Shown here one piece after another: positions 1 through 51,247 of a DNA stretch of 51,247 nt (positions are counted from its first letter, which is position 1; each line of letters opens with the position of its first letter). The stretch is from positions 1-51,247 of the IMG/VR virus record IMGVR_UViG_3300005526_000002. The stretch is one strand, 5' to 3'. Below the pieces are notes generated by a model. The model saw only the letters and a program-made list of their open reading frames with translations, was not told where the DNA came from and searched no databases. The position numbers were made by a program, and so were the translations under genes. Source of the stretch: a virus.

Positions 1-60
1 GCGTTACAAGTTGGCGGTTATTGGTCAACGGTTCTGGAACTTGCTTCGGAACGTGAAGCA
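1..60. repeat. Terminal redundancy, copy 1 (assembly overlap of a circular molecule)
   Basis: These 60 bases are identical to the last 60 bases of the window (51188-51247). A small gene reads through the join without interruption, so the redundancy most simply reflects a circular or circularly permuted molecule of 51187 bp that was cut at an arbitrary point. A genuine 60-bp physical terminal repeat cannot be excluded from sequence alone. Confidence 0.9.
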
Positions 61-120
61 ATTAATGCCATGCAAAAGCGGATTGAGCGAAACCCGCGCG
101 GTCGATATAGGATTGCGTAG
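1..120 (+). CDS. Small hypothetical protein, 3' part of origin-spanning gene
   Basis: This is the 3' part of a 44-residue gene that begins with ATG at 51173 and crosses the end of the contig. Codon 6 is at position 1 and the TAG stop is at 118-120. The product starts MFRLQALQVGGYWSTV and ends in a basic tail (RNPRGRYRIA), and it has no recognised domain. The 5' part has a strong ribosome site (GGGAGACAGGCAA). The next gene, at 141, has nearly the same leader (GGAGACAGGCAA), which suggests a duplicated expression signal. It is the first early gene after the control region. Confidence 0.65.
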   Translation, partial: ALQVGGYWSTVLELASEREAINAMQKRIERNPRGRYRIA

Positions 121-140
121 CAAAGTAAGGAGACAGGCAA

Positions 141-755
141 ATGAAACCCATGGAAACCTATGACGTATTGCGCGAAGCATTTAGCTTTTTTAATACGGAA
201 CTATTCAACAATCGGTTATCCGATTGCATCATCCTGCTGCATCGCAAACGCGGCGCGAATGGTTACTTTTGGGCGGATCAATTTGGCCGCAACGGTTCCA
301 AAAAGACCTTTCACGAAATAGCGCTAAACCCGGAACAAATTCGGGCACGCCAACCGCGTGACACATTCGGCACATTGGCGCATGAAATGGTGCACCAATT
401 ACAGCAAGAGCATGGCACGCCACCTAAAGGCGCGTACCATGACCGGCAATGGGCTGGCATGATGAAAGAGATCGGCCTGCAACCGGACGACGGCAACGGC
501 AAGGAAACCGGCCGCAAAGTGTCACACAAGATTGTTGAGAACGGCCGTTTTGATGTGACGTTCAAGAAGTTTGAAAAGAAATATAATCTTGAATTGTTCG
601 GCACCATACCGCAAGGCAAGAAGGAAAAAGGCAAAACTTCAAAGTTTAAGTTTGAATGCCCGGATTGCGGTCAAAACGCATGGGCCAAGGAATGCGCCGC
701 GTTGATCTGCGGCGAGTGTGGCGATACCCAAATGCAAAGGAGTGACAGTCAATGA
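141..755 (+). CDS. SprT-like zinc metalloprotease
   Basis: A 204-residue SprT/Spartan-type protein. The zinc-binding HExxH motif is HEMVH at residues 81-85, a likely third ligand is His100 (GAYHDRQW), and a C-terminal zinc ribbon has Cys173/176 and Cys190/193. Cellular SprT proteins cleave DNA-bound proteins. In a phage this could clear DNA-protein crosslinks or host DNA-binding proteins, but the target is unknown. The ATG is preceded by GGAGACAGGCAA. The gene overlaps the next by 4 bases (ATGA), suggesting coupled translation. The family call is firm; the role is inferred. Confidence 0.85.
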   Translation: MKPMETYDVLREAFSFFNTELFNNRLSDCIILLHRKRGANGYFWADQFGRNGSKKTFHEIALNPEQIRARQPRDTFGTLAHEMVHQLQQEHGTPPKGAYHDRQWAGMMKEIGLQPDDGNGKETGRKVSHKIVENGRFDVTFKKFEKKYNLELFGTIPQGKKEKGKTSKFKFECPDCGQNAWAKECAALICGECGDTQMQRSDSQ

Positions 756-886
756 TTAAACGTAGATGGGGATTTAGAAGCAAAAAACAACTGCCGTTAT
801 TCATGATTTGGGACGAAGAATGGATCAACGGTAAAGTAGTTTTTGCTTGGGTTATTTTTAATAGCCGGGACTGGATCGGATTGTAA
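752..886 (+). CDS. Small hypothetical protein (44 aa)
   Basis: Starts with an ATG overlapping the stop of the SprT-like gene (ATGA) and has AAGGAG upstream (736-741 region). The product, beginning MIKRRWGFRSKKQLPLF, is basic at the N-terminus, then rich in Trp and aliphatic residues (WDEEWINGKVVFAWVIF). There is no recognised family. The tight coupling and ribosome site support a real gene. Confidence 0.55.
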   Translation: MIKRRWGFRSKKQLPLFMIWDEEWINGKVVFAWVIFNSRDWIGL

Positions 887-897
887 CATTTCGTGAT

Positions 898-936
898 TTG
901 CATGGTACCGCGAAATGATTTTAGATAGCGTTATCG
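898..936 (+). promoter_or_regulatory. Control element: TTGCATGGTACCGC plus GATAGCGTTATC
   Basis: Contains TTGCATGGTACCGC (898-911), followed after 17 bases by TTAGAT, and then the near-palindrome GATAGCGTTATC (924-935), just upstream of the gene at 957. The same TTGCATGGTACCGC, again followed after 9 bases by an AGA-containing -10-like block, occurs at 50843. A related arrangement with TTGCGTGGTACC and AGCGTTATCG lies at 51124-51154. It reads as a repeated promoter/operator module. The -35/-10 assignment is tentative. Confidence 0.4.
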
Positions 937-956
937 GAAATGAAGGGACTAGGCAA

Positions 957-1085
957 ATGTTTACATATCTTCCTGCAAACCAAACTGCCGGTTATTCCGG
1001 TTTCGTGATTTATGGCTATTATCCGCAATGGAACAATTCCGTTTGGATGATACCGGGCACGTTCTTTCACGATTGGGACAACTGA
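957..1085 (+). CDS. Small hypothetical protein (42 aa)
   Basis: ATG preceded by GAAGGGACTAGGCAA, a leader closely similar to those at 51159-51172 and 127-140. The product starts MFTYLPANQTAGYSGFVIY, is rich in aromatic residues (Tyr, Trp, Phe), has no transmembrane segment and matches no family I know. The repeated leader supports expression together with the other early small genes. Confidence 0.55.
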   Translation: MFTYLPANQTAGYSGFVIYGYYPQWNNSVWMIPGTFFHDWDN

Positions 1086-1086
1086 C

Positions 1087-1209
1087 ATGACCAAAACTCA
1101 GCAACAAACCATTTCAGGTTTGTGTATGGTACCGCGAAAGCGCTACCGCGAACTAGAAAAAACATGCTTATTTGTTTTTCAGTACATAGTTAACATTTTG
1201 CACAGATAA
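1087..1209 (+). CDS. Possible small protein (40 aa) running into the first iteron
   Basis: An ATG immediately after the previous stop opens a 40-codon frame whose 3' half crosses the first GCATGC-type repeat (1157-1174). The product is basic (VPRKRYRELEK), then hydrophobic. There is no clear ribosome site apart from coupling with the upstream gene, so it may be fortuitous reading through control DNA. Weak call. Confidence 0.3.
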   Translation: MTKTQQQTISGLCMVPRKRYRELEKTCLFVFQYIVNILHR

Positions 1210-1368
1210 AATTTTTGCCTTAGATGCTACCTGTGTAAAATTTTTTGGCTTTAGTAAATTAAAAAGCATGCTTATTGCTACCCATAGATAAAAAGCATGC
1301 TTATTGTCTAGCGCTTGTGGCTTGTTAGAAACAAAAAAGCATGCTTATTGTCTGTTAGAGGGCATCAC
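1120..1368 (+). promoter_or_regulatory. Upstream part of putative origin: four iterons and a TTGTT-AGA-AACAA box
   Basis: This holds TTGTGTATGGTACCGC (1120-1135), two AT-rich direct repeats around TAAAATTTTTT (about 1205-1250), four copies of the AAAAAGCATGCTTATTG palindrome (1157, 1261, 1290, 1334), and a perfect inverted repeat TTGTTAGAAACAA just before the fourth copy (1323-1335). AT-rich DNA beside a clustered iteron array in front of a replication gene is the usual layout of a replication origin. No DnaA box was recognised. Confidence 0.5.
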
Positions 1369-3454
1369 TTGAATTTATCAGACCTAGCGCGGCAACTCTA
1401 CGCGACACATGGGTTACTGCCTGTGCCGGTCACCGGCAAGATACCGCTAGGCGGTCTTGGCTGGGATACGCTCCCGCTTGAACGGCGGCTGGAATTGATG
1501 CCACAGGCCACAGGGTTAGGTATTCAATTCGGATTGACTTTCCATCCCAAGTTAGGCCCGGTTGAAGCACGCGCCATTGACGCTGATATAGACGATATCC
1601 CCGAGCGCAACGCCTTCGCCGCTGGCGTGCCGTTTGCTAATCAATGGCGATGGGGACGAAGACCGGCGACCATTGTCTTTACCGAACCGGGCATCATCAA
1701 ACAGGAAAAGTTTGGCAAGCACGTCCAGCTATTAGGCGCAGGCAAGCAAGCGGTATGGTTCGGCGCATACCAGAACAAGTCACCGTTGCCGAGCGATCCC
1801 GTCGAATATTGGTATGAAGGACCGAGCATATTTGAGCAATTGCCGCCGGTCATCCCGGCAGCCGCGTTGCGGACGGCACTCGAAACCGCGACCGGTTGCC
1901 AAACAAAAAGCATGCTTATTGAGAGCGCGTTATCGTCCGACGATATCGCCATGCTCACGCCGGAAAATATTTCTTTTTTCCGCGATGAGATAAAAAGCAT
2001 GCTTATTGATATACAGCACAGCCCAACAGGATCAGGGCGCGGAAACAAACTGCACCATCTAGGTGTCAAGTATGGCGCGTTGATTAAAGCCAGCGGGACC
2101 GCGCCGACGCTCGCGGACGCGGCGCACATTTCGCCCGATTACGTCCCCTTTGAAATAAAAAAGCATGCTTATTTGGAAGATATCGGACGCATAGCCGAAG
2201 ACGCATTCATATCATTACCGGGCACGTTAGGCGCGGGAGACAAACGCGATTTCGCTCGCGGTGTCGGCGCATCGAAAGGCTACGGCCAAGTCATCACGCT
2301 TGAGAAACAAAAGCATGCTTTATTGATGCCAACCGGCCGCGCACATGCCGGGCAGACTGCGACCGATTTGCTCAAGTTGAACATGCCGCCAATGAGCTAT
2401 CTGGTGGACAGGTTCTTGCCTGATACTGGCTGCATCATACTGGCTGGCAAGCCCAAGGTAGGCAAAGGCTGGATCATCATGGACCTAGCCTTGCAAGTGA
2501 TCGAAGGCGGCGTATTTTGGGGGCAGCGTGCCCGGCAGGGCGGTGTTCTCATGTACATGATGGAAGACGGACCGCGCCGCATTACCGAACGCTTGCGCAT
2601 GATCCATCCCGGCGTATTCGGTGTTGAAGCCGCGCAGCTACGCTTCCGCTATTCCGCAGACGGACCATTCTATGTGGACAGCAACGGCACTGGTTCGTTG
2701 GTAACCGATATTGAAAAACATCTGGCGGATTTCAAGAATATTCGGCTGGTCGTGGTGGACGTGCTGCAACGTGTGCGTGGTACCGTGGAAAGAAGCGATA
2801 ACGCTTATCAGGTCGATTACAAGGTTGTCGCAGCGTTGCAGAAACTTGCCGTGCAGAATTCCGTTCTTATCTTGGTCGTTCACCATACCAAGAAAGGCAA
2901 GGTTGACGACGCCATAGACGGCATTAGCGGTTCGTTCGGTATCATAGGCGCAGCCGATGGTGCTATCATTGTTGGCAAGGAAGGCGAGGTTATGCGCGCC
3001 CAATCAACCATGCGCGATATTCCCGATTTTGAATTTGATCTGGTAAAAGAGGAAGGCAATCCAATGTGGAAACCCGCACAGGGCGCTATGGAAGCGCTTG
3101 GAACGAGCATGAAACCCAATGCGGTGTTGCATGCGCTGTTGGCAGCGGCATGCGAATTGAATACCGGTGACGTGGCTATCCGCGCCAAAATATCGGAAGC
3201 AACGACTGCGGTCTATCTAAGCCGCTTGGTCAAGTCAGGTCAAGCCACCAGAACCGCGCGCGGTTTCTACAAAGCCACCGGCATCCCGGCGCGCGACCGC
3301 ATTGAAGGCGTCAAGGACGTGATAAAAAGCATGCTTTTAACACCAGTCACGGACGAAATAGAAGCCAAATACGCACCGAAGGGCGCACCGGATGGCGCAA
3401 CGTTCATGGCTATGACCGACAAGGTGCTATCGGAAATAAAAGCATGCTTTATTG
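1157..3454 (+). repeat. Ten iteron-like palindromes, consensus AAAAAGCATGCTTATTG
   Basis: Copies begin near 1157 (variant AACATGCTT), 1261, 1290, 1334, 1905, 1992, 2158, 2309, 3324 and 3438, all in the same orientation. Nine retain the perfect palindrome AAGCATGCTT. They are usually preceded by GATA or GAAA(C/T) and followed by TTATTG or TTTATTG. Copies from 1905 on lie inside the primase-helicase gene in all three codon phases, encoding KSMLI, KKHAY or KACFI. I found none elsewhere in the genome. Conservation of DNA rather than protein implies a DNA-level role, most simply initiator-binding iterons. Confidence 0.85.
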
Positions 3455-3600
3455 GCGAAAAAAAAGCATTGGACGCCTTGAAATCTCGCGGGCTTGTGGT
3501 ATATAATAGCGATACCGCTTGGTTGATTGGTTCGGAATGGCAAACGAAACATCAAACCCAATATGCAAACCCGTTCGCAATGAGGATGCCATGGCAATGA
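1369..3600 (+). CDS. Primase-helicase: Prim-Pol domain fused to RepA-like AAA ATPase
   Basis: A 743-residue replication protein. The N-terminal Prim-Pol-like domain has LLPVPVTGKIPL and the acidic pair in AIDADID (about residues 69-75). A RecA/RepA-type hexameric helicase ATPase domain follows, with Walker A AGKPKVGKG (about 359-367), Walker B in RLVVVDVL and a sensor-like LVVHHTK. This pairing is typical of self-priming plasmid and phage replicators. I chose TTG at 1369 because AGAGGG lies six bases upstream. A TTG at 1315 extends the frame but has no ribosome site. Oddly, six iterons interrupt the coding sequence and add peptides such as KSMLI. Confidence 0.85.
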   Translation: MNLSDLARQLYATHGLLPVPVTGKIPLGGLGWDTLPLERRLELMPQATGLGIQFGLTFHPKLGPVEARAIDADIDDIPERNAFAAGVPFANQWRWGRRPATIVFTEPGIIKQEKFGKHVQLLGAGKQAVWFGAYQNKSPLPSDPVEYWYEGPSIFEQLPPVIPAAALRTALETATGCQTKSMLIESALSSDDIAMLTPENISFFRDEIKSMLIDIQHSPTGSGRGNKLHHLGVKYGALIKASGTAPTLADAAHISPDYVPFEIKKHAYLEDIGRIAEDAFISLPGTLGAGDKRDFARGVGASKGYGQVITLEKQKHALLMPTGRAHAGQTATDLLKLNMPPMSYLVDRFLPDTGCIILAGKPKVGKGWIIMDLALQVIEGGVFWGQRARQGGVLMYMMEDGPRRITERLRMIHPGVFGVEAAQLRFRYSADGPFYVDSNGTGSLVTDIEKHLADFKNIRLVVVDVLQRVRGTVERSDNAYQVDYKVVAALQKLAVQNSVLILVVHHTKKGKVDDAIDGISGSFGIIGAADGAIIVGKEGEVMRAQSTMRDIPDFEFDLVKEEGNPMWKPAQGAMEALGTSMKPNAVLHALLAAACELNTGDVAIRAKISEATTAVYLSRLVKSGQATRTARGFYKATGIPARDRIEGVKDVIKSMLLTPVTDEIEAKYAPKGAPDGATFMAMTDKVLSEIKACFIGEKKALDALKSRGLVVYNSDTAWLIGSEWQTKHQTQYANPFAMRMPWQ

Positions 3601-3656
3601 AAGTCGAAAACTTGACCGCAGCCGCCCTCAAGAACAGCGAGGCCGACCATGATTGA
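3591..3656 (+). CDS. Possible 21-aa leader peptide
   Basis: A short frame starting at ATG 3591, inside the end of the primase-helicase gene, and ending at 3656, just after the ATG (3649) of the following Lar-like gene. The product starts MAMKVENLTAAALKN. It might couple translation between the two genes, or be fortuitous. Confidence 0.25.
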   Translation: MAMKVENLTAAALKNSEADHD

Positions 3657-4015
3657 GCGCATTTCCACTGACACCGCGCTGCTCCCCCTGTCCGTTCTGC
3701 GGTTCGACCAATGTCGATCCTGAAGGGTGGATGTCGGTTAATCAGGATGGAACACAGAAAAAGACCGGCCCCGCTTGCGACGAATGCGGCGGATCTACAG
3801 AAAATGTCGAGCGCTGGAATACCCGCATCAGTGGTGTTGCCCAAGAGGCGGGCCGTGTAGCGGAACTGGAAGCGGCATTGCGGGCGCTTGTCGATCAAGT
3901 CAACGACTATGAGCGCGTCAACAATCTTGCGCCAAATCCCGGTCGAACAGAGTGCTGGGACACGGTAGCCAACGCCAAACGCATACTCTCCAGAATATGG
4001 ATGGACAGCCTATGA
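3649..4015 (+). pseudogene. Lar-like restriction alleviation protein, apparent +1 frameshift
   Basis: From residue 11 of the frame opening at TTG 3653, the product has the Lar signature PCPFCG, a second C-x2-C (CDEC) and ERWNTR. Lar proteins modulate type I restriction in favour of incoming phage DNA. The natural start appears to be ATG 3649 in another frame (MIERISTDTALLP), which would join PCPFCG perfectly if the C5 run near 3683-3690 had one C fewer. The gene therefore looks frameshifted: a real mutation, a slippage site or a sequencing error. The alternative is an intact gene from the TTG. The stop overlaps the next ATG (ATGA). Confidence 0.6.
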
Positions 4016-4338
4016 CCGCGCCTCAGAGCAGTTCCAGTGGCACCGAGCGATCCGCCTTCATCAAGGCATATTCGCACCTTGATCTAGCCGAAGTTCCCGA
4101 CGCTTGGGGCCGTCCCATGTACTATCACTCGCACGTCCAAGCCCTTTGGGACGGTTGGTTTGCGCGGGCCACCCTCCACGATGTTGCCCGAACACCAAGC
4201 CGGGGAGAGTTGCACGACGTAATTGCTGCGGCTTTAGAGCAAGATGGATTGACTTATACAGGCGTCAAGCGGGCTGCGGAAGCGGTGCAAAGGCTATTCA
4301 CTGGTGTTGCCCAACATGCATTGGCTCGGCGACCGTGA
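4012..4338 (+). CDS. Hypothetical protein (108 aa)
   Basis: ATG overlaps the stop of the Lar-like gene (ATGA). The product starts MTAPQSSSSGTERSAF and has a central block (GRPMYYHSHVQALWDGWFARA) resembling the short HxxLWDGW-type phage proteins that accompany Lar-like genes. There is no catalytic motif. It is part of a run of small early ORFan genes between the primase-helicase and the helicase. Confidence 0.6.
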   Translation: MTAPQSSSSGTERSAFIKAYSHLDLAEVPDAWGRPMYYHSHVQALWDGWFARATLHDVARTPSRGELHDVIAAALEQDGLTYTGVKRAAEAVQRLFTGVAQHALARRP

Positions 4339-4609
4339 TGGTGTCGATATCACGCGACATGCGACTGACGTGAAGGGCTGCGTGATGTACTTCGAGCGGC
4401 AAAGCGATTGTTTGGAATTCATGCGTTGGGTGGCGGCACTCGCGGTGTCATCGACCCACCAATCAGCCCCGGTCCAACGCGCGCCTCATCCTTCCGATGA
4501 GCGTCTGCCAAGCGGTGACGCCGCAGGAGCCGGGGCTGATACCTTGGCGATGCCATCGCCAACTCACAATAGCGCGTTCACGGTGAGGCAAGGAGAGACA
4601 AATGACTGA
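4316..4609 (+). CDS. Hypothetical protein (97 aa)
   Basis: I place the start at ATG 4316, overlapping the preceding gene by 23 bases; a GTG at 4304 is the alternative. The N-terminal half (MHWLGDRDGVDITRHATD, then a CLEFMRW segment) appears folded. The C-terminal half is rich in Ser, Pro and Ala and probably disordered. No family recognised. Confidence 0.5.
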   Translation: MHWLGDRDGVDITRHATDVKGCVMYFERQSDCLEFMRWVAALAVSSTHQSAPVQRAPHPSDERLPSGDAAGAGADTLAMPSPTHNSAFTVRQGETND

Positions 4610-4703
4610 CGTTCAGGGATGGATCATCATAGCCCAATTGGCGACACTGATCGTCGTTGTCGCGCAAGGGCTACACGGTTCAGCGGTAAGGCAAGGATAC
4701 TAA
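4602..4703 (+). CDS. Small single-pass membrane protein (33 aa)
   Basis: Starts 8 bases before the previous stop and has GGAGAGAC directly upstream. The product is one hydrophobic helix (GWIIIAQLATLIVVVAQGL) with a short polar tail. Size and topology suit a membrane micro-protein, but there is nothing to assign a role. Confidence 0.5.
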   Translation: MTDVQGWIIIAQLATLIVVVAQGLHGSAVRQGY

Positions 4704-4705
4704 GG

Positions 4706-4843
4706 ATGCAAATAACGATAGGACTCGAGTTTAGGTTTTGCTGCTTCCCGCTACGGGAATGGGGCAATTGGATTTGGGATGTCAAAGATGGTTGTATCGG
4801 CCCGATGCGCTTTCGCTTAAGACGCATCACGGTTCCACGGTAA
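4706..4843 (+). CDS. Small hypothetical protein (45 aa)
   Basis: The ATG lies two bases after the previous stop with AAGGATACTAAGG upstream. The product, MQITIGLEFRFCCFPL then GNWIWDV, is Trp/Phe-rich with an Arg-rich end. It has no known domain and continues the early small-gene string. Confidence 0.45.
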   Translation: MQITIGLEFRFCCFPLREWGNWIWDVKDGCIGPMRFRLRRITVPR

Positions 4844-4869
4844 TCAGTAGATAGGCAAGGAAACCACCC

Positions 4870-5100
4870 ATGATTGACCTCACCGAATTGGAGCGGTTGA
4901 AGCTGAATTTTAGGGATGTCGTTCGCACCAAACGCAGGACCAACGAGCGACTGAGAGCGGCAATCATCGCGCTAAATGAAATTGTCGTGGTCGATACCGT
5001 CGTAAGCGACGGCGGCAAGATGCACGATCACGGAGCCAGCGCAGAAATTGCAATGAGGGCACTGCGCGCTGTCGTGGGAACACCGGGGAAGCCTCTATGA
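4870..5100 (+). CDS. Hypothetical protein (76 aa)
   Basis: ATG preceded by AGGCAAGGAAACCACCC. The N-terminal half is predicted helical and strongly charged (ELERLKLNFRDVVRTKRRTNERL). The C-terminal half contains DGGKMHDHG. It overlaps the next ATG (ATGA). No family recognised. Confidence 0.5.
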   Translation: MIDLTELERLKLNFRDVVRTKRRTNERLRAAIIALNEIVVVDTVVSDGGKMHDHGASAEIAMRALRAVVGTPGKPL

Positions 5101-5210
5101 CTATGCCGGCATCTGAGACCCTGGAGCGAGACGCGCAGAAGGCAATGTCGGGTATCTTCGTTGGCTTAAATGGCTGCATGAAGATCGTTGCGTCGCACAA
5201 GCGATCTTGA
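5097..5210 (+). CDS. Small hypothetical protein (37 aa)
   Basis: Coupled to the preceding gene by an ATGA overlap. The product starts MTMPASETLERDAQKAM and ends in a basic tail. It is too short to classify; only the coupling supports it. Confidence 0.4.
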   Translation: MTMPASETLERDAQKAMSGIFVGLNGCMKIVASHKRS

Positions 5211-5220
5211 CCGACAATGA

Positions 5221-5502
5221 ATGGATACCTCTGACGTGTCTCACTTTTGGAAAATCCACATTAGGTTTCGCGCGGCCAAATATTTGCTTGAGGCAGGAAT
5301 TTGGGTGATGCCGAAATGCAAATATAAGAATGAATTGGTCGTGGCGATGCAACAACTGCACGGCAAGTTATTGGGCATCCGGAAGAACGACGGCATAAAA
5401 GCCCTTATTCAGCGCGTGAGGCTGGCACATGATGCCGGTGCCGGATTTCATCTATCAGAGGAAGAGATGACGGCGCTGCTTGATGCAGCTAGCCAACCCT
5501 GA
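5221..5502 (+). CDS. Hypothetical protein (93 aa)
   Basis: Starts MDTSDVSHFWKIHIRFRAAKYL. It contains a basic central segment (KLLGIRKNDGIKALIQRVR) and an acidic amphipathic C-terminus (HLSEEEMTALLDAA). No clear ribosome site precedes ATG 5221. No family recognised; length and composition favour a real early phage gene. Confidence 0.5.
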   Translation: MDTSDVSHFWKIHIRFRAAKYLLEAGIWVMPKCKYKNELVVAMQQLHGKLLGIRKNDGIKALIQRVRLAHDAGAGFHLSEEEMTALLDAASQP

Positions 5503-5524
5503 CCGAACATCGAGGGACTGAGGC

Positions 5525-5632
5525 ATGAAGACAATGATTATCGTTACGCTCTTCGTCTCTGCGTTGTGGGGCGGTGTCTATGTCGGCCGCAACTGCATCG
5601 TGCAGACGACGGCAACGTGCAGATTACCATGA
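5525..5632 (+). CDS. Small membrane or secreted protein (35 aa)
   Basis: One N-terminal hydrophobic segment (MKTMIIVTLFVSALWGGVY) followed by a short Cys-containing tail. It resembles an uncleaved signal anchor. The stop overlaps an ATG of the next frame. Function unknown. Confidence 0.45.
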   Translation: MKTMIIVTLFVSALWGGVYVGRNCIVQTTATCRLP

Positions 5633-5652
5633 GAGCCACACTGGAGGATAAA

Positions 5653-5946
5653 ATGGAGAAGCCGTTAAGGGAAGTTGTCGGGGAATTGCGGGCTCTGTTG
5701 GCCTGTCCGCAGGTTGGCGCTCTGCCGTGGAAGTATGGCGAAGGACGCATAGAGGGCCGCATCAGCAAGGAATGGCCGATCGACAACAAGATGCTGGCCC
5801 GCGCCGCTGTCAACGCGCTGCCGAGGCTTCTGGCAGCCGTGGAGCCCTATCTGGCCGAAGAGGACCGTAAGCACCGCGCCGAGGAAGATCGCATCTTGAA
5901 GGAAGCCGACGCCATCCGGCGCAAGCGGCTAAGGTGCCAGTGGTGA
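5653..5946 (+). CDS. Hypothetical protein (97 aa), charged C-terminal helix
   Basis: I chose ATG 5653 because GGAGG lies five bases upstream; ATG 5629, which overlaps the previous stop, would add 8 residues. The middle (GALPWKYGEGRIEGRISK) is Gly/Trp-rich. The C-terminus (EEDRKHRAEEDRILKEADAI) is a charged helix, possibly a coiled coil. Function unknown. Confidence 0.55.
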   Translation: MEKPLREVVGELRALLACPQVGALPWKYGEGRIEGRISKEWPIDNKMLARAAVNALPRLLAAVEPYLAEEDRKHRAEEDRILKEADAIRRKRLRCQW

Positions 5947-6025
5947 AGGTCACCCGCGCCCTGAAAATTGCCTGTGCGTCAGGCTTAAGCCGTCCTAAGC
6001 GATGACCACAGGAAAGCGAAACACC

Positions 6026-6106
6026 ATGAACGTATCAACCATATTTGCAATTGCTATCCCGTCAGCTATTTTAATCGTTGGATTATTCTTATTGGTGGTG
6101 CGATGA
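6026..6106 (+). CDS. Single-pass membrane micro-protein (26 aa)
   Basis: Almost entirely one transmembrane helix (IFAIAIPSAILIVGLFLLVV) ending in Arg. An in-frame ATG at 6002 would lengthen it to 34 residues. Its stop overlaps the ATG of the next membrane-protein gene (ATGA), so the two are probably co-translated. Partner or toxin-like roles are possible but unsupported. Confidence 0.5.
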   Translation: MNVSTIFAIAIPSAILIVGLFLLVVR

Positions 6107-6411
6107 TTAGAAACCCAATTGCCACAACATTAAGTATTATTGGACTTGTAGTGTTGCTGTTCACTTTCGTTTCGTATCGCGCTGTCAATTCAAAGGAGGA
6201 TGAAGTAAAAGCAGACGCCTTTATAAAATACGGTCTTGCTCGTATCGACGTACCCAAGCCAATTGAAGTAGAACGTGTTGTACTCGTCATACCTCCTGAA
6301 ACTGTTCCGGTGCCAGTACCAAAACCTGTGATGAAGAAAGCCGAAAGTAACGTTTGCACCCGACATGGAATGCGCAAGGTAACTTATGGCAGACGGTGGA
6401 AGTGTAGATAA
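6103..6411 (+). CDS. Membrane-anchored hypothetical protein (102 aa)
   Basis: N-terminal transmembrane segment (TLSIIGLVVLLFTFVSYRA), a Pro/Val-rich linker (PPETVPVPVPKPV) and a C-terminal cysteine module (VCTRHGMRKVTYGRRWKC). I recall similar Cys-RHGMRK tails in small hypothetical proteins of rhizobial phages and prophages, a weak host hint. Topology suggests an inner-membrane anchor with an external tail. Its stop overlaps the GATAACGCTATC element. Confidence 0.6.
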   Translation: MIRNPIATTLSIIGLVVLLFTFVSYRAVNSKEDEVKADAFIKYGLARIDVPKPIEVERVVLVIPPETVPVPVPKPVMKKAESNVCTRHGMRKVTYGRRWKCR

Positions 6412-6474
6412 CGCTATCGCAAATATCAAGTCACAAAATCGTGATTTGATTTTTCGTATACGATATCGTAAAGT
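6407..6474 (+). promoter_or_regulatory. Operator-like palindromes upstream of the helicase
   Basis: In 68 bases there are GATAACGCTATC (6407-6418), an inverted repeat TCAAGTCAC/GTGATTTGA (8 of 9 pairs, about 6427-6450), CGTATACG and ACGATATCGT. The first is also found at 51072-51083 and, as its reverse complement, at 924-935, each time just upstream of early genes. This dense set of dyads in the only gap before the helicase suggests binding sites for a phage regulator. Confidence 0.45.
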
Positions 6475-8091
6475 ATGATTATGCAGCATCAGTTGATCCT
6501 AAGACCGCACCAGAACAAATGCATTGATACGCTCAATGCGTTTCCTGATAAGTATGCCGTCGCTGAAATCAGCGTAGCCGGTGGGAAGTCGCTGATCCTT
6601 GGCTGTCTCGCCGGTTACAACACCACTGGCCGAACGCTGATCCTCGCGCATAACAAGGAATTGGTTCAACAGAATGCGGAAGCCTGCCGACAAGTTGGTA
6701 TCAGGCCGGGCATCTGTTCCGCGTCTATTGGCAAGAACGTCTTTTCCAAGATTACGGTTGGTACCGTGCAAACCGTTGTGCGTCGAACCAAATCGTTTCA
6801 GGACGTGACGCTGATCCTTGTGGACGAAGTTCACAGGACACCCGTCAACAAGACTTCAAGTTATCGAAGGGTGTTTGAAGCGATCCCGAATGCCAAGGTT
6901 CGGGGTTTGACCGGAACGGCATTTCGAGCGGATGGCACCGGCAGTTTGGAAAAGACTTTTGGTCCTATCATTTATCGGTACACATTCTTGGATGCGCTAC
7001 AGGACGGCTACGTCAAGCCGCTGATCCCGGCCCATTCGGAAGCCAAGGCCGAAATTGATGTTGAAGGCGTCAAGGTAATTGGCGAGGACTACGATCTTGA
7101 TGAACTAGCATCGCGCGCCATAACGCTGTCACCGCTGCACGCCAAGGCTATCGTCCAAACGATGGCACGGCAGAACCGGAATTGCGTGCTGGTATTCGCC
7201 TGCAACACTGAACATGCCGACATTCTCGAAAAGAAGTTGAACGCGGAAGGCGTGCAAGCTGCGTCCGTTCACAACAAGTCACCGCGCGGTAAGCGCGAGA
7301 AGATGGTAGCTGCGTTCAAGGCACGGCAACTGCCCATTATGATATCGGTTGCCATGTTCGATACCGGCTTTAATGCGGTGGATATTGATCTGCTGGCATT
7401 CTGCCGTGCTACCAAGTCGCCAGTATTCTTTGCACAGGCGCTAGGGCGCGGTGCGCGGATATCGGAACATGCGGAAAACTGTGCCGTGCTGGACTTCGGC
7501 GGCAACGTCAGTCGGCATGGATCGCTGGACGCTATCGCAGCCTCGCCCGGTATTCATCTTGAATGCGATCCTTGTGGCTATGGATGGGAAACTTGGAAGC
7601 ACGGACGCACCTGTCCCGATTGCAAGACCGTCCACAAGAGCGCAACCAAGTGCAAGGGATGCGAGGAACGGTTCGATCAGTTTTACCATGGTGCTACCTG
7701 TCCACATTGCGGGTTGTTGCAATCTTCCGTTCGGAAGTGCAACGCATGTGCCCAAACCTATGCAAACTGGCTGCATCCTATCTGTCCGTGTTGTGGTTAC
7801 GACAATACCGGCATCCAAAGCTACGGTAAGGATTTGAACGAAACCGGTTCGGTGGACGAATTTGTTAATGTAACTGAAATATTGAAAGCCAACCCTTGGC
7901 AGTCAATAACCCGGCCACCGTTTAAAACAGCCGATGGTTGGCAACTACCTACTCGTTACGCCACAGTTAAATGGCCCTACCAAGAATTACCCGATATCGT
8001 ATCCGCATACTTGACACGAGCCACGAATGGGCGCATAACAGTAAAAGGTTGGTATGATAAAGCGGGAAAAGTTCATCAGGTGACAACATGA
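6475..8091 (+). CDS. SF2 DNA helicase with zinc-binding C-terminal half
   Basis: A 538-residue DEAD/DEAH-type helicase. Motif I is AGGKS (35-39), motif II DEVH (117-120), motif III TGTAFR (146-151) and motif VI QALGRGAR (about 321-328). After the RecA-like lobes comes a cysteine-rich stretch (about 364-440) with repeated C-x2-C pairs, likely zinc ribbons for DNA or protein contact. It would unwind DNA for replication or recombination beside the nuclease, SSB and polymerase genes downstream. The stop overlaps the next ATG (ATGA). Confidence 0.88.
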   Translation: MIMQHQLILRPHQNKCIDTLNAFPDKYAVAEISVAGGKSLILGCLAGYNTTGRTLILAHNKELVQQNAEACRQVGIRPGICSASIGKNVFSKITVGTVQTVVRRTKSFQDVTLILVDEVHRTPVNKTSSYRRVFEAIPNAKVRGLTGTAFRADGTGSLEKTFGPIIYRYTFLDALQDGYVKPLIPAHSEAKAEIDVEGVKVIGEDYDLDELASRAITLSPLHAKAIVQTMARQNRNCVLVFACNTEHADILEKKLNAEGVQAASVHNKSPRGKREKMVAAFKARQLPIMISVAMFDTGFNAVDIDLLAFCRATKSPVFFAQALGRGARISEHAENCAVLDFGGNVSRHGSLDAIAASPGIHLECDPCGYGWETWKHGRTCPDCKTVHKSATKCKGCEERFDQFYHGATCPHCGLLQSSVRKCNACAQTYANWLHPICPCCGYDNTGIQSYGKDLNETGSVDEFVNVTEILKANPWQSITRPPFKTADGWQLPTRYATVKWPYQELPDIVSAYLTRATNGRITVKGWYDKAGKVHQVTT

Positions 8092-8273
8092 TTAATATTC
8101 TTGATCTTGAAAATAACATTTCAATGCATGTGAGAGATGCAGTCGCAGACGTAGCAATTAGCGGCACCGCCGAACTTATCGGACGTATAGTTCAACAACT
8201 AGTTCGTGCAAATTTACTATCCGCCACTGATCTTCGCGCCATACTGCCAAATAGATACGAGGTGCGAGAATGA
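8088..8273 (+). CDS. Hypothetical protein (61 aa)
   Basis: Coupled to the helicase gene by an ATGA overlap. The product starts MINILDLENNISMHVRDAV and is mostly amphipathic helix. No known domain. Its position suggests a small helicase or replisome accessory protein (inference only). Confidence 0.5.
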   Translation: MINILDLENNISMHVRDAVADVAISGTAELIGRIVQQLVRANLLSATDLRAILPNRYEVRE

Positions 8274-8479
8274 AAAACAAAACCCTTGACGCAACCACGG
8301 AAGAATTGGACAGAGCCGGTATTATCTACACAATCGAAGCCGGGAAGCATTTCAAGGTTCGGTCAGCAATTGGATTGATTATTTGCAGCATGAGTTGTAG
8401 CGACCACCGAGCAGAGTTAAAAGCAAGGTCTTTAGTTCGGCGGCTTATCAAACAAAACCAGCTAGGAGTTGTAAAATGA
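8270..8479 (+). CDS. Hypothetical protein (69 aa), HicA-like size
   Basis: ATGA-coupled to its neighbours on both sides. The core (AGIIYTIEAGKHFKVR, then SDHRAELKARSLVRRLI) follows a beta-beta-alpha pattern like small phage proteins sometimes compared with the HicA/dsRBD-like fold. The HicA catalytic histidine context is not clear, so no toxin role is claimed. Confidence 0.5.
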   Translation: MKNKTLDATTEELDRAGIIYTIEAGKHFKVRSAIGLIICSMSCSDHRAELKARSLVRRLIKQNQLGVVK

Positions 8480-8919
8480 GAATTACGATTGACTTTGACA
8501 ATTGGGACGAAATGGAAGCGTTTCGCACCAGTGGCAGAAAGACGCGAACCAAGAAAGAAGAAGCGGCGGAAGCAGCCGAAGAACAAGCTGCCGCACCGCC
8601 TGCCATTACACCGGGACCGCCTGCTACCTTCACGCCACCGGTTACTCCCGTTGCTGTTACGCCTGCACCGCAGGGTTTCCCCGGTGCTAACGGCACGGCT
8701 GCACCCGCAGTCAACCCGTTGGCAATTGCGATTGCTGACAAGGCAGATAACGCCATTGCAGGCGGGCAGGATGCCAATGCGGTTCTGATGTGGTTCCGGC
8801 AGACGATTGGACCGGACGCAACGAACGCGACGTGGGACCAGATCAAGAGTGTGTATCTCCCGCGTCTACCTAACGAACAGTTGGTGAAGATCGCGCCGCA
8901 GCTTGGGATCACAGGTTAA
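8476..8919 (+). CDS. Hypothetical protein (147 aa), Ala/Pro-rich linker
   Basis: A short N-terminal strand region (MRITIDFDNWDEMEAF), a charged segment (TRTKKEEAAEAAEEQ), a disordered Pro/Thr/Ala linker (about 40-75) and a helical C-terminal domain ending QLVKIAPQLGITG. The architecture suits a flexible adaptor in the replication operon, but no family is recognised. Confidence 0.55.
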   Translation: MRITIDFDNWDEMEAFRTSGRKTRTKKEEAAEAAEEQAAAPPAITPGPPATFTPPVTPVAVTPAPQGFPGANGTAAPAVNPLAIAIADKADNAIAGGQDANAVLMWFRQTIGPDATNATWDQIKSVYLPRLPNEQLVKIAPQLGITG

Positions 8920-8937
8920 AATTAAAAGGAACGGCAA

Positions 8938-9336
8938 ATGTTTGTAGCGGAAGCTGTCATAACATGTTGTAACGATGATTGTGGTATTTCATTTGCCGTT
9001 CCTCAATGGTGGAAAAAAGGTAAACAAAAAACACATTCACGTTTCTTTTGTCCTAATGGGCACGGTCAAAGTTTTGTTGGAGAAACTGATGAAGAAAAAT
9101 TTCGCCGTGAACGCGATATTGCACGTCAGCAATTGGCGCGGGTTGAACAAGAAGCGGCAGACGCGCGGAAAAATTGGGACAAGGCAGAACGTGAAACCAA
9201 GCGTTTGAAAAAGCGTGCAGCCATGGGCACCTGTCCTTGCTGTAACCGTTCCGTTAGTCAGATGGAACGGCACATGAAAACCAAGCACCCAGAATTTATC
9301 GCGGCACAGATTATGCCGTTGAAGGTAGTAAAATGA
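8938..9336 (+). CDS. Zinc-ribbon, coiled-coil and zinc-finger protein (132 aa)
   Basis: The N-terminal zinc ribbon uses TCCNDDC with FFCPNGH. A charged coiled coil follows (about 50-98). A C-terminal C2H2-like finger has CPCC and then HMKTKHP. Such small two-finger proteins probably bind DNA or bridge proteins. AAAAGGAACGGCAA precedes the ATG. The gene overlaps the nuclease gene by 4 bases. Confidence 0.7.
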   Translation: MFVAEAVITCCNDDCGISFAVPQWWKKGKQKTHSRFFCPNGHGQSFVGETDEEKFRRERDIARQQLARVEQEAADARKNWDKAERETKRLKKRAAMGTCPCCNRSVSQMERHMKTKHPEFIAAQIMPLKVVK

Positions 9337-10328
9337 ACGGACATGCCACCTACGCACCATCATCTGCCGCGCGTTGGCTGGCGTGTCCACCATCTGCCCT
9401 GCTATCACAAGACTTGCCGGAACGAACAAACCCGGCCGCATTGGAAGGCACTCGCGTTCATGGCGTGGTCGAACGTGCCATTCGCAACAATGAAATCCCC
9501 GATCCTTCGCCTTGGCAAACCAAGAGCATGTCTGACCGGGAGGTAGCGATTTACATCAAGGATTACGTGGCGCAATTGGGTGCTGGTATCGTCTTGGTTG
9601 AAGAACGGGTTTTCTTGACAAAAGGATGTTGGGGACAACTGGATTTTGGGCATATCGCGGATACCATCACTGTTCTGGATTTCAAGAACGGCAGTTGGGA
9701 TGTTGAAGCCAAGAACAATAAGCAAATGCTGACTTACGCCGCGACGTTTCTTGACAAGTATCCGCAAACGCAATGGTTTCGATTGGTTATTTTTCAGCCC
9801 AACTCTTGGGGCAATGACGATTTTTTCAAGCAGCATATTCACAGCCGCGCCGAAGTCGAAGCCCATCGTCAATTGGTTATGAGCGCGGTTGCCTATGAGG
9901 GACCGCCGCGTCCCGGTCCACATTGCCGTTGGTGCCCGGCATTCTCGCGTTGTCCTGCCATGTCGCAGGATGCTAATTTCCTGATGGCTGCAATCTCGCG
10001 AAACCCGGATACAATGCTGCCGCAGGAATTGTTGCGTATGCTGCGAATTATTCGAGCGGTCAGTGACATGAAGGAACATCTTGAAACCGAACTGACCAAC
10101 CGGTTAAAATTAGGTGCTGCGGTTGATGGTGCGGAATTGAAACCGTCGCGCAAATGGACCGCTTGGAATGACGAACGTCAGGCGGTAGAAATTTTATGGA
10201 AACTGGCGGGACCGAAAGGCGTCAAGCCCGTGACGCCAGCGGCGGCAAAGAAACTATCCAATGAAGCGGCGCAGTACGTTGAAGTTGCCAGCCATAAACC
10301 GGAACCGGAATTAAAGGCGAGTTATTAA
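9333..10328 (+). CDS. DUF2800 family PD-(D/E)XK nuclease with Fe-S-type cysteines
   Basis: 331 residues with the Cas4/Exo5-like nuclease layout: EGTRVH (Glu38), GQLDFG (Asp104), VLDFKNG (Asp116, Lys118) and QMLTYA (Gln131). Cys18, Cys198, Cys201 and Cys207 are placed like the four ligands of an iron-sulphur cluster in that superfamily. It probably acts as an exonuclease in replication or recombination with the SSB encoded just downstream. The stop and the next ATG overlap by one base. Confidence 0.85.
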   Translation: MNGHATYAPSSAARWLACPPSALLSQDLPERTNPAALEGTRVHGVVERAIRNNEIPDPSPWQTKSMSDREVAIYIKDYVAQLGAGIVLVEERVFLTKGCWGQLDFGHIADTITVLDFKNGSWDVEAKNNKQMLTYAATFLDKYPQTQWFRLVIFQPNSWGNDDFFKQHIHSRAEVEAHRQLVMSAVAYEGPPRPGPHCRWCPAFSRCPAMSQDANFLMAAISRNPDTMLPQELLRMLRIIRAVSDMKEHLETELTNRLKLGAAVDGAELKPSRKWTAWNDERQAVEILWKLAGPKGVKPVTPAAAKKLSNEAAQYVEVASHKPEPELKASY

Positions 10329-10495
10329 TGGATTATTGGCTGACAGGCAGGAAAGTGGTTCGGTGGCGTTTGTTGGCGTTGCGTCAAATGTACGGTAATG
10401 ACGAAAAGATAGAAACAGCACTTGACAAAACGATAGCTGCACTCGATACTGCTATCGCTGAAGTCGAAGTTCAAAACCAGAAGAAGGAAGTATGA
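10328..10495 (+). CDS. Small hypothetical protein (55 aa)
   Basis: ATG shares one base with the nuclease stop (TAATG). The N-terminus is basic and Trp-rich (YWLTGRKVVRWRLLALRQ). The C-terminus is a helical heptad-like stretch (TALDKTIAALDTAIAEVEV). It sits between nuclease and SSB, so a replisome accessory role is possible. No family known. Confidence 0.55.
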   Translation: MDYWLTGRKVVRWRLLALRQMYGNDEKIETALDKTIAALDTAIAEVEVQNQKKEV

Positions 10496-10496
10496 A

Positions 10497-11312
10497 ATGG
10501 CACGCGTTTACAAACAGGCTAATATCTTCAATGCGCGCATCGTTAACATGCGCAATCTGTGGGAACCTTCCCGCGAGTACATGGGGAAGCCTACGGAAAA
10601 ACCCAACTACCTCGCAAGTTTCATCGTTCCGAAAACCCGTGCGAACTGGTTTGAAGAACCGTCGTTTGCCGATTTTGTGCGAGCGGCGCAAGAACTCTAT
10701 ACAGCTTCGCTGTCACATATCCCATTCCCGCAAGTCATTTGGCCGATCAAGGATGGTGACGCACCCGAACCGGGCAAAAATTCGCCGGATTGGATGAAAG
10801 GTCATTGGTATCTAACCGGTTCGTCCACTTCGCCCATCAATGTCACCATCGTACAGGCTGGCGTGCCCGTGGCGTTGATGAACCGCGCTCAAGTCAAATC
10901 CGGCGACTATATCGCGGCCGGTGTTGCTCTTGCGGTGAAGGCCAATGATCCGCGCGGCGTGAAGTGCTACCTCAACACGGTCATGTTTATGAGCGCTGGC
11001 GAGGAAATTGTGGTTGGTAGCTCCGTCAGTTCTTCGGAACTCATGGCGCAAGCCAAGGCACAAGGTTTGAATGTGACCGGGTTTGGTGCCGGTTCGGCAG
11101 GGTTGCTGCCCCAAGTTGGGTTTGGTCAGTCTGCCGTTAACGCAGGATTTGCGCCTACGCCTGCTGCGTTCCCTTCTAACGGACAGGGTTTTGCACCCCC
11201 GCCAGCGCAGCCGCCAGCGCAGCCGCCAGCCTCGCCTAGCGGTTTTGGCGACGGACTTACCCGAGCCTACCCGGCCGGGTTTACTCCGCCCCAAGGCTTC
11301 CCGCAGCGTTAG
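10497..11312 (+). CDS. DUF2815 family ssDNA-binding protein
   Basis: 271 residues. The N-terminal two thirds match the phage DUF2815/gp2.5-like OB-fold proteins (PSREYMGKPTEKPNYLASF, WPIKDGDAPEPG, GHWYLTGSS). The C-terminal third is a flexible Gly/Pro/Ala tail with tandem PPAQPPAQPP. The typical acidic tip of SSBs is absent; the tail ends GFPQR. Together with DUF2800 and the phage family A polymerase this is a common replication block. Confidence 0.8.
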   Translation: MARVYKQANIFNARIVNMRNLWEPSREYMGKPTEKPNYLASFIVPKTRANWFEEPSFADFVRAAQELYTASLSHIPFPQVIWPIKDGDAPEPGKNSPDWMKGHWYLTGSSTSPINVTIVQAGVPVALMNRAQVKSGDYIAAGVALAVKANDPRGVKCYLNTVMFMSAGEEIVVGSSVSSSELMAQAKAQGLNVTGFGAGSAGLLPQVGFGQSAVNAGFAPTPAAFPSNGQGFAPPPAQPPAQPPASPSGFGDGLTRAYPAGFTPPQGFPQR

Positions 11313-11337
11313 GACAAGCGCGTAGCGGTGAGGATGC

Positions 11338-11376
11338 CCCGGCGGGTGAAGGCCAGCCCATCCGCCGGGGTTTTTA
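11338..11376 (+). terminator. Rho-independent terminator
   Basis: A perfect 9-bp GC stem (CCCCGGCGG at 11338-11346 with CCGCCGGGG at 11363-11371), a 16-base loop and five T residues directly after. It lies after the SSB gene and before the polymerase, so polymerase expression needs readthrough, antitermination or its own promoter. Confidence 0.85.
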
Positions 11377-11386
11377 TGAGGGCATC

Positions 11387-13294
11387 ATGCTTTTCGTTGA
11401 TTTGGAAACACGGTCGCGAGTAGACCTGAAGACAGCCGGTGCCCGCCGGTACGCTTCCGATATTTCGACGCAGATCACAACAGCTAGCTGGTTTGTTCAT
11501 GGTACCATGAAAACGGTATGCCCGGTTCACCCGCACCTTGGTACGCATTCGATTGACCAGTTGTATCTGGACCTGATGGCATGTGACCGGTTCGTGGCGC
11601 ACCACGCCAACTTTGACGCCAACGTACTGCGCGGACCAAATCAAAACCCGTTCTTGAATATCCCGGTGCAGAAGGTTTCCTGCACCATGGCGCGAGCGCA
11701 AGCGCTATCGTTGCCCGGCGGTCTTGATGAACTATGTTCAACGCTCAACATCAAAGGCAAAGACCCGCGCGGCCGGGCGCTAGTAATGCTGACGTGCAAA
11801 CCGCAACGTGACAGCACGTTCAACGAAGACGTTGCTACATTTAGGGAATTGCTGGCTTACAATGTCCAAGACGTTAATTGCCTGATGGGAGTTGACAAAC
11901 TTCTTCCTGAATTGAGTTTGGAAGAACGCAAGATATTCGAGCGGTCATGGCGCAAGAATGATATCGGGTTGCCAATTGATATTGAACTGGCTTCCGCGAT
12001 TGCTGCGCGCCGCAGGGAAATTGAGCATGAAGCCGAAACCCAACTGCGCGAGATTACCGACAATCAAGTGACCGCCGTAACGCAACGCCAGCGCATTTTG
12101 ACATGGGTGAACAGTGGCAACCGAGCGGCTGGTTTGCTTGGTACCAAGAAACACGAAATCGCAGAAGCACTGGAAAATCCTGATCTTCACCCGGATGTGC
12201 GTTTGGTGCTGGAAATTGTGCAGGAAAGCGGCGGTAGCGCACCGACGAAAGCGCAAGCGTTGCTTAATCGTCATGTCAATGGTTGGTACAAGGACGCAAC
12301 TCGTTATTACGGTGCACGCTCCGGTCGCGGTACGTCCGAAGGCGCAAATATGTTCAATATTGCGAAGCCATCCGGTAAGTACAAAGTTGAAGATGTAATC
12401 TTGGGGCTGCGAGCGGGGTTTAAGTATGACAATACAGCGCTCACCGACGCGCTACGAGGCTGCATTGTTGCGCCACACGGTTATTCCATCATTGATAACG
12501 ACTTATCAAACGCCGAATTGCGGTTGGCACTTTGGCAATCGGGTGATGAAGGTAGACTTGCTATCCTACAGCAACCCGGTGGCGACCTGTACATGCACAA
12601 TGCTATTACCATGTGGGGACTGCCAGCAACCGCGACTAGAGAAACCCATCCAAAGGAACGGTTCGACGGCAAGACCACCACGCTAGGCGGCAACTATCAG
12701 CTAGGTTGGAAAACCTACAAAGCGCATATGCGTCGTATTGGCATGACCATTAGCGATATCAAGGCGCAAGACGATATCAAGAACTACCGCAAGGCAAATC
12801 CGCAACTGACCAAATTGTGGGAAGCGTTAAAGACCGCTTGGTATAATTGCTTCTATGACCCGCCGGGAAGATATTACTACGCTGGCAAGATAGCACTGTT
12901 CAAGGACGGCACCACGATATGGATGGTGCTGCCGAGCGGTCGCAGCATTCCGCACTATTCGGTATTTGTGGGACAAGACGGCAATATGGGTTTCTTCCGT
13001 GCCAAATTTGGCGCGATGTTACCGCAAAAAGTCTTCGGCGGTTCCTTGCTGGAAATCAGTTGTCAAGCCATGACACGCGATATTATTACCGCTTGCGAAG
13101 ACGATATCGAGCAAGAAATGCCGGATACCTTTCTTTTGTTAGATGTCTATGACAGTGTGATAGCGCTATCTCCTATAGAAGTAGCAGAACAGCGTGCAAA
13201 ACAAATGCGAGAAATAATGCGTCGTTCACGTTCTTGGACCGAAGGATTGCCGCTTGACGCGGAAGGATACAGTGCCCCAAGGATGCGAAAATGA
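11387..13294 (+). CDS. Phage-type family A DNA polymerase with 3'-5' exonuclease
   Basis: 635 residues. The exonuclease domain has Exo I FVDLET (Asp5, Glu7), Exo II AHHANFD (Asp77) and Exo III YNVQDV (Asp162). The polymerase domain has motif A NDLSNAELR (Asp372, Glu377), motif B-like KTTTLGGNYQLG (Lys429, Tyr437) and motif C DVYDSV (Asp589). Motif C is usually VHDE, so the His and Glu positions are replaced here by Tyr and Ser while the metal-binding Asp is kept. It is the replicative polymerase of the phage. The gene overlaps the next by 4 bases. Confidence 0.9.
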   Translation: MLFVDLETRSRVDLKTAGARRYASDISTQITTASWFVHGTMKTVCPVHPHLGTHSIDQLYLDLMACDRFVAHHANFDANVLRGPNQNPFLNIPVQKVSCTMARAQALSLPGGLDELCSTLNIKGKDPRGRALVMLTCKPQRDSTFNEDVATFRELLAYNVQDVNCLMGVDKLLPELSLEERKIFERSWRKNDIGLPIDIELASAIAARRREIEHEAETQLREITDNQVTAVTQRQRILTWVNSGNRAAGLLGTKKHEIAEALENPDLHPDVRLVLEIVQESGGSAPTKAQALLNRHVNGWYKDATRYYGARSGRGTSEGANMFNIAKPSGKYKVEDVILGLRAGFKYDNTALTDALRGCIVAPHGYSIIDNDLSNAELRLALWQSGDEGRLAILQQPGGDLYMHNAITMWGLPATATRETHPKERFDGKTTTLGGNYQLGWKTYKAHMRRIGMTISDIKAQDDIKNYRKANPQLTKLWEALKTAWYNCFYDPPGRYYYAGKIALFKDGTTIWMVLPSGRSIPHYSVFVGQDGNMGFFRAKFGAMLPQKVFGGSLLEISCQAMTRDIITACEDDIEQEMPDTFLLLDVYDSVIALSPIEVAEQRAKQMREIMRRSRSWTEGLPLDAEGYSAPRMRK

Positions 13295-13644
13295 GAGTGC
13301 TTGTATGCGGTGGTAGAAATTATTTTAATAAAGAAAAATTATTTGAAGTTCTTGATTGGTGTCATTTCAAATCAGGTGGTTATATCGAGTGCATAATTCA
13401 TGGTAACGCAACAGGTGCGGATACTTTAGCTGGTGAATGGGGAAAAACCAGAAACGTACAGGTACTAGCATTCCCCGCCGAATGGGATTTGTACGGCTCG
13501 CGCGCCGGTCATCTGCGGAATGCACAAATGATCCGAGAAGGAAAACCAGAATACGTTATTGCATTCCCCGGTGGACGTGGTACTTCTAATATGATATCGC
13601 AAGCGGAAATGAATAACATACCAGTAGGCAGAGTAACGGAATGA
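13291..13644 (+). CDS. SLOG/DUF2493 family protein
   Basis: 117 residues with the Rossmann-like signature of the YspA/DprA-like SLOG family: LVCGGRNYF near the N-terminus, GNATGADTLAGEW, AGHLRNAQM and FPGGRGTSNM. Members bind nucleotide-derived ligands, and the phage role is unknown. Coupled to the polymerase and to the next gene by ATGA overlaps. Confidence 0.8.
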   Translation: MRVLVCGGRNYFNKEKLFEVLDWCHFKSGGYIECIIHGNATGADTLAGEWGKTRNVQVLAFPAEWDLYGSRAGHLRNAQMIREGKPEYVIAFPGGRGTSNMISQAEMNNIPVGRVTE

Positions 13645-13832
13645 TTGGACAAAAATTTGGTTTAGTAACCATTCTGGAACGAGATAACGAACCAAGCACT
13701 TTATTAGGAACCATAAGATACAAAGTGCAATGCGAATGCGGTAGCGTTAGGTGGCTTCGCGGGAATAATCTGCGAGGTTCACCACCTAGAACGCACCAAT
13801 GTTGTTACCGAGATGACTTGAACAGGAGTTAA
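13641..13832 (+). CDS. Small zinc-ribbon protein (63 aa)
   Basis: Starts MIGQKFGLVTILER and contains VQCECGSVRWLRGNNLRGS and HQCC. This resembles the N-terminal zinc module that often precedes AP2 or HNH domains in phage homing-type endonucleases, but here it stands alone with no nuclease domain. It may be a remnant or a free-standing DNA-binding module. Confidence 0.6.
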   Translation: MIGQKFGLVTILERDNEPSTLLGTIRYKVQCECGSVRWLRGNNLRGSPPRTHQCCYRDDLNRS

Positions 13833-13834
13833 AA

Positions 13835-14098
13835 ATGACTGACGTTACCGTAATCGAAGCGCCTAAGAAAACGCCCCGCAAACCGCGCCCGAGCGAGATT
13901 GCGAAGAAAAAAGCAAAGGCGGTAAAGAAAGCCGTGAAGCGGCCGAACGGTCGCCCGTTGATGTATCCGGACAAGACCATTGTCCGCATGCCCAAGGGCT
14001 GGCTGAAGCGCATCAATGGCGCGTTAAAAGCCGACGAAGGTCAGGGCGATCTCATGCGGCTGGCAGTTGAAAAAGAATTGAAGACGCGGCGTAAGTAG
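13835..14098 (+). CDS. Basic DNA-binding-like protein (87 aa)
   Basis: A Lys/Pro-rich N-terminal arm (KKTPRKPRPSEIAKKKAKAV), then a strand-helix-helix region (KTIVRMPKGWLKRINGAL...DLMRLAVEKEL) compatible with a ribbon-helix-helix fold. Probably a small DNA-binding protein or regulator. The next, convergent gene starts at the very next base, leaving no room for a terminator. Confidence 0.6.
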   Translation: MTDVTVIEAPKKTPRKPRPSEIAKKKAKAVKKAVKRPNGRPLMYPDKTIVRMPKGWLKRINGALKADEGQGDLMRLAVEKELKTRRK

Positions 14099-14776
14099 CT
14101 AGCTGAAAATCTTTCCGAGCAAGCCGCCAAACAACGAACCAAGTCCGCTGCCAAAAGACTGCCCGGCGGTATTGGTTTGGCTGGCTAGCCCGCCGTAAAG
14201 TTGTCCTATGGATCGCGCGCCTTGTGCGAAGGTGCCAGCCTCACCAAGACCGGCTTGCAAGCCTATGTTTTCCTGCCCGACAAGATTTTGTTCGGCAGCT
14301 TGCCGCTGCGCGAAGTCCTGTTGCTGTCCGCTTTCAGTTGCTTGGAATTGCTGGATTAAATCCTGATTGGCGATGCCTTCAGTGATACCGGTTTGAGCGC
14401 GTAGATTAGCGCCAGAAAGAAGACCGCCGCGAGCCGCAGCGGTATCGTTTTGTGCCGATGCAGCGGTCTTCATAAGATACTGCGCGCCTTCGCTGGTGTT
14501 GTAGTTCTTGGCGAAGTTCTGAAAATCTACTGGATTATTGGGATCATTAATTCGCCCCATCCCGATATTCTGCGAACCAACGGTATCGTTAAGTAGATTG
14601 TTGGTAGTAGGATCGAGGTAGTTTAGACCTTGCGAATTGTACGGGTTTACTAGGGCTGCGCCTGTACTCGTCAAACCACTGACGGCACCTACACCGGCTT
14701 GCGTAGAAGCTAGACTGCTAAGACCGCCGAACAGCCCGCCTAGAGCGCTACCGATACCGGAGAACAAGTCTGCCAT
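14099..14776 (-). CDS. Ejection/DNA transfer protein, p32-like
   Basis: 225 residues, Gly/Ala/Gln-rich. Glycine-rich hydrophobic segments lie at both ends (GIGSALGGLFGGLSSL; GSLFGGLLGKIF). The central motif AAARGGLLSGANLRAQTG is typical of phage DNA transfer or internal virion proteins, delivered into the envelope at infection. The minus ATG has AGAAGG upstream. It lies far from the other ejection gene at 43-47 kb. Confidence 0.6.
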   Translation of the reverse strand: MADLFSGIGSALGGLFGGLSSLASTQAGVGAVSGLTSTGAALVNPYNSQGLNYLDPTTNNLLNDTVGSQNIGMGRINDPNNPVDFQNFAKNYNTSEGAQYLMKTAASAQNDTAAARGGLLSGANLRAQTGITEGIANQDLIQQFQATESGQQQDFAQRQAAEQNLVGQENIGLQAGLGEAGTFAQGARSIGQLYGGLASQTNTAGQSFGSGLGSLFGGLLGKIFS

Positions 14777-14815
14777 GGGTTGACCTTCTGTATACAGTTA
14801 TGCTATCAGCATACC
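14777..14815. promoter_or_regulatory. Divergent intergenic operator (TATGCT-ATC-AGCATA)
   Basis: The 39 bases between divergent starts hold TGTATACA (14790-14797 region) and the perfect inverted repeat TATGCTATCAGCATA (14799-14813), ending three bases before the ATG of a ribbon-helix-helix gene. This is the expected position for autoregulation by that protein. Confidence 0.5.
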
Positions 14816-15013
14816 ATGAGAAGGCAAAAAAGAACAACCGTTGTGCTATCCACACGGGTTAGCGCCAGCATGGCTGCGCGCGTTGATTGGCTCATAAGGA
14901 ACCACGATGGCATTAAAGACCGCGCCGAAGGGATCAAAGCCGCAATCAAAACGTGGGTTGAAGCCCGCGAAAAAGAAGCGGTCACCCAAGGGCTGTCCCC
15001 GCCAACTATCTGA
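14816..15013 (+). CDS. Ribbon-helix-helix regulator (65 aa)
   Basis: The fold is clear: a basic arm (MRRQKRTT), a beta strand (VVLSTRVSA) and two helices (MAARVDWLIRNH; AEGIKAAIKTWVEAREK), as in Arc/CopG proteins. The ATG follows a short palindrome that may be its own operator. The 3' third overlaps the start of the VRR-NUC gene by 107 bases in another frame. Confidence 0.7.
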   Translation: MRRQKRTTVVLSTRVSASMAARVDWLIRNHDGIKDRAEGIKAAIKTWVEAREKEAVTQGLSPPTI

Positions 15014-15335
15014 AACAGCCATCCAAATGATAGCTTGGCAATGGGTTTGTGAAGCACACCCCGAGTTGCTTATCTTTCACGTTCCCAACGGCGGCAGCCG
15101 CAATATTGCGGAAGCCATGAAGTTCAAGCGCATGGGGGTACTGCCCGGCGTTGCGGATTTTTTGTGTTTTAAAGAAATGCGAAAAGTAGCTATTGAACTG
15201 AAAGACAGCAACGGCGATCAATCTGTTGATCAGAAAAAATTTGCACAACGATGGTTTAACGTAGGTGGTGAATACTACGTTTGTCGCAGTTTGGAAGAAT
15301 TTCAAGGCACCATTAAAGCTATCGCAATGTTTTAA
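14907..15335 (+). CDS. VRR-NUC domain nuclease
   Basis: 142 residues. The VRR-NUC core includes IFHVPNGGSRN, GVLPGVADFL (catalytic Asp), IELKDSNGDQS (Glu-x-Lys) and DQKKFAQRW. This superfamily includes FAN1 and small phage Holliday-junction-like nucleases that resolve branched DNA before packaging. ATG 14907 has AAGGAACCACG upstream and gives a Lys-rich N-terminal arm, but it overlaps the RHH gene by 107 bases. An internal ATG at 15027 would begin at the domain edge. Confidence 0.82.
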   Translation: MALKTAPKGSKPQSKRGLKPAKKKRSPKGCPRQLSETAIQMIAWQWVCEAHPELLIFHVPNGGSRNIAEAMKFKRMGVLPGVADFLCFKEMRKVAIELKDSNGDQSVDQKKFAQRWFNVGGEYYVCRSLEEFQGTIKAIAMF

Positions 15336-15347
15336 GGTTGTATACCA

Positions 15348-15512
15348 ATGACTAAAGATCAAGCTGCGGCGGAATTAGAAAAGCTTCAAACGGAAAAGAA
15401 TAAAGAATTAGCACACGTCCTTGCCGATGAAGTGCTATTAAAATTTTTATCAGCACTTGGGTATCCAGATATTGTGACCAAGTACGAAAAAATAGAAAAA
15501 TGGTACGCATGA
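15348..15512 (+). CDS. Small helical protein (54 aa)
   Basis: Starts MTKDQAAAELEKLQTEKNKE and is almost wholly charged alpha helix. The ATG follows TGTATACCA. It overlaps the next gene by 4 bases. No family recognised; it resembles small phage accessory proteins in composition. Confidence 0.5.
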   Translation: MTKDQAAAELEKLQTEKNKELAHVLADEVLLKFLSALGYPDIVTKYEKIEKWYA

Positions 15513-15775
15513 GAAAAGCCAAAGCCAACAATAGGCTTAAACTAACACCTGATCTGCAAGACTTTCTGAGGCGTCGAACAACGCCCTTTTTTGATGCCAA
15601 TGGCCTATCAAGGCCCATTAGCTTCGTTCTGGAAGAGGTTTACCTGCAAGGCATGAGAGACGCTGTGCAGACGATGGAAGAAAAGAAATCATTCAACACT
15701 TCCTCGAAACATGGCCGGTGCGATGATAACTGTGCGACATCTAAAACAGATTTTTTGCCTCCACTGGTTCGATGA
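15509..15775 (+). CDS. Hypothetical protein (88 aa)
   Basis: ATGA-coupled to the previous gene. The basic N-terminus (MRKAKANNRLKLTPDLQDFL) leads to a helical region (SFVLEEVYLQGMRDAVQTMEE) that could be an RHH-like or helical DNA-binding module. The C-terminal 25 residues contain a few cysteines and overlap the following frame. Confidence 0.5.
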   Translation: MRKAKANNRLKLTPDLQDFLRRRTTPFFDANGLSRPISFVLEEVYLQGMRDAVQTMEEKKSFNTSSKHGRCDDNCATSKTDFLPPLVR

Positions 15776-15932
15776 ACAGCCAACCCGAGAATGCGGCTAT
15801 AGCGAAGGACCAATCATCTGCTGTCAACAAAGAACTTACCGGGTCACGATGAAAACGAGGGTTTGTTCAAAGTGCGGGTTTGAAGAAGATCGCCGCGTCG
15901 GTGATCCGATTTATGTAGGCTGGGAGAGTTGA
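15711..15932 (+). CDS. Small cysteine-rich zinc-binding-like protein (73 aa)
   Basis: Contains CLHWFD, CGYSEGPIICC and VCSKCGFEEDRRVG, the pattern of small phage zinc-ribbon proteins. Start choice is uncertain. From ATG 15711 it overlaps the previous gene by 65 bases. A rival reading is two tiny ATGA-coupled frames (15772-15852 and 15849-15932), the second keeping only the CxxC half. Confidence 0.5.
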   Translation: MAGAMITVRHLKQIFCLHWFDEQPTRECGYSEGPIICCQQRTYRVTMKTRVCSKCGFEEDRRVGDPIYVGWES

Positions 15933-15935
15933 GAC

Positions 15936-16130
15936 ATGAGAAAACCAGATATCCGATGTGTTACCGAAGTCGTGCGCGATGCCACATCCATCCAAGCTGG
16001 ATTGCCTGATGGGCGATGGGTTCCAGCACGGTCATTGGCTTGGAATCAACTTCGCCTATTTGGGCGTTGGAAGGCCGCATGGTTGGTGTTCATTGGCCGC
16101 GCCGATGCTGTCACTTACCCGGGTCAGTAG
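15936..16130 (+). CDS. Hypothetical protein (64 aa)
   Basis: ATG with GGGAGAGTTGAGAC upstream. The product starts MRKPDIRCVTEVVRD and contains RWKAAWLVFIGRADAV. It may be a small SH3-like barrel (many short strands, Trp and Gly). No family known. The stop directly abuts the convergent tail gene. Confidence 0.5.
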   Translation: MRKPDIRCVTEVVRDATSIQAGLPDGRWVPARSLAWNQLRLFGRWKAAWLVFIGRADAVTYPGQ

Positions 16131-16565
16131 TTAAACGATCAGTACCCAAGCGCCGGTTACTTTGACGTAAATATGCAGATTGTTTGTGTCGGCATACCAA
16201 TCGCCATTAACGCCAAGACCGGCACCGGGTGCAACCGTTCCATTTCTCACTCGCGGGAGGGACGTTAATGCAGCAATTTGAGCAGTATGGGTTTGGCTGG
16301 TGGTAGTAAGTAAAGAAATATGTGTATTTGCGATAGCGATAGCGCTTGTGTTAGCTGCCGTTTGTGTAGTAAGACTGGAAATCTCAATTGTATGAGTGTT
16401 AACCGTTGAAACCAGTGCGTTGTAACCCGGTATCAAATCAGGGTTGATAGTGCCGCCGCCTTCGTTGATGAAAGCTTGAAGATCATGCAGCCAACGGTTA
16501 AAGGCCGGATCGAACTGCGCAATAGGTGGTGGCGGCGGAACTTTAGTAAGGATTTGTGTCGCCAT
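16131..16565 (-). CDS. Appendage or tail protein (144 aa)
   Basis: The N-terminus has a five-Pro run and an aromatic helix (FDPAFNRWLHDLQAFI). The middle is a Ser/Thr/Ala/Asn heptad-like helical rod (about 50-100). The C-terminus (GAGLGVNGDWYADTNNLHIYVKVTGAWVLI) follows the GxNGDxYxD...iY.K..W pattern common in phage fibres. Late virion protein, receptor-proximal by analogy. Confidence 0.65.
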   Translation of the reverse strand: MATQILTKVPPPPPIAQFDPAFNRWLHDLQAFINEGGGTINPDLIPGYNALVSTVNTHTIEISSLTTQTAANTSAIAIANTHISLLTTTSQTHTAQIAALTSLPRVRNGTVAPGAGLGVNGDWYADTNNLHIYVKVTGAWVLIV

Positions 16566-16716
16566 GTTGTTTAGACCCGGTGAAGTGATTGTTGCTGGAC
16601 CCGATTATGACATAGTAGCAGGCGTCAAGCCAAACGGTAAGTTATTGTGCATTATTAGGTGGAAAAAGACCAATGATCCTGAAATGCGCGTGCGGCAAAA
16701 CACTGACGGAAAATGA
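16564..16716 (+). CDS. Small hypothetical protein (50 aa)
   Basis: Starts MLFRPGEVIVAGPDYDIVAG and looks like a small beta-barrel protein. TAAGGA lies about 11 bases before the ATG, inside the divergent gene. The start codons of the two divergent genes overlap by two bases (16563-16566). Genuine function unknown. Confidence 0.45.
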   Translation: MLFRPGEVIVAGPDYDIVAGVKPNGKLLCIIRWKKTNDPEMRVRQNTDGK

Positions 16717-16719
16717 CGT

Positions 16720-16902
16720 ATGTCCAATCCCGAGCGGCCGACCCTGCAATTACCCGAGCGACCTTACGCCGGTCAAATCATTTTTTACGGTACCACTCGC
16801 GGCAGAATTTCCTTGGTCACGAATAGAACAATTGCCGTGGAGTGGGAAGACGGAAACTTTCCCGTGGTCTACCCAAAAATGACGCACTACCCATGGGAGT
16901 AG
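16720..16902 (+). CDS. Hypothetical protein (60 aa)
   Basis: Starts MSNPERPTLQLPERPYAGQI and continues with alternating hydrophobic beta strands (IIFYGTTRGRISLVTNRTI; AVEWEDGNFPVV). Probably a small SH3/OB-like domain. It lies three bases after the preceding stop and overlaps the phosphoribosyltransferase start by 10 bases. I prefer this frame to the overlapping cysteine-rich one (16673-16882). Confidence 0.55.
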   Translation: MSNPERPTLQLPERPYAGQIIFYGTTRGRISLVTNRTIAVEWEDGNFPVVYPKMTHYPWE

Positions 16903-17516
16903 ATCGCGAATTTGTCCGTAAGTACATCAACGACAACTGTATCGCGAGGGTGCCGGAAGGCAGCAAAGACCTCCCGTCCTACAAAAACCAAGGTAGCGGC
17001 TATTACCTATGGCAATTCTATCTGCGAGAAGCGATGTTCAACCCATTGGTTTTGGACGTGATTGTGCAAGACTTCATGACAAAATATGAAGAACCACTTA
17101 AAGCCGGTATCATTCAGTTATGCGGTGTTGAAAGCGCGTCAACACCGTTTCTGACCGGTATCGCTATCGCCTGTGCTAATCGTGGTTTGGATGTTAATAT
17201 CTTTTCGATCAGGAAAGAACAGAAACCCTACGGCCGAAGAAATTGGTTGGAAGGTAGGGTTTTGAAAAACAAATTGGCAATGATGGTGGACGATGTAGTT
17301 TCTAGTTCACATAAGACTTCCATTCACGGTGCTAAAATTCTAGCCGAACAAAAAGTGCCAATGGCAAACCACATTCATACGCTGGTTTACAAAACCAAAA
17401 AACCGCAAATGAACAAAATCAAGTTGCAGCATCGCGATATAACGGTTACGTATATGTTTAGTCTCAACGACTTTGATTTGTATTTTAAGTATCCTTGGGC
17501 TAGCCTTCAGGACTAA
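16893..17516 (+). CDS. Phosphoribosyltransferase-like protein (orotate PRTase type)
   Basis: 207 residues of type I PRTase fold. The PRPP-binding loop is MVDDVVSSSHKTS (residues 131-143). An upstream RKEQKPYGRRNWLEG segment is placed like the flexible loop of PyrE-type enzymes, and IQLCGVESASTPFLTGIAIA resembles the PPi-loop region. The loop SSS replaces the more usual T-x-G. It could salvage or modify nucleotides during infection; the substrate is unknown. ATG 16893 overlaps the previous gene by 10 bases; the 3' end overlaps the convergent tail gene by 17. Confidence 0.7.
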   Translation: MGVDREFVRKYINDNCIARVPEGSKDLPSYKNQGSGYYLWQFYLREAMFNPLVLDVIVQDFMTKYEEPLKAGIIQLCGVESASTPFLTGIAIACANRGLDVNIFSIRKEQKPYGRRNWLEGRVLKNKLAMMVDDVVSSSHKTSIHGAKILAEQKVPMANHIHTLVYKTKKPQMNKIKLQHRDITVTYMFSLNDFDLYFKYPWASLQD

Positions 17517-18924
17517 CCTGTACGAAAAATTCATCCATTTCAAATGGCGCAGTCGCGCCATCATACCGCAAACGCACTTGTCTGCGTCGTGACGTTCCCA
17601 TTGCTTTCGCAATGGCGCGGCGGGTGCCCGGTTCGGGCCATGTGATGGTACGCAGCCCCTTGAACGTCAGCAGCCGGTCTTCTGACCAATCGAGTGTAAA
17701 CGTTCCAGCGCTCGCACCCATGTAACTCGTAACGTCAATCTGATTGATGACGTGTCGGGCTTCCTGATTACCAAGCCACATCGTAATGATGGAACGCGGC
17801 ATGCGCCCGGCCGGTTCATCAGCACTGGCAAGATCAAGTGTGCAAACCTCGCCGGTAATCAAGCCAACATAAGAAACACCACCATCATGCTCAACAGCGC
17901 AACGTCCTACATGATCGTCACGTCCAAATGTCTGACGATAGCACCAAGACATTGTTGATATCGCCAATTCAATAGACCAAGTATTTTCGAGCGTGAGAAC
18001 ATAAAATTCGTCTCCGCCTTGTGCGTACATATAAGCCGTGAGATTTTGCAAATCAATTTGTTGCAACAGTAAATCAACCCATCCCGGCGATATCGCTTGA
18101 CCGGATTGTCCCTTGCCCATCCATATACGGCGATCTGTTGCTACCCATAGCACCATACCGTGCAAATTGGCTAACGTGCGGCGCGCGGCTAGCCCAACTT
18201 CAAGCAATGAGTTGGTGAATGCAACAAAAGCAAAATCAGCACTACCACCTTGGTCATACCACATTTCGACCGTGCGGGTACCCATGGGCCAGAACGTACG
18301 ACCTATAGTAACGACATCAAGTAATTCGTCCGCGCGTGCTTCCGCCGTAGCAAATGCATTGGGCTGCACCGTGGCTGGTGCGAGTGGATCGGACGAATAC
18401 ATCTTATCGGATTGATTGGCGTAAGTGTCGGATGCGCCAGCCCATACCGTGAAGTTATCCAGATTACAAACCGCAGAAGGATCGAAGTTGATGGACGATT
18501 GAAAACCGGTGAACACAACGCCGCCACCGATAGTAGCTGTATAGCCTGATCCAGTACCGCCGTTCGCGGTACCGTTGGAAGCAATGCAGAGTGCCGTCCG
18601 GTCTTCTGCTAGGCGAATGATTGGCGTTACCGGATCAACGGTAACGGTACCCTGCAAAGTTGGTGACGCAGTTTCAACGCCGCTGTAAATACTGCCGTCA
18701 GCATGCGCGGACCATATAGCTCCAACTGCATGACATAGCGCGATACACGGCGAAGATGTTGGTTGGCAAACTGTCGCTAGGCCGGGTGAACCAACAAGAC
18801 GAACCTGTGCTGGTTTTTGTTCTTCTGGCTTGCGCGTTACAATACGACAATTGACAAGTTTGGACGCACCCTGATCCTGATTAAGCGGGTCAGCAAATGA
18901 ACCAAAGATACTGACCGCAGCCAT
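17500..18924 (-). CDS. P22 gp10-like packaged DNA stabilization/tail hub protein
   Basis: 474 residues, mainly beta-propeller-like. Recognisable segments are TRTVEMWYDQGGSADFAF, FTNSLLEVGLAARRT, HGMVLWVATDRRIWMG and YRQTFGRDDHVGRC, typical of gp10-type hub proteins, which plug the portal-adaptor complex after packaging. Upstream on the same strand come two micro membrane proteins and the gp4-like adaptor, so this is a tail assembly operon. Confidence 0.7.
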   Translation of the reverse strand: MAAVSIFGSFADPLNQDQGASKLVNCRIVTRKPEEQKPAQVRLVGSPGLATVCQPTSSPCIALCHAVGAIWSAHADGSIYSGVETASPTLQGTVTVDPVTPIIRLAEDRTALCIASNGTANGGTGSGYTATIGGGVVFTGFQSSINFDPSAVCNLDNFTVWAGASDTYANQSDKMYSSDPLAPATVQPNAFATAEARADELLDVVTIGRTFWPMGTRTVEMWYDQGGSADFAFVAFTNSLLEVGLAARRTLANLHGMVLWVATDRRIWMGKGQSGQAISPGWVDLLLQQIDLQNLTAYMYAQGGDEFYVLTLENTWSIELAISTMSWCYRQTFGRDDHVGRCAVEHDGGVSYVGLITGEVCTLDLASADEPAGRMPRSIITMWLGNQEARHVINQIDVTSYMGASAGTFTLDWSEDRLLTFKGLRTITWPEPGTRRAIAKAMGTSRRRQVRLRYDGATAPFEMDEFFVQVSPEG

Positions 18925-19065
18925 TTATGCGCACCCAAAAATGAGAAGAACCGGGATGTACAGGAATAGCCACCATGCACTCCAAGTTACCAAAGCAATC
19001 ACTACTGGACCTAGCACCAAGGTCCAGCATAAAGCAGCAAAACAATAGTCTGCCTTAGCGTTCAT
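18925..19065 (-). CDS. Small membrane protein (46 aa)
   Basis: Starts MNAKADYCFAALCWTLVL and is dominated by one or two hydrophobic helices (VVIALVTWSAWWLFLYIPVL). Its TAA is immediately followed by the ATG of the hub gene, and its ATG overlaps the stop of the next upstream micro-gene (ATGA). With its partner at 19062-19208 it forms a paired membrane-protein unit. A holin-type role is possible but not shown. Confidence 0.55.
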   Translation of the reverse strand: MNAKADYCFAALCWTLVLGPVVIALVTWSAWWLFLYIPVLLIFGCA

Positions 19066-19208
19066 CTGTTCATACTACCCCATGCATACCCGAGTAAAAA
19101 TATTATAACCAAAAACCCAAACACTCCGAGTAAGAAAAAATAGAATGCTCCTGAATTACTGATTAAACTTTGCCATGAAAATACTAAGAACGTACAAATC
19201 TGAGCCAT
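19062..19208 (-). CDS. Small membrane protein (48 aa)
   Basis: Starts MAQICTFLVFSWQSLI and has a strong hydrophobic helix (FYFFLLGVFGFLVIIFLL). AAGGA is six bases before the ATG, which lies inside the end of the gp4-like gene (25-base overlap). It is coupled to the next membrane gene by ATGA. The good ribosome site makes this a confident small gene; function unknown. Confidence 0.6.
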   Translation of the reverse strand: MAQICTFLVFSWQSLISNSGAFYFFLLGVFGFLVIIFLLGYAWGSMNR

Positions 19209-19867
19209 TGCTGTCCTTTGCTCCAATCGCGCCAACGTTTATCAACTGCCTCACTATCGAGAAGGATAGCCTTGACAGCTTCAGCGCTGCGACCGTAGGT
19301 GCCAAAAATACGACGCCCCAAGAGCAAAGTAATATCGTGTATCCCCTCAGGTGGCAATCCGATTTCATCGCTACCGTTAGATGCAGTAATCGCACCGATG
19401 CGACCACCGTATTCAATCAGACATGCGGTAGCACTTTGCGGCGGTTGCCACACGGTAACGCGAACGCTACCATCAATCTGACGTTCCTGATGCCACTTTG
19501 TAATGATGCCGGGAAAAGTAGTTCGTACTACGTCAGCAATTGGTGCTTGTCGTGTCTCGCGGTTGACTGTTGGACTGATATCGTTGCACCAAATTGCCTT
19601 GACCGCTACAGCGTCAATTTGCACAAGATAGCTAGGCTGCGCTGTTCCAACTATAAACGAAGCAATGGAACCGGAAGTACCGGCCGGGATAGTTGCAGTT
19701 GTGCGGTTCATTAGGTATTGCGCGGCACCATCAACATGTTCGCTTCGCAGTAATTCATTCAGCACTACAACATTGTTAGCGATATCGGTTGTAGTAGGGT
19801 CTTCGGTTTGATCCGTGATGCCATACAAATGCAAAGCGTTTTTGATAACAGTTGCGGCGGTTGTCAT
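19184..19867 (-). CDS. P22 gp4-like head-tail adaptor
   Basis: 227 residues. The N-terminus (VIKNALHLYGITDQTEDPTT, then NNVVVLNELLRS) matches the helical start of gp4/tail accessory factors that bind under the portal. The C-terminus has GLPPEGIHDITLLLGRRI. It would bridge portal and hub. It overlaps the zinc-ribbon gene at one base and the small membrane gene by 25 bases. Confidence 0.7.
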   Translation of the reverse strand: MTTAATVIKNALHLYGITDQTEDPTTTDIANNVVVLNELLRSEHVDGAAQYLMNRTTATIPAGTSGSIASFIVGTAQPSYLVQIDAVAVKAIWCNDISPTVNRETRQAPIADVVRTTFPGIITKWHQERQIDGSVRVTVWQPPQSATACLIEYGGRIGAITASNGSDEIGLPPEGIHDITLLLGRRIFGTYGRSAEAVKAILLDSEAVDKRWRDWSKGQQWLRFVRS

Positions 19868-20466
19868 TAAATACCTTCTTCAACTGCCCAAGGTGGCGTC
19901 CATCCTGCATCAGCTTCCAAGTCGGCTAGTTCTTCAGCTTCGCTAGGTTCAAGTGTGGATCGCACCGAATTAGATGGAACAAACGTACCATCGTAATTTG
20001 CCGGGTTAACGATAACGACACTGGCGCGATCTTGGTTCTGATTGATTAAGTTTTGGTACCCGGAAAAACTGGCATTACCAACCGTATAGGTGTTCGGCGG
20101 CGGTATCAAATAGCTTTGCAAGCGTACTTCGTCGCTAGGGGCAGCTTTAGGCGCGTTGGCATAGGCCGCAGGCGTGCCAGCAGCGACCGAATTGTAGGTA
20201 CCCGCCGAAAAGATATCATCCAACATCCAGCGTGTCGGCAGCGGTTCTGGTGGTGGTTCTATCGAGCGGTCAGGCGTTACTTGGAAATCATAAACTTGCG
20301 GCCAAGGATCGAGACAGAAACGCACAGGACGACCGCTTGAAGCGGTACAGACAAGCAGCCCGGTCAGGCGTTCACGTTGCAAGGTATTGTATAAAACTCT
20401 CGCACCGCAGCGGCTACAGGCACCCCACGTATTGAATTGTCCGAATTTTGGTTTGCGAGCTTCCAT
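19867..20466 (-). CDS. Zinc-ribbon virion-associated protein (199 aa)
   Basis: An N-terminal zinc-ribbon-like module has Cys17, Cys20, Cys40 and Cys51 (ACSRCG; GLLVC), then PWPQVYDF and a Pro-rich linker, and a long low-complexity Asn/Ala/Ser C-terminus. Related cysteine-module proteins sit between capsid and tail genes in other podovirus-like genomes. The exact role is unknown. Confidence 0.55.
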   Translation of the reverse strand: MEARKPKFGQFNTWGACSRCGARVLYNTLQRERLTGLLVCTASSGRPVRFCLDPWPQVYDFQVTPDRSIEPPPEPLPTRWMLDDIFSAGTYNSVAAGTPAAYANAPKAAPSDEVRLQSYLIPPPNTYTVGNASFSGYQNLINQNQDRASVVIVNPANYDGTFVPSNSVRSTLEPSEAEELADLEADAGWTPPWAVEEGI

Positions 20467-20486
20467 CCAGTCACGTTACCACGTTT

Positions 20487-20521
20487 TGAAAAGAAAACAC
20501 CCCCGGTTTTTAGGCCGAGGG
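20487..20521 (-). terminator. Likely Rho-independent terminator downstream of capsid gene
   Basis: On the minus strand, a CCCTCGG/CCGGGGG stem (one G-T pair) with an 8-base loop is followed by TGTTTTCTTTT. It lies between the capsid gene and the zinc-ribbon/tail operon, and would keep high capsid transcription separate from tail genes. Confidence 0.65.
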
Positions 20522-20552
20522 CATCTTCGCCGGGCAGGAGGTCCCGTGTTAA

Positions 20553-21485
20553 TTAAGCGTTATCGGCACCCGGCGAAACGTACACAGAACGCCAATCAAT
20601 GATGGAAGCCGAACAACGGAACCAGATTGCAATTAGTGCAGCCTGATTGCTCCAATTGCTGTCTTCGCGGGTTTCAACACCGCTGCGTTCCCAAAACGTG
20701 AAGCCTTCGCCGTTGTCCATATTCTGAATGGAAGTCTGGATAAAATAGTTGTCTTTATCAACGAGATACGGTGTTTCGATCACTTCCGGCAAAGCACCGG
20801 TCGCGCGAAGAACGTTGATGTTGTTCGTTTGCGCGTTCCATTGCAGCGGCGATCCGAGGATACGGCGGGTTTCCGGTCCACTTTCTGGGGACAGGATAAC
20901 GCACTTCGGCAGCACATTGATGATGAAGCCGCGACCATTGCGAGTATAGCCAATCTGGATCACGGCGTTTTCAAAAGCGAGTTCTGAAACGTTGGCGGAA
21001 ACCAGAAGGTTTGACTGAAGACCGGAAGCGGTAGGATGCGAAGCAGAACCAAGCGGAACGCCGTCAGCACGCAAACCGTTCACAGCATCAACCGCGACCT
21101 GAAGCGGAGCATGAGCAATGTATTCTTCCGTCTGACGAGAGGAATACGCTAGCTCTTTCATCATGCGGCTGGCTACATCCTCATACAAGTTATCGTCGCG
21201 GGCTTCGCGAGAGATCGCAACACCAAGACCGTAGCTGGCGTGGGTAACTTGGGTACGATAACCTTCGTTGGGGAAGTCAAATTCAACCGGTGTTAGTTCG
21301 GGCTGTTGAACCGCAAGACCAAGCCCTGCGCGTTCGGTCATAAATTCTTCAAACGCTTTTTCGGATGGTTTGGTGTCAAAGAAACTTGTGTAGATAGGCT
21401 GAAGTCGTTCGTAGTCCATTCCAAACAAAGCATAAAGACCGGGCCAATACTGCGACGGCTGAAGACTGCGATCAATGACTTGCAT
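20553..21485 (-). CDS. Major capsid protein (HK97-fold type)
   Basis: 310 residues. The arrangement fits phage major head proteins: an N-arm, then AISREARDDNLYEDVASRM (long spine-helix region), LRADGVPLGSASHP and a C-terminal CSASIIDWRSVYVSPG. It is transcribed alone, with a terminator behind it and a divergent control gap in front, as expected of the most abundant virion protein. It is oriented opposite to portal and scaffold, which is unusual. Confidence 0.75.
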   Translation of the reverse strand: MQVIDRSLQPSQYWPGLYALFGMDYERLQPIYTSFFDTKPSEKAFEEFMTERAGLGLAVQQPELTPVEFDFPNEGYRTQVTHASYGLGVAISREARDDNLYEDVASRMMKELAYSSRQTEEYIAHAPLQVAVDAVNGLRADGVPLGSASHPTASGLQSNLLVSANVSELAFENAVIQIGYTRNGRGFIINVLPKCVILSPESGPETRRILGSPLQWNAQTNNINVLRATGALPEVIETPYLVDKDNYFIQTSIQNMDNGEGFTFWERSGVETREDSNWSNQAALIAIWFRCSASIIDWRSVYVSPGADNA

Positions 21486-21601
21486 TCGGGCGATCCCCTG
21501 TTTGGCCCGAAATGGGCGAATAAGGAACTACTACCACATTTAGTAATAAAATGTCAAAATGACACTTGACATTGTATACACTTAACCGCAAAGGTCGCCA
21601 G
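21486..21601. promoter_or_regulatory. Divergent capsid/portal control region
   Basis: Contains the inverted repeat TGTCA-AAA-TGACA (21552-21564), followed at once by CTTGACATTGTATACA. On the minus strand the same repeat supplies TTGACA as a possible -35 for the capsid gene. TATACA boxes recur in other divergent gaps of this genome (14.8, 27.8, 41.9 kb). No clean 17-base spaced plus-strand promoter was found. Confidence 0.4.
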
Positions 21602-23575
21602 ATGAAGTTTGACAGCCCTAAAATCAAGCTGGACCTGAAGGCACCCGAGGATATCGGAAACCTTGCGGAAAAGCTGGATCAGCACACCCTCCGCCAACTT
21701 GCTGACCACGTTATCGAATTAGTAAAAATTGACGAACGCAGCATGTCGGATTGGCTTGGAAAAGCCAACGGCTATCTGGACAGCATAGACAGCGACACTA
21801 ACCAAGCAGCACCGGCATCAGGTAGAGAACAACAGGGCAGCAACGAAGACGGACCACCTTCTACAGCCATGACGTTATCGGCGGTTGTTCAATTTGCAGC
21901 CCGCATTGTTAGCGCCCTTCTTTCCGAACCTGATCTGGCGCGGGCATCAGAACCGGGCGGCGAAGCACTGGCTGCTTGGATGAGTTCTCAACTTCGCACG
22001 GTAGACCCGGATTGGGTAACCGACACAGACCCGCTTGTGCTGCACATGGGAGTGACCGGGCTTGGCTGGCGCAAGCGCTGGTTTGACGAACACGATGGGC
22101 AGTACCGCAGCACTTTTCTGCCTGTTAACGAAGTCATCATAAATTCAAATACGAAGTCACTTGAACGCACACCACGTATCACGCACCACATCGAAAAGTA
22201 TCCTTACGAAATTCAGCGTTCAATTGAATTAGGTCATTGGGTAGATTACGAACCTGACTTTGACGACACTGATCCACAAGAGCCGCAGAAGTTTTATGAA
22301 GTCGATATGTGGCTTGACATGGATGGTGACGAATACGATGAACCTTGGACAGTAACGGTAGCGCTTGAAGACATTCCTTGCGTTGTGAAGTGCATCCCGC
22401 GTTGGTCAAAGAAGACTGTAGTAAACACGGATGAAATGCTGCTTTTCCGTCCACACAATCGTTATTACGCTTACAAGATGATACCGGACCCGAAAGGCAG
22501 CTTTCTTCCGCGCGGTTTTGGTTGGTTACTTTCCAGATCAGAAAATTCCGCAGATCGCCTGTTAGCTTCCATCAATGATACGGCACAATCGTCAGCGGAA
22601 AACGGTGGCGTTGCTGCGGTCGGTGGTATCGGGCTTCCCGACAAGATCGAACTGACTGCCAATCGCCTGACTACTATCAACACAGATGGCCGTTCCATCA
22701 ATGATACGGTATCGCTATTCCCGGCCAAGCAAGTCACTCCCGGCATGTTCCAGACGCTGGACAAGATTATGACCTTGGGTGACCGTTTGGCGGGTACCCT
22801 GAATTTGCTGGAAAATGCGCCTGCTTCAATGACTGCCACACTGGCGAAAGGCATCATTGATAATGGCGCGCAAGTTCATAGCGCGGTTCATCGTCGCATC
22901 ATTGGTGCCATTACGGAAGAACTGCGCGCATTCGCAGCCATGGCAGACGGTGCCGGTCACTTGCCACAAGGCATTGATGGCAGCGCACCAATCGAAGTGA
23001 CTGCCGATCCAAATATGTCAACGGAAATGCATCGCGGCGTGGCAGCACAGGCTTACCATGACATGCTGCAATTTCCGCTAGTATTTAACCCACATGAAGT
23101 TGCTTTACGTTACGCACAAACCATGCGCTTCCCCGATCCTGAAAAACTGCTAGCGCCGCCGATGCCCGCATCAAAACCAACAGACGCGGAAAAGAGCGCG
23201 ATGATGCTTGAAATTGAAAAAGAAAAAACTAACCGTATCAAGGCGACCGCACAGTCTGCGCTGGCGGCAGCACAAGCTATCAAGGCACTTACGGATGCCG
23301 GTGTAGGTGCTTACAACATAGACATGATGCGGATGCAGCTTGCGACATTAGAAAAAACCATGGAGAGTTTAGCTAATGACACGAATAGCGTCGGAGGGAA
23401 TGGTCAGGGAGTGGTTGGACAGCCCGCTAACCCGCCAATTGCAAACGGCAATCAAAATCCGGCGGGACCAAATGGTGCGGGAACTCCTGTCGGGTCAACC
23501 GGCCAACTCAATTCGGCAGGGACAGGGAGTGGCGTACCAATGGCTGTTCCACCTGTTGGACTTGCCGCCGGATAA
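21602..23575 (+). CDS. Portal protein
   Basis: About 657 residues from ATG 21602 (AAAGG six bases upstream; a TTG at 21566 also opens the frame). Portal-type features include an early helical region, WRKRWFDEHDGQYRSTFLPV, a central beta/helical core with FLPRGFGWLLSRSENSADRL, and a long helical C-terminal part. The last 60 residues are a disordered Gly/Pro/Asn tail whose DNA also encodes another protein in a different frame (23376-23609). The portal forms the packaging channel. Confidence 0.75.
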   Translation: MKFDSPKIKLDLKAPEDIGNLAEKLDQHTLRQLADHVIELVKIDERSMSDWLGKANGYLDSIDSDTNQAAPASGREQQGSNEDGPPSTAMTLSAVVQFAARIVSALLSEPDLARASEPGGEALAAWMSSQLRTVDPDWVTDTDPLVLHMGVTGLGWRKRWFDEHDGQYRSTFLPVNEVIINSNTKSLERTPRITHHIEKYPYEIQRSIELGHWVDYEPDFDDTDPQEPQKFYEVDMWLDMDGDEYDEPWTVTVALEDIPCVVKCIPRWSKKTVVNTDEMLLFRPHNRYYAYKMIPDPKGSFLPRGFGWLLSRSENSADRLLASINDTAQSSAENGGVAAVGGIGLPDKIELTANRLTTINTDGRSINDTVSLFPAKQVTPGMFQTLDKIMTLGDRLAGTLNLLENAPASMTATLAKGIIDNGAQVHSAVHRRIIGAITEELRAFAAMADGAGHLPQGIDGSAPIEVTADPNMSTEMHRGVAAQAYHDMLQFPLVFNPHEVALRYAQTMRFPDPEKLLAPPMPASKPTDAEKSAMMLEIEKEKTNRIKATAQSALAAAQAIKALTDAGVGAYNIDMMRMQLATLEKTMESLANDTNSVGGNGQGVVGQPANPPIANGNQNPAGPNGAGTPVGSTGQLNSAGTGSGVPMAVPPVGLAAG

Positions 23576-23609
23576 ACTATTGGAAGAGCTGCAAAAGGAA
23601 AATAATTAA
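23376..23609 (+). CDS. Helical protein (77 aa) overprinted on the portal 3' end
   Basis: Starts inside the portal gene in another frame, with GGAGAG eight bases before its ATG, and extends 34 bases beyond the portal stop. The product looks constrained: WLDSPLTRQLQTAIKIRRD, MVRELLSGQPANSIRQGQG and LLDLPPDKLLEELQKE. In contrast, the portal frame over the same 200 bases is low complexity, suggesting this frame is the selected one. Role unknown; position suggests a head-assembly factor. Confidence 0.7.
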   Translation: MTRIASEGMVREWLDSPLTRQLQTAIKIRRDQMVRELLSGQPANSIRQGQGVAYQWLFHLLDLPPDKLLEELQKENN

Positions 23610-24092
23610 ATGTCTCTATATGGTTTTGAGCTACCGCATACCAAAGTGCAGCCCGCACGCGATATTATTGCAATTCAAATTCCATTGCCGCCGCGCCGCG
23701 TTGGTTCAATTATTGTCGCAGATATGACGCGCGAACTTGGGCAGCATGGTGTGCAAGCCGGTATCATCCGTTCGATGGGACCACTTGCTTTCCAGTACAA
23801 GGACGGCCAAGGACTTTCACGGCAGGAAGCCAAAATTGGCGATTGGGTATTGATCCGTTGGGGTGCGGGGACCATGTTCCAAGCATCCAAAGGCATCGTT
23901 GTAACTGGTGGCTGGCGCTACATTTCCAGTTTCAACGATGTTATCGGAGTGGTACCGGCAGCAGACATGCCCGATCCGAAGACGCTGGAATGGGAAGAAG
24001 GCGACGACGAAAAGTTAGGCATGGTCAAGGCACAAGGCAATCTTAACCTTAATGCCGATGTTGGTGTTCGCGAACGTGTCGTTTACAGGTAG
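23610..24092 (+). CDS. GroES-like (Cpn10 fold) head assembly protein
   Basis: 160 residues. The first 115 follow the co-chaperonin beta-barrel: ARDIIAIQIPLPPRRVGSII, a mobile-loop-like Asp-Met-Thr-Arg stretch, GVQAGIIRSMG, KIGDWVLIRWGAGT and YISSFNDVIGVV. Phage Cpn10 proteins such as T4 gp31 pair with host GroEL to fold the capsid protein. Location between portal and scaffold genes supports that, but it could be a structural use of the same fold. Confidence 0.6.
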   Translation: MSLYGFELPHTKVQPARDIIAIQIPLPPRRVGSIIVADMTRELGQHGVQAGIIRSMGPLAFQYKDGQGLSRQEAKIGDWVLIRWGAGTMFQASKGIVVTGGWRYISSFNDVIGVVPAADMPDPKTLEWEEGDDEKLGMVKAQGNLNLNADVGVRERVVYR

Positions 24093-24100
24093 GAGCTATT

Positions 24101-24754
24101 ATGGCCGATCCTAATTTTGAAGTATTGCTGCGCCAGCAAGTGCAGCAAAATTTGACAAACATGCTGGACAGCGCAACGCAGGCTGGCGATATCGCAGCCG
24201 TTCGCAAGGCAGCACAGCAGATCGCAGAACTAGCCGCGTCAACGGCAAAACCCGCCAACAAACCAGCGTTCAACAACGACGATATCCGCAAGGCAATAAA
24301 ATCCAAGGCCGAATGGTTTGGTACTGATCCGCGCCGTAGCGCCAAGGTAATAGAGTTTGGCAAGAACATGGAACCGGAGAGTTTCAAGTCGGCGGAAGAT
24401 TTTGCCGATGCAGTCATCAAGGCTGTTGACGAAGAATTTAAAACGAAAACCGTCAAAGACGACGATGGGAACGCAGAGGAAGGCGAAGCGGAAGCGGTTG
24501 AAGCAGATGATGAAGATGAAGAAAAACCAAAGCGCAAAAAGACCGATGCTCCGTCCGGGGAAACCGGTCGCTCCGCAAATCGCGGTCGCTCTACCGGTCC
24601 TTGGGCGAAATTGTCTGATGCTCCGAAGGATGTTGCGGAAAGCGTTAAAAGCGCAGCGGACAAGTTTACCCGAAACGCCAGTAAGGAACAGCGTGAAAAA
24701 TTCATAGCAACCGCTTTAGGAACTGCTTACGCGGCAGCACAGAGGAAGAAATGA
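24101..24754 (+). CDS. Probable scaffolding protein
   Basis: 217 residues, predominantly helical and highly charged, with an acidic stretch (about 130-150, Glu/Asp repeats), then a basic patch (KPKRKK) and a helical C-terminus (NASKEQREKFIATALGTAYA). Size, composition and position after the portal fit a capsid scaffold. No protease is evident, so the scaffold may leave intact. Overlaps the next gene by 4 bases. Confidence 0.6.
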   Translation: MADPNFEVLLRQQVQQNLTNMLDSATQAGDIAAVRKAAQQIAELAASTAKPANKPAFNNDDIRKAIKSKAEWFGTDPRRSAKVIEFGKNMEPESFKSAEDFADAVIKAVDEEFKTKTVKDDDGNAEEGEAEAVEADDEDEEKPKRKKTDAPSGETGRSANRGRSTGPWAKLSDAPKDVAESVKSAADKFTRNASKEQREKFIATALGTAYAAAQRKK

Positions 24755-25296
24755 GCAACAACCCATTTGAAAGTCTAGCGCCTAACCTCATTCCTAACCC
24801 GCCTGCCGAAATTCCGGAAGCGCCACAAGCTGGTGATGCTGTTGCATCGCTATCGCCTTTCAAGGAAGCACAGGACGTTGACAGCATTATCAAGAATTTG
24901 ACGCTAGACCGTCCACTAGCGCTGTACATCCCGAACCGGGAAAAATATCCCGAGTATCAATTTCACATCATTAACGACACGCCAACAGAAATGGCGGAAG
25001 CACTCCGCAAAGGATGGCAGCGAGTTGACGATCCTAAATTGACGGAACTGTTTGAGAGCAAGGTTTCTGGCACTGATAAAACCGGCAAGATAACCCGCCC
25101 GGTTCTCATGGCACGATCAAAACAGGTTGGCGAGATTGTAGCGAAGCGAAACCGCCAAACGCTACATGACCTTTACAAAGGCATGGACCCAAAGAACAAG
25201 CAGTTCAACAGCAAGTATGCCGATACGCAGACTGTCATCAACAGCGGCGACACCAAGGGACAGTTTTCCGGTGCAGGCTGGAAGATCAAGGTTTAG
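24751..25296 (+). CDS. Head-associated hypothetical protein (181 aa)
   Basis: Pro-rich N-terminus (NPFESLAPNLIPNPPAEIPE), a central IPNREKYPEYQFHIINDTP segment and a basic C-terminus. ATGA-coupled to the scaffold candidate, so probably a virion or assembly protein. Its 3' end overlaps the convergent terminase gene by 11 bases. Confidence 0.6.
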   Translation: MSNNPFESLAPNLIPNPPAEIPEAPQAGDAVASLSPFKEAQDVDSIIKNLTLDRPLALYIPNREKYPEYQFHIINDTPTEMAEALRKGWQRVDDPKLTELFESKVSGTDKTGKITRPVLMARSKQVGEIVAKRNRQTLHDLYKGMDPKNKQFNSKYADTQTVINSGDTKGQFSGAGWKIKV

Positions 25297-26818
25297 GCTG
25301 CAAAGCGTAATCGTTCACGCCAAAGCTATTTACAACAGCATCAAGGCGGTCAGGTGACCGCCCTATCTCTGCACGTATCTTTTCCTTTGGCGTCATGAAT
25401 AGCCGGGACATTTCATCGCGGCGGCAGGCACCTGATCCCCATTTATATGCCGCGCATTCCTCTTGCAGCATTTTGTCGTTTGGCATGCTGACGGAACCTT
25501 GCAGCCACAAATGAAACTTGAAATGTAGTTCTGCACGTTTGTTGCCAAACTGTACCGCATTGTTGGCACCGCTACCGAAGTTTACAGGCACCACACGATC
25601 AGATTGGTTTCGCATACGAAGACGGCAAGCGTCCACAAGACCTTTGCCAAGACCACCGCTATCAATAACAATAACGTCCATGCCGAAACGGCGATAGGAA
25701 GCAACTAGCCAATCTGCTTGAACATTTTGATCCTTGGATTTAATAGCGCCCCAAATTCGCTTACCAATGGCTGTACCTTCACGATCACAAACAAAAGGAT
25801 CATCGCTGCCGTCACCGGCCGGGTCAACCGATATGATCTTGAGCGACCCGGAAGTAGGAGCAAATTTTGCCAACATTGCTTCCTGCACCAACGACGCTGG
25901 GAAGAAATCCATCGTGCTATCGGTCATAAAGCATTCGGCATAAGTTGCAGGAAACTCTTGCCGCGTCAATCGGTGGATAGCATCCGGTTGACCACCGTTC
26001 ATAATGGCAAGCGTATAGTTCTCACGCCAATACCAGTACAACTGCGGTTGCGTCAGGCTGTGTAGTTTTCCGTAATCGGTAAATTCACGTGGCGGTTGCC
26101 AATGCGCGGGAACGTCATGGACATATTCCGGCATGGAAGACCAAGGCAAGAAGTGCAACCGCCAAAGTCCTTTATTGCGGTCACGATGCGCTTGCTCGCA
26201 CATATTGAAGAACATGCCACTCGCACCGTTGCCGGTGCTTTCAATGATTATTTCGGTACCGGGGATATCCAGCACGGTCTTCATTAGTCCCGAAGATAAA
26301 TCCTCTGAATTATCGAAGAACGCGGCTTCCGACATGTGCAGCAAATGCGTGTCGTCCGAGCGACCGATATCGCCACCTTCCGCAGACGACACCTTGTAGG
26401 TGGATTGCAATTTGTCAAAGATCAATTCGCGGGAATTGGATGCGCCAAGCGACGGTCGCAATTGCGACGGTAAGCCAGCATAAAATTCCTTGACTTCGCG
26501 GTGTATGTTGGTGGCGCTATCGTTTCTGTGTGCAACGACATGCGCGCGAACACCGCGTTGCGTACCCGTGCGATGAAAGAAGCGGCTGCTTATGTAAGTG
26601 CTGACGCCCATACGACGAGCTTTGGGCACCAGCGCACGAATGCTGCCAAACTCTCTTAATTCGGCAGTCAGCCGATTGTTGAGGACTGTCTGCGCGGCAT
26701 TGATATTGAATAGCTTCCGCGCGCCGCCCTCCCGAGGACGGATCAACAGAAACTTTGCACGGTACCAATCAAAATCTTTTAGCCTGTCAGAGACAGACGG
26801 TTGCCATGGAAAGTTCAT
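25286..26818 (-). CDS. Terminase large subunit
   Basis: 510 residues. The ATPase half has a Walker A-like PKARRMGVS (65-73), a Walker B ending in Ser-Glu rather than Asp-Glu (LLHMSEAA, Glu164) and coupling motif ESTGNG (193-198). The nuclease half has ISVDPAGDGSDD (Asp332), VIDSGG (Asp386) and SPDRLDAV (Asp490 or Asp493). It packages DNA into the prohead. No obvious small terminase lies beside it; a 71-residue helical protein is directly upstream. Confidence 0.9.
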   Translation of the reverse strand: MNFPWQPSVSDRLKDFDWYRAKFLLIRPREGGARKLFNINAAQTVLNNRLTAELREFGSIRALVPKARRMGVSTYISSRFFHRTGTQRGVRAHVVAHRNDSATNIHREVKEFYAGLPSQLRPSLGASNSRELIFDKLQSTYKVSSAEGGDIGRSDDTHLLHMSEAAFFDNSEDLSSGLMKTVLDIPGTEIIIESTGNGASGMFFNMCEQAHRDRNKGLWRLHFLPWSSMPEYVHDVPAHWQPPREFTDYGKLHSLTQPQLYWYWRENYTLAIMNGGQPDAIHRLTRQEFPATYAECFMTDSTMDFFPASLVQEAMLAKFAPTSGSLKIISVDPAGDGSDDPFVCDREGTAIGKRIWGAIKSKDQNVQADWLVASYRRFGMDVIVIDSGGLGKGLVDACRLRMRNQSDRVVPVNFGSGANNAVQFGNKRAELHFKFHLWLQGSVSMPNDKMLQEECAAYKWGSGACRRDEMSRLFMTPKEKIRAEIGRSPDRLDAVVNSFGVNDYALQPKP

Positions 26819-27033
26819 TAGTCCGGAATGGGTTTGTTAAACTCGTCTACTTGTGCGTCAAGTTCATCTTCGGCCGCGAGCAACTGTGCTTGGGTTATAG
26901 TACCATCTTGCGTTCCGGTAGCGATATCAACCAACGTCTTGATCGTTGGTGCAATTTCTTGACCGGCTTCTACCAGCGTTTCTACAATTCCCAAACCCTT
27001 GATGATAAGGGCCATGACCGCTGCAATGTCCAT
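26818..27033 (-). CDS. Small helical protein (71 aa)
   Basis: Starts MDIAAVMALIIKGLGIVETL and ends in an acidic helix (AAEDELDAQVDEF). The stop shares one base with the terminase ATG, and its own ATG is one base after the lipoprotein stop. Similar short amphipathic proteins accompany holins in other phages. It is too small for a typical small terminase. Confidence 0.55.
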   Translation of the reverse strand: MDIAAVMALIIKGLGIVETLVEAGQEIAPTIKTLVDIATGTQDGTITQAQLLAAEDELDAQVDEFNKPIPD

Positions 27034-27034
27034 T

Positions 27035-27439
27035 TTACGCCCCTTGGAAGGTTGCGCCACCGGCAACGGCTTGGGTTTTGACTGTGGCGATAAGATCGGA
27101 GAGTTGGTTAAAGACAACGATGGCGTTAATTTGATCGTTGTTAGCCACAAACGCTCTAAGCTGCTTAAGATAGAGAGGCACGGAAGCAGTATAGACTTGA
27201 ACTGTTCGTACTTGCTGTTTGCAGTTGACATTGATCTGCCCTTGAACACAAAGTTTCTTCCAAGTGTTAAGACCAATGAACGTCAACTTTACTGCCTGCT
27301 CCATGGTATAGAGCCGGTCACGGGTGACAGGGTTGGTGATGGAAACAGTGCCAACCTGATAAGCTGTCTCGATACCTTGCAGCGTGAGACAACCCCCAAG
27401 GCTTAAACACAGTAGAGGAACAAGAAACAGGCGCTTCAT
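27035..27439 (-). CDS. Lipoprotein, possible outer-membrane spanin
   Basis: 134 residues with a type II signal peptide: basic start, hydrophobic core and lipobox LSLGGC, so the mature protein would start at Cys17. The rest is helical with two further cysteines. It lies beside a holin-like gene, suggesting a lysis function at the outer membrane, though no paired inner spanin is obvious. Coupled upstream by ATGA. Confidence 0.6.
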   Translation of the reverse strand: MKRLFLVPLLCLSLGGCLTLQGIETAYQVGTVSITNPVTRDRLYTMEQAVKLTFIGLNTWKKLCVQGQINVNCKQQVRTVQVYTASVPLYLKQLRAFVANNDQINAIVVFNQLSDLIATVKTQAVAGGATFQGA

Positions 27440-27786
27440 GGATTATTTCCTCTCGCAGTTTCACTAACAGCGCTCAAGTCGCCTTGAGTTGGAGAAATTT
27501 TATCAACTCTAGGATCGACAGCAATGGCCGCTAATGTCTGATTTGCTGCGGCGTTAACCGTTAACTTTTCAACTCCCGGCATCGCCAGTACGTCTTTGAC
27601 TTGCGAAGACTGTCCGGTAAAGACTGCCAAAATAGAAGCTAAAATTGTCTGCACAAGACTTGAAGCGGTAACAGCCGTCTTGGCAACGTTGGCACCAAAC
27701 AAATCGGTAAGTTGGGTTGCCGAACCAGCAAGAACTCCGAGAACTGCTAACGTAATCGCAAGAATTTGGTTTCGGGTTAAATTCAT
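27436..27786 (-). CDS. Holin-like membrane protein
   Basis: 116 residues. Two hydrophobic segments (ILAITLAVLGVLAGSATQL; LVQTILASILAVF) are followed by a soluble part with VLAMPGVEKLTVNAAANQTL, a pattern I associate with phage holin-type proteins. It would form inner-membrane lesions. First gene of the holin-lipoprotein-helical protein-terminase group. Confidence 0.6.
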   Translation of the reverse strand: MNLTRNQILAITLAVLGVLAGSATQLTDLFGANVAKTAVTASSLVQTILASILAVFTGQSSQVKDVLAMPGVEKLTVNAAANQTLAAIAVDPRVDKISPTQGDLSAVSETARGNNP

Positions 27787-27853
27787 GCTTGCCCCTTGTG
27801 ATGCGCTAGTGTATACACCATTGGCAACCTAACACAACCGAAAGCGGTATACA

Positions 27854-28000
27854 ATGCACACCCCACCAGAAGGCAGCATTTACCACATGGGACCGGTCTG
27901 GGAAAAACCCGATAGCGAGTGGCGACTACTCACCAGCCTGCTACTGGCAACAGCCTTCCCGAGCGCTTTCTGTCTGACATGGCTGCTTATCGCTAGCTAG
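27854..28000 (+). CDS. Small membrane protein (48 aa)
   Basis: Starts MHTPPEGSIYHMGPVWEKP and has one C-terminal transmembrane helix (LLLATAFPSAFCLTWLLIA). Divergent from the holin-like gene; GGTATACA lies just before the ATG. Its end overlaps the convergent Gly-rich gene by 8 bases. It could be an antiholin-like or envelope protein; there is no direct evidence. Confidence 0.5.
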   Translation: MHTPPEGSIYHMGPVWEKPDSEWRLLTSLLLATAFPSAFCLTWLLIAS

Positions 28001-29387
28001 TTGGTTGGAACGTTAACCAAGGATACTGCGCCACCAAGAGGGCATTCTGCGGGCTGATGAAGTTCAACCCGCCGCCTGCGTCCATACCAAGACCCGAACC
28101 GGGTGCCATTCCCGATATGCCGGTACCCAGAGTACCTTGTGCCGGGGCTGTAGCGGTCGCTGGTGCGGCAGTTGACGTTGGAGCGGTTGATGTAGGTGCA
28201 GGACCAATAGCCGGGCTCTCGCCTATGTTAGCGGCTGTAGAAACGTTTCCAAAACCAATGCTGGGGTTACCGAGAGAAGTAGATATGCCGGTTGTCGGGG
28301 ACGGGCCAAAATTCATCCCAAATTCACTAGAAAGGTTACCAAACGAATTTGGTGACGGAGACAGTGCAGCTTGTGCTTGGTTCGCAGCAGTATTGGCTAA
28401 TCCTTGCGCCACGTTAGGACCAAAAGTCGCTTCAGTAGGCATGGCAGCGTCGATAGCGTTAACGTCACCCCAATCGGCTACCCCCATTTCCGCGTCTGTA
28501 GGGGCTTGAGAGGCTGGTAGGGAAGGCGCAGGGGCGGGTGCTTGCGGCCCTACGGCATCATTCACCGCGCTGTTGATAGCCGCCACAGCCGGGCTTTCTG
28601 TGGCTTGAACACCGAAGTTACCAAATGCCTGACCGAAGTCGGGCGCGGCCGGGACCGCAGCTTGTGCGGGCGAAGCCGGGGCAGCGGAAGCCGCAGCCGT
28701 AGCAGGCGCGGTACCGAGTGCAGCCGCTACCGCAGCCGCTAGCGAGCCAGTATCGCTGCTAATGCTGTCGGCTGCATTTAGCCCCATGGACGACGCAGTT
28801 GGGCCGATACCGGCGATACTGCCAAATGCAGCATCCGAAGGAGCGGAAATACCGGTGTTGCCCATACCGCCGGGCGCACCAAAACCTCCAAAACCACCAA
28901 TACCGCCGAGAGAACCGGCAGCGGGTGCATTACCAATACCTAATCCACCGATACTGCCGGTATCGTTACCCGGTACGCCTTCACCGGGAACACCAGATAC
29001 ACCACCAAAACCGCCGAAACCACCTAATGCACCGAAGGAAGCAGCCGCCGCAGCATTTGCCGCTGCTTCGCCGCTGATCGAACCAAAGTCACCTGAAAGG
29101 CTACCAATGCCGCTAGCTAGGCCAGAGTTAGCCGCCGCCGCAGCGGCAGCATCCGCTGCCTGACCAAAACCGCCGAAATCGCCAAAATCGCTTACACTGA
29201 CGCCAGTAACGCTAGAAGTAGCATCGCTATCGCTAACACTTACACCGGGATCACCGCTATCGGAGCCAGCATCGCCCGCGTCACCACCTTCCCCACCTTC
29301 GCCACCTTCGCCACCTTCGCCGCCTTCGCCACCTTCGTCAAACCAGCGTGGCGGTCGTCCCCTGTTCCAACCAAATCCACCAGCCAT
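27993..29387 (-). CDS. Gly/Ala-rich low-complexity virion protein
   Basis: 464 residues from the ATG at 29387 (GGATGAT upstream). After MAGGFGWNRGRPPRWFDE comes a tandem Glu-Gly-Gly repeat (encoded near 29285-29340), then long Gly/Ala/Ser/Pro low-complexity sequence with GGFGGFGG blocks, and an ordered C-terminus (NALLVAQYPWLTF). The composition resembles silk-like or adhesive proteins. Position at the end of the fibre cluster suggests an appendage component; function unproven. Confidence 0.6.
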   Translation of the reverse strand: MAGGFGWNRGRPPRWFDEGGEGGEGGEGGEGGEGGDAGDAGSDSGDPGVSVSDSDATSSVTGVSVSDFGDFGGFGQAADAAAAAAANSGLASGIGSLSGDFGSISGEAAANAAAAASFGALGGFGGFGGVSGVPGEGVPGNDTGSIGGLGIGNAPAAGSLGGIGGFGGFGAPGGMGNTGISAPSDAAFGSIAGIGPTASSMGLNAADSISSDTGSLAAAVAAALGTAPATAAASAAPASPAQAAVPAAPDFGQAFGNFGVQATESPAVAAINSAVNDAVGPQAPAPAPSLPASQAPTDAEMGVADWGDVNAIDAAMPTEATFGPNVAQGLANTAANQAQAALSPSPNSFGNLSSEFGMNFGPSPTTGISTSLGNPSIGFGNVSTAANIGESPAIGPAPTSTAPTSTAAPATATAPAQGTLGTGISGMAPGSGLGMDAGGGLNFISPQNALLVAQYPWLTFQPTS

Positions 29388-29388
29388 A

Positions 29389-29682
29389 TCATCCAACCGC
29401 TGCCAGATAATCGTTGAATAAAGCCGGTGTTGCAGCCACGTAAGCTGCACCATTCCACAAGTACAACGTACCTTCTGCGGTATAGCTAGGCGTGGCCGGA
29501 GCAAACCACATAGTGGTAGCTTGATTGGCTACCGGCTGCGAAGCAGATATTGACACATTGATAAGACCAGAACGGCTTAAAGCCGATATCATAAAATCAA
29601 GTCCCGGCATTTCACCTTTTTGGACGCCGCCAGTAACAGCACGCATCAATCCAACGAAGTCAGTCGCAGCGTTATAAGTCAT
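29389..29682 (-). CDS. Short fibre-base paralogue (97 aa)
   Basis: Starts MTYNAATDFVGLMRAVTGGV and aligns over its whole length with the N-terminal 95 residues of the next upstream gene product (FATDFVGLWRAVTGGVEKGE; PATPALF). It appears to be a stand-alone copy of the fibre attachment domain. Confidence 0.65.
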   Translation of the reverse strand: MTYNAATDFVGLMRAVTGGVQKGEMPGLDFMISALSRSGLINVSISASQPVANQATTMWFAPATPSYTAEGTLYLWNGAAYVAATPALFNDYLAAVG

Positions 29683-29693
29683 GGTTCATTTCC

Positions 29694-30944
29694 TTATGCG
29701 GTACGAATGCAGAGAGATACGTTTGTTGCCGCACCCGTAACAAACAGAGACAGGAAAGATACTGTAACCCAAGTTCCAGATAACGGAAACCCGCCCGGTC
29801 CTACTGGTGAGTTTCCACCATTAGGGTCTAACGCATAGGTACCAATATCGCCAATACCCGGTACCGTACTTGTAGCAGCGTCCCAAGCCGGGTCTGCACC
29901 CGCACCATTTGTTTTTAAAAATTGACCAGATGTACCGGGTCCGAGAGCAACCCAAGCACTAGCGTTGCGGTAAATGATGCTACCTTGCGTAGCACCGAAC
30001 AACGCATCCAAGTTAGCAGACGTTACCGCAATTGAAGTGTTTGCCCACGATGGGTTAGCAGCGGCACCGTTTGATTGCAATATCTGCCCCGCCGTACCCG
30101 GTGCGAGCACAGTCCATACTGTAGCATTACGATATAAAATATCGCCTTGCGTGCTGCCAATGCTGTCAAGTGAGAAACCAGTAGTGCTTGTCCATGATGG
30201 ATTGGCACCAGCACCACCAGAAGTTAAAAACTGTCCGTTTGTTCCCGGTGCGAGCACAGTCCATACTGTAGCATTACGATATAAAATATCGCCTTGTGTG
30301 CTGCCAAAAGTATCTAGATTAGTTGAATTACTCGCCCATGCCGGGTTTGCCGCTGCGCCGCCAGAAGTTAAAATCTGTCCTGCTGATCCCGGTGCAAGCA
30401 CTTGCCATGCCGATGCACCACGATAAATGATATCGCCTTGTGTGGTACCAAGCACATCCAGAAATTCGCTAATTTGGCTATAAGATGTACCCGGCAATGG
30501 ATCAACAGGCCACATACCAGCGGACTTAGGACCGTAGATACCGCCGGGTGCGTCTAGCCTAAGATAGAAATCGCCATTTTGTCCGATAGCGTCATCAGGA
30601 ACACCATCACCAGCAAAAATAGTAAGGAAGTTACCACCGGTAGTGCTATTTGCTCCCAAGAATGCGAGAAACAAAGCGGGTGTCGCGGGCAAATAAGTGG
30701 TGGTTACGCTATCCCAAAGATACAACGCACCTTCAGCCGCGTAATCCGGTGTCGCCGTTCTAAACCATGCTGTGGTATCTTGATTAACTATCGGCGGCGT
30801 ACCCGATACTACCAATGGACTTAAGATACCCGCGCGAGCCAACGCAGCCACGACGAAATCAAGACCGGGAATTTCTCCCTTCTCAACGCCGCCGGTAACT
30901 GCGCGCCAAAGACCTACAAAATCTGTTGCAAAATTATATGCCAT
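29694..30944 (-). CDS. Tail fibre with four repeated GDIxYR/W...APGTxGQ modules
   Basis: 416 residues. The N-terminal attachment-like domain (about 1-95) is shared with the gene at 29389-29682. Then come NGDFYLRLDAPGGIYGP and four copies of a roughly 49-residue module with TQGDI(I/L)YR, W, LAPGT and GQ(I/F)L, typical of trimeric phage fibres. The C-terminus (GGFPLSGTWVTVSFLSLF) is a distinct cap. Two modules are nearly identical in DNA (30097-30149 and 30244-30296), a recent duplication. Confidence 0.75.
   Translation of the reverse strand: MAYNFATDFVGLWRAVTGGVEKGEIPGLDFVVAALARAGILSPLVVSGTPPIVNQDTTAWFRTATPDYAAEGALYLWDSVTTTYLPATPALFLAFLGANSTTGGNFLTIFAGDGVPDDAIGQNGDFYLRLDAPGGIYGPKSAGMWPVDPLPGTSYSQISEFLDVLGTTQGDIIYRGASAWQVLAPGSAGQILTSGGAAANPAWASNSTNLDTFGSTQGDILYRNATVWTVLAPGTNGQFLTSGGAGANPSWTSTTGFSLDSIGSTQGDILYRNATVWTVLAPGTAGQILQSNGAAANPSWANTSIAVTSANLDALFGATQGSIIYRNASAWVALGPGTSGQFLKTNGAGADPAWDAATSTVPGIGDIGTYALDPNGGNSPVGPGGFPLSGTWVTVSFLSLFVTGAATNVSLCIRTA
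30097..30296. repeat. Recent tandem duplication inside the fibre gene
   Basis: A 53-base stretch is identical at 30097-30149 and 30244-30296, 147 bases (49 codons) apart. It encodes the DILYRNATVWTVLAPGT part of the fibre module. Neighbouring modules are more diverged, so this pair arose recently and can expand or contract by recombination. Confidence 0.75.
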
Positions 30945-31567
30945 TAGACAGGTAAGAACTCATCTTCAGCGGTGTATATCGAATTGATCGTGACAGTAAC
31001 CAGCGTTCCAGAAGACTGAAGACCGAGTTCAAGAACCGGATCGCCGGAATTAGCAGTAACAGGGAACGGAATAATATATTCCGACAGCAAACCTTCTGCG
31101 ATCAGTTGCGTAAGCTGCGTATCAGTGAGCGGTGCGCCTTCGGACAGCAAACCAATAGGCAGCACGTCGCTACCTGAAATAATTGTGCCGGGACCATCGC
31201 CATTTTCAGGCCAGCCGGTCCATGTCTTCGGTCCCCATATGAGGGGCTGCATGCCGTAGTTAGGATATCCTGCCCATTGCAGAAAATAATCTCCAACAAT
31301 ACCGATGTTATTGTTCGGCCCATTAGGACCAAACCATTTCAGAGTTGTGGTGTACGGCGAAGGAATAATGAAAAGGTAGTGTCCCCAATCATCAAGTCCG
31401 TTGATCTCACGTTTTTCAAACATCTGAAACGTGAGATTATCAATATAGAGATCACCAACCACACCAGCTTGTGGAACAGGCGGTCCAAATCCTCGCAGGA
31501 TTGGACCAAATTGTTTTGCCATAAAAGGGATGCTAGTACCAGCCATGCCGGTATCAAAGCCACTCAT
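30944..31567 (-). CDS. Tail fibre-associated protein (207 aa)
   Basis: Contains GPPVPQAGVVGDLYIDNLTF and a following Tyr/Trp-rich region (KWFGPNGPNNNIGIVGDYF), the GDLYxD pattern of phage fibre proteins. The stop shares one base with the fibre ATG. No enzymatic motif. Confidence 0.6.
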   Translation of the reverse strand: MSGFDTGMAGTSIPFMAKQFGPILRGFGPPVPQAGVVGDLYIDNLTFQMFEKREINGLDDWGHYLFIIPSPYTTTLKWFGPNGPNNNIGIVGDYFLQWAGYPNYGMQPLIWGPKTWTGWPENGDGPGTIISGSDVLPIGLLSEGAPLTDTQLTQLIAEGLLSEYIIPFPVTANSGDPVLELGLQSSGTLVTVTINSIYTAEDEFLPV

Positions 31568-31974
31568 AGCGCTGCCCCATTGTTGCGAGATATCTGAAGC
31601 GCCATGGAAAGACCGGTGCCGTCAACATTGTTGATATTAAGAATGCGAAGTCGTATCCAACCATCACGGTTGGCATTCATGCCTTTTGCAACAACCGTAT
31701 TTTGGTAGTTTTCTATCGGCCATGCTTCTGCATCTGATTGACCGCCGATAGTTTTCTGTTCCAGTAACAATTGCATTTCCGGCGCAGTAGGTTGCTTTGC
31801 TACCGTTGAAGATGCCGAGTTGACAAAATTCAACAATGCACGAGAAGCATTGACCGCTATCCAATCGCCTTTATTGACTGGAAGCCAGCCGGTTGCACCG
31901 CCAACAGCATCAGAATACACTTCGTCATACTGCACGCTGATACGCGAGTTAGACCCGCCCGGCCGGTAGAACAT
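31564..31974 (-). CDS. Hypothetical appendage protein (136 aa)
   Basis: Starts MFYRPGGSNSRISVQYDEV. The beta-rich middle ends with RLRILNINNVDGTGLSM. ATGA-coupled to the gene downstream. No family recognised; context indicates a virion appendage component. Confidence 0.5.
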   Translation of the reverse strand: MFYRPGGSNSRISVQYDEVYSDAVGGATGWLPVNKGDWIAVNASRALLNFVNSASSTVAKQPTAPEMQLLLEQKTIGGQSDAEAWPIENYQNTVVAKGMNANRDGWIRLRILNINNVDGTGLSMALQISRNNGAAL

Positions 31975-32211
31975 TTACTTACCTTTGCTGAAAGCGTTGA
32001 CGCCTTTCATGGCAGTACCGGAACCTCCACCAGAACCATGTTTGGACTTTGCCAAGCGGCGGTTACCGCTGGAAATGTCCGCAACAGCACTAGGATATCG
32101 GCTCAACTTGCCTTTGGGCATGCCGACTTTTCCGTACCATTCGGTACTGTTTTCGGTAATGCTATCGCCGGGACTGTTACCGAAGCCATTAATGCCTTTA
32201 TAAGTGGTCAT
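31975..32211 (-). CDS. Basic hypothetical protein (78 aa)
   Basis: Starts MTTYKGINGFGNSPGDS. Lys/Gly/Ser-rich with KSKHGSGGGSGTAMKG near the end, probably mostly disordered. Located directly upstream of the appendage gene at 31564. Function unknown. Confidence 0.5.
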   Translation of the reverse strand: MTTYKGINGFGNSPGDSITENSTEWYGKVGMPKGKLSRYPSAVADISSGNRRLAKSKHGSGGGSGTAMKGVNAFSKGK

Positions 32212-32253
32212 TTCTGTTTACCTTTCCTCTGATTTAACCCATTTTAGCATGGT

Positions 32254-33234
32254 TTAGTCACTTGGGCTAGTGCTGGCGTTGGTCAGCGCGCCCGTCAGCG
32301 TGAACGTGCCGCCCGTGAGCTGGTTGGTGGCAAAGGTGTCTGCATCGCCACTGAATAAGACAGCTCCGCCAGCAGGAAAACCGGATGGATTTTTTGGTTT
32401 TCCCGTCACCGGATCGCGGAACAGCGCCAACGTGTCCGCTGAAATTGTCCCGGCCGTTAGCAACGAAATACCCGGTGCAATCCAAGCATCCGCGATATCA
32501 CCTATGATAGCCGAACCCAAACCACCACCAAAACTATCTGAGCCAAACCAGAATGACTTGCCGTTAAACACCATGTCAAATGGTCCTTGGTCATTACCAA
32601 GTGTAGTAGCATCTACTCCATCCAAAAATACTTTTCGCGTATTGCTACCGCTGATTTGTCCTGTTTGACCCGTAAATAATAATTGATGCCAATTAGCATC
32701 ATTTGGTGGAGGATTTATATCTGTGTTAACACCTAAAGCGCCTGCTTCGTTTTCCATACTTATGCGAATGGATGATCCTGATAATAGGTTGTCAACATAA
32801 GTCGAGTAGTTATTTTCAGAGTCAACTACAAATGGAAGTCCAGCATTCATCAACCAACCATCGTCCGGGTATGGTGGCGAGCCATTGTTTTTGAACCAGT
32901 ACATAAACGAAAACAAGTTATTATCGGTAGCGACAAGTGATGGGTTTACTAGCCATGTAGCACCGTCGAAGTGTACTGCCTTGGCGGTGTACGTATCACT
33001 TCCACTTTCAATAAAAGGCACGCCGCCAGAACCGCCGCCACGCCATTTTGAATATTTTTGTCCTTCTTTTCTTATCTCAAATTTTTGTTTTTCAGTTTTA
33101 ACTATCGGTAAGTTTGCAAGCACGAGCGGCTGTCCCGGCTTAAAAAGACGAGAGTGCTTCGCCAAGAAATAAGTAGCTACGGCCTGACTACCCTTTTCGG
33201 GTGACCGGCTTTTGCCCTTTTTTACGGGTGGCAT
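32254..33234 (-). CDS. LamG/concanavalin-like appendage protein
   Basis: 326 residues from ATG 33234 (GAGG eight bases upstream). A basic N-terminal arm (MPPVKKGKSRSPEKG) precedes a jelly-roll domain with AVHFDGATWLV, FSFMYWFKNN, DANWHQLLFTGQTG and RKVFLDGVD, the LamG/laminin-G-like pattern that binds glycans. Probably a receptor-binding component. The 5' end overlaps a small basic gene by 47 bases. Confidence 0.65.
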   Translation of the reverse strand: MPPVKKGKSRSPEKGSQAVATYFLAKHSRLFKPGQPLVLANLPIVKTEKQKFEIRKEGQKYSKWRGGGSGGVPFIESGSDTYTAKAVHFDGATWLVNPSLVATDNNLFSFMYWFKNNGSPPYPDDGWLMNAGLPFVVDSENNYSTYVDNLLSGSSIRISMENEAGALGVNTDINPPPNDANWHQLLFTGQTGQISGSNTRKVFLDGVDATTLGNDQGPFDMVFNGKSFWFGSDSFGGGLGSAIIGDIADAWIAPGISLLTAGTISADTLALFRDPVTGKPKNPSGFPAGGAVLFSGDADTFATNQLTGGTFTLTGALTNASTSPSD

Positions 33235-33325
33235 TGTAAATCCTCGCTGCTTTCTTCTTTGCGGCTTTGGCTGGCATTCCCTTGCGTTCAAACTTATCGC
33301 GCATGGCTTCGTATTTGGCTGGCAT
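33188..33325 (-). CDS. Small basic protein (45 aa)
   Basis: Starts MPAKYEAMRDKFERKGMP and continues KAAKKKAARIYNATRKKG. This Lys/Arg-rich pattern with IYN-x-TRK is a recurring small phage protein of unknown role that I have seen in many genomes. It overlaps the LamG-like gene by 47 bases in another frame, and its ATG follows the stop of the secreted protein upstream. Confidence 0.6.
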   Translation of the reverse strand: MPAKYEAMRDKFERKGMPAKAAKKKAARIYNATRKKGQKPVTRKG

Positions 33326-33834
33326 TATTTGTACCCCACATTTACCGATAACGCGGAAGCAGTTGCAGCAGTTGTGTCAGTGGTAGCATACCCGCTTGTA
33401 ACGCAAATTGATATGCCGGTCGCAAACGGCATCCCGCCAGCCCAAGTATCAATAAACCCTGCCGTTGGGAGTATCGCCATTTGGTAGACCAAATTAGTCG
33501 CAGAGTTGCATCCGTTGAAACCAGATGCAGCGTCATACATGCGCAAATAATTTGTCGTGGCTGAATTATTGGTAACCGAAATTTTGTAAACCTTACCCGC
33601 ACCATTCTTGATGTTAGCGTGGTTATCAGATGCAGTTGGTTGAACAAAATAAACAATTGGGACCGGCGTGATGCACAAAACGCCGGTTAAGTCTTGGGCT
33701 GCTGGAAAAATTATGCCAGCAGTCAAACTTTGGGAACCACAATCTGCTACGGCTTGAACTCCGGTAACGCCTGACTGTGCGAATGCTGGTGCGCTGATTA
33801 ACAGCAGCGTTGTGATGATTAAACGTTTGAGCAT
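33325..33834 (-). CDS. Secreted protein A (mosaic of two paralogues)
   Basis: About 169 residues with a clear Sec signal peptide (basic MLKR, hydrophobic core, cleavage after AFA-Q). The first 55 residues align with the secreted protein at 37929-38684 (GSQSLTAG; QDLTGVLC). The C-terminal part aligns with that at 36991-37932 (FVQPTASDNHANIKNGAGKV; SGFNGCNSATNLVYQ). It is therefore a chimera of two neighbours. I chose the third possible start because it matches the paralogue; GTG 33843 and ATG 33840 are alternatives. Confidence 0.7.
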   Translation of the reverse strand: MLKRLIITTLLLISAPAFAQSGVTGVQAVADCGSQSLTAGIIFPAAQDLTGVLCITPVPIVYFVQPTASDNHANIKNGAGKVYKISVTNNSATTNYLRMYDAASGFNGCNSATNLVYQMAILPTAGFIDTWAGGMPFATGISICVTSGYATTDTTAATASALSVNVGYK

Positions 33835-33839
33835 GACCA

Positions 33840-34238
33840 TCACCCGTAGTAGCTGATATTAAGAACAGCACTAGCAGTCTGTTCGATGAACTTGATTGCA
33901 GACAGATCAACAGCGGCGTAATTCAGTTCTTCACCGATACCCAAGAGCATCCCGAGACTTGAAGTAGGATTGACACCATCATCGCGCCAGCGAACGGCAT
34001 GGCTTTCAACCACCACAACTGCCCTGACGGCACCGCCCGGCACCGTCAACCCGGTGGCTGCGGCTAAACTCGTAATTTGCTGGTAGCCCATTGGAGTGCC
34101 CATAATACCACCGTCTGTAAAATCTTTAAGTTGATCCACCGTGATTTTGACGTTAGCCGCACTTTGCACGCCTGCGAGTAATTCAGCACCGGTTAAAGCA
34201 CTCGCTGCTGGCATCCCCGAAATTTTGGTGTCGGCCAT
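33840..34238 (-). CDS. Fibre/appendage protein (132 aa)
   Basis: The N-terminal motif ADTKISGMPAASALTGAELL followed by GVQSAANVKITVDQL is the standard beginning of many phage tail-fibre and head-fibre proteins. The C-terminus is a small beta domain (MLLGIGEELNYAAVDLSAI). No signal peptide, unlike its neighbours. Confidence 0.65.
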   Translation of the reverse strand: MADTKISGMPAASALTGAELLAGVQSAANVKITVDQLKDFTDGGIMGTPMGYQQITSLAAATGLTVPGGAVRAVVVVESHAVRWRDDGVNPTSSLGMLLGIGEELNYAAVDLSAIKFIEQTASAVLNISYYG

Positions 34239-34243
34239 AGCTA

Positions 34244-34399
34244 CTATTCCAGTACAATCTTGGAGCCGGTTTCTTGCAGAATGTAGCCATCGTCTTCTTT
34301 TAAGATAAAGCTAGCAGCAACAACGATAGCACCGCGCAACCGCCTGCGTGGTGTATTTAGTGGCGATACACCCCATCCTATGCGTGCTTGGTTTGTCAA
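34244..34399 (-). CDS. Small hypothetical protein (51 aa), TTG start
   Basis: TTG overlaps the stop of the upstream gene (TTGA), so translation is probably coupled. The product contains RIGWGVSPLNTPRRRLRGA and ends GYILQETGSKIVLE, resembling the short 'QDGGYILLEDG' end pieces found in phage appendage proteins. Confidence 0.5.
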   Translation of the reverse strand: MTNQARIGWGVSPLNTPRRRLRGAIVVAASFILKEDDGYILQETGSKIVLE

Positions 34400-34821
34400 T
34401 TTTGCCTCTGTTCTTTACGGTTCAATTCGATTGAAGTTGATACCGCGCTAACTTGTTCTTCCAGTCTGTTGAAACCGGCATGCATTTCCGATTTCAAATC
34501 ATCATGAGCATCACGAACATCACGCTTAAATTCATCAGTAGCCTTATGGTAGGCATCCCGACGCATGTAGGTTTCGGCCGCAATAGCCCGAAATTCCATT
34601 GACTTCAACTCAAGCTGATGTATGCGGTCGCCGACATTAGCGATAACGTTACCTATGTTGGTTGACTGCATTTCCAAACGCGCCAGTAAATCATTACGCA
34701 CGGCTGTTAGTCCTTCATGGTGAGAAGTTGCCCCACCCCATACAAGTTTGAATAGCACAATACCCAAGCCCAAAGTTTGTACTGCTATCCCTGCCAGCAT
34801 TCCTATTTCGGCCGAAGTCAC
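34396..34821 (-). CDS. Membrane-anchored coiled-coil protein (141 aa)
   Basis: GTG start overlaps the stop of the secreted gene upstream (GTGA) with GGAG eight bases away. An N-terminal transmembrane helix (IGMLAGIAVQTLGLGIVLF) is followed by an extended heptad region to the end. Topology resembles an inner-membrane spanin or an envelope tether; there is no further evidence. Confidence 0.6.
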   Translation of the reverse strand: MTSAEIGMLAGIAVQTLGLGIVLFKLVWGGATSHHEGLTAVRNDLLARLEMQSTNIGNVIANVGDRIHQLELKSMEFRAIAAETYMRRDAYHKATDEFKRDVRDAHDDLKSEMHAGFNRLEEQVSAVSTSIELNRKEQRQN

Positions 34822-36014
34822 CCTGCTTTCTCCAACCAAGCTGGAAAATTGTCATTCAAGTGTTCTGGCATATCGCGCCAAAGAAGCCAACCACCGAGAA
34901 TGCAAGCGCTAGAACTTCCAAAAGTTATGCCAGTGTTATCGCCGAGATCGAGTGAACTGGTTGCGCGTAACGTACCGCCGCCTGTGAAAGTTATATCGCG
35001 AAAAGCGCAGTAAGTACAGGTAAGAGCCGCCGCCGACGATATCGTTTGAACGTTTGCATCTACACCGGATTGGATAATAACTTGATTTGTCGCATCCCCG
35101 GTTACATTCAAAGCGGTTTGGATATTACTGGTAATGCCTGCCGTCGTTATTTTATAAAGATTTGGCGCGGTAATGGTTAACGTCTTGATTGTATGCCCGT
35201 TAGCGCTACTGTTAGAAACACCAAGACCGGAGGTACGTGAACCTATTGACACAATATTCGCAGTTTGCGTGCCTAAGTTAAATGATTGCGTACCAGTTCC
35301 AGTTAACGCTATCGTTGAACCACCAGCATTAAAAGTTAAATTAGTTCCAACCGATGTACTAAATTGAGGACCGCCTGTACTATTGGACACGGTAAAAGTG
35401 CCATTACCCAAATTAATAGTGCGAGTGCCGGTCCCGCTGAAGCCAATCCCGCCAGACCCGGTAGCAGTAATGCTATCGTTATTGACGCTAAAATCCAGCG
35501 TCCCAGTGAATGCCCCAGCATCAAATGACGTTAACGTTATCGTGCCACCGCCAAAACTGGGAATAACCGTGCCGCCTTTTGAATTGGCGTCTAGAGTAGC
35601 GCCATCAGTCGAAACCGGTACACTCGATCCACCAGACCCGCAAGTTGCGGTCGAACTTGCTGCCCAATTTGCAGTATTAGTCGCGGTCCATATGCCGCCT
35701 GCCATGCAAGCAGTACCGCCAAAACCAGCACCGCCAAATGTGGTACCAGTTAATTCAACATGCGTGGTATCAACAACTGTGCTGATAGTTGTTGTGACGT
35801 TGCATCCTGTAATGCCGGTGATGCCTGTTACGATGACCGATGTACCAGCAACAATACCGCTGCCGACAATAGCGGGAGTAATTGTCAAACGACAAACTCC
35901 GCCCGTACCAGAGATAGCGCCAGTTACGCTGTAAGGGTTCCAAAAACGCGAAGCTGCGTTCGTGCAAGTAAGCGAGGCGAATAAAAACAAAAATGCGACT
36001 ATGACCCGCTTCAT
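34818..36014 (-). CDS. Secreted beta-rich protein B with conserved C-terminal tag
   Basis: 398 residues from ATG 36014 (GGAGAAGG upstream). It has a Sec signal peptide (basic MKR, hydrophobic core, cleavage near NAA). The body is Thr/Gly/Ser-rich repetitive beta structure with NLGNGTFTVSNSTG-like units, as in adhesin beta-solenoids. The last about 26 residues (ILGGWLLWRDMPEHLNDNFP onward) are nearly identical to the end of secreted protein C. ATGA-coupled upstream. Confidence 0.7.
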   Translation of the reverse strand: MKRVIVAFLFLFASLTCTNAASRFWNPYSVTGAISGTGGVCRLTITPAIVGSGIVAGTSVIVTGITGITGCNVTTTISTVVDTTHVELTGTTFGGAGFGGTACMAGGIWTATNTANWAASSTATCGSGGSSVPVSTDGATLDANSKGGTVIPSFGGGTITLTSFDAGAFTGTLDFSVNNDSITATGSGGIGFSGTGTRTINLGNGTFTVSNSTGGPQFSTSVGTNLTFNAGGSTIALTGTGTQSFNLGTQTANIVSIGSRTSGLGVSNSSANGHTIKTLTITAPNLYKITTAGITSNIQTALNVTGDATNQVIIQSGVDANVQTISSAAALTCTYCAFRDITFTGGGTLRATSSLDLGDNTGITFGSSSACILGGWLLWRDMPEHLNDNFPAWLEKAG

Positions 36015-36994
36015 ATTACCTTCTCCAACCAAGCCGGAAAATTATCATTCAAATGTTCCGGCATGTCACGCCATAGAAGCCAACCGCCAAGAATGCACCC
36101 ACCGCTACCACCAAATGCAGCAGGACCGTTGAAAGATATATTGGTGTTGTTTTGTAGATTAAATGAATTGTTGGCGGTAAAAGAACCTGCGCCTGTAAAA
36201 GTTATGGTGCGAATGGCGCACCAAGTACACGTACCGGCAACCCCAGAAGCTATAGTTGACACGCCGCCTGCCACGTTACTCGTAACTAGGTATATTGGTT
36301 GAGAACTGGTACCTACCCAATTAAAAGCATTTGTTATCGTGAGAGTAGCACCATTAGAAACCTGAAAAATATTAGGTGCTGCTATGTTTAGCGTAGCAAT
36401 CGTATGGGACGCTGTACTGTCCTTAACGTTTGATGCTCCGGTTCGTGCACTTAGCGTAACAACATTTACCGCCTTAGCACCAAAATCAAAAGTCTGCGAA
36501 CCAACTCCTGAAGGAGCAAAAACAATTGTTGAACTGTTCGCATTAAACGTAAGTCCGGTAACGGTTGCCATATTCCATGTAGTAGAACCTAGACCGGTCA
36601 GCGTCCATGTGCCGTTACCGAGATTAATCGTTCGTGTTCCGGCCCCGGTAAAACTGATACCAGTAGCAGCGGAAACTGTTACGTTTTTATTGTTTGTTGC
36701 CCAATCCAACGTACCAGTGAATGCCCCTGCAATAATTTCACCAATGTTAAGATCGACATTGTTCGTAACAGTACCGCCGCCAGAGCTACCATCGAAGGTA
36801 GCAACGTCACCAGCATTTTTGGGCACACCGCCTGTGGCTGCGCAAGCAGTACCACCGCCAGATGTAGATTTCCAATGTGCGGCATCAGTAGAATTATCCC
36901 ATGTACCGGTACCACTCACCCAAAAGCAAGTTGCAGCTTCAACCGAAGTTGCAACCAAGCAAAGCAATAATGCTATGACAAGCCGCAGCATCAT
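36011..36994 (-). CDS. Secreted beta-rich protein C with conserved C-terminal tag
   Basis: 327 residues with a signal peptide (MMLR, hydrophobic core, cleavage near VEA-A). Repetitive beta segments (ISFTGAGTRTINLGNGTWTL) parallel those of secreted protein B, and both end in GGWLLWRDMPEHLNDNFP-AWLEK. The pair is a tandem gene duplication with diverged bodies. A shared exported C-terminal tag suggests a common anchor or sorting partner. Confidence 0.7.
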   Translation of the reverse strand: MMLRLVIALLLCLVATSVEAATCFWVSGTGTWDNSTDAAHWKSTSGGGTACAATGGVPKNAGDVATFDGSSGGGTVTNNVDLNIGEIIAGAFTGTLDWATNNKNVTVSAATGISFTGAGTRTINLGNGTWTLTGLGSTTWNMATVTGLTFNANSSTIVFAPSGVGSQTFDFGAKAVNVVTLSARTGASNVKDSTASHTIATLNIAAPNIFQVSNGATLTITNAFNWVGTSSQPIYLVTSNVAGGVSTIASGVAGTCTWCAIRTITFTGAGSFTANNSFNLQNNTNISFNGPAAFGGSGGCILGGWLLWRDMPEHLNDNFPAWLEKVI

Positions 36995-37932
36995 TTATAT
37001 CCTATGTTCACAATCATCGCTGAAGCGGTAGCGTTAGTGGTATCGTTAGTAGCATAGCCGCCTGTTACGCAGATAGATATGCCGGTGGAGAAGGCCATTC
37101 CAGTAGGCCAAAAATCCAGAATACCAGCACCATTGGTGGAGAAGGGAATGGCGTTCTGATAGACAAGATTAGTTGCGGAATTACACCCATTGAAGCCGGA
37201 TGCAGCATTGTAAAGACGAACATATTGAACAGTCGTCTGCGTAGCATTGCCGGTAATGGAAATCTTGTAAACCTGACCTGCACCGTTCTTGATATTGGCG
37301 TGGTTGTCTGATGCAGTTGGCTGCACGTTGTAAACCGACAAACCGCCTGCGGTCACCGGCAATTCGTTAACTGCTAATTGACCAGACGCACCACCGCTAA
37401 CGGCCGTACCACCAACCGCCGTGATGTTGGTCGCGGTACCCTGTGTTCCAATAGGTGGCTGGTTTGACCCGGCTGATGCGTTAAGTGTAACGCTTGCTGT
37501 GCCGCTAGAAAAAGCAGTCATGCGCGAGCGAACAAGCTGGTAACCGGCAGATTGACAAGTCCATGTGCCGTTAGCGCTACCGCCAGTAACGATGATACCA
37601 GTTGATGGTACCACACACGGAATGGAAACGAAGTTGGTACCGTCTACCGAGCCTTCAAAGACGAAAGTCATACCAGAACCGGTACCGCGAACGTCGATAC
37701 CGGTCGAACCGGAACCTTGTGAGTTAACGGTAACGCTAGTAGTACCAGTGACGTTCGTTGGACCGGAAATTACATCGTTTGGTGGTGCGTTAATCGTAAT
37801 CTTCTGACCATTTGCGCTGATCTGACCGGAACTGTTAACAGCTTGACTGTGAACACCAACCGTTGTTGCAATTAGCAATGGCGCGAGAATAAATCCTAGC
37901 AGAGTGTACTGTGCTATACGTAATTTATTCAT
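36991..37932 (-). CDS. Secreted protein D
   Basis: 313 residues from ATG 37932, coupled by ATGA to the gene upstream. The N-terminus has a long signal peptide or anchor (MNKLRIAQYTLLGFILAPLL). The middle holds a carbohydrate-module-like beta region (FVFEGSVDGTNFVSIPC). The C-terminal 110 residues match secreted protein A (YNVQPTASDNHANIKNGAGQ; NGCNSATNLVYQ) with conserved cysteines. Confidence 0.7.
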   Translation of the reverse strand: MNKLRIAQYTLLGFILAPLLIATTVGVHSQAVNSSGQISANGQKITINAPPNDVISGPTNVTGTTSVTVNSQGSGSTGIDVRGTGSGMTFVFEGSVDGTNFVSIPCVVPSTGIIVTGGSANGTWTCQSAGYQLVRSRMTAFSSGTASVTLNASAGSNQPPIGTQGTATNITAVGGTAVSGGASGQLAVNELPVTAGGLSVYNVQPTASDNHANIKNGAGQVYKISITGNATQTTVQYVRLYNAASGFNGCNSATNLVYQNAIPFSTNGAGILDFWPTGMAFSTGISICVTGGYATNDTTNATASAMIVNIGYK

Positions 37933-38684
37933 TGCACGGACCCTGAAATAAAGGCGGTAATGACACCAGTAGTTTTTGTAAAGCATGTTGTTGCTGAAGT
38001 CACTACGGCTGTGATGCCTGTAGAAAATACACCCGGCGGTCCCGGTGCGTAGTTGAGAGAAGCAAACCCATTAGCTGATAGCGGTACACATGCTAACGGA
38101 GTAACCGCGCCATCAACTGGTGCGGAAGTCGCATTTATTAGCAACAAAAATCCATTTGTTGATGTGAGATTTGTTGCGTACACCGCATAAGCGTTGCCCG
38201 CGCCAGCTTTTAGAACGTGGCTAGCTTCAGCCGCAGCGGAAACAACCGGCGTGATGCCAATAGCTGACGAAGACGATGGAGTGATGTTTGCGGTCACCGT
38301 GCCGGAAACAACCCAAGGCGAAGTACCTTGGTTGACCGTGCCGATAACTTTTGTAGTTTCAGCATTCAACGTGGTCGTTGTGAGTATGGGTGTCATGGCT
38401 GCGATACCCTGCACCGTCACCACACCTGTCGCAGCCGTTCCCGCCGTTCCCTGACCCGCAACAACCCAAGGCGTGGTACCCTGCGTTACCGAACCTCCGC
38501 CGCCACCACTAGCTACGCAAAGCGTTCCAGTAAGGTCTTGCGTTACTGGATAGGTAACGCCAGCAGTCAATGTTTGCGCGCCGCAAGTTGCTACTGCCTT
38601 GGCGAAAGCACCAGCGGTCCCGGTTTGCGCGTATGCGGGACCGCTAGCTAGCAGCAACGCAATGATGAAAAGTTTTTTCAACAT
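37929..38684 (-). CDS. Secreted protein E
   Basis: 251 residues. The signal peptide (MLKK, hydrophobic core, cleavage after AYA-Q) and first 55 residues parallel secreted protein A (CGAQTLTAGVTYPVTQDL). A central Gly/Thr-rich section (GTTPWVVAGQGT; QGTSPWVVSGTV) repeats a short motif. The C-terminal domain (LKAGAGNAYAVYATNLTS) is a distant version of the D-type C-terminal fold. Exported; target unknown. Confidence 0.7.
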   Translation of the reverse strand: MLKKLFIIALLLASGPAYAQTGTAGAFAKAVATCGAQTLTAGVTYPVTQDLTGTLCVASGGGGGSVTQGTTPWVVAGQGTAGTAATGVVTVQGIAAMTPILTTTTLNAETTKVIGTVNQGTSPWVVSGTVTANITPSSSSAIGITPVVSAAAEASHVLKAGAGNAYAVYATNLTSTNGFLLLINATSAPVDGAVTPLACVPLSANGFASLNYAPGPPGVFSTGITAVVTSATTCFTKTTGVITAFISGSVQ

Positions 38685-38687
38685 ACT

Positions 38688-39146
38688 TCAGCTTCCCGAA
38701 TAAAGGACGTAAACAACGTCATTAGTACCGAGCGTGATAGTAACTGGATTGGTAGCCACAGTGACAGTGGAAAACGAAATTTGCGCACCTTGCTGGTAAA
38801 TCGCAAAACCGGCACCCTGCGCAATCATCACGCCAGCGCTACCGACTTGATTTATTCCGAAAGACAAACTAGCAAATCCATGCGTTAAGCTCGCCAGAGC
38901 CAAAAGTTGTGCTGTAGTTCTAGCGCCTGCCGTGTTTAGCGTGAGAATACCGGATGTGTTGCCACCACTCGCACCAGCAATAATCGCGACGTTAGTCCCG
39001 GTTGCTACGTTCGCGACTGTTGCAGCGCTGTTGTAAGTGGCAGGAATTTCGACGCCTTCAACCGAACGAATTTGCGACAACCCGGATTTGACCGCTGCCG
39101 CCATCCGCGAGTTTGGGAATAACCCAAAGATATCGACGCCAGCCAT
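38688..39146 (-). CDS. Hypothetical appendage protein (152 aa)
   Basis: Starts MAGVDIFGLFPNSRMAAAV and continues as a Thr/Ala/Gly-rich beta protein ending in NDVVYVLYSGS. No signal peptide. It lies between the secreted proteins and a short beta protein, and is probably a virion component. Confidence 0.5.
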   Translation of the reverse strand: MAGVDIFGLFPNSRMAAAVKSGLSQIRSVEGVEIPATYNSAATVANVATGTNVAIIAGASGGNTSGILTLNTAGARTTAQLLALASLTHGFASLSFGINQVGSAGVMIAQGAGFAIYQQGAQISFSTVTVATNPVTITLGTNDVVYVLYSGS

Positions 39147-39157
39147 TTGCTACACTC

Positions 39158-39463
39158 CTAGCGATATCCAAGGTAGATCAATTCGATCAACCCGGTAAGC
39201 TCGGTAACTCCTGATAGTGTCAAACGATACCAGCCAGCAGGCAGACGAATTTCAGCGTATCCATCAGCGGACAAAGCCGTCAAAACAGTAATGGCAAGCT
39301 GTCCACCTGACAAAACACGCTGCAACGTTGCGGTGCCCCATGCCGTAGAATGCACTGTCAAGCCATACGCACCAGCGTCAAGCCTGAAATCAACAGGAGT
39401 TGCACTGATAGCATTCCATTGCTGAAAACTTACAGGTCGGTCATTGCGTGCTGCGATAGCCAT
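39158..39463 (-). CDS. Hypothetical structural protein (101 aa)
   Basis: Beta-sandwich-like sequence (FRLDAGAYGLTVHSTAWGTA; QRVLSGGQLAITVLT; LPAGWYRLTLSG), the pattern of small phage capsid-decoration or appendage proteins. No enzymatic motif. Confidence 0.55.
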   Translation of the reverse strand: MAIAARNDRPVSFQQWNAISATPVDFRLDAGAYGLTVHSTAWGTATLQRVLSGGQLAITVLTALSADGYAEIRLPAGWYRLTLSGVTELTGLIELIYLGYR

Positions 39464-39489
39464 TTAACCGGTCCTCTCAATGCCAGCCA

Positions 39490-40626
39490 TTAACCACTCC
39501 CCTTATTCGCACTGACCAAGGAAAAAGTTTGACTGCTAACTGCCCATCGCCGTGATAGAGCGACATATCCGCAATACTCGCGGAAACGCCCATCCATATG
39601 CCAAGAGCGCACAATACGACCCGCAACCAATGTCCCGATGAACGAAGTAACGGGTATCCACAGTGGGAACGAGTAGAAGCCCATGGTGATAAAAGCCATA
39701 AGAACAGGCCATTCACGGTCCCCTGTTCTTGACAACGCAAACGCGAAAATGGTCGCTGGCAGCAACGCCGCAATCCCAAATTCGTATGCGAGTTGTAGCA
39801 TGTCATTGTGAACAAATTCCGGATAAAGCACCTTACCGTTATCATCATATATCTGCGAAGCGAATGAACCAACTCCATTACCAAAGAAAGAAAGTTCATT
39901 CCAAGCGATAGTCCATATTTTTAAACGCACTACATCTGACGGTGAAGTAAACCACATAGCTCCCGCGCCGAGCATGATTACAGGCACTAGCAACCAAGTT
40001 CGACGCACAAACAAAGCAGTTACGCCAATCATAAGCGCCAGCCCTGCCCCGCGCGATTGCGATAACAAGATACCGGGTATTAGCGGCAACGCCAGATAAA
40101 ACATGCGTTCGGTCAGCAACGCGACAAACAATAGCGCCAGAACTCCACCTTGCGCCACGGTATTAAAGTAAATTCCCGGTATACCGCCGATATTGTTTAT
40201 AGGTAGCGGTTGATAACCGAATGCTTGAACCATGGCGATAATTGAAGACACAATACTACCAACCGCAAGACCGGCATAAGCCTGTCTAAGCGATGGGAGT
40301 GTAGAGCCTAGCCAGAAAGTCAAAGCCATGATGCAGATCAACCACAAACCATAGACACCCCCATGAACGTCCGTGTTCCATGTGAGGCTGGCGGCAGCAT
40401 ACGCAACCAGAACAAGCCCAATCCAGTGAAAGGGGGTAAGCGTGCCCTGCCGCCACAAAGTGAACGGCAGGACCGCAGATAGTACGGCGTATTGTGTTGC
40501 TATGGCTGCCCCGGTCCAGCCGGGTATGTAGCAAAGCGACACGATAGCGCCGAGCGCTAGCACGTTCCGATTACCAAGAACCAATCGGGAAGGCCAGCAC
40601 GGTAGCTCCACCTTGTGCCCCGCCAT
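39490..40626 (-). CDS. O-antigen polymerase/ligase-like membrane protein
   Basis: About 378 residues from ATG 40626; starts near 40563 (GTG, just after the upstream stop) are possible. It has roughly ten transmembrane helices. The family signature is near residue 260-300: NGVGSFASQIYDDNG, then PEFVHNDMLQLAYEFGIAAL, typical of the Wzy/WaaL/RfaL superfamily with its periplasmic loop. Such proteins polymerise O-antigen or ligate it to lipid A-core in the inner membrane. In a phage this suggests receptor alteration or superinfection exclusion; here it sits among secreted-protein genes. Confidence 0.75.
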   Translation of the reverse strand: MAGHKVELPCWPSRLVLGNRNVLALGAIVSLCYIPGWTGAAIATQYAVLSAVLPFTLWRQGTLTPFHWIGLVLVAYAAASLTWNTDVHGGVYGLWLICIMALTFWLGSTLPSLRQAYAGLAVGSIVSSIIAMVQAFGYQPLPINNIGGIPGIYFNTVAQGGVLALLFVALLTERMFYLALPLIPGILLSQSRGAGLALMIGVTALFVRRTWLLVPVIMLGAGAMWFTSPSDVVRLKIWTIAWNELSFFGNGVGSFASQIYDDNGKVLYPEFVHNDMLQLAYEFGIAALLPATIFAFALSRTGDREWPVLMAFITMGFYSFPLWIPVTSFIGTLVAGRIVRSWHMDGRFREYCGYVALSRRWAVSSQTFSLVSANKGSG

Positions 40627-41125
40627 ATCCGCAAAGACGTGCGGACGAATAGACGGGATAGCGGGTTGGTGACGCTGTAGCACGCATGTTGAGCGGTGCG
40701 CTGATGGACGCATTGGCCGGTGGTGCGCCGGAAGTCGGACACGCCACACCCCAAGCAAGGGCGGTAGACGATGCCACGGTCATCGCAGATGACAGCGTAA
40801 CACTTGTGGTGCTGGTAGCAGTAACCGTAGTGCCAGCGGTAATGCCGGTACCGGAGATTACGCAACCAACGCAAGGCGGGTAAGTTGGCGTTGCCGTCAA
40901 CGTGAGGGCAGTAGACGAACCGGAAGTGCTGCCGACACCGGTTGAACCTCGCGTGTAGAGTTGAGCATTGCCTTCGGCGGGGAGGATTTCGAGCGGACCA
41001 TTGCCAAAATCAACCCAAGCATTATTGCTGATCGTGTACGGCTGCTTCACCGCAGTCTGAGCCAGCGCTACCCCCGGCAGAACCGCCAGCAACGCGACCA
41101 AAAGAAATTTCTTAAGCATGTTCAT
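40571..41125 (-). CDS. Secreted protein F
   Basis: 184 residues from ATG 41125 (AAGGA upstream). Signal peptide with MNMLKKF, a hydrophobic core and cleavage near ALA-Q. The mature part is Thr/Ser/Gly-rich with PTYPPCVGCVISGTGIT and conserved cysteine pairs. Its 3' end overlaps the O-antigen polymerase-like frame by 56 bases if that gene starts at 40626. Confidence 0.65.
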   Translation of the reverse strand: MNMLKKFLLVALLAVLPGVALAQTAVKQPYTISNNAWVDFGNGPLEILPAEGNAQLYTRGSTGVGSTSGSSTALTLTATPTYPPCVGCVISGTGITAGTTVTATSTTSVTLSSAMTVASSTALAWGVACPTSGAPPANASISAPLNMRATASPTRYPVYSSARLCGYGGAQGGATVLAFPIGSW

Positions 41126-41148
41126 AGTTCCTTTGTGTTGCGTTGCGA

Positions 41149-41880
41149 TTAGTCGGCTACGAAGCCGCCGCTGCCACGGAAATGACGGGTACGGTTGAAG
41201 CTGACCTTGGCAATGAAGCCTGCGGCCGTTGTGTCGTTGCCAATTTCCTCGCCGCTTGAAAGAACGCGGAGCGGAAGTGTTGACGTGGTGGCGAGTGTTG
41301 CGTTGAGCGAAACACCGGAAGTGCCGAAACGCGCGGCTGCCTGACCGGCGTTTTCCTGTACGTCTGCGCCTGACATGAGTTGCAGATTGAATGCAGGACT
41401 TGGGACGGTTGGCATTGTGATGTAGCACTCAACATCCGGGTCGGTTTCGACGTAAACCCATGCTTCGGTCGAAGCCGGGATGTACTGGAAACCGTTCTTC
41501 GCCATGTAAAGCGTGATCGGGCCAAAACCGACAACGACGCCTGCAATGACGTTGGTGGTGTCACCAGCTACCCAACGAATAACGTTCGGAGCCATCGCAG
41601 TATTACCAAGACCGGAACCGCCACCGTTTCCAATAACAACCGAAGTTGCCGAAGGTGAAGCAATGTTTTCCGGCAAATCCGCGCCGCCTTGCGTGCCAAC
41701 TCCTGCACTGGCGAGCACAACGATATCACCACGAAAAGTAGCAACGCCGTTTTGCGAAGGAACGTGAAAGATTTTAACGGATGCGTGCATTGGATCACCG
41801 CTGCCAAGATTGACCGGCACCAGCCCGCAGTAATGTCGGAAACCTCCACCGAGAGTTCCCGCGTTGACGATGTTAACCAT
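41149..41880 (-). CDS. Virion structural protein (capsid decoration candidate)
   Basis: 243 residues from ATG 41880 (GAGGG nine bases upstream). Beta-rich, with KIFHVPSQNGVATFRGDIVV, APNVIRWVAGDTTNVIAGVV, STEAWVYVETDPDVECYITM and FNLQLMSG, the 'V-x-V-x-x-DPD' pattern of phage capsid-associated proteins. First gene of the long minus-strand appendage operon, directly behind a divergent promoter gap. Confidence 0.6.
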   Translation of the reverse strand: MVNIVNAGTLGGGFRHYCGLVPVNLGSGDPMHASVKIFHVPSQNGVATFRGDIVVLASAGVGTQGGADLPENIASPSATSVVIGNGGGSGLGNTAMAPNVIRWVAGDTTNVIAGVVVGFGPITLYMAKNGFQYIPASTEAWVYVETDPDVECYITMPTVPSPAFNLQLMSGADVQENAGQAAARFGTSGVSLNATLATTSTLPLRVLSSGEEIGNDTTAAGFIAKVSFNRTRHFRGSGGFVAD

Positions 41881-41921
41881 ATTCGGTTCCCTCATTTGGG
41901 GTTTGAAAAAGTCCAAGTGAC

Positions 41922-41950
41922 TTGACTGTAGACTAGTATTCCTGTATACA
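41922..41950 (+). promoter_or_regulatory. Sigma70-type promoter for the GIY-YIG operon
   Basis: TTGACT (41922-41927), a 17-base spacer and TATACA (41945-41950). This is the cleanest host-type promoter seen in the window. Transcription would begin near 41957, giving a leader of about 25 bases before the GTG at 41982. Confidence 0.65.
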
Positions 41951-41981
41951 AAAACAGTATTTCAAAAGAACGGCATAGTGC

Positions 41982-42368
41982 GTGAAAAAGTCACAAAAAA
42001 CATACCTTTACCGGCATTTTGATGCTTCTGGCGTCTTAATTTACGTAGGAGCAACTTGGAACCCGGCATTACGTGACCGCGTACACGCAAAAGAAAGTCA
42101 GTGGTATCGCTTAGTCGCGTCCACCACTTTAGAAGTTTATCCTAATGTCGAAGCAGCGGCAGAAGCTGAAATTATCGCTATCGAAAAAGAACACCCTTTA
42201 TTCAATAAACGTGAAGGTGGTGTTGGGTTACGAAAAGATCGTGAACAGACGACAGTATTATCTTTTCGCATAAGTATCACAGAAGCCGATGCGCTTGACA
42301 AAGTAGCAAAACGATTACGCATTAATCGTACTGATATGCTAAGACGTTTACTTAGAAACCTAAAATAA
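41982..42368 (+). CDS. GIY-YIG nuclease domain fused to ribbon-helix-helix domain
   Basis: 128 residues. Residues 7-78 follow the GIY-YIG fold: TYLYRHFD, LIYVGATWNP, Arg31/Arg33, and AIEKEHPLFN with Glu70 and Asn75. Residues about 90-126 (TTVLSFRISITEADALDKVA, then RINRTDMLRRLL) look like an RHH DNA-binding domain. The fusion could be a site-specific endonuclease or an autoregulated homing-type enzyme. GTG start; expressed from the promoter at 41922. Confidence 0.75.
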   Translation: MKKSQKTYLYRHFDASGVLIYVGATWNPALRDRVHAKESQWYRLVASTTLEVYPNVEAAAEAEIIAIEKEHPLFNKREGGVGLRKDREQTTVLSFRISITEADALDKVAKRLRINRTDMLRRLLRNLK

Positions 42369-42381
42369 GGGGAGTATGTGA

Positions 42382-42567
42382 ATGTACCGTTTAAACATGC
42401 AGATTGGTGCTTTGATGCAGCATGTGATTTTTTCCGATAACGCAAGCGCTATGAATGCTTTGACAAAAATATATAAAGGTAAACAAGAAGGTTGGAAATC
42501 CTGCCCAATTAACGATAGCGTACTAGTTGACCCGAATGCAGTATTATTTGCGGAGGTCAAACCATGA
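42382..42567 (+). CDS. Hypothetical protein (61 aa)
   Basis: Starts MYRLNMQIGALMQHVIFSD with AAGGGGAGT upstream. A small alpha/beta protein with KGKQEGWKSCPINDSVLV. Overlaps the next gene by 4 bases. No family known. Confidence 0.5.
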   Translation: MYRLNMQIGALMQHVIFSDNASAMNALTKIYKGKQEGWKSCPINDSVLVDPNAVLFAEVKP

Positions 42568-42755
42568 TAGAACATGATCTCAAAAATTTACTCGATAACG
42601 CCAAGCGGATACCGCTAACGGATGAAGAAAACGAGTATTTTCCGATTGCTCCTAATTATTGGGCAGCAAAAATCAGCGAACGAACCGGGATACCGCTATC
42701 GTCCGGTCGTATAGCACATGCTCCTTCACTCAAATGCTTGCTAGTGGTGGACTAG
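42564..42755 (+). CDS. Hypothetical protein (63 aa)
   Basis: ATGA-coupled. Starts MIEHDLKNLLDNAKRIPLTD and includes ISERTGIPLSSGRIAHAP. The stop is immediately followed by the ATG of the next gene. Function unknown. Confidence 0.5.
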   Translation: MIEHDLKNLLDNAKRIPLTDEENEYFPIAPNYWAAKISERTGIPLSSGRIAHAPSLKCLLVVD

Positions 42756-42959
42756 ATGCACGTCCTGATCGGAATTGCCATCTTCGTTGGATTTGTTGCC
42801 TTCGCATTCGGTGAAAGCGCTGCCCGTGGTTTTGTGCAAGGGCTTTTCATTTTACTGGTGTGTATCGCCGCGTTTGTTGCTTTTGATTTTTACAGTGCGC
42901 GGTACCAAACAAAGACGCAAGAGCGGCTGGTTTGTCTCTCAACACAATGCTTGAAATAG
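42756..42959 (+). CDS. Small membrane protein (67 aa)
   Basis: Two hydrophobic helices (IGIAIFVGFVAFAFG; LFILLVCIAAFVAF) and a polar C-terminus. It abuts the previous stop and, at its end, the convergent gene at 42960. Membrane topology is clear; role unknown. Confidence 0.5.
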   Translation: MHVLIGIAIFVGFVAFAFGESAARGFVQGLFILLVCIAAFVAFDFYSARYQTKTQERLVCLSTQCLK

Positions 42960-43277
42960 CTAGTCAAGATAATCTTCAAGTGATTTAAGCGGTATCGGTT
43001 CGGCTTTCTGTACCCAAGAGCGCGTTTCCTGCCGCAAAGCTACGCGAGCAATATCAGGACCGCGACCGGTGGCGATCAGAAAACTTTCGTAAGAGTGTTG
43101 GCGTTTGTTGTCTGCTATCGCGTATTCGCGCGGGTTGGCTTTGACGTACAGTTCGGCTTCCTCGGTTGTCCAACCCGCGTGTCCAGCCGCAGCCTTGTCG
43201 GTATGACCAATGCCTATCGCTTCCAGAAACAAATCTGAAGGCATCCTGATCTGCTGGAATGGGTTGGTGAATATCAT
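42960..43277 (-). CDS. Hypothetical protein (105 aa)
   Basis: Starts MIFTNPFQQIRMPSDLFLEA. Largely helical with KANPREYAIADNKRQHSYES. Its ATG overlaps the stop of the giant ejection protein (ATGA), so it is co-expressed and may be a virion partner or chaperone. No family known. Confidence 0.55.
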   Translation of the reverse strand: MIFTNPFQQIRMPSDLFLEAIGIGHTDKAAAGHAGWTTEEAELYVKANPREYAIADNKRQHSYESFLIATGRGPDIARVALRQETRSWVQKAEPIPLKSLEDYLD

Positions 43278-46200
43278 CGTGCTAGTTGTCCACCAACGCT
43301 GCTACCGATTGTAGCACCAGCCCTGCGGGCAAACGACGCCTTGGCTTCGCGGTCTACCAGATCGCTGAATTTCACCACGGCACCTGCACCACGCTTTGCC
43401 ATGTAATCGCGTAGCATCTGACCAGCTTTGACAGTGGAAACTGTTGCAGCCGCAGCAGTACCAACTACTGGAATATAGTGCAGAGTAGCTGCGCCTGCCA
43501 AAACTGCCGCACCAACCCCCAAGCGTTTGCCAAGACTTTTTTCCATTTCAACTAACGAACGAACCATGCGTTTTGCTGCCGGGTCATTAGCCGCGAGTGC
43601 ATCGAATGCTGCCTGTGCTTCGCGACCTTTCTGGCCGCCTTGTGCGATAGCCTTAACGATATCGCCGTCACCGCTAGCGGTCATGGCACGCGCATAGCGA
43701 ACGTCCGCAGCTTCAAGACGCTGAATAATTGCGTCTGCCTTCGGTCCCATGACATGTCTTGCCAGTTTTTCCTGTTGCGTGCGGATGCTGTCTGCCATAT
43801 CTCGCATGGCTTGTGCAGCTTCGCCTTTGTTGGTTGCGGTACTGGCTAGTGCGTCACGTTCACCTTTCAGCAATTCCGAACGCGCCTGCCCAAGCTGTTC
43901 CCATTTCTGTCCCCATGACTTGGCGGGTGCAGTCACGGCGATTTCCGCATGCTGCGCAACGCCAGCATATCTTTCTGGAACGGTGCCACTTGGATTTGCT
44001 GGCGTGCGGATGGTGGACATAGGACCATCCGTCAAAGCTGGCGATGCCTTCGGTGCACCAACACCGGCAGCGGTTACGTCGCTCTTGATAGCCTCATATT
44101 CCTTGCCAACTTTCGCGCGTTCTACTTCAGCCGGTCGCTGCGCCAGTGCTTCGCCTTTCGGCATGCCAGCTTCAACTGCGCGGTAGTCATGTGCAGCCTG
44201 TTCCGGGTCTTTGCCGATACTTTTCAACGATTGCACGGCTTTTTTGTATTCGGGATTATCGACCATCTTTCCGGCAGCACCGGCAATTTTTGGTTCCTGC
44301 GTCGCCACTACCTTTGCAGCATCAAGCATTTCAGCTTTGGCAACAGGACTAAATTTGCTCCACATAGCGTGTCCAAACACGCCAGCACCTTCGCCAAGAG
44401 TTGCACCGGCTGCGCCACCAACACCGGCATTGATGATATCGCCTGCGTCTGCACCTTCCGCTGCCGCGATACCAGCTTGTCCTAAACCGCCTGCGGCGAC
44501 ACGCGCAGCCATCGCAGCCGGTCCTGCGCCGGGGATCGCCATGGGTAGCGCTTCGACCACGCCTTTGCCTGCCGCACCAACGTAGCCGGGAATGGTTTGC
44601 TGTTCCGGCGTACCGGTGAAATAGTTTTTGACAGCGCCACCGGCTGCACCGCCTGCCAGCGTCCCTGCTACCGGCGAGACAACCGAACCGGCAACCGCGC
44701 CCAATGCAGGCGCGATGTTAGCGGCATTTTGCGTTGCGTTCGCAGCCATCTTGGCACGCTGCGCGGCAAAACTTTCCTTATTGGCGTTGTACGCCGCAAC
44801 TTGCTCCGGTGTCGGCTGCTTGTCCGCGTTCATCACGGCTTGATAACGCGCCTTGACTTCGCCAACAGTTGGGTTGCCTTTGAAGAACAACGGGTTGTTA
44901 TCCGCAGCTTCCTTTCCGACTACATCTCGCGCCTTGGCGTTATCCGGCGCGGAAATAAACTTGACTGCACCGGCCGAGCCAAGATTATGCGCAACATATG
45001 CGGTGGTATCGTTAACCGGGATACCGGCTTTTGCCAATGCTGCTGTGTTTTTGTTAGTGAGATTGTTGGCGGCTTCTGTCTGTTGCTGTGGAGTAGCATC
45101 CGCAGCACGGGCAGGCGCACCGGCTGGCTTGTTTTCGTTCCAAGTGGCATTGGTAAATTGAAACGCACCGCTTGCGCTGGTTGTGCTGGCAGTTGCATCC
45201 CATCTACCGCCGCTTTCAACCTTGGCGGTTTTAATCAGGTAGTCGGGAGAAACGCCGCGATTTGGATTACTCCCGCCGCCAATTGTGGAGGGCACCGTGG
45301 CAGCGGAAGTTTCCGGCGGTACGGCAGGAGTACCGGAAGCACCATTAGCAGGCGGTATCGCCTTTGGCAAGCCAGCCGCATACGAACCGGCCGGGATCAT
45401 GCCGGGCACGCGAGCATCTTGGGGTAAGAAAATGCGCCGGTCGCCTTTTATGATAGCGGGATACTTGTCCATATCCAGCTTGGCTTTTTGCGTAGCTTCG
45501 TCGTACACATCCTTGACAGTTGCTTGACTTTCCTTGTCCAAACCGGTCTTATTCAAGTCGATACCAGCACGTCCAGCCGTTTCAATTGGCTGTCCGATAC
45601 GACCGAGTTCATTTTTATTTGTTTGCAATTCAAAAGCAGCAATATCCTTAAAACCTTGTATGCTGGCAGGCGTCATGCGCGGCTGTAGTTTTGGTACTTC
45701 GCCTTTCATGCCACCATCAACCCATGCGCGGTACGCAGCATAGTTTTTTGTAGCTGAATTTAAAAAGCTATCTACGCTACCATACTTGGCATCAAGCATT
45801 TTGGTCAGGCCAATGCTACCCGCTGCTTTCGATCCTTCCGCGAGATCGCGACCGATAGCACCTAGTTTGTCTGAAAGCAGCGCTTCACCCGTTGCGCTTT
45901 CAAACATTTTTGGGTTGTTCGCAGTTAAATAGAAGTCTTTCGATATTTTGTACTTGGCAATCGCGCCTTTAATTTCTTCCGCCGCAAGTTGTTCGCGGAC
46001 AGTTTTTACCTGTTCCGGTGTGGAGTTGCTCCAAGTCTTTCCATAGTTTCCAATATCTTTCGATCCCGGCTGCGCCAAACCTCCTTGTGCGCCGCCTGCA
46101 CCCGGTAACGCTACCGCTTTCAGATTTGGAATTTCCTCGCCGTTGCTGAAACTGATCTGCCCGGTGACTGCCTTGGCTGCTTTTTCGTCGGCAATCGGTA

Positions 46201-46990
46201 CCGCCTGCGATAGCTGCGCCTGTTTCTGGTTGAATTGCTCTACAACTTGCTTTGCGCTGTTCAATTTTGCGGTAACGGTACCGCGCTGTGCATCCCATTC
46301 CGATTTGAACTTGGGAACGTTGTTTTCGGTCATGCCGAGCGATGAAAGACTGCTATCTTTCAAAACCATCTTGCGAACGCTGTCATACGCGGTTTGCGTT
46401 GGCGCAGAATTGAGTTGATCTACAATACTGGACGCTTTTTCAGCCTGCTTTCCAAGTGCATTGACGCCTTCGTCCATGTACAAATCGGCGCGTGCACCCT
46501 GTCCCGCGCCATGCAGACCGCGATAAGCATCAAAATTTCCGTTTTCGCGCCATTCGCGCAGCGCTTCTTCCGTGATGTCTCCCGGTCCTGCCGTTGGCGA
46601 CATGGAACGGGTCAAACCCATGTTTTTAGCGAGCGCTTGGTTGGTTTGCTGCGTCTGTTTTGCCTGCCTGATCTGTTCGATCTTCAGATTGGCGTCAATG
46701 ACTTCCTGTTGCTTGGCTTTCGCCTGATCTTCAAACAGAAAATTGAAAACAGGATTGGTTGCGCCAACCATTGCCTTGTTGCGTGTGGCGGTTAGCTGTT
46801 CTTCGGCCGCGTCAAGCGGGTTTTGAGCGGCTGCGGCGGTCGGTGACATGGGCGCAGCGATGTTGCTGCCCATTGGCCCCGCACCAATGGCAGGATTTCG
46901 CGGCGTCAAATCAATCGGTTCTTCGACAATTCTGCGCGGATTGATGCTCAAATCCGGTCCAGCCGAAAGATCAACGCCTTCATCTGCCAT
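43274..46990 (-). CDS. Large internal virion/ejection protein with lytic transglycosylase domain
   Basis: 1238 residues. A helical N-terminal half precedes an SLT-type lysozyme domain around 582-690, with YLIKTAKVESGGRWD (catalytic Glu592), SGAFQFTNATW and AYVAHNLGSAGAVKF. Glycine-rich membrane-active segments follow (about 765-870), then a long helical C-terminal part. This resembles T7 gp16-type proteins that are ejected, bore the peptidoglycan and guide DNA. The ribosome site AAGGGG lies inside a hairpin (46998-47040). Confidence 0.8.
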   Translation of the reverse strand: MADEGVDLSAGPDLSINPRRIVEEPIDLTPRNPAIGAGPMGSNIAAPMSPTAAAAQNPLDAAEEQLTATRNKAMVGATNPVFNFLFEDQAKAKQQEVIDANLKIEQIRQAKQTQQTNQALAKNMGLTRSMSPTAGPGDITEEALREWRENGNFDAYRGLHGAGQGARADLYMDEGVNALGKQAEKASSIVDQLNSAPTQTAYDSVRKMVLKDSSLSSLGMTENNVPKFKSEWDAQRGTVTAKLNSAKQVVEQFNQKQAQLSQAVPIADEKAAKAVTGQISFSNGEEIPNLKAVALPGAGGAQGGLAQPGSKDIGNYGKTWSNSTPEQVKTVREQLAAEEIKGAIAKYKISKDFYLTANNPKMFESATGEALLSDKLGAIGRDLAEGSKAAGSIGLTKMLDAKYGSVDSFLNSATKNYAAYRAWVDGGMKGEVPKLQPRMTPASIQGFKDIAAFELQTNKNELGRIGQPIETAGRAGIDLNKTGLDKESQATVKDVYDEATQKAKLDMDKYPAIIKGDRRIFLPQDARVPGMIPAGSYAAGLPKAIPPANGASGTPAVPPETSAATVPSTIGGGSNPNRGVSPDYLIKTAKVESGGRWDATASTTSASGAFQFTNATWNENKPAGAPARAADATPQQQTEAANNLTNKNTAALAKAGIPVNDTTAYVAHNLGSAGAVKFISAPDNAKARDVVGKEAADNNPLFFKGNPTVGEVKARYQAVMNADKQPTPEQVAAYNANKESFAAQRAKMAANATQNAANIAPALGAVAGSVVSPVAGTLAGGAAGGAVKNYFTGTPEQQTIPGYVGAAGKGVVEALPMAIPGAGPAAMAARVAAGGLGQAGIAAAEGADAGDIINAGVGGAAGATLGEGAGVFGHAMWSKFSPVAKAEMLDAAKVVATQEPKIAGAAGKMVDNPEYKKAVQSLKSIGKDPEQAAHDYRAVEAGMPKGEALAQRPAEVERAKVGKEYEAIKSDVTAAGVGAPKASPALTDGPMSTIRTPANPSGTVPERYAGVAQHAEIAVTAPAKSWGQKWEQLGQARSELLKGERDALASTATNKGEAAQAMRDMADSIRTQQEKLARHVMGPKADAIIQRLEAADVRYARAMTASGDGDIVKAIAQGGQKGREAQAAFDALAANDPAAKRMVRSLVEMEKSLGKRLGVGAAVLAGAATLHYIPVVGTAAAATVSTVKAGQMLRDYMAKRGAGAVVKFSDLVDREAKASFARRAGATIGSSVGGQLAR

Positions 46991-46992
46991 AG

Positions 46993-47040
46993 AAAAACCC
47001 CTTGCTTCGGTTCCAACTTAACACGGAACGAAACAAGGGG
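46993..47040 (-). terminator. Terminator hairpin that also contains the ribosome site of the ejection gene
   Basis: On the minus strand, a 16-bp imperfect stem (CCCCTTG pairs CAAGGGG; GTTCC pairs GGAAC; one mismatch, one bulge) with a 10-base loop is followed by TTTTT. It has the form of a Rho-independent terminator for the small gene at 47056. The AAGGGG of its 3' arm is 8 bases from the ATG of the ejection gene, so the hairpin may also mask translation. Confidence 0.75.
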
Positions 47041-47055
47041 CAATGTGACGTGTTT

Positions 47056-47340
47056 TCAAGCAGTTGGCTGCGTATTCGCGGCAACTGCGTCCGAAAGTGC
47101 TTTGGTCTTGGCTGTGACTTCCGCCGCCAGTGCCGTAACCTTGGCCGGGTCGCCTGCGGTCGCGGCGATTTGCGCCGACAAGCCATTGAGAAGTGTAATA
47201 GCGCTATCAATCACGGTATTTTCCGCCGTGACAGCGGCAATGAGTTGATCCATTCTGCGCTCCAGTTTTTCCATTCTTTGCTCCAAATAAACAGCCCATG
47301 GCGGTGGAGCGTTTCGCCATGCCAGAAATCTATGCCACAT
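47056..47340 (-). CDS. Coiled-coil protein (94 aa)
   Basis: Basic N-terminus (MWHRFLAWRNAPPPW), then heptad-like helix (EQRMEKLERRMDQLIAAVTA) and an Ala/Thr-rich helical tail. ATG is 11 bases inside the end of the upstream gene. Similar short coiled coils occur beside ejection proteins. Function unknown. Confidence 0.55.
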   Translation of the reverse strand: MWHRFLAWRNAPPPWAVYLEQRMEKLERRMDQLIAAVTAENTVIDSAITLLNGLSAQIAATAGDPAKVTALAAEVTAKTKALSDAVAANTQPTA

Positions 47341-47566
47341 CTTTTTGCTCTGTTACTACCGGGTACACCATGCCGTCAGCATAGCGCCACTCTCCCGATA
47401 GCCCCATGACACGCATGGTTTCCAGCCATAATTCTTTCGACTTCATCACAACTGCTTTCTGTTCCGCCAAAAATCTGGCCATGGCGGCATTGACTGCAAC
47501 GTCATGGATAATCAGGTCATCGAAAGCTGCCGCGAGTTGATCCGGTACCTTCACGCCATTGGACAT
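47330..47566 (-). CDS. Hypothetical protein (78 aa)
   Basis: Starts MSNGVKVPDQLAAAFDDLII and contains MARFLAEQKAVVMKSKELW. Helical, with a short beta end (WRYADGMVYPVV). No family recognised. Overlaps the coiled-coil gene by 11 bases. Confidence 0.5.
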   Translation of the reverse strand: MSNGVKVPDQLAAAFDDLIIHDVAVNAAMARFLAEQKAVVMKSKELWLETMRVMGLSGEWRYADGMVYPVVTEQKDVA

Positions 47567-47570
47567 TTTA

Positions 47571-47804
47571 TTACCTTGGTAAGTGTATGCCGCCTATCAG
47601 GCAGGACAGCAGGGCGAAAATAATATAGACGCACATGATCGCCACCACAGCCCAAAGCACAATGTTGATAATTTGTGCGACAAGCGGGATGCCAATCAAT
47701 CCGGTGAGGAATGGAACTAGTAACTTGATGATGGAAACGATTGCGATAACGATAATCAACCAAATACAAAGTTGTTCAATCCATCCCAATGAGAAACAGC
47801 CCAT
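47571..47804 (-). CDS. Small membrane protein (77 aa)
   Basis: Two or three hydrophobic helices (LCIWLIIVIAIVSIIKLLV; IINIVLWAVVAIMCVYIIFA) with a short loop. This layout resembles small integral membrane proteins seen near lysis or virion genes, but no holin family is recognised. Confidence 0.6.
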   Translation of the reverse strand: MGCFSLGWIEQLCIWLIIVIAIVSIIKLLVPFLTGLIGIPLVAQIINIVLWAVVAIMCVYIIFALLSCLIGGIHLPR

Positions 47805-47808
47805 GGCG

Positions 47809-48006
47809 TTATCCCTTCAATTTTGGCAAACAAAGCGTTGCCTGTGCTTCTAACATTAATTCAGGGTCAATGTTCCATACATGAGATATGTCAGGGTAGC
47901 GCTGCATAACGTCTTGCGCCGCGACTACCGTAACAACTGCCGCCCGGCGAGACTTGCCGGGAAATTTCCATTCCAGTATGACTGGGTTATTTGATTTTGT
48001 GATCAT
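47809..48006 (-). CDS. Hypothetical protein (65 aa)
   Basis: Starts MITKSNNPVILEWKFPGKSR and includes VVTVVAAQDVMQRYPDI. Small alpha/beta protein. It overlaps the next upstream gene by 20 bases. Function unknown. Confidence 0.5.
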   Translation of the reverse strand: MITKSNNPVILEWKFPGKSRRAAVVTVVAAQDVMQRYPDISHVWNIDPELMLEAQATLCLPKLKG

Positions 48007-48172
48007 TCAAAATCCATGTCTTGGAAACATCATGCGCGATGCAATATCGCGGGTATAGATGCATCCCTATCACTTCAAACGACTTCCAAACCAAACCCTC
48101 GCTAACCATGGTAGTTAGTTCCCTGCTTGGAACCATAGGACCGCGCGACCATTGCTCTGTCAATACCGCCAT
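47987..48172 (-). CDS. Hypothetical protein (61 aa)
   Basis: I start it at ATG 48172, which follows the HNH-like gene stop; a longer frame to 48232 exists inside that gene. The product starts MAVLTEQWSRGPMVPSRELT and includes KSFEVIGMHLYPRY. No known domain. Confidence 0.5.
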   Translation of the reverse strand: MAVLTEQWSRGPMVPSRELTTMVSEGLVWKSFEVIGMHLYPRYCIAHDVSKTWILNDHKIK

Positions 48173-48174
48173 TA

Positions 48175-48528
48175 TCAAGTGGCGTTCTTGTACCTGATTT
48201 GATTGCGACTTTGCTCCGACTTCGTTGCCCAAATCAGGTTCGCTTCCCTGTCGTCCAGAGTGTTGTTGTTCTTATGGTCCGCAGTATGGACGGCAGACGG
48301 TCGAACTTTTCCAGCCAACCTTAACACTTCGTGCGAAAGTAGCAAGGTAACCTTTCGGCCACCACGCCAGACGCAGCGGCGGCCATAGACATGACCGGCG
48401 TAGCATCTGGACGATACCTTAAACGTCCATTTCCACTTGACCAGTTCGGGGTGGAATTTTGCGTCAACGATGGTTTGGTACTGGTTACGCGAGCCAAGAT
48501 ATAAAATCCGCGTTTCATCCGAATGCAT
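48175..48528 (-). CDS. HNH endonuclease-like protein
   Basis: 117 residues from ATG 48528; an upstream start at 48576 would add 16. The C-terminus has the HNH core HTADHKNNNTLDDREANLIW followed by ATKSEQSRN, as in free-standing phage HNH homing endonucleases. The N-terminal part (SRNQYQTIVDAKFHPELVKW) recalls their DNA-binding module. Probably a mobile intron-less homing nuclease inserted in a row of ORFan genes. Confidence 0.75.
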   Translation of the reverse strand: MHSDETRILYLGSRNQYQTIVDAKFHPELVKWKWTFKVSSRCYAGHVYGRRCVWRGGRKVTLLLSHEVLRLAGKVRPSAVHTADHKNNNTLDDREANLIWATKSEQSRNQIRYKNAT

Positions 48529-48601
48529 ATGCGATCCATCCCAAGGCAATGATAGCGAATATGACGATAGCGGCAACGGTTAGCAAATCACGCTTAACCA
48601 T
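48515..48601 (-). CDS. Single-pass membrane micro-protein (28 aa)
   Basis: One helix (LLTVAAIVIFAIIALGWIAY) after a basic MVKRD start, with AAAGGCGG upstream. It overlaps both neighbours by 8 and 14 bases. The positive-inside start supports an N-in membrane orientation. Function unknown. Confidence 0.5.
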   Translation of the reverse strand: MVKRDLLTVAAIVIFAIIALGWIAYAFG

Positions 48602-48842
48602 CCTTAGCCGCCTTTGCGCACAACTCCGCTACTTCATCAAGTCCAAACCCGGAAGCGACTGCGTTTGCTTCCATGCATCTGTTAGCGGCTTGGAAGAAAG
48701 TTAATGGCGTCGTTGTGTCATTGTGTGCAGCAACTTCACGCAACGCCGCTGCGGCTTCTTTGAGCAGTAGCGTCGGGTCACCAGACGATTGATACAGCGC
48801 GCGGTCCATACATCGTTTAGCCAAACCTAGTAAATCAGTCAT
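48594..48842 (-). CDS. Hypothetical helical protein (82 aa)
   Basis: Starts MTDLLGLAKRCMDRALYQSS and is all alpha helix with three cysteines. ATG 48842 is preceded by AGGGTATACAAAG; a longer frame to 48863 exists. No family known. Confidence 0.5.
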   Translation of the reverse strand: MTDLLGLAKRCMDRALYQSSGDPTLLLKEAAAALREVAAHNDTTTPLTFFQAANRCMEANAVASGFGLDEVAELCAKAAKDG

Positions 48843-48859
48843 CTTTGTATACCCTTGGT

Positions 48860-49069
48860 TCAATCATTGCGGCCATACCGTTGCCAAGCAATCGGGAGAA
48901 TGCTTGCCTTGGTTTTACACATACTATAGAGCGGCGTGTTCTGACAAACGAATGCGCCATGGGCATGATCGAAATCAGGATGCCACTCTGGTTTAGCGCG
49001 AAACTCGAAAGATGCCACGCCAACAGCTAGCGCTATCGCGACAATACCAATTAACACAAGTTTAATCAT
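48860..49069 (-). CDS. Secreted or membrane-anchored small protein (69 aa)
   Basis: Begins with a signal-anchor-like segment (MIKLVLIGIVAIALAVGVAS) and continues with a polar, Cys-containing domain (HAHGAFVCQNTPLYSMC), suggesting a disulphide-bonded exported protein. AAAGGCGAGAG precedes the ATG. Function unknown. Confidence 0.55.
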   Translation of the reverse strand: MIKLVLIGIVAIALAVGVASFEFRAKPEWHPDFDHAHGAFVCQNTPLYSMCKTKASILPIAWQRYGRND

Positions 49070-49266
49070 TGCTCTCGCCTTTCCAGTATTGGCATTTGTT
49101 TGACGAATACGCGCACACGATCCCAATCGTGCGTACAGTACAGGATGCCGTCCCATGGCATGCCTTTGAGAAAAACGTACCAGCCACCACGGCTAGCCTT
49201 GTAGACTAGCAAGCCGCGTTTCGCTGCCATGGCGCGAACTGTTTCCGGGTTAACCCTGCGTTTCAT
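49066..49266 (-). CDS. Hypothetical protein (66 aa)
   Basis: Starts MKRRVNPETVRAMAAKRGLL. Strand-helix pattern with SRGGWYVFLKGMPWDGILY. Overlaps the gene upstream by 17 bases and the next by ATGA. No family known. Confidence 0.5.
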   Translation of the reverse strand: MKRRVNPETVRAMAAKRGLLVYKASRGGWYVFLKGMPWDGILYCTHDWDRVRVFVKQMPILERREQ

Positions 49267-49447
49267 CTTGCACCGTTGCCCTGTAGTCCGCAATTGCTTC
49301 CATTGGCGTTGAGCCGATGCCCTTATAGACGCCTTCGTCATTCTCGCCAGTTACGCCATATTCACCATTCGGGAACCGAGTGACCCTAACTATTACATTA
49401 TCTGCCGGGAAATACACATCGCGGCTTTCGTACACTTTGAGGAACAT
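49250..49447 (-). CDS. Hypothetical protein (65 aa), DUF-like small beta protein
   Basis: ATG 49447 has GGAG about eight bases upstream. The sequence alternates strands (VYFPADNVIVRVTRFPNG; YGVTGENDEGVYKG) and ends with a helix (TPMEAIADYRATV). Probably a single-domain alpha/beta protein; function unknown. Confidence 0.55.
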   Translation of the reverse strand: MFLKVYESRDVYFPADNVIVRVTRFPNGEYGVTGENDEGVYKGIGSTPMEAIADYRATVQDETQG

Positions 49448-49451
49448 GGCG

Positions 49452-49625
49452 CTATCTCCAAAACGCTGTTGCAATGTCATACGATAGCACTAACGCAAAC
49501 AGGAACGCAAGCGCAAATATCACGCGCACGCAATTGATCGCTGTTTTCTTTCCGAACGCAAACGCAATCAGCGCCAGCAACCCGGCTAGCGCCAATCCGT
49601 AATGACTGCGGTGGTGGTAACTCAC
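49452..49625 (-). CDS. Two-pass membrane micro-protein (57 aa), GTG start
   Basis: GTG overlaps the stop of the upstream gene (GTGA). Two hydrophobic segments (GLALAGLLALIAFAFG; VIFALAFLFALVLSY) are joined by a basic turn. It belongs to the series of small membrane proteins on this strand. Confidence 0.5.
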   Translation of the reverse strand: MSYHHRSHYGLALAGLLALIAFAFGKKTAINCVRVIFALAFLFALVLSYDIATAFWR

Positions 49626-49894
49626 GTTTTACGTCCCGTTACCTTGAGCGTTTCAACGAGCGTTCGGCGCAGATACGGCGCTTTGAGTTCATCCGGCATA
49701 CTCTTAACATCTACCGTTTCGCGTTCCGACAACGATATGGTGCATTCGTGCAAGGTACCAATAACGCGATCTTTGCCCAATGCCTTCAATGCCGCAACGA
49801 GCGCCTTTTCCCTGACTTGTAGTTCCGCAATCTTGGCCTTAACATCCGCGAGTTCATCGACCGCAATAACCGGAATTAAAACGTGCATGTTCAT
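49622..49894 (-). CDS. Hypothetical protein (90 aa)
   Basis: ATG 49894 with AGAAGGA upstream. The N-terminal half is a helical coiled-coil-like stretch (ELADVKAKIAELQVREKALV); the C-terminal half has ECTISLSERETVDVKSMPDE. First gene of the minus-strand string leading down to the ejection protein. Confidence 0.5.
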   Translation of the reverse strand: MNMHVLIPVIAVDELADVKAKIAELQVREKALVAALKALGKDRVIGTLHECTISLSERETVDVKSMPDELKAPYLRRTLVETLKVTGRKT

Positions 49895-49949
49895 GACTTC
49901 AATCCTTCTAACTACCGGTAACGTTATCGCAAACAAATAAGGCAGGATT

Positions 49950-50396
49950 ATGACACTTCCGACAATTTATCAACCAGCACGTTTCGAGTTGTTAGAAATA
50001 GCAGGCGCAGGGGCGAAAGGTCTAAAGCAGCCTGCACGCGAATTGATGCCGATCAAACGCGAAATGTTAGACATGAATGACCATGCGGCCGAACTGGTAC
50101 TAGACGCATGTTACATGCTGTTTGCCGCGATCCTTAGCTATGAAGGCGCGTTGATGACACAGCGCAAGGCAAAGCGCCATGACGACGCTGTGACACTCGT
50201 TCAAGCACGCATCGAAGCAGGCCGAGCGGAAGGCGTCGTCTGTAGCCTATTCTATGGCCCATGTGCACAATTGATCCTTGAGGCAATGAACCGCGCGCCC
50301 ATCGCATTCAATGGTCTTGCCAAGGGTTCGCCAAAGCTGAAAATAATTGACCGGTGTCAGCTTGCAATTGCATCTCGCGGTAAAGCCGCTCAATGA
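49950..50396 (+). CDS. Hypothetical protein (148 aa)
   Basis: Starts MTLPTIYQPARFELLEIAGA, with AAGG upstream. Largely helical (LVLDACYMLFAAILSYEGAL; VTLVQARIEAGRAEG). No known family. Its last 89 bases are antisense to the RHH regulator gene, so the two mRNAs can pair. Confidence 0.5.
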   Translation: MTLPTIYQPARFELLEIAGAGAKGLKQPARELMPIKREMLDMNDHAAELVLDACYMLFAAILSYEGALMTQRKAKRHDDAVTLVQARIEAGRAEGVVCSLFYGPCAQLILEAMNRAPIAFNGLAKGSPKLKIIDRCQLAIASRGKAAQ

Positions 50397-50493
50397 CAAA
50401 GCGCAAATATGCACTCGCATTCATGTTGTTATGTTCCGCTAATCGCTTAATCATTGCCCGGTGATTTGGCTCAATATTGTACGTAACAAGCAT
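50308..50493 (-). CDS. Ribbon-helix-helix regulator next to the control region
   Basis: 61 residues with the RHH pattern: strand MLVTYNIEPN, helix RAMIKRLAEHN and helix NASAYLRFVIERLYREM. A near-perfect ribosome site (AGGAGG, five bases from ATG) precedes it. It borders the 680-base control region rich in TGTTAGAAAC dyads, making it the best candidate repressor of the early genes, similar in fold to Arc/Mnt. The 3' half is antisense to the convergent gene. Confidence 0.7.
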   Translation of the reverse strand: MLVTYNIEPNHRAMIKRLAEHNNMNASAYLRFVIERLYREMQLQADTGQLFSALANPWQDH

Positions 50494-51172
50494 ATTAACC
50501 TCCTATTGTAGATCGACCGGGCTTACCACAATTTCTCTAACATTTAAATAGGCCTTCTGAGTCTGTCTTTGTTAGAAAGTAAGATAATAGAATTAACAAA
50601 GCAATATCAATTAGATGTAACTTTACACCGGTAAAGCGGTACCTGTTAGAAACAGCTCTTTTTTGTAAGATAATTAGAAGGTATCATGGTAATCTTACAT
50701 TTTCACTGATATATAGTAAAGAACGAGCACTTTTTGGACCCTCGTTTTGAGTAAAATCAATGGCTTACGATCTAACCATAACAGCAAAAACCGGCCTTGT
50801 TAGACCATTTGTTAGTTAGATATTTACCCGTGAATTTAGTGCTTGCATGGTACCGCATAAAATGTTAGAACGTATTTGCGGCCTTGGGTTTGGGGTCCAA
50901 CCATGGCTTCTAACACAACCATTTGGTGTATACAGTTAGATTTGCAATTACTGAAAATCCGAAATCGCCGCCCATGCGTTATTTCTAACATGGTGTCACA
51001 TGGTACCAAAAAACTGCAAAACGCATGGGCGGCCACCTAATAGCCGGGAAACCTGTCAAGCACTAATTTGCGATAACGCTATCTTTTATTTGTAACAATA
51101 CGTGATTACAAAGTGCTTGTCTTTTGCGTGGTACCTGATACGTTAGCGTTATCGAAAACGGGAGACAGGCAA
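50494..51172. promoter_or_regulatory. Large non-coding control region with TGTTAGAA boxes and hairpin
   Basis: No convincing gene in about 680 bases. It holds about ten TGTTAGA-type boxes in both orientations (for example CTGTTAGAAACAG, a perfect dyad, about 50643-50655), TTGCATGGTACCGC (50843-50856) and TTGCGTGGTACC (51124-51135), TGTATACA (about 50928), GATAACGCTATC (51072-51083), AGTGCTTG boxes in both orientations and a perfect 14-bp inverted repeat (50967-50980/51020-51033). It separates the RHH gene from the early operon and is the natural regulator/origin region. Confidence 0.65.
50967..51033. repeat. Perfect 14-bp inverted repeat
   Basis: GCCGCCCATGCGTT at 50967-50980 is the exact reverse complement of 51020-51033, around a 39-base loop that contains a TTCTAACA box and GGTACC. 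GC-rich in AT-rich surroundings, so it can form a stable hairpin or cruciform. No T-run follows on either side, so it is not a standard terminator. Confidence 0.8.
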
Positions 51173-51247
51173 ATGTTTAGACTTCAAGCGTTACAAGTTG
51201 GCGGTTATTGGTCAACGGTTCTGGAACTTGCTTCGGAACGTGAAGCA
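51173..51247 (+). CDS. Small hypothetical protein, 5' part of origin-spanning gene
   Basis: ATG 51173, preceded by GGGAGACAGGCAA, opens the 44-codon gene that continues at position 61 of the window (bases 1-60 repeat 51188-51247). Control elements GGTACC (51130-51135) and AGCGTTATCG (51145-51154) lie directly upstream. First gene of the early plus-strand operon; no recognised domain. Confidence 0.65.
   Translation, partial: MFRLQALQVGGYWSTVLELASEREA
51188..51247. repeat. Terminal redundancy, copy 2
   Basis: Exact copy of positions 1-60; see the first entry. It marks where the circular molecule was opened. Confidence 0.9.

Follow-up and report, generated by a model that had tools for sequence, protein, structure and literature searches.

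The locus described here raises the question of why one short palindrome should recur, in a single orientation, upstream of a primase-helicase (PH) gene and again inside that gene in all three codon phases. The window, that is the whole stretch of 51,247 nucleotides analysed (IMG/VR virus record IMGVR_UViG_3300005526_000002, positions 1 to 51,247), ends in a 60-bp direct terminal repeat (51188–51247) of positions 1–60. The map is therefore circular and complete, at 51,187 bp, and the array is unique in it. The repeated unit is the 10-bp dyad AAGCATGCTT, with nine exact copies starting at positions 1264, 1293, 1337, 1908, 1995, 2161, 2311, 3327 and 3440, and a tenth copy (core at 1160) that has decayed to AAACATGCTT. 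The first-pass annotation of this DNA had reported ten same-orientation copies of a 17-mer confined to 1157–3454, and had held that many further copies elsewhere in the genome would speak against its proposal. The confinement stands for nine exact cores and one decayed core, as a scan of the whole 51-kb window found no AAGCATGCTT outside that interval. The core array is likewise real; however, the full 17-mer is exact in five copies only (1261, 1290, 1334, 1905 and 1992), and the copy at 1157 has the altered core given above. The copies at 2308 and 3437 contain one additional T (AAAAGCATGCTTTATTG) and the copy at 3324 ends in TTTTAA. With up to three mismatches allowed on both strands, the 17-mer yields 15 matches against 0.31 expected, and the maximum in 100 shuffles was 3. 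These shuffles, together with the codon comparison among homologues described below, exclude chance or codon bias as the source of the array.

All ten sites are on the plus strand. Four precede the PH gene: the decayed copy AAAAAACATGCTTATTT at 1157–1173 and exact 17-mers at 1261–1277, 1290–1306 and 1334–1350, the last directly 5' of a Shine-Dalgarno-like GAGGG. The PH gene (1369–3600, plus strand, 743 residues) probably starts at the TTG at 1369, downstream of this GAGGG, and with that start the initial count of four copies before the gene and six within it, in all three phases, is borne out. The in-gene cores fall in phase 2 at 1908, 1995 and 3327 (sites 1905–1921 and 1992–2008, both read as KSMLI, and 3324–3340, read as IKSMLL), in phase 0 at 2161 and 2311 (2158–2174, KKHAY; 2308–2324, QKHALL) and in phase 1 at 3440 (3437–3453, IKACFI). 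Among the eight homologous genes compared, the site at 1905 is common to six, that at 1992 to five, that at 2158 to four and those at 2308 and 3324 to three each, and the site at 3437 occurs in the window only. Neighbouring dyads are 24–46 bp apart and the others are far apart. Additional repeats are present in this genome: ATGGTACCGCGAAA occurs twice, exactly, 5' of the array (902–915 and 1126–1139), and the palindromes CGATATCG (10 copies) and CGGTACCG (8 copies) are over-represented genome-wide.

Residues 331–510 of PH form an AAA_25/RecA-like helicase core with a distant match to Twinkle and DnaB. The N-terminus appears PrimPol-like from our reading of the homologue alignment, which shows an invariant DxD and other features; a Pfam search of this region gave no PrimPol match. 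The C-terminal residues 583–720 are predicted to comprise two helix-helix-helix-strand-strand units, resembling tandem winged helices, in a low-confidence model (mean pLDDT of 46 for the poorly modelled PH structure). The replication set of the window includes a SNF2-type helicase, a DUF2800 nuclease, an Enc34-type SSB and a DNA polymerase A; the window also encodes the virion set of a tailed phage. The segment upstream of PH (1150–1350) is AT-rich and has four copies inside it; at window sizes of 100 and 150 bp, the AT content of the genome peaks in windows that start within it. A promoter search in the window array gave no convincing candidate. In the window, cumulative GC skew reaches its minimum 2.7 kb from the centre of the array, and in six other genomes at a distance of 1.2–9 kb; this measure is confounded by gene orientation and is only suggestive of a replication start in the array.

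The PH gene was compared with seven homologues (55–59% identical), located via the polymerase and via a PH protein search. The codon alignment of the eight genes contains eight in-gene site positions and 26 site instances, and each homologue carries a different subset. Homologues that lack a site have the same length there and other residues (AKSMLF/EQRNIF; IKSMLL/LKRCPK; KKHALL/AKNPLV). Length varies at just three places: by one codon at column 191, by one codon next to the column-282 site, and in the C-terminal tail, which is variable in one homologue. According to this alignment, sites come and go one at a time through substitutions that keep the length, at columns that tolerate change, and the peptides KSMLI, KKHAY and KACFI, which had been taken for inserts, are not insertions. 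For residues that two homologues have in common at a shared site, 123 of 124 comparisons show the same codon, versus 46% at identical residues elsewhere, which indicates that selection acts at the DNA level. The first-pass annotation had offered selection or propagation at the DNA level as the cause of the preserved DNA; the codon identity and the confinement of the array to one locus support selection, whereas the gap-free columns speak against in-frame propagation. One-mismatch versions of the dyad are almost missing around the arrays, as if the exact dyad alone functions. One site in L224 now reads AAGAGCATGCTCTT, altered on both dyad halves.

Five to nine sites were counted for eight of eight PH genes (the window and the seven from the protein search); the position of the sites is free and their number is kept. 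Three to six exact copies lie upstream of PH in six of the eight genomes. The other two, G012 and G015, have no upstream copy in the 700 nt 5' of PH, even with up to two mismatches, and carry four and six in-gene copies, respectively, plus one copy 3' of the gene. This restriction to sites in or after PH argues against a plain promoter operator and is the layout that an origin-type array predicts. Two relatives, G013 (a 34-kb fragment) and G014, contain neither AAGCATGCTT nor a window-type PH and retain homologous polymerase (57–63%), helicase and virion genes. Of the 29 window genes that all five complete array-bearing relatives share, four are lacking in both G013 and G014: the SprT-like gene (141–755, plus strand), PH, the gene for an 87-residue basic protein (13835–14098, plus strand) and a 148-residue ORF (49950–50396, plus strand). 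The motif-less relatives possess another dyad, GTTTAAAC (often CGTTTAAACG), with 15 copies in G013 (L219, L288) and 16 in G014 (L220, L289, L290), where about 0.6–0.7 are expected. These copies are spread, two of those in G013 lie directly 3' of TTGACA, and they resemble scattered operators or stoperators. A second palindrome, TGGTATACTGTATACCA (three copies in L224), and a repeated GATTGCGYTATCG are found at about 2430–2680 in L224, L222 and L225, just 5' of or among the AAGCATGCTT copies.

The likeliest reading, which we hold at about an even chance, is that the dyads act as iterons like those of lambda and belong to a replication-control region integrated in the initiator gene. The PH gene would probably also function as a docking array, which most likely would belong to the replication origin. 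The strict 10-bp dyad with its A/T flanks would provide the sites for a dimeric, sequence-specific DNA-binding protein, and the array would mark a replication-control region overlapping the gene of the presumed initiator PH. The initiator or a small phage partner would bind the sites before and inside the PH gene, open the adjoining AT-rich segment and load the helicase-primase, and PH expression may also be dampened when the sites are occupied. PH itself could be the binder, via its predicted C-terminal tandem winged helix, and would unite helicase, presumed primase and predicted DNA-binding parts in one protein. An origin of this kind fits the co-inheritance of the array with PH, the AT-rich neighbourhood and the loss of all upstream copies in two relatives. 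Perfect short dyads are commoner in repressor operators than in plasmid iterons, which counts against iterons, as do two features of other lineages described below: the dyad does not track the primase, and in several phages the sites are scattered before early genes.

The multi-part make-up of PH, as presumed and predicted here, is similar to that of the alpha protein of phage P4, in which a primase and a helicase are joined to a winged-helix domain that lies at the C-terminus and recognises repeats at the P4 origin. However, the P4 alpha helicase belongs to SF3 and that of PH is AAA_25/RecA-like, and the sites of P4 are not known to be strict dyads or to occur in all frames of the alpha gene. 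The nearest precedent for the array is the lambdoid origin, in which sites and an AT-rich stretch lie at the initiator gene. Ori-lambda is located within the middle of gene O and consists of iterons, the initiator sites, and an AT-rich stretch; lambda has four iterons and Stx phages have six, and the extra iterons lengthen O, by 13 residues for two (PMC7466680). The window resembles this arrangement in its near-identical sites in and beside the gene of the putative initiator, in DNA kept beyond the needs of the protein, as the codon identities indicate, and in an adjoining AT-rich region. The last is also present in four other complete genomes (near-array AT rank fraction ≤0.005) and is weaker in G009 (0.054). 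Unlike the lambdoid iterons, the sites of the window are strict dyads distributed over 2.3 kb, upstream of the gene and within it in three codon phases, that arose by substitution and do not lengthen the protein, and the gene encodes a primase-helicase rather than an O-type loader.

Clearly less probable, but a serious contender, is an operator array, in which a small phage regulator, perhaps the 87-residue protein, would attach to the dyads in dimeric form and repress or time the early or replication operon, with the in-gene sites acting as roadblocks or looping sites. The short strict dyad with its A/T flanks suits such a regulator, and sites often lie directly 5' of early-gene Shine-Dalgarno sequences. 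Every one of the eight array genomes in the family has the 87-residue gene, whose product keeps a putative DNA-contact strand (T-x-V-R-M-P) invariant, and both motif-less relatives lack the gene. In the C-terminus (KTIVRMPKGWLKRI...) this strand is followed by two helices and a GRP tail, and from this sequence pattern we assign the protein as a candidate ribbon-helix-helix (RHH)-like binder; searches of Pfam, PHROGs and PDB returned no match, and a Foldseek search with a low-confidence model was also empty. MetJ- and Arc-type RHH operators are multi-copy short palindromes read by small dimeric proteins, and MetJ-type proteins bind repeated 8-bp dyads, the Met boxes being abutting units of this length. 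The dyads of the window, in contrast, are 24–46 bp or farther apart and lie mostly in coding sequence, although a small candidate protein is encoded. G012 and G015 keep the 87-residue gene and four to six in-gene copies yet lack the upstream copies, so that overlap with a promoter is not seen in two homologues, nor at a convincing promoter in the window. Moreover, the 87-residue family is missing from array phages unrelated to the window.

In the motif-less relative G014, a 165-residue protein (L289:10358–10855, minus strand) shares the N-terminal PPRKPRPSEIAKK stretch of the 87-residue protein and has a different RHH-like C-terminus (ERVDMKLSKPEKKALVALAKK...), which suggests a swap of the recognition domain. 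A further small protein of the window (41982–42368) matches GIY-YIG weakly and has an RHH_1 domain at its C-terminus; an RHH_1 search across records showed that this domain is not a common denominator.

The dyad is not restricted to relatives of the window. Viral stretches were scanned for two dyads within 24–54 bp of each other, and AAGCATGCTT pairs were found in 73 stretches, 47 of them with at least three copies in 1.5 kb. The same-composition control palindromes ACAGATCTGT and TTGCATGCAA gave 10 stretches (one with three copies) and 7, respectively. Of 40 records searched whole, 38 had a match, with totals of 3–10 copies, and the reversed pattern matched in one record only. The listed copy positions are mostly clustered, with outliers in a few records. 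The 173 sites of 28 records have AAA and TTT flanks and a commonest spacing of 24–29 bp; 61 are intergenic and 43, 29 and 40 fall in coding phases 0, 1 and 2 of mechanically called ORFs. The GC content of the dyad-bearing phages ranges from 33 to 66%. In at least nine unrelated lineages the dyad lies within about 4 kb of PrimPol, VapE, DUF3987 or AAA_25 helicase genes, sometimes in-gene (G007 has two sites within its own primase-helicase gene), and the replication-gene types near arrays comprise VapE, DUF3987, DUF5906, D5_N and AAA_25. The sites of L055, G004 and G022 are scattered 5' of early genes. The named phages NP1 (a Pseudomonas phage), HD01, R7M, MMDA13 and Iggy have primases 46–53% identical to those of array phages and contain no copy of the dyad. 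Possession of the array is therefore not tied to any one primase family. An all-against-all search found no gene common to all array phages, and one shared phage DNA-binding gene was not found either, including in the contrast with NP1, R7M and HD01.

PH genes accompany 11 of 34 array loci and 0 of 17 control loci (p = 0.006), a test that is biased because the queries were taken from array loci. In a Pfam scan, the control loci (L199–L208, L307–L313) contained DnaB, Rep3, Rep_O, replisome organiser, ParB and DnaA_N genes instead. This proximity to replication and partition genes implies that palindrome pairs may generally mark phage replication-control regions. Exact DnaA boxes (TTATCCACA) near arrays number 4 versus 0.38 expected, in three records only and none in the window; they lie among or beside AAGCATGCTT copies in L225 (G003), L041 and L091.

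The spread of one dyad across phages might be due to a host factor that they have in common, to a small regulator that is widely exchanged, or to convergence. We tentatively propose that AAGCATGCTT could be a replication-control code common to dozens of unrelated phages that differ in primase-helicase and in GC content. A single widespread factor would read it, and it would be written into coding sequence in whichever frame the protein tolerates. That the reader is a conserved host protein, which many unrelated phages recruit to a replication or early-control region, seems to us rather unlikely. The same dyad, flanks and 24–29-bp spacing in dozens of phages of widely different GC content and replication genes would be expected of a host factor, as would the lack of a single phage gene common to them, and close relatives of array phages with other hosts have no dyad. 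However, within the family of the window the motif tracks phage genes, a literature search found no conserved host factor with a AAGCATGCTT site, and most matches in bacterial genomes are either pairs whose flanks differ or perfect tandem repeats.

A partition or centromere-like array serving a phage-plasmid state is improbable. Repeated dyads on a circular genome would suit it, RHH proteins act as centromere binders in some plasmids, and one control palindrome array adjoined ParB; however, no ParA or ParB was found among the window proteins scanned (a subset of the ORFs), and the location inside PH would be left without explanation. Last, the in-frame spread of a mobile palindrome, which the first-pass annotation had likened to the Rickettsia elements (inserts of about 100–150 bp, scattered genome-wide in coding sequence with several frames tolerated), can be dismissed despite the identical DNA in three frames and the shared habit of palindromes in coding DNA, as the 10-bp sites lie at a single locus rather than across many genes, site-less homologues are equal in length apart from the few differences listed above, and the five most-shared positions hold copies at the same place in several homologues.

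The array provides a clean natural case of a putative DNA-binding code kept within coding sequence in three frames, and comparison of homologues reveals how sites come and go. The 10-bp AAGCATGCTT is a searchable signature for the candidate replication-control regions of many uncultured phages, and the candidate binders, the PH C-terminus and the 87-residue protein, make the question of an origin directly testable. Literature matches to the 10-mer seem to be primer or restriction-tail sequences (confirmed in one case). G004 (L012, L215, L312) carries arrays of both AAGCATGCTT and TTGCATGCAA, which suggests that its site is relaxed to a GCATGC core. In bacterial chromosomes (L112, L116, L119, L160, L168, L174, L175 and L192, and the Bradyrhizobium loci L132, L135, L147, L153 and L173), AAGCATGCTT pairs are embedded in longer dyads (about TGTAAAGCATGCTTTACA; ATACGAAGCATGCTTCGTAT) which resemble the operators of unrelated regulators.

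Follow-up and report, generated by a model that had tools for sequence, protein, structure and literature searches.

A late phage gene cassette whose products are probably sent through the host secretion machinery

Fibres of tailed phages are normally assembled in the cytoplasm, and the locus described here raises the question of what six proteins with apparent Sec signal peptides do in the late operon of a tailed phage. Related phages fill the same genome slot with predicted exported proteins of sugar-cutting, sugar-binding or tail-fibre-like type, and on this sequence-based ground it is probable that some of the tools with which these phages bind surfaces leave through the host secretion machinery.

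The window, i.e. the whole stretch of DNA analysed, comprises the 51,247 bases of a virus record from a soil-type tailed phage. Identical runs of 60 bases stand at both contig ends (1–60 and 51188–51247), as would be expected of a genome assembled as a circle; it is probably complete, at about 51,187 bp. Helicase, DNA polymerase, exonuclease and primase/helicase-like proteins are encoded on one strand, and the terminase, head proteins and a 1238-aa transglycosylase-type protein on the other. Among 50,697 deposited phages neither a near DNA relative of the window nor a protein match to the cassette genes A and B (see below) was found, and the terminase had distant matches only (about 31% identity or less among the matches listed). 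At 63–88% identity the terminase was common to 29 IMG/VR loci. Genes of the loci were called with a home-made gene caller. Scans of bacterial genomes with gene A and with one signal-bearing fibre-like protein retrieved no relative.

Six signal-bearing genes, A to F, lie in one late run on the minus strand. Directly upstream stands g243 (41149..41880, minus strand, 243 aa), a conserved gene in this position in both signal-peptide-type and fibre-type relatives, for which no family match was obtained; the small gene just upstream of g243 (41982–42368, plus strand) reads like a GIY-YIG endonuclease. On the minus strand follow gene A (40571..41125, 184 aa, Sec signal peptide, mature start QTAV), an O-antigen polymerase/ligase-like membrane protein of Wzy_C type (39490..40563, GTG start uncertain, about six or more transmembrane segments, without a cassette-type signal peptide), p101 (39158..39463, 101 aa, no signal peptide, conserved across many signal-peptide-type genomes) and p152 (38688..39146, no signal peptide), whose N-terminus MAGVDxxxxFPNSxMA is common to both genome types. 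Next are the signal-bearing genes B (37929..38684, 251 aa, 4 mature Cys), C (36991..37932, 313 aa, 4 mature Cys, the weakest signal of the six), D (36011..36994, 327 aa) and E (34818..36014, 398 aa), then p141 (34396..34821, one hydrophobic segment) and p132 (33840..34238), both without a signal, and gene F (33325..33840, 169–171 aa, 4 mature Cys), for which a start at 33840 or 33834 was used. Overlaps of 4 bases join B to C, C to D, D to E and E to p141.

D and E are paralogues of 46% identity, similar along most of their length, and the last ~110 aa of C and F are related. The C-terminal domain of F also occurs in signal-bearing proteins of other phage contigs, and for the middle domain of C a relative exists in gp119 of Caulobacter phage C1, a protein that lacks a signal and is encoded between capsid and tail genes. 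Searches of PHROGs and Pfam with the six window proteins gave no significant match, i.e. no curated family, no enzyme domain and no known tail fibre or spike family, and profile comparisons in the pairs gene A/g243 and p101/gene C yielded nothing. In the PDB, gene A matched a capsid decoration protein weakly (E 0.018) and with strong composition bias, and this match was not used.

Signal peptides were called with a home-made rule scorer, not SignalP. The starts of A to F each carry a basic n-region, a hydrophobic core and a small-x-small site, with predicted cleavage for example after MNMLKKFLLVALLAVLPGVALA and before QT in A, after MLKKLFIIALLLASGPAYA and before QT in B, and after MLKRLIITTLLLISAPAFA and before QS in F. 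All six starts scored between 8.1 and 11.1; for five genes none of 1000 shuffles of the gene's own first 39 residues reached its score, and for C 17/1000 did. The sequence-only reading had proposed six late-operon genes with Sec signal peptides, which was borne out in the stops and the single gene run, located on the minus strand, as well as in the three signal elements. As controls, the core non-cassette late genes of relatives gave 4/284 calls (score 7 or more) and T7 gave 3/52, all small genes, while the 5/57 calls in lambda were lom, Rz, Rz1, bor and rexB, which are membrane or exported proteins. The E. coli proteins OmpA, MalE, DsbA and LamB scored 9.3–10.1 and PhoA just 6.6, using sequences typed from general knowledge. 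Gln was the predicted first mature residue in 46/89 signal-bearing representatives, compared with 3.5% Gln in the mature sequence, though the scorer itself slightly favours A, Q, D and E at that position. By eye, Tat-like N-termini (RRDFL, RRALIGG) were seen in two relatives, at the starts of an 803-aa protein (L074:12640-15051) and a 375-aa GH26-like phage protein (L071:14467-15594).

Conservation of the signals was followed in gene A. All 32 short gene A homologues scored as signal peptides with n- and h-regions that differ widely; in the alignment Gln is invariant at mature position +1 and Ala nearly invariant at −1. The homologues carry one invariant Cys pair (columns 211/261) and one or two variable pairs, the cysteines of columns 149/152 co-occurring in 23/23 and those of 156/165 in 6/6 cases, with no singletons. 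Across the set, mature signal-bearing proteins contain 1.63 Cys per 100 aa as against 0.38 in late proteins without a signal, about a fourfold difference, and Cys counts are even in 28/33 of the former versus 22/85 of the latter. Among non-redundant signal-bearing proteins having any Cys, 69/82 have an even number (p about 1e-10 against one half, for proteins that are not fully independent). D and E are exceptions with odd mature counts of 5 and 7. Since the signals are kept in character while the sequence drifts, and since cysteines are enriched, even in number and paired, the signal-bearing proteins are probably exported into an oxidising compartment. The earlier proposal of export by the infected cell is well supported by these observations and by the Tat-like signals. 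Disulfides alone would not prove export, as is shown by Agrobacterium phage Milano with its disulfide-rich capsid, neck, collar and tail proteins (PMC10491603); unlike in that paper, from which the term 'signal peptide' is absent, the Cys enrichment here is confined to signal-bearing proteins. That the hydrophobic N-termini are instead virion or membrane anchors would agree with the cytoplasmic assembly of ordinary fibres and with the phage membrane proteins that scored as signals in the controls, but conserved small-x-Ala sites followed by Gln, the paired gain and loss of cysteines and the restriction of Cys enrichment to signal-bearing proteins do not fit, and we regard anchors as highly improbable.

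The gene set was then followed through related phages. The slot was taken as the region between g243 and the p78 gene, and 38 rows were built on g243. Gene A was present in 32 of the 38 rows and followed g243 in all 32 of these signal-peptide-type rows. Under the stricter threshold of the scorer at least one signal peptide was called in the slot of every such row but L081, where gene A scores 6.7. Neither gene A nor a signal-bearing gene was found in the slot of 6/38 rows, which form one side of a branch in 96% of bootstrap trees; in the unrooted tree the swap of signal-bearing and fibre cassettes counts as one exchange. Five of the six A-less rows carry a BppU-like gene and long signal-less 'MNQITxIDV' fibres, and the sixth, L063, long signal-less proteins only. 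Two domains of the 503-aa signal-bearing protein of L064 recur in signal-less proteins of the A-less clade at 32–45% identity. Contigs found by gene F hold homologous runs of signal-bearing genes, including neighbours C and D with signals; those of them that were tested matched the terminase remotely or not at all. Repeats of the form 'GDILYRNATVWTVLAPGTxGQ' mark a signal-less 416-aa protein of the window (29694–30944), which is a candidate for an ordinary tail fibre and has relatives in genomes of both types. The idea that the two cassettes are always mutually exclusive was dropped, as there is one tree event and L128 carries both types, with signal-bearing genes beside a signal-less fibre-like gene.

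Domains were searched in 61 cassette proteins. Pfam matches included Sortilin/BNR, pectate-lyase-like, Peptidase_S74, phage Collar, collagen, GDSL lipase and GH26 domains, among others, and PHROGs matches were to tail fibre, tail spike and virion structural families. Signal-bearing proteins of relatives matched Peptidase_S74, phage Collar, Pect-lyase_RHGA_epim, Laminin_G_3, GDSL lipase and GH26, and endosialidase-chaperone, lectin, GH74 and esterase domains were likewise found in such proteins. The gene A domain also forms the N-terminal domain of cassette proteins of 325–810 aa, most with a scored signal, and one of these long proteins has a pectate-lyase-like stretch. The claim of the sequence-only reading that a signal peptide sets a protein apart from tail fibres is not supported by these results: collar, endosialidase-chaperone, pectate-lyase-type and lectin domains stand behind the signals of relatives, domains of one signal-bearing protein recur in fibre-slot proteins without a signal, and the slot of the sister clade holds long signal-less proteins.

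The same evidence brings in virion adhesins as an explanation, i.e. that the signal-bearing proteins would be receptor-binding fibres or spikes, exported and oxidised in the periplasm, which join cytoplasm-assembled virions at lysis, with gene A as an adaptor. We hold this to be possible, though doubtful. It draws on the fibre domains, with Collar and S74 behind signal peptides, on the filling of one slot with long signal-less proteins in the six A-less loci (five with the BppU-like gene and fibres), on the shared domains of 32–45% identity, and on the layout of an A domain followed by a beta-helix, which resembles a tailspike with an anchor domain. However, the slot swap is a single tree event, and signal-peptide-type genomes keep signal-less fibre-like genes, e.g. 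that at 29694–30944 of the window and the one in L128. Up to nine different signal-bearing proteins occur per genome with no docking domain obviously common to them by eye, and membrane-type cassette products (Wzy_C-like, possible beta-barrels) cannot be virion fibres. The assembly step in itself, in which Sec- or Tat-exported and periplasm-oxidised fibres or spikes dock only at lysis on virions assembled in the cytoplasm, we consider rather unlikely; no description of such a two-compartment route for tailed phages was found in the open-access literature.

Enzyme domains suggest a further alternative. In relatives, Sec or Tat-like signals precede GH74, GH26 and GDSL-esterase domains, which would suit exported carbohydrate-active enzymes as auxiliary genes, breaking extracellular or plant-derived polymers for nutrients or for virion release from a matrix. 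The window's six proteins have no enzyme domain, however, and for most signal-bearing proteins of the set no enzyme can be recognised. L064 has a 943-aa protein homologous to the GH74 xyloglucanase 6p2m across the whole catalytic region (E 2e-42); in this copy the first catalytic Asp is kept and the second is aligned by eye to Trp, the two positions being those which we take to be catalytic from general knowledge. An auxiliary role in nutrition or release appears improbable.

The gene next to A bears on the envelope. The product of the Wzy_C-like gene (39490–40563) matches PF04932 weakly (20.2 bits, cut-off 31.7), and a homologue in L083 exceeds the cut-off with 37.5 bits; the adjacent gene of the earlier description is present, with a putative assignment to this family. 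In the window and in seven further loci, 8 genomes together, the gene immediately follows A, and in all seven the gap is 2–31 bases. An envelope link of the cassette, as proposed earlier, is supported by this fixed position of an O-antigen-ligase-like gene beside gene A; the receptor masking, adhesion or decoy action suggested with it would be one of several possible roles. A second group of possible membrane proteins was noted in L048/L049, L084, L085 and L129:9813-10565, where signal-bearing proteins of 226–250 aa have mature starts like ADLTP or ADMPVK; they had no Pfam match and are possibly outer-membrane beta-barrels of rhizobial type. A plasmid search with a possible beta-barrel protein found nothing.

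The function of the six window proteins was read from relatives, as their own sequences match no curated family. With a probability that we put just below even, the locus would be a modular late cassette of exported, disulfide-folded adhesins and depolymerases acting on envelope or matrix glycans. Going by the conserved sequence features, each of the six would very probably be moved through the host Sec translocon, be cleaved by signal peptidase, mostly between Ala and Gln, and gain disulfide bonds in the periplasm. The stock of modules would be that of tail fibres, tail spikes and depolymerases, to which some genomes add the O-antigen-polymerase/ligase-like membrane protein. In the window phage the proteins may bind or modify envelope and matrix glycans of the infected cell late in infection, with the possible effect that receptors are altered or covered both before lysis and at it. 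They may be released along with the virions, and some may also dock on these. Free action of this kind is favoured by the membrane-type O-antigen gene and by the diversity of signal-bearing proteins without an obvious common docking part. Against it, a periplasmic protein would arrive at the cell surface only through lysis or some further step, domains of the fibre-chaperone and collar kinds belong more typically to parts of the virion, and the mature Cys counts of D and E are odd.

Signal-bearing phage genes near fibre genes are already known, with lambda lom as an example, and so are exported endolysins. Like the cassette, lom is a signal-bearing late-operon gene, located between the tail fibre genes J and orf-401, but it is annotated as a single outer-membrane protein, whereas here up to nine different exported proteins are predicted per genome, and fibre, spike or enzyme domains are present in several of them. 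Pectate-lyase-like, Peptidase_S74, Collar and lectin domains are shared by the relatives' signal-bearing proteins and tailspike or tail-fibre depolymerases, which to our knowledge are generally made without a signal peptide; in the cassette proteins signals of Sec or Tat-like type are present, and the Cys counts are mostly even. Lys44 of fOg44 is an endolysin with a signal peptide that is exported by Sec during infection (PMC6116005), a lysis enzyme and not a set of adhesins or depolymerases. In Porphyromonas gingivalis Nixviridae phages, Q-rule signal peptides giving a mature N-terminal Gln were reported without explanation; these phages have a host of another phylum, and no fibre-slot swap or disulfide analysis was found described for them (PMC10367356). 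An exported, disulfide-rich fibre/depolymerase cassette was not found described in the open-access literature, which is not proof of absence. If the reading is correct, host secretion and disulfide machinery would be part of late development, either remodelling the envelope of the dying cell or maturing the phage's own adhesins, and host Dsb, Sec and signal peptidase functions would be direct determinants of phage fitness. Approaches to finding, expressing and testing phage adhesins and depolymerases would change, and the swap of exported and ordinary fibre cassettes in one slot offers a natural comparison.

The C-termini yielded a further result. D ends in the tag WLLWRDMPEHLNDNFPAWLEK, which E shares, and the general form '[WFY][LV]LxRD[LM]...NDN[FST]Px[WF]L' ends proteins of different families, namely D/E-type, GH74-like, GDSL and lectin proteins. 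It was not found in deposited phages, and plasmids gave a chance-level match only. Carriers are D and E of the window and proteins of L001, L006/L130, L128 (two), L129 and L040. All but one of the tag-carrying proteins score as signal-bearing, and the tag is possibly one for sorting or anchoring.
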